From an uncultured Eubacteriales bacterium (lineage in GTDB: Bacteria > Bacillota_A > Clostridia > Christensenellales > Aristaeellaceae), in contig CADBLV010000007.1 in NCBI GenBank assembly GCA_902795555.1, positions 1 to 15,493 of the forward strand: a DNA stretch of 15,493 nucleotides, in the 5' to 3' direction. This document shows positions 1 to 15,493 of the stretch, piece after piece; the first letter of the stretch is position 1; every line of letters starts with the position of its first letter. The notes under the pieces are model-generated. The model did not search any database, had not been told where the DNA came from, and saw only the letters and a program-made list of their open reading frames with translations. Made by a program: the position numbers and the translations under genes.

Positions 1-364
1 ACTGGCCATAGGGATAGTCGATCTTCACGCTGTCATAGATGGTATACAGCGCATCGATGGCATCCCAGTCCAGCTGAGCGTTCTTGTATTCCAGGTTGTC
101 GTTGCGGCCCCACCAGAAGTTGAAGGAAACGCCGTCCTTGGAATCTTCGAAGCCGTCCGGCCGGGAGAATCTGCCATTCTCCTCCACAGTGTACATTTCA
201 CCCTCGATGCCATACTGCATCAGATGATAGATTTCCGGATCATTCCGCATCAGGTCATACACCATCAGGGCCCGTTCCGGATGCTTGCTCTGGGCCGCGA
301 CAGCCATCGCGCCGTGGGTAATGTTCAGCGCGATCAGATTGTTCTGCTCTTCGCCGAACCAGAT
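1..364 (-). pseudogene. 5'-truncated solute-binding protein (ABC sugar transporter, DUF3502-type C-terminus)
   Basis: The minus strand is open from about 364 to the window edge and encodes roughly 121 residues. They resemble the C-terminal part of LipO-like extracellular solute-binding proteins with a DUF3502 domain: SKHPERALMVYDLMRNDPEI, then a YGIEGEMY motif, then a conserved FNFWWGRN segment. In intact relatives (about 500 residues) this part contributes to the sugar-binding lobe of a lipoprotein outside the membrane. Here the frame is closed upstream by TAA at 368-370, and no signal peptide, start codon with ribosome binding site, or N-terminal domain is present. Sequence further upstream is AT-rich and non-homologous and carries a consensus promoter (367-395). 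The 3' end lies outside the window. I read this as a truncated remnant. An assembly join at about 365 is an equally valid explanation. Family assignment rests on motif memory, not a search. Confidence 0.6.
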
Positions 365-366
365 GT

Positions 367-395
367 ATTATAACCGACCGGCTCTGTTTTTGCAA
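367..395 (-). promoter_or_regulatory. Consensus sigma-A promoter in front of the truncated binding-protein remnant
   Basis: On the minus strand TTGCAA (390-395) is followed after exactly 17 bases by TATAAT (367-372). Transcription would start near 360, already inside the remnant of the solute-binding gene, leaving no room for its leader or ribosome binding site. The promoter therefore probably served a sequence that has been lost or rearranged, or it now makes a short non-coding or aberrant transcript. Confidence 0.55.
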
Positions 396-436
396 CATTT
401 TTCTATTTTTTCCGTTTCAGGCATTTTCCCCGCTTT

Positions 437-1234
437 TCAGATTCGGATCACATCGCCCCGGCGGGCATATCGAACATCGGAACGGCTCAGAGCCGCCTCC
501 CGGCGGGAAAGCTCTGCGTCCGTGCTTCCGGGATCATGATGGATAATCAGGAGCCGCTTCACCCCGCAGGCCTCCATCAGCCGGATTCCTTCCCCGGCGG
601 TCGAATGGCCGAAGCCTTTCTTTCCGGGATATTCCGATTCCGTATACTGACCGTCGAACAGGAGGAGGTCCGCGCCCCGGACGAACGCCTCCGTCGCGCT
701 TTCCCGCCGGCCGCTGTGTTCATAATCCGTCATGTAAACCAGGCTTTTCCCCCGGAAGGAAACCTTCAGGATCACGCAACCGTCCGGATGGCTGCCGGGC
801 ATTCCCTCAACCAGGACATCCCCCAGGGACAGGGGCAGCCGCAGCGGCTTCACGGAGACGTTCCCTGCGTAGCCGGAAAGCGCCAGAGGCCAGAACGGCG
901 GCGAATACAGCCGGTTCAGCAGGCCGTTTGCGTCCTCCCCTTCCGGAACAGGCACATAAATCTGTGTTCCGGCCCCCTTCCGCACCAGGCGGGGATACAT
1001 CCCCAGCCCAAGAAGATGATCCAGATGGAGATGGCTGAGCAGAATCACCGGATCCCGGGGAAATTCCGTCGGCGCGCCGACCAGCCCGCTTCCGCCGTCC
1101 AGAAACAGGGTTTCCTCCCCCGCCTGAACCAGATAGCAGGAGGTGGCTCCCCCGAATTCGTCAAAATCAGGTCCTTCCACGGCCATGGAGCCCCGGGCTC
1201 CCAGAACCGTCAGTTGAAAGATCTCCTCGCGCAT
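437..1234 (-). CDS. MBL-fold metallo-hydrolase
   Basis: A 265-residue cytoplasmic protein of the metallo-beta-lactamase fold. The zinc signature HxHxDH is present as SHLHLDHLLG, preceded by the strand FLDGGSGL. Downstream metal-binding positions fit the histidine in GSHPDG, the aspartate in YMTDYEHSG, and a C-terminal IIHHDPG. The N-terminus (VLGARGSM, then FGGATSCY) is typical of the phosphodiesterase-like MBL group, which hydrolyses phosphoester substrates; the substrate here cannot be told. An upstream in-frame ATG exists at 1252, but AGGAGG at 1242-1247 lies inside that extension and 7 bases before the ATG at 1234, so the later start is chosen. It is divergent from the SH3-domain gene. 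It is not adjacent to the walRK-like operon, so calling it walJ/yycJ is not justified. Confidence 0.85.
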   Translation of the reverse strand: MREEIFQLTVLGARGSMAVEGPDFDEFGGATSCYLVQAGEETLFLDGGSGLVGAPTEFPRDPVILLSHLHLDHLLGLGMYPRLVRKGAGTQIYVPVPEGEDANGLLNRLYSPPFWPLALSGYAGNVSVKPLRLPLSLGDVLVEGMPGSHPDGCVILKVSFRGKSLVYMTDYEHSGRRESATEAFVRGADLLLFDGQYTESEYPGKKGFGHSTAGEGIRLMEACGVKRLLIIHHDPGSTDAELSRREAALSRSDVRYARRGDVIRI

Positions 1235-1241
1235 CAGATGG

Positions 1242-1247
1242 CCTCCT
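1242..1247 (-). promoter_or_regulatory. Ribosome binding site deciding the MBL hydrolase start
   Basis: AGGAGG on the minus strand, 7 bases before ATG 1234. It excludes the longer frame starting at 1252, whose coding sequence would contain this site. Confidence 0.8.
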
Positions 1248-1264
1248 GACATGAATGCCGTTTT

Positions 1265-1294
1265 ATGAATCCCGACATGAATCCCGACATGAAC
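1265..1294. repeat. Short tandem direct repeat, 12-base unit
   Basis: The unit ATGAATCCCGAC occurs twice in direct succession (1265-1276 and 1277-1288), followed by the partial copy ATGAAC. A similar ATGAATGCCG lies at 1251. It sits in the 151-base gap between the divergent MBL hydrolase and SH3-protein genes. No function can be assigned. Confidence 0.6.
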
Positions 1295-1317
1295 AACGCC
1301 TGCGAATCCGCTTTTGA

Positions 1318-1347
1318 TTTACAGCAGGGGGCTGCGCATGGTACAAT
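1318..1347 (+). promoter_or_regulatory. Promoter of the SH3-domain protein gene
   Basis: TTTACA (1318-1323), an 18-base spacer, then TACAAT (1342-1347). Each hexamer differs from the sigma-A consensus at one position. Transcription would start near 1354, giving a leader of about 30 bases with the ribosome binding site GAGGAGG at 1374-1380. Confidence 0.6.
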
Positions 1348-1385
1348 AGGCTGATCCCGACAAGGTTTTCCCCGAGGAGGTCTCA

Positions 1386-2117
1386 ATGCCCATGAAGCGA
1401 TTTCGCCGCCTGATGTCCCTGCTGCTTTTCACGCTTTTTTTCGTTCCGGCGACATCGGCCTTTCCGATGCTGCCGGCGATGCCGGTTTTTTCCCCGGCCG
1501 TGGCCCGGGCGTCCTCCGTCTCCGGGCTGATCTTTCCTGCCCGGGGAACCGTCAACGCCGCCGGCGTAAACCTCCGCCGTTCCCCGCGTTCCGGCGCGGA
1601 ACGGATGGCGAAGCTGAAGGAAAACACGGCCGTGACCGTCACCGGGGAAGCCGTCGACGACGCCGGAACCCTGTGGTATGCCGTTTCCTCCGCCTGGAAA
1701 ACGGGATATATTCAGGCGGAATACCTCAGCGTGGCTGATGAAGCGCGCATTCTGGCCGCCGAAGCCTCCGGAGAAGCCGTGATGATGCGCCTGACGGTGT
1801 CCGCGGAATGTAAAGACACGGGCGGACTCGGAAAAACCTGGACCCACCTGTTTGAAATCAACGGTCTCAAGACGTCCGGAAAGGGACTGATTCTCACGCT
1901 GGCCCCGGATGTCCCCTTCTCCCTCTTTGTCCGCTCCAAAAGCAAAAGCGCCAGGGCCCAGGCCGCCGGCGAAGATCAGACACTGTATACGCCCAATGCT
2001 GCGGAAATCGCAAACGGGTTCACCGTCGTCCGGAGCGTCACCGCCGTCAATAAAAACGGCAGGGAAGCGGTGTGGACAGTGACGTTTACCTTCGAGCCCG
2101 TCGGTGCGCATCGGTAA
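1386..2117 (+). CDS. Secreted protein with bacterial SH3 domain
   Basis: A 243-residue protein with a basic start and a hydrophobic segment (about residues 10-26) that reads as a signal peptide, so it is probably exported. A bacterial SH3 (SH3b) domain spans about residues 53-116: GTVNAAGVNLRRSPRSG, then VTVTGEAVDDAGTLWYAV and a closing TGYIQAEYLSV. SH3b domains usually bind peptidoglycan or modulate cell-wall enzymes. The remaining C-terminal half (about 120-243) is beta-rich, shows no catalytic motif, and I do not recognise it. GAGGAGG (1374-1380) lies 5 bases before the first ATG and 11 before the second at 1392, so 1386 is preferred. It has its own promoter and converges with the gene ending at 2124, with only six bases between the stop codons. 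Confidence 0.75.
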   Translation: MPMKRFRRLMSLLLFTLFFVPATSAFPMLPAMPVFSPAVARASSVSGLIFPARGTVNAAGVNLRRSPRSGAERMAKLKENTAVTVTGEAVDDAGTLWYAVSSAWKTGYIQAEYLSVADEARILAAEASGEAVMMRLTVSAECKDTGGLGKTWTHLFEINGLKTSGKGLILTLAPDVPFSLFVRSKSKSARAQAAGEDQTLYTPNAAEIANGFTVVRSVTAVNKNGREAVWTVTFTFEPVGAHR

Positions 2118-2123
2118 CGATCC

Positions 2124-2792
2124 TCAGTCTCCGGCCTGCCCCTTCCCCCGCGCGTCGGAGAATCGGAACGGATAGGTCTTGAAGGCAGGATCCTCCGGCG
2201 GCTGATTTCTGAAAAACGTCATCACGCCCTGGCTTCCCACAGAATCATACAGCGGGCGGAAATCGGTTTTATTCCCTTCCGGAATCATCATCACATAGCT
2301 GGAACGGATCTCCTTCACCCGGCCGGCGATATGCCGGAGGGCCAGGTTCCGATCCGGATAGGAAACGGTTTCAAAAAAGAAAAATCCACAGTCATTCCAG
2401 AATTTCCGCGCAACCAGGATGTCCGATTTGGGTCGGGAGGGATCCAGGCCGCAGGCTGTTCCGAAATGAACAACAATCCCGCGTTTCGCCAGGGCGTCCA
2501 TCATCGGTCTGGCTGTCGCGGTCAGATAGGCCGTGTGCCGGTCTGTATAGCGGGGCATCGCACTGACGGTTCGATACAGGTCGTTCACCGCCGTGCCGAC
2601 AAGGCGGCAGAATTCCTCCGGTGTTCCGGAAAAATCCCGGATGAACCGGTTCACCGCCTCGCTCATCCGGGCATAGAGCTCCTTCCGGGTTTCTGCCTGC
2701 AGCTTTGCGATTTCCTCCGCGTTGCGGGCCACCGCGCGGCCGGAGAAATCGAAATACTGCCACAGCTGTCTGCATTCCCACCCACCGATCAT
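2124..2792 (-). CDS. Unrecognised protein, last gene of esterase operon
   Basis: A 222-residue protein I cannot assign to a family. No signal peptide or membrane segment is visible. The first 100 residues look mainly helical (NAEEIAKLQAETRKELYARM). The second half has alternating strands and helices (IVVHFGTACGLDP; SSYVMMIPEGNK; GVMTFF), suggesting an alpha/beta fold. The acidic and basic residues in RPKSDILVARKF and SYPDRNLALRHI could be active-site candidates, but this is speculation. The frame stays open upstream to 2930 inside the esterase gene. ATG 2792 is chosen because AAAGGTG lies 6 bases before it and the esterase stop (2804-2806) is just 11 bases upstream. The close spacing implies co-transcription and translational coupling with the esterase. 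Confidence 0.65.
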   Translation of the reverse strand: MIGGWECRQLWQYFDFSGRAVARNAEEIAKLQAETRKELYARMSEAVNRFIRDFSGTPEEFCRLVGTAVNDLYRTVSAMPRYTDRHTAYLTATARPMMDALAKRGIVVHFGTACGLDPSRPKSDILVARKFWNDCGFFFFETVSYPDRNLALRHIAGRVKEIRSSYVMMIPEGNKTDFRPLYDSVGSQGVMTFFRNQPPEDPAFKTYPFRFSDARGKGQAGD

Positions 2793-2803
2793 CGAAATCA
2801 CCT

Positions 2804-3796
2804 TTATTTGATCACATTCTCCTGAATCCAGCAATCCGCGAGGCTCGGCCACACCGCCGCCTCCCGGACCGGAATATGCTGAAACTGCATCTTCGGCGGA
2901 TCCTCCGGATGCAGGAAGGGAGCGAACCACCCTTCTATAGCGGGCGGCAGGGTGACCTTTCCGGCCTTGACCGCCTCGGCGGTTTTCCAGTTCTGCTCCT
3001 GCGTATAAGGCTCGCCCAGCTCCCCCTTTGCCCAGACCTCGTTGGACAAAGACAGCCCATGCTGCCCCTTCGGGAACACATGATGCGCAAAAGGAATGCC
3101 GGCCGCTTTCAGGGCTTCGGCCATCAGATAGCTGTTTTCCACGGGCACCGATTCATCCGTTGCCGTCTGCCAGAGGAAGATCGGCGGCGTCTGCGCGTTC
3201 ACCTGCTTCTCCAGGCTCATTTCCTCGATTTCCTCGGGGGAGGCGTCCGCGCCGAGCAGAGCGACAAAGGATTCCCGATGAGCAAAAGGACCGGAGGTGA
3301 TCACCGGATAGGACAGAATCGCGCCGTCCGGCCGGTTGGAAATCTCCGCGTAATCCGGATTTCCGTCGGAAACCCGGTCCCAGAACACGCAAAGCGAACC
3401 GCACAGGTGTCCGCCGGCGGAAAAGCCGATGAGCACCACTCCCTCCGGATCGATCCGCCAGGCATCGGCGTTCTTCCGAAGCACCCGCACCATGCGGGAA
3501 AGATCCATCAGGGGCTGCTTCTTCAGGGGCACAACATCGGCGCAGTTGGCCGTATAGGTCCCGACCGCGGCGTGATATCCCTTCTCGTAGAAGCACTGGG
3601 CCACGATGCCCGCCTCCGAGGGGGAGACATATCGATAAGCCCCGCCGGGAATCACCAGGACGCAGGGGCGGCGCTCTTCGCCGGGGTGCAGATAAAGCCG
3701 AAGGTTCGGCTGAAAGCCGAATGCGGCAGGCCAGGTATATTCCCCTTCCTGCCAGATGTTCACCCGCACAGGGCTGTCGCAGGCTGCATCCGTCAT
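2804..3796 (-). CDS. Alpha/beta-hydrolase, carbohydrate-esterase-like
   Basis: A 330-residue alpha/beta hydrolase of the HSL/acetyl-xylan-esterase type. The oxyanion-hole motif is PGGAYRY (near residue 50). The nucleophile elbow is GFSAGGHL, with serine in GxSxG. The acid is the aspartate in TATDESVPVENS, and the histidine is in GQHGLSL, so the catalytic triad is complete and in order. There is no signal peptide, so it probably acts in the cytoplasm on short acyl esters, for example acetylated sugars or oligosaccharides. That substrate is inferred from family resemblance. Its ATG overlaps the stop of the upstream gene (ATGA, 3793-3796), a sign of translational coupling. A C-terminal extension of about 60 residues after the catalytic histidine region is unassigned. 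Confidence 0.85.
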   Translation of the reverse strand: MTDAACDSPVRVNIWQEGEYTWPAAFGFQPNLRLYLHPGEERRPCVLVIPGGAYRYVSPSEAGIVAQCFYEKGYHAAVGTYTANCADVVPLKKQPLMDLSRMVRVLRKNADAWRIDPEGVVLIGFSAGGHLCGSLCVFWDRVSDGNPDYAEISNRPDGAILSYPVITSGPFAHRESFVALLGADASPEEIEEMSLEKQVNAQTPPIFLWQTATDESVPVENSYLMAEALKAAGIPFAHHVFPKGQHGLSLSNEVWAKGELGEPYTQEQNWKTAEAVKAGKVTLPPAIEGWFAPFLHPEDPPKMQFQHIPVREAAVWPSLADCWIQENVIK

Positions 3797-4260
3797 TTTC
3801 CGGCTCCCTCCGCGGGCACAAAGGCAGTCCCGTCAATGCCTTCGTCCTCGTCCCGCCAGCAGAGATTGCCTTCGTCGTCGAAGGTAAACTCAGCGTTCAC
3901 CTCGTCGTTTTCCGTCTCTGAGGAGAGCAGATCGCCGCCGGCGCTTAAGGTCTGCCGGCTTTTGACGCCGTATCCGTAGAGCGCTTCGTTATCCTCGTCA
4001 TAATTCCCGTTCAGCGTCCAGGAAACCTTCTCTGTCGCGCCGGTCGTCCAGGTGATCGTAATGTCGAAATACTCTTCCAGTTTGACGATCTCAATCACGA
4101 TCGTCTGCTCCGTGTCCTCCGGAAGCTCGAAGGCGCCGGACAGGGTCTCGGGCGTCGCAGTCCAAAGGCCCACAAAACGATCTCCCGTCACCTCCGCGCC
4201 GGCGGCGCAAACCCACAGCGCCGTAAACAGCGCCAGCGTTAAAGCAATGATTTTTTTCAT
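3793..4260 (-). CDS. Small secreted acidic protein, function unknown
   Basis: A 155-residue protein with a clear Sec signal peptide: MKKIIALTLALF, hydrophobic core, and probable cleavage after AGA near residue 22. The mature part is acidic and beta-rich (VGLWTATPETL; FDITITWTTG; EFTFDDEGNLCWRDEDEG), like small lipocalin-like or META-like secreted domains, but no family can be named with confidence. AAGGAAGGG lies about 7 bases before the ATG. It is the first gene of a three-gene operon and overlaps the esterase by four bases. Confidence 0.7.
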   Translation of the reverse strand: MKKIIALTLALFTALWVCAAGAEVTGDRFVGLWTATPETLSGAFELPEDTEQTIVIEIVKLEEYFDITITWTTGATEKVSWTLNGNYDEDNEALYGYGVKSRQTLSAGGDLLSSETENDEVNAEFTFDDEGNLCWRDEDEGIDGTAFVPAEGAGK

Positions 4261-4299
4261 GCCAGTTCCCTTCCTTCTGATGGATTCTTCTTCCTGTCC

Positions 4300-4328
4300 A
4301 CTTTATCATAATTTGCCCCATTCTTCAA
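4300..4328 (-). promoter_or_regulatory. Candidate promoter of the secreted protein/esterase operon
   Basis: On the minus strand TTGAAG (4323-4328), a 17-base spacer, then TAAAGT (4300-4305). Each hexamer has four of six consensus positions. It lies about 40 bases before the ATG at 4260 and is divergent from the HAD gene promoter. Confidence 0.35.
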
Positions 4329-4345
4329 GACTTCATTGTTTTTCC

Positions 4346-4374
4346 TTGTCATTTATTCCCGAAATCGGTATAAT
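4346..4374 (+). promoter_or_regulatory. Strong promoter of the HAD-deacetylase operon
   Basis: TTGTCA (4346-4351), a 17-base spacer, then TATAAT (4369-4374). This is near-perfect sigma-A consensus with optimal spacing. Transcription would start near 4381, giving a leader of about 25 bases that carries the ribosome binding site. Confidence 0.8.
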
Positions 4375-4390
4375 AACTCCAGCAATGTGC

Positions 4391-4398
4391 AAAGGAGG
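4391..4398 (+). promoter_or_regulatory. Ribosome binding site deciding the HAD hydrolase start
   Basis: AAAGGAGG lies one base before the in-frame ATG at 4400 and 7 bases before ATG 4406. Only the second spacing is workable, so translation is placed at 4406. Confidence 0.8.
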
Positions 4399-4405
4399 AA
4401 TGGAT

Positions 4406-5260
4406 ATGATCCCATCCCGCTTTCTGTTAGGTGTTGATTCCGACGGCACCGCCTTCGACAGCGTCAATCCCAAGCATCTGGAAGCGTTTATCCCCGCGGC
4501 GCTTGAAATCTGGAGCATGGACGGGGAGGTTTCCGAAAAATTCATCGAGATTTACAAAGAGATCAATCTTTTTTCCAACCTGAGAGGCACCAATCGTTTT
4601 CCCGCCCTGTTGGAAACCTTTGAGCGGCTGGAGCAATGCTTCCCGGAGGTTCCGGATCTGCCCGACCTTCAGCCTCTGCGGAATTTTGTGGCCGGCGCCT
4701 CCCGATATTCCACTTCTTCCCTGCAGGAATGGATGACGAAGCATCCCAGCTCCGAGCTGAGCAGGGTGCTGGCCTGGTCCATCCGCTCAAACGTGCTGAT
4801 TGCCCGCGCCTGCGAGGGGCTGATGCCCTATGACGGCGTGAAGGACGCCCTGAAGGCCGCCGGGAAAAGCGCCGCTGTGGCCGTCATTTCCGCGGCCAGC
4901 CGGGAAGAATTGGAAAAAGACTGGGTGTTCGGCGGCCTCATGCGGCATGTTGACATCCTGATGGGCCAGGAGGACGGCCCGAAGGCGGAACAGCTGAAAA
5001 AGGCCATGACCCTGAGCGGCGCCACGCAGGCGCTGATGGTCGGAGATGCCAATCAGGATCTCGTCGCCGCCCGGGAGGCTGACATCCGGTTCTATCCGAT
5101 CATCCCCGGAAAGGAAGCGGAATGCTGGCGGCAGTTCCGGGAGGATGTGCTTCCCCTGTTTCTGGAAGGAAAATACGGCCCGGCGCAGGAAGCTGAATAC
5201 ACCGCCTGCCTTCAGGAAGCCGTGCGGCAGGGAAACAGCCCGGCGGAGGAAGGCACATGA
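4406..5260 (+). CDS. HAD-superfamily hydrolase
   Basis: A 284-residue cytoplasmic HAD phosphatase. Motif I is VDSDGTAFDS, with nucleophile aspartate and general acid in DxD near residues 11-13. Motif II is the serine in VISAASREEL, motif III the lysine in EDGPKAEQL, and motif IV MVGDANQDLVAA. A long helical insert (about residues 30-150) between motifs I and II is the cap domain that would set substrate choice; the substrate cannot be read from sequence. Length is normal for C1-capped members. The frame is open far upstream (to 4052) but the promoter and ribosome binding site fix the start at 4406. The stop overlaps the start of the deacetylase gene (ATGA, 5257-5260), so the two are translated together. 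A shared role in envelope carbohydrate metabolism is plausible but inferred only from that linkage. Confidence 0.85.
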   Translation: MIPSRFLLGVDSDGTAFDSVNPKHLEAFIPAALEIWSMDGEVSEKFIEIYKEINLFSNLRGTNRFPALLETFERLEQCFPEVPDLPDLQPLRNFVAGASRYSTSSLQEWMTKHPSSELSRVLAWSIRSNVLIARACEGLMPYDGVKDALKAAGKSAAVAVISAASREELEKDWVFGGLMRHVDILMGQEDGPKAEQLKKAMTLSGATQALMVGDANQDLVAAREADIRFYPIIPGKEAECWRQFREDVLPLFLEGKYGPAQEAEYTACLQEAVRQGNSPAEEGT

Positions 5261-6642
5261 CCAGACGATCGCGTCGAATGATTCTGTCTGCCCTGGTCGC
5301 GGCCCTGCTGGCGGTTCTGCCGGTTTTTTCGCTGTCGCCCCTGCTGAGCAGCTTCGCCGCAGCGGAGCCGATCAGAGACTGTCACAGGGTGACCAACACC
5401 TATCGGGACACTAGGGCCGCCAATGGCTCCGTCGTCCGGCTGTGGCAGGCTGAAACCGCCCTGGATTCCGTTTCGGAAGAAGTAAACAGCCTCGCAAAGG
5501 CTTTCGCGGAGGAAATGGGCGCCGATCTGCCCGCCGCCGCCAACAACACCAACGGCAGCAGCCGCCTGGATGTGGAAATCCGATACAGCCGGACCGGCCT
5601 CAGCTGGCTTTCCTTCCTGATTCAGGCCCGCACCAGCTATCACAGGGATCTGACATCTCAGCAGTTTACCACCCGGACCTATAACATGGAAACCGGGCAG
5701 CGCATTACGCTGACAGACATTTTCGGAGATGACGTGGACGCCTGGAACCTGCTGGAGGAGCGGGTGCGGGAGACGCTGAGCAGCTACTGGCCGGACGAGG
5801 AACCCGATCCCGCCAGGCTGAATGCCCTGTGCACCCCGGGGGCCCTGGCCGAGGCGGAATTCACCCTGCACGGCATGAGTCTGGTGCTGCATTATCCTGC
5901 CTCCGCGCTGTATGAAGGACATCAGACCCTGATGGAGGTTCCCCTGTATTATCCGGAGATTCGGGAATATATGACGCCGGAAGCGGACCGGGAAACCGAC
6001 AACCTGCAGTATTATAAAACCTGTGCCCTCACCTTTGATGACGGCCCCGTGAACACGAACACGGCCAATGTCCTCACCTCCCTGATGGAGGCCGGCGCCC
6101 GGGGCACCTTCTTCGCCATCGGGAACCGGATGGAGGAATACTACTGGCTGATCCAGCGCGAGCACGACGAAGGTCACGCCGTGGCCAGCCACAACTGGCA
6201 TCACGGAGACGTCCGGGATGTGTCCGCATCGCAGCTGGCCGCCATGCCGGCCAAGGTCAACGCCGCCCTGAACAAAGTCATCGGCATCCCGGTTCGATAC
6301 AACCGGGTTCCGGGAGGGCTGTATCCCAAAATGGTCAGTGCCGGCGTAGACTGGGCGCTGATCCAGTGGAGCCTGGACACCTATGACTGGCGGGGCATCA
6401 GTTCAGCCGCCGTCATGAGCAAGGTGCGCAACAAGCTTCAGGACGGAGATATCATCCTCTGCCACGACATCAAGCCCAACACGGCCGAATCCGCCAAACG
6501 GATTGCCCGATATGCCGAGGAATCGGGATATCTGCTGCTGACCATTGATGAGCTCTTCGCCAAGGACGGCGTCAAGCTGGAATCCGGATCCGTTTACTAT
6601 CGCTGCACCGAAGGAGATACTTCCAAGCGGAGTGATCCGTAA
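5257..6642 (+). CDS. PdaC-like polysaccharide deacetylase (DUF3298-like + NodB/CE4)
   Basis: A 461-residue exported protein. A basic start and hydrophobic segment (residues 9-30) form a signal peptide or membrane anchor. Residues about 100-235 resemble the DUF3298/RsiV-like domain found in Bacillus PdaC (TYNMETGQRITLTDIF, ending EVPLYYPEI). Residues about 252-440 are the NodB/CE4 catalytic domain with all five motifs: TFDDGP (259-264, catalytic base D261 and metal ligand D262), SHNWHHGD (ligands H312 and H316), RVPGG (R350), LDTYDW (D374, D377), and LCHDI (H403). PdaC-type enzymes remove N-acetyl groups from peptidoglycan outside the cell, giving lysozyme resistance. Peptidoglycan as substrate here is inferred from the domain order. 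It starts within the stop codon of the HAD gene and is followed by inverted repeats at 6737 and 6800. Confidence 0.85.
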   Translation: MTRRSRRMILSALVAALLAVLPVFSLSPLLSSFAAAEPIRDCHRVTNTYRDTRAANGSVVRLWQAETALDSVSEEVNSLAKAFAEEMGADLPAAANNTNGSSRLDVEIRYSRTGLSWLSFLIQARTSYHRDLTSQQFTTRTYNMETGQRITLTDIFGDDVDAWNLLEERVRETLSSYWPDEEPDPARLNALCTPGALAEAEFTLHGMSLVLHYPASALYEGHQTLMEVPLYYPEIREYMTPEADRETDNLQYYKTCALTFDDGPVNTNTANVLTSLMEAGARGTFFAIGNRMEEYYWLIQREHDEGHAVASHNWHHGDVRDVSASQLAAMPAKVNAALNKVIGIPVRYNRVPGGLYPKMVSAGVDWALIQWSLDTYDWRGISSAAVMSKVRNKLQDGDIILCHDIKPNTAESAKRIARYAEESGYLLLTIDELFAKDGVKLESGSVYYRCTEGDTSKRSDP

Positions 6643-6736
6643 TCTCCGCCGCAATCCCCTTTTCGCTTTGCTGCGGAAGGCATCGGTGAGGGTCGACAGC
6701 GCAGGAATTGCGAATGATTTCACGAAGGTTTCAAAG

Positions 6737-6768
6737 AAGGCGCCGCCGGAATTTTCCGGCGGCGCCTT
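6737..6768. repeat. Long GC-rich perfect inverted repeat
   Basis: Arms of 15 bases (6737-6751 and 6754-6768) match perfectly around a two-base centre. The structure contains GGCGCCGCCGG. It lies between the convergent deacetylase and HtrA genes. Neither side has a clear T-run (minus side reads CTTTG), so it may block or stabilise mRNA 3' ends rather than act as a classical terminator. Confidence 0.65.
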
Positions 6769-6799
6769 GTGATGAATCCGCGTTGTTTATGCCGTTCTC

Positions 6800-6836
6800 C
6801 GAGCCGGCCTCCGTCTCAGGCGCCGGCTCGCTTTTG
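6800..6836 (+). terminator. Terminator of the HAD-deacetylase operon
   Basis: A nine-base stem CGAGCCGGC (6800-6808) pairs with GCCGGCTCG (6822-6830) and is followed by CTTTTG. The T-run is short (four) but the stem is all strong pairs. It ends just before the HtrA stop codon (6840-6842), so it serves the plus strand. Confidence 0.6.
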
Positions 6837-6839
6837 TGC

Positions 6840-8189
6840 TTACTGGGCTACCGCGTCCAGCATCTGGAGAGTCACCTGGATGTCCAGATCTTTGCCGGTG
6901 GTAGAGATCATGCCCTGAGCGGCATCCTCGACCTGATCGGGCCGCCAGATCTTCAGGTTGACGGTGTCGCCTTCCTTCAGCTGCTGCAGAATCCCGGAGA
7001 GATCCTCAAAGGTCGGAGTCACGGTGCCGTTCGCTTCCATAATCACGTCTCCGGCCAGCATGCCCGCCTTCTCGGCAGGGCTGTTTTCTTCCACAGACAG
7101 TACATACACGCCGTTGGGCAGGATGCCGTTGGTCATGGAGGCGCCGTTGAAGGTCGTCACGGAGACGCCCAGGCGGGGTTTCCCGACCATGCTGTTCTTC
7201 GAGCTGTCCGTTTCTTCCGCGCTGCCTTCCGTCTTCACTTCCGGAACTTCGGCGTTCAGCGCCTGCTCGATCACATCCTTCACCTCGTTGATCGGGATGG
7301 CCAGACCGATGTTCTCGATTCCCAGGGAATTCATGGACGAACGGGTGCCGCTGTACTTCATGTTCGGAATCCCGACCAGCTGCCCTGCCGTGTTAAACAT
7401 GCCGCCGCCGCTGTTGCCGTTGTTAATGGCCGCGTCGGTCTGGATCATCTTGTTCACCCGCTTAACCTTCCGGCCGTAGGCGTCGACGGTGGTACCCTGA
7501 GAGGATACCTCCCGATCCAGAGCGGAGATAATGCCCGCGGTCACCGTGCCGGTCATGATCGTTCCTTCGCCGTTGCCGGGATTCCCGATGCAGATGGCCC
7601 AGTCGCCGACGACCAGCTGGTCGCTGTCGCCCAGCTCAACGGGATCCAGGGGCAGTCCCGGCACATAGAGCACGGCCACGTCCTTTGATTCATCGCTGGC
7701 CGCCACCGTCGCGTCATACAGAGTCGCTTCGTCGTCTTCGTCCCGCAGAACGGACACCTTCAGGCTGCTGGCATTGTCCACCACATGATAGTTGGTCACC
7801 ACATATTCCTTCGCCACCACGACGCCGGAACCGCTGCCGCTCTGAACTTCCCTGGGCGTGTTCTGGCTTCCGTTGCCCCGGCCGTTCCGGCCGTTGCCGT
7901 TTCCATAGCCGTATCCGTAGCCGTAGCCGCCGCCGAAGAAGTAATCCCAGGGGTTGCTGTAGTAATCATTGCTTCCGCCGTTGAAATAACTCACCAGCTG
8001 ATAATTGTTGATGCCGACGACGCTGTCCCGGACCTTTGCCACCGCTTCGGTAAAGGGCGAGGTGAGCACCACCGTTTCCGCGCTTGCCGTTCCCGGATTC
8101 CGGAAAGCCGCAAACGCTGTGACTGCGAGCGCACAAACCAGCGCCAGCGCGATGTATCCCAACACATGTTTTCTGAAAGTACCTGTCAT
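6840..8189 (-). CDS. HtrA/DegP-like membrane-anchored serine protease with PDZ domain
   Basis: A 449-residue protein with an N-terminal membrane segment (about 8-29) and an extracytoplasmic trypsin-like domain. The catalytic triad is H135 (TNYHVV), D170 (ESKDVAVL) and S260 (NNGNSGGG). A PDZ domain covers about 335-445 (RLGVSVTTF, then SPAEKAGMLAGDVIMEANG). HtrA proteases degrade or refold damaged envelope proteins. Residues about 70-115 form an unusual glycine, tyrosine and asparagine-rich linker (FGGGYGYGYGYGNGNGRNG). The frame extends to a TTG at 8198, but AAAGGAGG (8199-8206) directly abuts that codon and stands 9 bases before ATG 8189, so ATG is used. It follows the GerMN gene by 168 bases. 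A possible -10 TATACT (8217-8222, minus) lacks a good -35, which could mean an activated promoter. HtrA is the usual downstream gene of walRK loci. Confidence 0.9.
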   Translation of the reverse strand: MTGTFRKHVLGYIALALVCALAVTAFAAFRNPGTASAETVVLTSPFTEAVAKVRDSVVGINNYQLVSYFNGGSNDYYSNPWDYFFGGGYGYGYGYGNGNGRNGRGNGSQNTPREVQSGSGSGVVVAKEYVVTNYHVVDNASSLKVSVLRDEDDEATLYDATVAASDESKDVAVLYVPGLPLDPVELGDSDQLVVGDWAICIGNPGNGEGTIMTGTVTAGIISALDREVSSQGTTVDAYGRKVKRVNKMIQTDAAINNGNSGGGMFNTAGQLVGIPNMKYSGTRSSMNSLGIENIGLAIPINEVKDVIEQALNAEVPEVKTEGSAEETDSSKNSMVGKPRLGVSVTTFNGASMTNGILPNGVYVLSVEENSPAEKAGMLAGDVIMEANGTVTPTFEDLSGILQQLKEGDTVNLKIWRPDQVEDAAQGMISTTGKDLDIQVTLQMLDAVAQ

Positions 8190-8198
8190 TTCAATCAA

Positions 8199-8206
8199 CC
8201 TCCTTT
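8199..8206 (-). promoter_or_regulatory. Ribosome binding site deciding the HtrA start
   Basis: AAAGGAGG on the minus strand, 9 bases before ATG 8189 and touching the alternative TTG at 8198. Confidence 0.75.
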
Positions 8207-8291
8207 CGGTTTCAGCCGTAGTATATCCCCCGATTTTGACAGGATTATGAACGCCATGTTAACAATTTATCTTTTTTTCACATCTGTTCTT

Positions 8292-8329
8292 CGGATCCCC
8301 TCCGGCTCTCTCAGAGCCGAATCGATCCG
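8292..8329. repeat. Two-tier hairpin between gerMN-type gene and htrA
   Basis: An inner perfect stem CGGCTCT (8303-8309) pairs with AGAGCCG (8313-8319) around a three-base loop. An outer six-base stem CGGATC (8292-8297) pairs with GATCCG (8324-8329). No T-run follows on the minus strand, so it is not a standard terminator. It could be a processing or attenuation element that sets HtrA levels relative to the upstream operon, or chance. Confidence 0.45.
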
Positions 8330-8357
8330 CCGAAAGCGATCCTGTAATCGGCTTTGC

Positions 8358-9893
8358 TCATCTGATCGGCTCCGGATTGCAAAGGAATTCCCCTGCCCAG
8401 TAAATCTCTCCGGCGATGGTTTCGATCTGCTTTCCCTCAAAGAAGAAGCAAACCCGGCTGAGGCGGCAGTTCATGGCCACCGTGTTGACCATGCTGTAGC
8501 ACAGCTGCGCCTCCCTTTCCTTTCCCCAGGCCTGAATTTCCGATCGGAATCCCTCCGAGAGATTGATCAGCAGCGTATCGCCCACGGCGGCAATCCCCAG
8601 CACATCGTCCTCCCGCAGGGCAGGCGGCATCACAGCCTCCAGTCCCTGGTTCCGCTCCCGCTCCGTCGGGCCGGCCATCAGCTCCGCCAGCAGTGCCCGG
8701 GGAGTTCCTGTCCGCTGTCTGTCCATGGGGCGCTGGCAGGCTGTCAGATAGCCGTCCCGGGAAAAATACACCGTCGCGTTTCCCATGAGCCAGCTTTGAA
8801 ACATGTTCCGCCGCAGAAGCCCGCCCAGGGCTGTCACGCTGCCGGGGGTTCCGTTCAGCTCGGTGATCGGGGTGTCGTTCACCCGGAAGCTCACCGCGCT
8901 CACGCCCGGCATGAAGGTGGTCAGCGTCATGGTCACCGCCGCCGCCAGGCACGGCAGATCCGTCTGCCAGGCTTCCAGCAGGGTTTCCACCTCTTTCCTG
9001 AAGGACAGGGTAATCAGCCGCCCGCCCTTCTCCAGTTCGCTGGTCAGGGGTTCATACACCATGTAATCCGCCAGATCCGGCAGATTCGCGTCTCCCGTCT
9101 TGTTTTTCCGAACGTCTCCGATGGCCCGCAAAAGCCCCATGGCCAGCTGCTCCGGCGTCTGGCCCGGGAAGGTCAGGATCCGGTTTTCACATATGATGCC
9201 CACCCCGTCCGTCAGGGGATCGTAAAGGGTTGCCATGGCGTTCAGGGGCGTCAGGGAGGCATCCTGTCCCAGAGGCGTTCGCCGGGCTTCCATCTGTTCC
9301 CACAACACCGGCAGGTTTTCGTCCGGATGAGCCGTCAGGCTGCCCATGGGCAGAATGCTGCTGACGTCCAGTCCGACGCTCATGTCCGCCGAAAGCACGT
9401 TGACAAAGCTGATCTCGTCCAGCGAGCAGAGCGTGGAAGCCAGCCCCACGCACATCGTATAAAAATCGGAAGAAGACAGCTGCAGGGCGCCGGTCCCCAG
9501 ATTCACCGTGCAGATACTGCCGCTGATCTCCACAGGTTCATATCCGTAGAGCGTAATCGGGCGCCCCTCCGTCCAGGGAATCACTTCCGCGTCCTCCGGG
9601 GTGTTCAGGAAGATGGTCACAAGGCTTGTCACCAGATCGTGAAGCTCCGCGGCCTCCAGCGTCACTTCCCGCGGAATCAGCTGCATCCCGTTGGCCGCAC
9701 GCAGATACAGCGTGGCCGTCCGTCTCTGTCCCACAACCCCGTCGCCGTCCGGTGCCGTCCAGGAAACCTGCGGCAGGGGAAGGGTGGGAGCGGGATTCTT
9801 TTCGACCTCCCGGTTTCGGCCGCAGCCGCTCAGGAAAGCCAGCATGATCATCGTCATCCCCAGCGCCGCAATCCTTCGAAATCGCCTGTTCAT
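8358..9893 (-). CDS. GerMN-domain lipoprotein
   Basis: A 511-residue lipoprotein: basic start, hydrophobic stretch and lipobox LSGC with the lipidated cysteine at residue 24. Two GerMN-type modules are likely. The first covers about 60-175 (ATLYLRAANGMQLI, then ICTVNLGTGAL). The second, clearer one covers about 375-500 (ATVYFSRDGYLTAC, ALLAELMAGPTERERNQ, TLLINLSEGF, and a C-terminal FFFEGKQIETIAG). GerMN domains occur in spore-germination GerM and in cell-envelope lipoproteins of Actinobacteria and Bacillota, some encoded beside two-component kinases. Here it follows the histidine kinase by four bases, the slot occupied by yycH/yycI in Bacillus, so a role in sensing or modulating the kinase is a reasonable inference. 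AGGGAG, 9 bases before ATG 9893, lies within the kinase 3' end. Confidence 0.8.
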   Translation of the reverse strand: MNRRFRRIAALGMTMIMLAFLSGCGRNREVEKNPAPTLPLPQVSWTAPDGDGVVGQRRTATLYLRAANGMQLIPREVTLEAAELHDLVTSLVTIFLNTPEDAEVIPWTEGRPITLYGYEPVEISGSICTVNLGTGALQLSSSDFYTMCVGLASTLCSLDEISFVNVLSADMSVGLDVSSILPMGSLTAHPDENLPVLWEQMEARRTPLGQDASLTPLNAMATLYDPLTDGVGIICENRILTFPGQTPEQLAMGLLRAIGDVRKNKTGDANLPDLADYMVYEPLTSELEKGGRLITLSFRKEVETLLEAWQTDLPCLAAAVTMTLTTFMPGVSAVSFRVNDTPITELNGTPGSVTALGGLLRRNMFQSWLMGNATVYFSRDGYLTACQRPMDRQRTGTPRALLAELMAGPTERERNQGLEAVMPPALREDDVLGIAAVGDTLLINLSEGFRSEIQAWGKEREAQLCYSMVNTVAMNCRLSRVCFFFEGKQIETIAGEIYWAGEFLCNPEPIR

Positions 9894-9897
9894 CCGC

Positions 9898-11367
9898 TCA
9901 CGCTCCCTTCCGGGGCAGCCGGACGGTAAATTCCGACCCTTCGCCCATGCTGGATTCCACCGTCACCGTTCCGCCGTGCAGCGTCACCAGCTGACGCACG
10001 ATGCTCAGCCCCAGCCCGGTTCCCCCGGTTTCACGGCTCCGGGCCTTATCCACCCGATAGAAGCGCTCAAACACATGATCCCGATCCTCCTCGGGAATGC
10101 CAACGCCGTTGTCACGCACCCGCCACACCAGATCCTCCCCGTCCAGATGCAGCGAAACCTGAATGATTCCGCCGTCGGGGGTGTATTTGATGGCGTTGTC
10201 CGTCAGATTATACAGGACCTGATGCAGCCGGCCCCGATCGCCCATCATGGTCAGACCTTTTTCAATCTCTCCCGTCAGCTGCTGATTCCGCTTCTCCGCC
10301 GCCGGATGCAGCAGGCGCAGAATTTCCTCCGTCAGTGCGGAGAGATCCACCGTTTCCTTCTTCAGGCCCTGCGCTGCGTCGTCCGTCCGTGTCAGCGTCA
10401 GAAGATCGGTGATGATCCCCGTGAGACGGTCGATTTCGTGGTTCATGTCCTCCATGAATTCCTGCTGCAGCTCCCGGGGCATGTCCGGCTGATACATCAT
10501 GGTTTCCAGCATGATCTTCATCGTGGCCAGCGGCGTTTTCAGCTCATGGCTGGCGTTGGAAACGAACTGATTTCGGGTCTGATCCAGGCTTTCCAGCTGT
10601 CCCGCCATGGTGTTGTAGGCTTCCGCCAGCTCGCGCATCTCCCGGCTGCCCCGAACCGGCGCGCGCACGCTCAGATCGCCCTTGCCCATCCGGCCCATGG
10701 TCCGGCTCAGATCGGTGATCGGCTTGGTAACGACCTGGCTGATAATCAGCGCCAGGCCCAGCGCTCCCAGGGCGATGATTAAAAACACGGTGACCAGCTG
10801 CCATTGCACGGAATTCAGAGAATCCATCAGTCCCTGAATCCGGCTGACATACAGAATCACGCCCAGGAGCTTCCCTCCGGAGCGAACCGCCCTGGCGCAA
10901 TAGGCCACATATTCCGCGCCGGTCTCCCCGCTCATGGCTTCCACGGTTTCCCTTCCGGGGGTATAAATGCCGTAGGCCTGGATATTTCCGCCCGTCAGCA
11001 CCTGCAGCACTTCCTCCAGGTTCAGCCGCCGTCCGCACAGGGCGCCGAAGGTATCCAGCTGCACCTTCCCGTCCGTGTCCAGAAACATCAGCCGCCCGCC
11101 CATGGCGTCCGCGTTGGTCCTCAGGGTTCGGTTCAGATTGTCGACAGACAGTTCCTCCAGATCCGGAATCAGCGCCTCCGCCACCCGTTCCGTCATCTGA
11201 TAATCTTCCCGCGTCCGCTGGTCAAACAGAAAGTCCCGAACCAGATCCGTCAGATTCGTGGCCGCCACGAAAAACGACGCGCCGACAACGACAAAAAAGG
11301 CCAGCAGGATTTTCCACCTGATGCTGGCCCTGGAAAAGCGGTTCTTAGTCCTGGTCCGTGAAATAAT
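9898..11367 (-). CDS. WalK/PhoR-type sensor histidine kinase, apparent ATT start
   Basis: About 489 residues: a basic start (RTRTKNRFSRASIRWK), TM1 about 18-37, an extracytoplasmic Cache-like sensor about 38-188, TM2 about 189-213, HAMP about 214-264, HisKA with phosphoacceptor H274 (SNASHELKTPL), and HATPase_c with N box (LTDNAIKYT), DNGVGIPEED, FERFYRVDKARS and GGTGLGLSIV. It should autophosphorylate and pass phosphate to the adjacent regulator. Unlike Bacillus WalK there is no PAS domain between HAMP and HisKA. No ATG, GTG or TTG exists between the regulator stop (11345) and TM1. The only in-frame conventional start upstream (GTG 11529) would overlap the regulator by 185 bases. GGGGAG at 11374-11379 lies 6 bases before ATT 11367, which is taken as the start, overlapping the regulator by 23 bases. 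The start remains uncertain; the kinase body is not. Confidence 0.85.
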   Translation of the reverse strand: MISRTRTKNRFSRASIRWKILLAFFVVVGASFFVAATNLTDLVRDFLFDQRTREDYQMTERVAEALIPDLEELSVDNLNRTLRTNADAMGGRLMFLDTDGKVQLDTFGALCGRRLNLEEVLQVLTGGNIQAYGIYTPGRETVEAMSGETGAEYVAYCARAVRSGGKLLGVILYVSRIQGLMDSLNSVQWQLVTVFLIIALGALGLALIISQVVTKPITDLSRTMGRMGKGDLSVRAPVRGSREMRELAEAYNTMAGQLESLDQTRNQFVSNASHELKTPLATMKIMLETMMYQPDMPRELQQEFMEDMNHEIDRLTGIITDLLTLTRTDDAAQGLKKETVDLSALTEEILRLLHPAAEKRNQQLTGEIEKGLTMMGDRGRLHQVLYNLTDNAIKYTPDGGIIQVSLHLDGEDLVWRVRDNGVGIPEEDRDHVFERFYRVDKARSRETGGTGLGLSIVRQLVTLHGGTVTVESSMGEGSEFTVRLPRKGA

Positions 11368-12037
11368 AACCCACTCCCCATTTGGTGAAGATGAACTCCG
11401 GTTTCGAGGTATCCCGTTCAATCTTCTCCCGCAGGCGCCGGATATGCACGTCCACTGTCCGCGCGTCGCCCGCGTAATCGTATTTCCAGACGTTTTCCAG
11501 CATTTGCTCCCTGCTGAAAACCGTCCCACGATTGGTCACAAACATCTGCAGCAGGTCAAATTCCTTGGCCGTCAGCTTCACATCCCGGCCGCCCAGGGTG
11601 ACGCTGCGTTTCACAAGGTTAACCTCCATGTCGTGTACGCGCACCACGCGCTGCTCCTGCTGATTCATGGCGCCTGAAACCCGGCGCAGGATCGTCTTGA
11701 TTCGGGCCTTCACCTCAAGGATATTGAAAGGCTTGGTCATATAATCGTCCGCGCCGTATTCCAGTCCGAGGATCTTGTCCATATCCTCGCCCTTGGCCGT
11801 CAGCATGATAATCGGGATATCGCTTTGTTCCCGAATCCGCTGGCACACAGCGATTCCGTCCATTTTGGGCAGCATCACGTCCAGCAGAATCAGGTCGAAG
11901 CACCCGGTTTCGAATTTATCCAGCGCCTCCTCGCCGTCCATGGCCGTGTCCGTCTCATAGCCTTCCTGCTCCAGCGTCTACTTGAGGCCTTTCAGAATCA
12001 AAGGCTCGTCATCCACCAGCAGAATTCTTCTACCCAC
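11345..12037 (-). pseudogene. WalR-like OmpR-family response regulator with in-frame TAG at codon 20
   Basis: Read through the TAG, the gene encodes 230 residues, normal for OmpR/PhoB-type regulators. It has acidic pair D9-D10 (ILLVDDE), phosphoacceptor D53 (LLLDVMLP region), T80 (MLTAK) and K102 (TKPF), then a winged-helix domain (KLTAKEFDLLQMF; GDARTVDVHIRRLREKIE; GVGYYF) close to WalR/YycF. GTG 12037 is the start, with AAAGGG (12047-12052) nine bases upstream. Codon 20 is TAG (11978-11980) within LILKGLK-stop-TLEQEGYE, where relatives carry an aromatic residue, so one base change from TAC would explain it. The first downstream ATG (11941, residue 33) would give a protein without the acidic pair. 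Everything after the TAG is intact with no frameshift, so the stop is recent, suppressed, or a sequence error. Listed as pseudogene only because of the stop. Confidence 0.75.
11374..11379 (-). promoter_or_regulatory. Putative ribosome binding site for the ATT-initiated kinase
   Basis: GGGGAG on the minus strand inside the 3' end of the regulator gene, 6 bases before ATT 11367 and 9 before ATT 11364. It is the best-placed purine-rich site for the kinase. Confidence 0.4.
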
Positions 12038-12046
12038 GCGTAAACA

Positions 12047-12052
12047 CCCTTT
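12047..12052 (-). promoter_or_regulatory. Ribosome binding site of the response regulator
   Basis: AAAGGG on the minus strand, nine bases before GTG 12037. It supports the full-length start upstream of the in-frame TAG, rather than the ATG at 11941. Confidence 0.6.
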
Positions 12053-12073
12053 CGGTTCTCAATCTGTCTTTTC

Positions 12074-13369
12074 TTACGGATCGTAGCTCACGCTGCGGTT
12101 CTGCTTGGTGTCCATCATGATAATCAGGGTCTTGCCCCGGAGCATCGGCATCTCGTATCCGTCGGGTCCGTAGAACACCGTGCGGTCCAGGATGCTGTCG
12201 CGCCGCCAGACGCCTTGGTAATGCTTGCCGCCCATGAAGAAATCGGCATTCCCGTCGCCCTTGTTCTTGATGATCTTGCCGTCCACCCGGATGTCATCCA
12301 TCTTCGCGGGCACAAACTGGGTTCCCTGCCCGTTCCAGTCGATCGTCACATACTGGACTATCACATTGGTGAAGGTGATCGGGTTTCCGTGGTTGATTTC
12401 AAAGGTGAAGGTACCCTCTCCGGACTTGTCACGGGCCACCAGCTTCGGATTTTCCAGCGTCAGCTCGTCATACAGGGCCGCGGCATTCGGATCGTCCTTC
12501 AGATAGACATAGCGCTCATAGACATTGTTTTCCGGATCGTATTCCAGGCGGCTGTTGTTCACAGCCTGCTTCCAGTCCACATAGATGAAGGAAGCATCGT
12601 CCCCGGGCAGGTTGGGATCGATCGCGTCCACGAACACATAATTGTGGTTGGCAACCTCCCAGTCCTTCGGGCACACTTCCTCGACGATCTCCGCCAGACG
12701 GTATCCGGCGTTGTTCGGGGAGTCAATCTGCGTTTTGTTGACGCGGAAATGCTTGTCCCCCGCCCGATAGGGCTTCGTCTTTCCGTCCGTGCCGTTATAC
12801 AGGATGCCCACGGTGTTCAGCTTCTTGCTCATCCAGGTGCCCGGCCGGGCCTTCGCCAGAGCGGAAATCAGCGGGTCCACGTTCAGGTCCTGCTTGCCGT
12901 GGAAGAAATAAGGACAGTTCCACTCAGCCTGGATGCCCAGGTGATGCGTACGGATGCTCCGCAGCGGCCCGACGATTTCCGGATATACGTTGTTGTAAAC
13001 AGCGGTGTGCCGGGTGATACCGTCGCTGCTCAGCATCGTCTCATACATGATATCGCAGTAGGAAGCGTACCACGGCGCATTCTGGCCGATGCCGCCGTTC
13101 GGGTTTGAAATCTGAACAAGCACGGGATAATACTTTCCCGTCTTCACCATGCCGCCGAAGGTCTCCGGCAGCTTCAGCGTCGCGGCCAGCTCCGCGATGC
13201 TCTCCCCTGTCGTGGGGCTGATCCCGGGCTCAATGGGGTTGTCTCCGGTTCTGTGAATATTGATTCCGCGTTTTTCGGTTCCGTTGATCATCACCTTGCC
13301 GGTTTCCACCGCGCAGGCCGTGCTCATCAGCAGCGCAAAGGCCAGCAGAAGGCTCCAAATTCGTTTCAA
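12074..13369 (-). CDS. DUF3048 (YerB-like) exported protein
   Basis: A 431-residue exported protein. A signal peptide (MKRIWSLLLAFALLMSTACA) ends near residue 20; the cysteine at 19 is not in a good lipobox, so it may be a cleaved secreted protein rather than a lipoprotein. The body matches the DUF3048 pattern: YYPVLVQISN, APWYASYCDIMYETML, DGITRHTAVYNN, VGPLRSIRTHH, and a C-terminal domain with ITFTNVIVQYV and FMGGKHYQGVWRRDS. The biochemical role of DUF3048 proteins is not settled. TTG 13369 is the only usable start, because an in-frame TGA lies nine bases upstream; GGGAG (13380-13384) stands ten bases before it. Only 36 bases separate its stop from the response regulator start, with no terminator between, so it is probably the first gene of that operon and shares its promoter and WalR box. 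Confidence 0.8.
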   Translation of the reverse strand: MKRIWSLLLAFALLMSTACAVETGKVMINGTEKRGINIHRTGDNPIEPGISPTTGESIAELAATLKLPETFGGMVKTGKYYPVLVQISNPNGGIGQNAPWYASYCDIMYETMLSSDGITRHTAVYNNVYPEIVGPLRSIRTHHLGIQAEWNCPYFFHGKQDLNVDPLISALAKARPGTWMSKKLNTVGILYNGTDGKTKPYRAGDKHFRVNKTQIDSPNNAGYRLAEIVEEVCPKDWEVANHNYVFVDAIDPNLPGDDASFIYVDWKQAVNNSRLEYDPENNVYERYVYLKDDPNAAALYDELTLENPKLVARDKSGEGTFTFEINHGNPITFTNVIVQYVTIDWNGQGTQFVPAKMDDIRVDGKIIKNKGDGNADFFMGGKHYQGVWRRDSILDRTVFYGPDGYEMPMLRGKTLIIMMDTKQNRSVSYDP

Positions 13370-13411
13370 ACCATTTCATCTCCCATACAAGAATTTTAAC
13401 ATTCCCGGAAG

Positions 13412-13427
13412 GAATCTGAAAAGATTC
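13412..13427. repeat. Small inverted repeat overlapping the operon -10 box
   Basis: GAATCT (13412-13417) and AGATTC (13422-13427) flank GAAA. The structure covers part of the -10 hexamer (13424-13429) and the likely start site, so it could be an operator half-site pair or a 5' transcript hairpin. Confidence 0.35.
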
Positions 13428-13453
13428 TACCATAAAGAGTCATGCCCTGTCAA
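13424..13453 (-). promoter_or_regulatory. Promoter of the DUF3048-walRK-like operon
   Basis: On the minus strand a perfect TTGACA (13448-13453), an 18-base spacer, then TAGAAT (13424-13429). Transcription would start near 13417, leaving a leader of nearly 50 bases before TTG 13369. Confidence 0.7.
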
Positions 13454-13470
13454 ATACTCTGTCGGATTTT

Positions 13471-13487
13471 TTTACATTTTCATAACA
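13471..13487 (-). promoter_or_regulatory. Candidate WalR box upstream of the operon promoter
   Basis: On the minus strand TGTTAT (13482-13487), five bases, then TGTAAA (13471-13476). This matches every position of the published WalR/YycF consensus TGTWAH-N5-TGTWAH. It ends 17 bases upstream of the -35 TTGACA, a usual place for an activator of the OmpR family. The cognate-looking regulator is encoded two genes downstream, so autoregulation is the simplest reading. Confidence 0.55.
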
Positions 13488-13494
13488 AAATAAG

Positions 13495-14088
13495 TCATTT
13501 TTGTGCGGGCAGATCCTCGCCGCGGATGTACTTTCCCAGCGGCGCGTAAATCAGCATGGCGATGATTTCCGTCACAATCAGCTCCGCCAGCATGTACCAG
13601 CCGTTATACAGGAAGGAATACAGCCAGGGACTGGTCATCGTCATATTCATAAAGGTTTCCGGCATCCAGCCGCCCCAGATCCACACGCCGGTAATCAGAT
13701 GGCAGAGAAACCGCAGCGTAAAGGTCACCGCGATGCCCACGGCCATGGCCGCCCGGGTGCGCCCCATGATGTTGTCAAAGATCCCGGACAGGCCGATCAC
13801 GGTATAGGCAATGATGTAATCCAGGAAAATGACGCCCACCGCCGTCGCAAACGTCGTCGCATATCCCACGTTGTCCAGCCCCAGCATCAGCTGAATCAGG
13901 CTGTACACAAAGGCGGTGAGGGTGCCCCATTTCCATCCCCACCGATGGCTGATAATCACCAGGGGCAGCATGCTGGCAATCGTGACGCCGCCGCCGAAGG
14001 GCAGGTCGATTTTCAGAATTCTCAGAATGGTTCCCAGCGCGATAAAAATCGCGCTCTCCGTCATGCTCCGGGTTAATCTCCTGTTCAT
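13495..14088 (-). CDS. thiT: Thiamine transporter, ECF S component ThiT
   Basis: A 197-residue integral membrane protein with about six hydrophobic segments, matching the ThiT/YuaJ family of energy-coupling-factor S components, which bind thiamine with nanomolar affinity and share an EcfAA'T module encoded elsewhere. Family motifs seen are LPFGGGVTIASMLPL and SHRWGWKWG near the N-terminus (L1 loop), RFLCHLITGVWIWGGW (histidine and tryptophans lining the site) and SFLYNGWYM (tyrosine and asparagine contacts). Length is typical. A GGAAGG site lies about nine bases before ATG 14088. The TPP riboswitch and terminator at 14127-14270 control it directly, confirming the thiamine role. No clear terminator follows its stop, so some read-through into the DUF3048 operon is possible. 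Confidence 0.92.
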   Translation of the reverse strand: MNRRLTRSMTESAIFIALGTILRILKIDLPFGGGVTIASMLPLVIISHRWGWKWGTLTAFVYSLIQLMLGLDNVGYATTFATAVGVIFLDYIIAYTVIGLSGIFDNIMGRTRAAMAVGIAVTFTLRFLCHLITGVWIWGGWMPETFMNMTMTSPWLYSFLYNGWYMLAELIVTEIIAMLIYAPLGKYIRGEDLPAQK

Positions 14089-14126
14089 GGTTCATTTCCT
14101 TCCTTTCACGGATGATTTAAACGCAT

Positions 14127-14156
14127 AAAAAATCCACATCCCTTTCGGCATGTGGG
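14127..14156 (-). terminator. Intrinsic terminator of the TPP riboswitch (expression platform)
   Basis: On the minus strand the arm CCACAT (14150-14155) pairs with ATGTGG (14134-14139), extended by CC/GG pairs across one mismatch and capped by GAAA. A six-T run follows (14127-14132). It lies between the aptamer and thiT. An alternative pairing of GGGAA and GCGG from the aptamer 3' edge with CCGC and TTCCC (14154-14158) would take bases from the terminator arm, giving a plausible antiterminator when TPP is absent. Confidence 0.8.
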
Positions 14157-14179
14157 AAACGAAGGCGGAAAAAGGATCC

Positions 14180-14270
14180 GCGCCGCTTCCCTACGGTAGG
14201 ATTACCTACACAGGTTCGAAGGGTCGGGCTCCTCGCCCTCTCAGCCGCCCCGCGGCACCCCCAGCGAAAT
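14180..14270 (-). ncRNA. TPP riboswitch (THI element)
   Basis: The minus strand carries the conserved THI-box blocks in order: GGGGGTGCC, CTGAGA (14239-14244), ACCCTTCGAACCTG (14211-14224), TAGGTAATCCTA, and GTAGGGAAGC. Closing stem P1 can form between CGCT (14263-14266) and AGCG (14184-14187). The RNA binds thiamine pyrophosphate; the downstream terminator implies that bound TPP switches thiT off by premature termination. Confidence 0.93.
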
Positions 14271-14272
14271 CT

Positions 14273-14287
14273 GTTCCGAATCGGAAC
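14273..14287. repeat. 15-base palindrome at the start of the riboswitch transcript
   Basis: GTTCCGA and TCGGAAC arms (seven bases each) surround one base. It lies between the -10 box (14294-14299) and the aptamer, at the expected first bases of the thiT transcript, where a hairpin could protect the 5' end. A repressor operator is an alternative. Confidence 0.5.
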
Positions 14288-14293
14288 GAAGCC

Positions 14294-14321
14294 ATTATAT
14301 CACCGTCGCCCGGTTTGTCAA
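14294..14321 (-). promoter_or_regulatory. Promoter of the riboswitch-thiT unit
   Basis: On the minus strand a perfect TTGACA (14316-14321), a 16-base spacer and a perfect TATAAT (14294-14299). It is placed between the tRNA terminator and the TPP aptamer, with start near 14287. Confidence 0.85.
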
Positions 14322-14332
14322 GTCTTCGGCTG

Positions 14333-14372
14333 CACGGAAAAGAGCCACCCGTCTGGATGGCTCTTTTCCGTG
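14333..14372 (-). terminator. Intrinsic terminator of the tRNA-Ala gene (symmetrical)
   Basis: A perfect 15-base inverted repeat (14333-14347 with 14358-14372) has the classic A-run, GC stem, T-run order: AAAAGAGCCA and TGGCTCTTTT. It starts right after the tRNA 3' end and insulates the tRNA from the thiT promoter. Its symmetry would let it stop transcription from either side. Confidence 0.85.
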
Positions 14373-14445
14373 TGGAGCATAGGAGATTCGAACTCCTGAC
14401 CCCAACACTGCCAGTGTTGTGCGCTACCAACTGCGCTAATGCCCC
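14373..14445 (-). tRNA. tRNA-Ala (anticodon GGC)
   Basis: A full 73-base cloverleaf on the minus strand. The acceptor stem is GGGGCAT with ATGCTCC, including the G3-U70 wobble pair that identifies alanine tRNAs. The D-arm stem is GCGC/GCGC, the anticodon stem CAACA/TGTTG with loop CTGGCAG (anticodon GGC, reading GCC and GCU), and the T arm AGGAG-TTCGAAT-CTCCT. The discriminator is A. CCA is not encoded (CAC follows), so a CCA-adding enzyme is needed. Confidence 0.95.
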
Positions 14446-14456
14446 GAACAGGAGTT

Positions 14457-14485
14457 ATCATAGCACAAGCTGGCAGGTTTGTAAA
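14457..14485 (-). promoter_or_regulatory. Promoter of tRNA-Ala
   Basis: On the minus strand TTTACA (14480-14485), a 17-base spacer and TATGAT (14457-14462), ending 11 bases before the mature tRNA 5' end. The tRNA therefore appears to be transcribed separately from the symporter gene upstream. Confidence 0.65.
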
Positions 14486-14547
14486 GCACTTTTTTGCCGT
14501 TTTCGGAAATTTTCATCTCCGGCGCTGTCGTCGTCCGTGATTTTGCC

Positions 14548-15493
14548 TTATTCATCGGCCTCGATGGAATCCTTTGCGCGCACGGTAACCACCCGGTCAT
14601 AGCAGGCAAAGATCCCGTCCACCCGGGCCTTGTCGGGGGCCGGGGTGAGAAGGCTCACCAGGGGCACGATCACCATGCCGGCCAGCATGCAGAAGGCGCC
14701 GGCATTGATGGGGCTCTGCAGGAATGCGGGGAAAAGCTGCTTCGCGGTCACATTCAGAATCATCACGATCGTGGAAAACATCACATTCACCATGCAGGCC
14801 GCTTTCGTCGTGCGCTTCCAGTAGAGGCCGTAGAGGAAAGGCGCCAGGAACGCGCCGGCCAGGGCGCCCCAGGAAATTCCCATCATCTGGGCGATAAACG
14901 CGCTCCCGGACTGATACTGGAAGATGGCAATCACCGCGGAAATCGCGATGAACACCGCAATCAGCACCCGCATCAGCTTCAGCTGGGTCTTTTCTTTCAT
15001 TTCCTTCTTCCGCACGTTTTTCAGGAAGTCCAGCGTCAGCGTGGAAGAGGAGGTGAGCACCAGGGAAGACAGGGTGGACATGGATGCGCTCAGCACCAGC
15101 ACCACCACCACAGCGATCAGGAAGGGGCTCAGATTGGACAGCATCGCGGGCACGATGGCGTCATATCCCTGCTTCGCCACGTCCACCTGATCGGAGAACA
15201 GCCGGCCGAAGCCGCCCAGGAAATAGCATCCGCCGGCGATGATCGTGGCGAAAACCGTGGAAACGATCATGCCCTTGGTGATGGCCTTTTCGCTCTTGAT
15301 GGCGTAGAATTTCTGAATCATCTGAGGCAGGCCCCAGGTTCCCAGGCTGGTGAGGATCATCACGCCGAACAGGTTCCAGGGATCCGGCCCGAAGAAGGAA
15401 TTGAAAATGCCGGGGACCGTGCCGTTGCCGATGGTTTCATCGGTGGCGGCGGACAGCCCGCTGAGGGAGGCCATGAAGCCGCCCTTGCTGCTG
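14548..15493 (-). CDS. Sodium:solute symporter (SSS family, PutP-like), 5' end outside window
   Basis: The last 314 residues of an SSS-family transporter; the frame is open through the window edge, so the true start lies outside (full-length members have about 500 residues). At least seven hydrophobic segments are visible. Family signatures are LTSLGTWGLPQMIQKFYAIK and the sodium-site segment LSASMSTLSSLVLTSSSTL, followed by a cytoplasmic basic loop (KNVRKKEMKEKTQLK), as in PutP-type proline transporters. The protein would import a small solute with Na+; proline is the best guess from resemblance, but other amino or carboxylic acids are possible. The hydrophilic C-terminal tail ends AKDSIEADE. 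No obvious terminator is seen between its stop and the tRNA promoter. Confidence 0.85.
   Translation of the reverse strand, partial: SSKGGFMASLSGLSAATDETIGNGTVPGIFNSFFGPDPWNLFGVMILTSLGTWGLPQMIQKFYAIKSEKAITKGMIVSTVFATIIAGGCYFLGGFGRLFSDQVDVAKQGYDAIVPAMLSNLSPFLIAVVVVLVLSASMSTLSSLVLTSSSTLTLDFLKNVRKKEMKEKTQLKLMRVLIAVFIAISAVIAIFQYQSGSAFIAQMMGISWGALAGAFLAPFLYGLYWKRTTKAACMVNVMFSTIVMILNVTAKQLFPAFLQSPINAGAFCMLAGMVIVPLVSLLTPAPDKARVDGIFACYDRVVTVRAKDSIEADE

Follow-up and report, generated by a model that had tools for sequence, protein, structure and literature searches.

An in-frame TAG in a WalR/MtrA-like response regulator gene of an uncultured Aristaeellaceae bacterium, and a candidate AUU start of the partner kinase within the regulator's last codons

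The translation initiation factor gene infC starts with AUU, and the lipoprotein encoded with the MtrAB two-component system of Mycobacterium is LpqB, which carries a GerMN-like domain. Other starts outside ATG, GTG and TTG are reported for RcsD-Hpt of Yersinia (AUU, with a ribosome-binding site; PMC10191623), for PncA/BBE22 of Borrelia (AUU; the databases list a truncated protein; PMC13398362) and for sigR of Streptomyces (GTC; PMC5472188). The walRK genes of C. difficile are reported to be essential for growth, and its WalK, like the kinase described below, is reported to be without a PAS domain (PMC9210968). In a screen of over 250,000 genomes, codon reassignments that are named for Firmicutes concern arginine codons (PMC8629427).

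The window, i.e. the whole stretch of DNA analyzed here (15,493 nucleotides; contig CADBLV010000007.1), encodes on its reverse strand an OmpR/PhoB-type response regulator, a sensor histidine kinase and further genes of the same locus (Table 1). The nearest genomes found are only 83-85% identical to it in the regulator stretch and 78-79% identical over about 5 kb, so no sequence of the same species was found; we infer that the window belongs to the genus of these relatives, which are referred to as congeners in the following.

Table 1. Coordinates of the features discussed, as positions in the window.
Feature	Position	Strand	Basis
OmpR/PhoB-type response regulator gene (WalR/MtrA-like), 230 codons, one interruption	11345..12037	-	translation, family matches, orthologue alignment
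In-frame TAG, codon 20 of the regulator	11978..11980 (read 11980-11978)	-	translation and congener alignment
GTG start codon of the regulator	12035..12037	-	GAAAGGG upstream; close relatives alike
Codon 3 of the regulator, AGA (Arg)	12029..12031	-	Lys in 34/34 distinct congeners
ATG codon 33, candidate internal start past the TAG	11939..11941	-	Met in 24/34, Thr in 10/34 congeners
Proposed ribosome-binding site of the kinase, GGGGAG in the regulator's WGVGYYF codons	11374..11379	-	
Proposed AUU start of the kinase, ATT in the +1 frame within the second Tyr codon TAT (codon 225)	11362..11364	-	
Partner sensor histidine kinase, read from the proposed AUU start, 488 aa	9898..11364	-	HAMP, HisKA and HATPase matches
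GerMN-domain protein, lipobox-like N-terminus, next gene downstream of the kinase	8358..9893	-	
HtrA/DegP-type serine protease with PDZ domain	6840..8198	-	
DUF3048-domain protein, upstream of the regulator	12074..13369	-	

The order regulator, kinase, GerMN-domain protein was found in all 14 loci of relatives, with the HtrA-type protease in nine of them, and the genes neighboring the regulator in the window are intact, in agreement with the first-pass annotation of this DNA, which had described the partner operon as preserved. The same annotation had called the regulator WalR-like. The OmpR architecture stands (Response_reg and Trans_reg_C, i.e. receiver and winged helix, both match in the 198-residue part that begins at codon 33), and the orthologue is the best match to the YycF model (NCBIfam NF040534) in each of eight genomes of relatives; the intact orthologues, however, score 248-257 bits against a cut-off of 340 bits, which was exceeded in none of the eight genomes, and paralogues reach 256.5 bits and in some genomes lie less than 1 bit behind the orthologue. 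The 198-residue part of the window regulator scored 226.9 bits on the same model. For the window kinase, HAMP, HisKA and HATPase domains were matched and no PAS domain, and its score was 284.7 bits against a WalK cut-off of 725 bits. The label WalR is thus plausible but unproven for this regulator; a 'WalR/MtrA-like system' is a fair description, and family membership and essentiality in this clade go beyond it.

Translation of positions 12037-11345 on the reverse strand gave VGRRILLVDDEPLILKGLK*TLEQEGYE..., in which the TAG at codon 20 is the sole internal stop; D9-D10 lie upstream of it, and 210 open codons followed by TAA lie downstream. With X placed at the stop, the regulator is 92.6-93.9% identical to the four nearest orthologues across all 230 codons, so the intact frame is beyond chance. 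The type of start codon and the upstream GAAAGGG resemble those of relatives, and among 34 distinct congeneric sequences (65 loci, collapsed) the start is GTG in 24, TTG in eight and ATG in two. The gene model proposed at first pass, with a GTG start at 12037 behind a ribosome-binding site and with D9-D10 and the rest of the regulator in a single frame broken solely by the TAG, is therefore retained, and the TAG is confirmed in the sequence as it stands.

The alignment of close relatives at codon 20, which had been proposed as a check, gave Tyr in all 34 distinct congeneric sequences (TAT 29, TAC 5), none of which contains an internal stop. Among the best 120 of 7,999 scored proteins the residue is Tyr in 116 and Phe in four, and in a wider DNA alignment (81 aligned rows, 80 loci kept of 582) it is Tyr in 44, Phe in 36 and Ile in one. 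An aromatic residue in relatives had been predicted correctly, but the proposed change from TAC is at odds with the codon TAT in most relatives. When the neighborhood of codon 20 was searched as an exact pattern in viral contigs, no match was found, and in a search with the 198-residue fragment the window's own truncated protein was not among the best 120 matches listed. Two other database members are unusual near the N-terminus: P0122 has 190 residues and a late start (longest contig 167 kb), and P0059 (221 residues) lacks some ten residues behind position 32. Further on, the two proteins agree almost completely, which may point to a broken gene or to an assembly problem in a related species.

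The regulator in the window has dN/dS values of 0.041, 0.038, 0.043 and 0.039 against the four nearest species, within the range of 0.034-0.063 for the six pairs among those species. This lack of relaxation indicates that the gene was fully constrained until recently, or still is, and a TAG that is private to the window in such a gene points to a consensus error or a very recent change. The 34 congeners all agree at 181 columns, and the window differs from them at only two of these, with Arg for Lys3 and the stop at codon 20; two private changes inside the first 60 bases suggest, though weakly, a local problem in the sequence.

Most likely, the TAG does not belong to the biology of the organism; otherwise it is a plain recent nonsense mutation. 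The explanations listed at first pass (a sequencing or consensus error, a nonsense mutation with escape by internal initiation, and suppression or recoding) hold as a list, and their weights differ. We lean towards the first: the single-base TAG would have entered this contig, which is probably from a metagenome, as a consensus or assembly error, or as a minority read that was chosen, and the main population would keep Tyr at codon 20 and make an ordinary full-length regulator. The dN/dS values of 0.038-0.043 speak for error or recency, because a long-broken gene would have gathered replacements; that an error is to be preferred to a real, very recent mutation is what we infer from the presence of the orthologue in 41 of 45 congeneric genomes (by reading of match rows), since such a gene is seldom lost without other decay, and this preference is a matter of judgement and not of measurement. 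In 14 hand-assigned genes of the window, 1,321 of 41,913 single-base changes create a stop, which corresponds to 0.004, 0.044 and 0.44 expected nonsense codons per window if errors occur at 1e-5, 1e-4 and 1e-3 per base, respectively. A scan of many windows should meet some nonsense codons made by error, and with a large number of windows neither explanation, error or recent mutation, is improbable.

Several observations count against an error. There are no other internal stops in the 14 hand-assigned genes, and the kinase, GerMN-domain and DUF3048-domain genes, where matched in relatives, align with them without a break; poor sequence quality is thus not evident in general. The change from a Tyr codon to TAG requires a transversion, and none of the tests applied would tell a real recent nonsense mutation from an error. 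A genuine mutation that arose very recently in the sampled strain, by which the regulator is stopped after 19 residues and lost, is a serious possibility, which we rate as somewhat less probable than an error. The kinase may in this case still be made from its own nested start (see below), and the strain would survive because the regulator is non-essential or covered by a paralogue, or the variant is on its way out. The sequence as it stands has the stop, some other database proteins have an irregular N-terminal region (P0122 and P0059, above), and the YycF model matched 13 to 27 times in each of the eight relatives (partial receiver matches included); with so many OmpR-type paralogues, loss of the regulator may be tolerated. 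A dN/dS of about 0.04 and the orthologue's wide presence among congeners argue against this, as does the regulator itself, in which no added decay was seen relative to the 34 congeners. Should the TAG be real, loss of a strongly conserved regulator would be shown to occur in nature.

The third outcome, a shortened regulator initiated at ATG codon 33 and used by the cell, is the least probable of the readings considered, and the first-pass proposal of an escape by internal initiation is correspondingly weak. The ATG at 11941 is in frame and yields a 198-residue protein with a complete match to the DNA-binding domain, and AGGAAGG lies ahead of it; the distance of 19 bases, however, exceeds the usual Shine-Dalgarno spacing, and codon 33 is conserved as Met in only 24 of 34 congeners, the other ten having Thr. 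The product would furthermore be without beta-1 and the metal site D9-D10, and phosphorylation of its receiver would hardly be possible.

Reading of the TAG as an amino acid, through a suppressor tRNA, pyrrolysine or a reassigned code, is very unlikely in our view, and finds no support in the relatives examined; it does not rank as an option equal to the others, as the first-pass annotation had it. The fully conserved reading frame of the rest of the regulator would fit such decoding, and TAG terminates none of the 14 hand-assigned genes (7 TAA, 7 TGA). The latter is unsurprising, since TAG ends only about eight of 87 conserved frames in ten relatives (an approximate count, as some TAG-ended frames have poorly matching ends), and its use as a terminator there itself argues against decoding. 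Release factor 1 was not over its cut-off in ten of 45 congeners, with seven weaker matches and three genomes without a match, among them one of the four nearest relatives (G249), and these absences are probably due to missing sequence in draft genomes; it was over the cut-off in the other 35 congeners, including the nearest genomes G268, G219 and G212. The two genome searches suggested at first pass, for pylS and for a tRNA with anticodon CUA, were run in the relatives and gave no support. PylSn was matched in none of 45 congeners, with control matches in Methanosarcina, and PylD was over its cut-off in none of them, 30 having weak matches below it. In the near-complete congener G100 (matches on one 3.26-Mb contig), 48 tRNAs were found with Rfam and ARAGORN, with the Tyr anticodon GTA present and CTA absent. 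The nearer drafts G219 and G212 yielded 34 and 27 tRNAs and no CTA, and both are incomplete, since the Tyr anticodon GTA is missing as well. An earlier pattern search for CTA tRNAs in the three nearest genomes gave only tRNA-Arg(TCT), one match each; it was a poor test, because its GTA version found no tRNA-Tyr that ARAGORN accepted, and it was replaced by the Rfam searches. The 88 bases after the TAG fold no better than shuffled sequences (z -0.11), and a lone TAG at a Tyr site is unlike the pattern of a reassignment. A single TAG in a conserved regulator could pass for recoding; the present one, which the tests indicate to be one private base, should not serve as evidence of a changed code.

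The junction between regulator and kinase matters more than the TAG. The kinase gene overlaps the end of the regulator gene in the +1 frame, and no ATG, GTG or TTG stands at a sensible place for it in the window and in many relatives; the kinase frame of the window also contains a TTG at -74 and a GTG at 11529, which lie far inside the regulator gene. A GTG near 11373 was considered as the kinase start and rejected, as it is in the regulator's frame. The best start for the kinase appears to be the nested ATT (Table 1), with an overlap of 20 bases and with a Shine-Dalgarno-like stretch of the GGGGAG type 9 bases upstream of it. From the comparison of sequences, we consider it probable that in this clostridial family the kinase starts with AUU within the last codons of the regulator, behind a ribosome-binding site of its own, and that the synonymous codons of Gly221 and Tyr225 are frozen by the two signals.

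For junctions, 111 sources were tried and 98 distinct junctions were kept (L001-L080, L106-L135), 97 of them in the +1 frame. No usual start was found at -23 to +12 around the regulator stop in 72 of the 97, and all 72 have ATT at -20 to -14; ATT in this interval is also present in 18 of the 25 junctions with a usual start (Fisher p 3.7e-5, which is overstated, as kinship was ignored). In 38 of the 72 junctions the interval from -35 to -24 is likewise free of usual starts; in the remaining 34 it contains one, which among the rows listed is mostly a TTG at -26. This TTG is a rival start, and the kinase might begin with it in those species that have it; a +1 frameshift would be a further rival.

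The codons under the proposed signals were examined in 76 distinct regulator sequences at >=74% identity (136 sources tried). The second Tyr codon (225) is TAT in 73 of the 76, compared with 11 of 76 for the Tyr codon just before it, and the Gly codon that forms GGGGAG or GGGGGG is GGA or GGG in 71 of 75, with GGC the commonest codon in nine of 11 other Gly columns of the regulator. When columns are ordered by how far they deviate from the codon use of the gene itself, a measure that was computed after the plain conservation ranks had been seen, columns 221, 225 and 223 come first, second and third of 130. Against the AUU start it is to be noted that plain codon conservation puts columns 225 and 221 no higher than tenth and eleventh, that an AUU start offers no explanation for column 223, and that Tyr94 is equally one-sided (TAC in 71 of 75). 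As a paralogue control, 20 ends were fetched, of which seven matched the motif, and the first Gly codon was GGG in four of these, GGT in two and GGC in one.

Three sequences with TAC at codon 225 provide a natural test. One (L041) has a GTG at -8; in another (L039) the preceding codon is TAT, which preserves, one codon further upstream, an ATT in the kinase frame, and there is a GTG at -29 as well. In the third, a congener (L100), the kinase gene lies outside the regulator gene: the regulator stop is followed by GAGGAG and then by ATG AAG ATT TCA CGC (MKISRIRTK...), i.e. the kinase has an ATG of its own two codons before the same ATT, the ISRIRTK peptide, which in other sequences comes from the overlap, is kept, and the regulator codons at the two sites are changed to GGT and TAC. 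This arrangement, in one species, agrees with a start at the ATT or beside it and with a constraint that would have been lifted after the overlap was lost, and it raised our confidence in the AUU start from a slight preference to the level given above. In another congener (G284; L102), the kinase match begins at query residue 58, 76 bases after the regulator stop, as if the N-terminal part of the kinase had been deleted or mis-assembled.

In the protein collection, the window kinase (P0147) has 456 residues, corresponding to a start at GTG 11268 within the first membrane helix. The five rows next to it have 456-462 residues, and the four that were read all start inside this helix; two longer entries start upstream, P0153 (493 residues) with MVTIS and P0159 (491 residues) with MVIIS. 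The annotated kinase (9898-11268, reverse strand) is thus probably too short and, if the AUU start is true, kinases with this start would be mis-annotated in this family. A protein identical to that of the window kinase is listed (P0147) on two contigs, of which the longest has 15,493 bases, as the window has, and a second contig of the same or a very close strain seems to exist. An AUU start would hold the amount of kinase below that of the regulator and would make kinase production responsive to initiation factor 3, and such a start is worth a test at the bench.

With respect to the TAG, the window matches what an ordinary nonsense codon, or an error in the consensus of a metagenome contig, would look like, with one private base change and no wider signature of recoding, and no difference from such cases is known. 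With pyrrolysine and amber suppression systems it shares an in-frame TAG in a conserved gene, but the relatives examined are without pyl genes over cut-off and without a UAG-reading tRNA, and relatives have Tyr at the site. WalR/YycF and WalK of Bacillota are alike in that an OmpR-type regulator adjoins a HAMP-HisKA-HATPase kinase and that, in the window, an HtrA-type protease is encoded two genes further downstream; they differ in that the orthologues of the window regulator fall below the YycF cut-off and the window kinase below that of WalK, with no PAS match. To MtrA-MtrB and its lipoprotein in Mycobacterium, the window is similar in the order of regulator, kinase and lipoprotein, but it is below the cut-offs for MtrA (198-residue part only) and MtrB and belongs to a different phylum. 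Among the literature matches listed (titles and beginnings of abstracts), no sensor kinase with a start outside ATG, GTG and TTG was found. RcsD-Hpt, BBE22, sigR and infC have in common with the proposed kinase start a codon outside ATG, GTG and TTG with a ribosome-binding site and, for BBE22, an annotation that is too short; the candidate described here, predicted from sequence, differs from them in that it belongs to a sensor kinase, is nested in the 3' end of the regulator gene, and is kept across many species.
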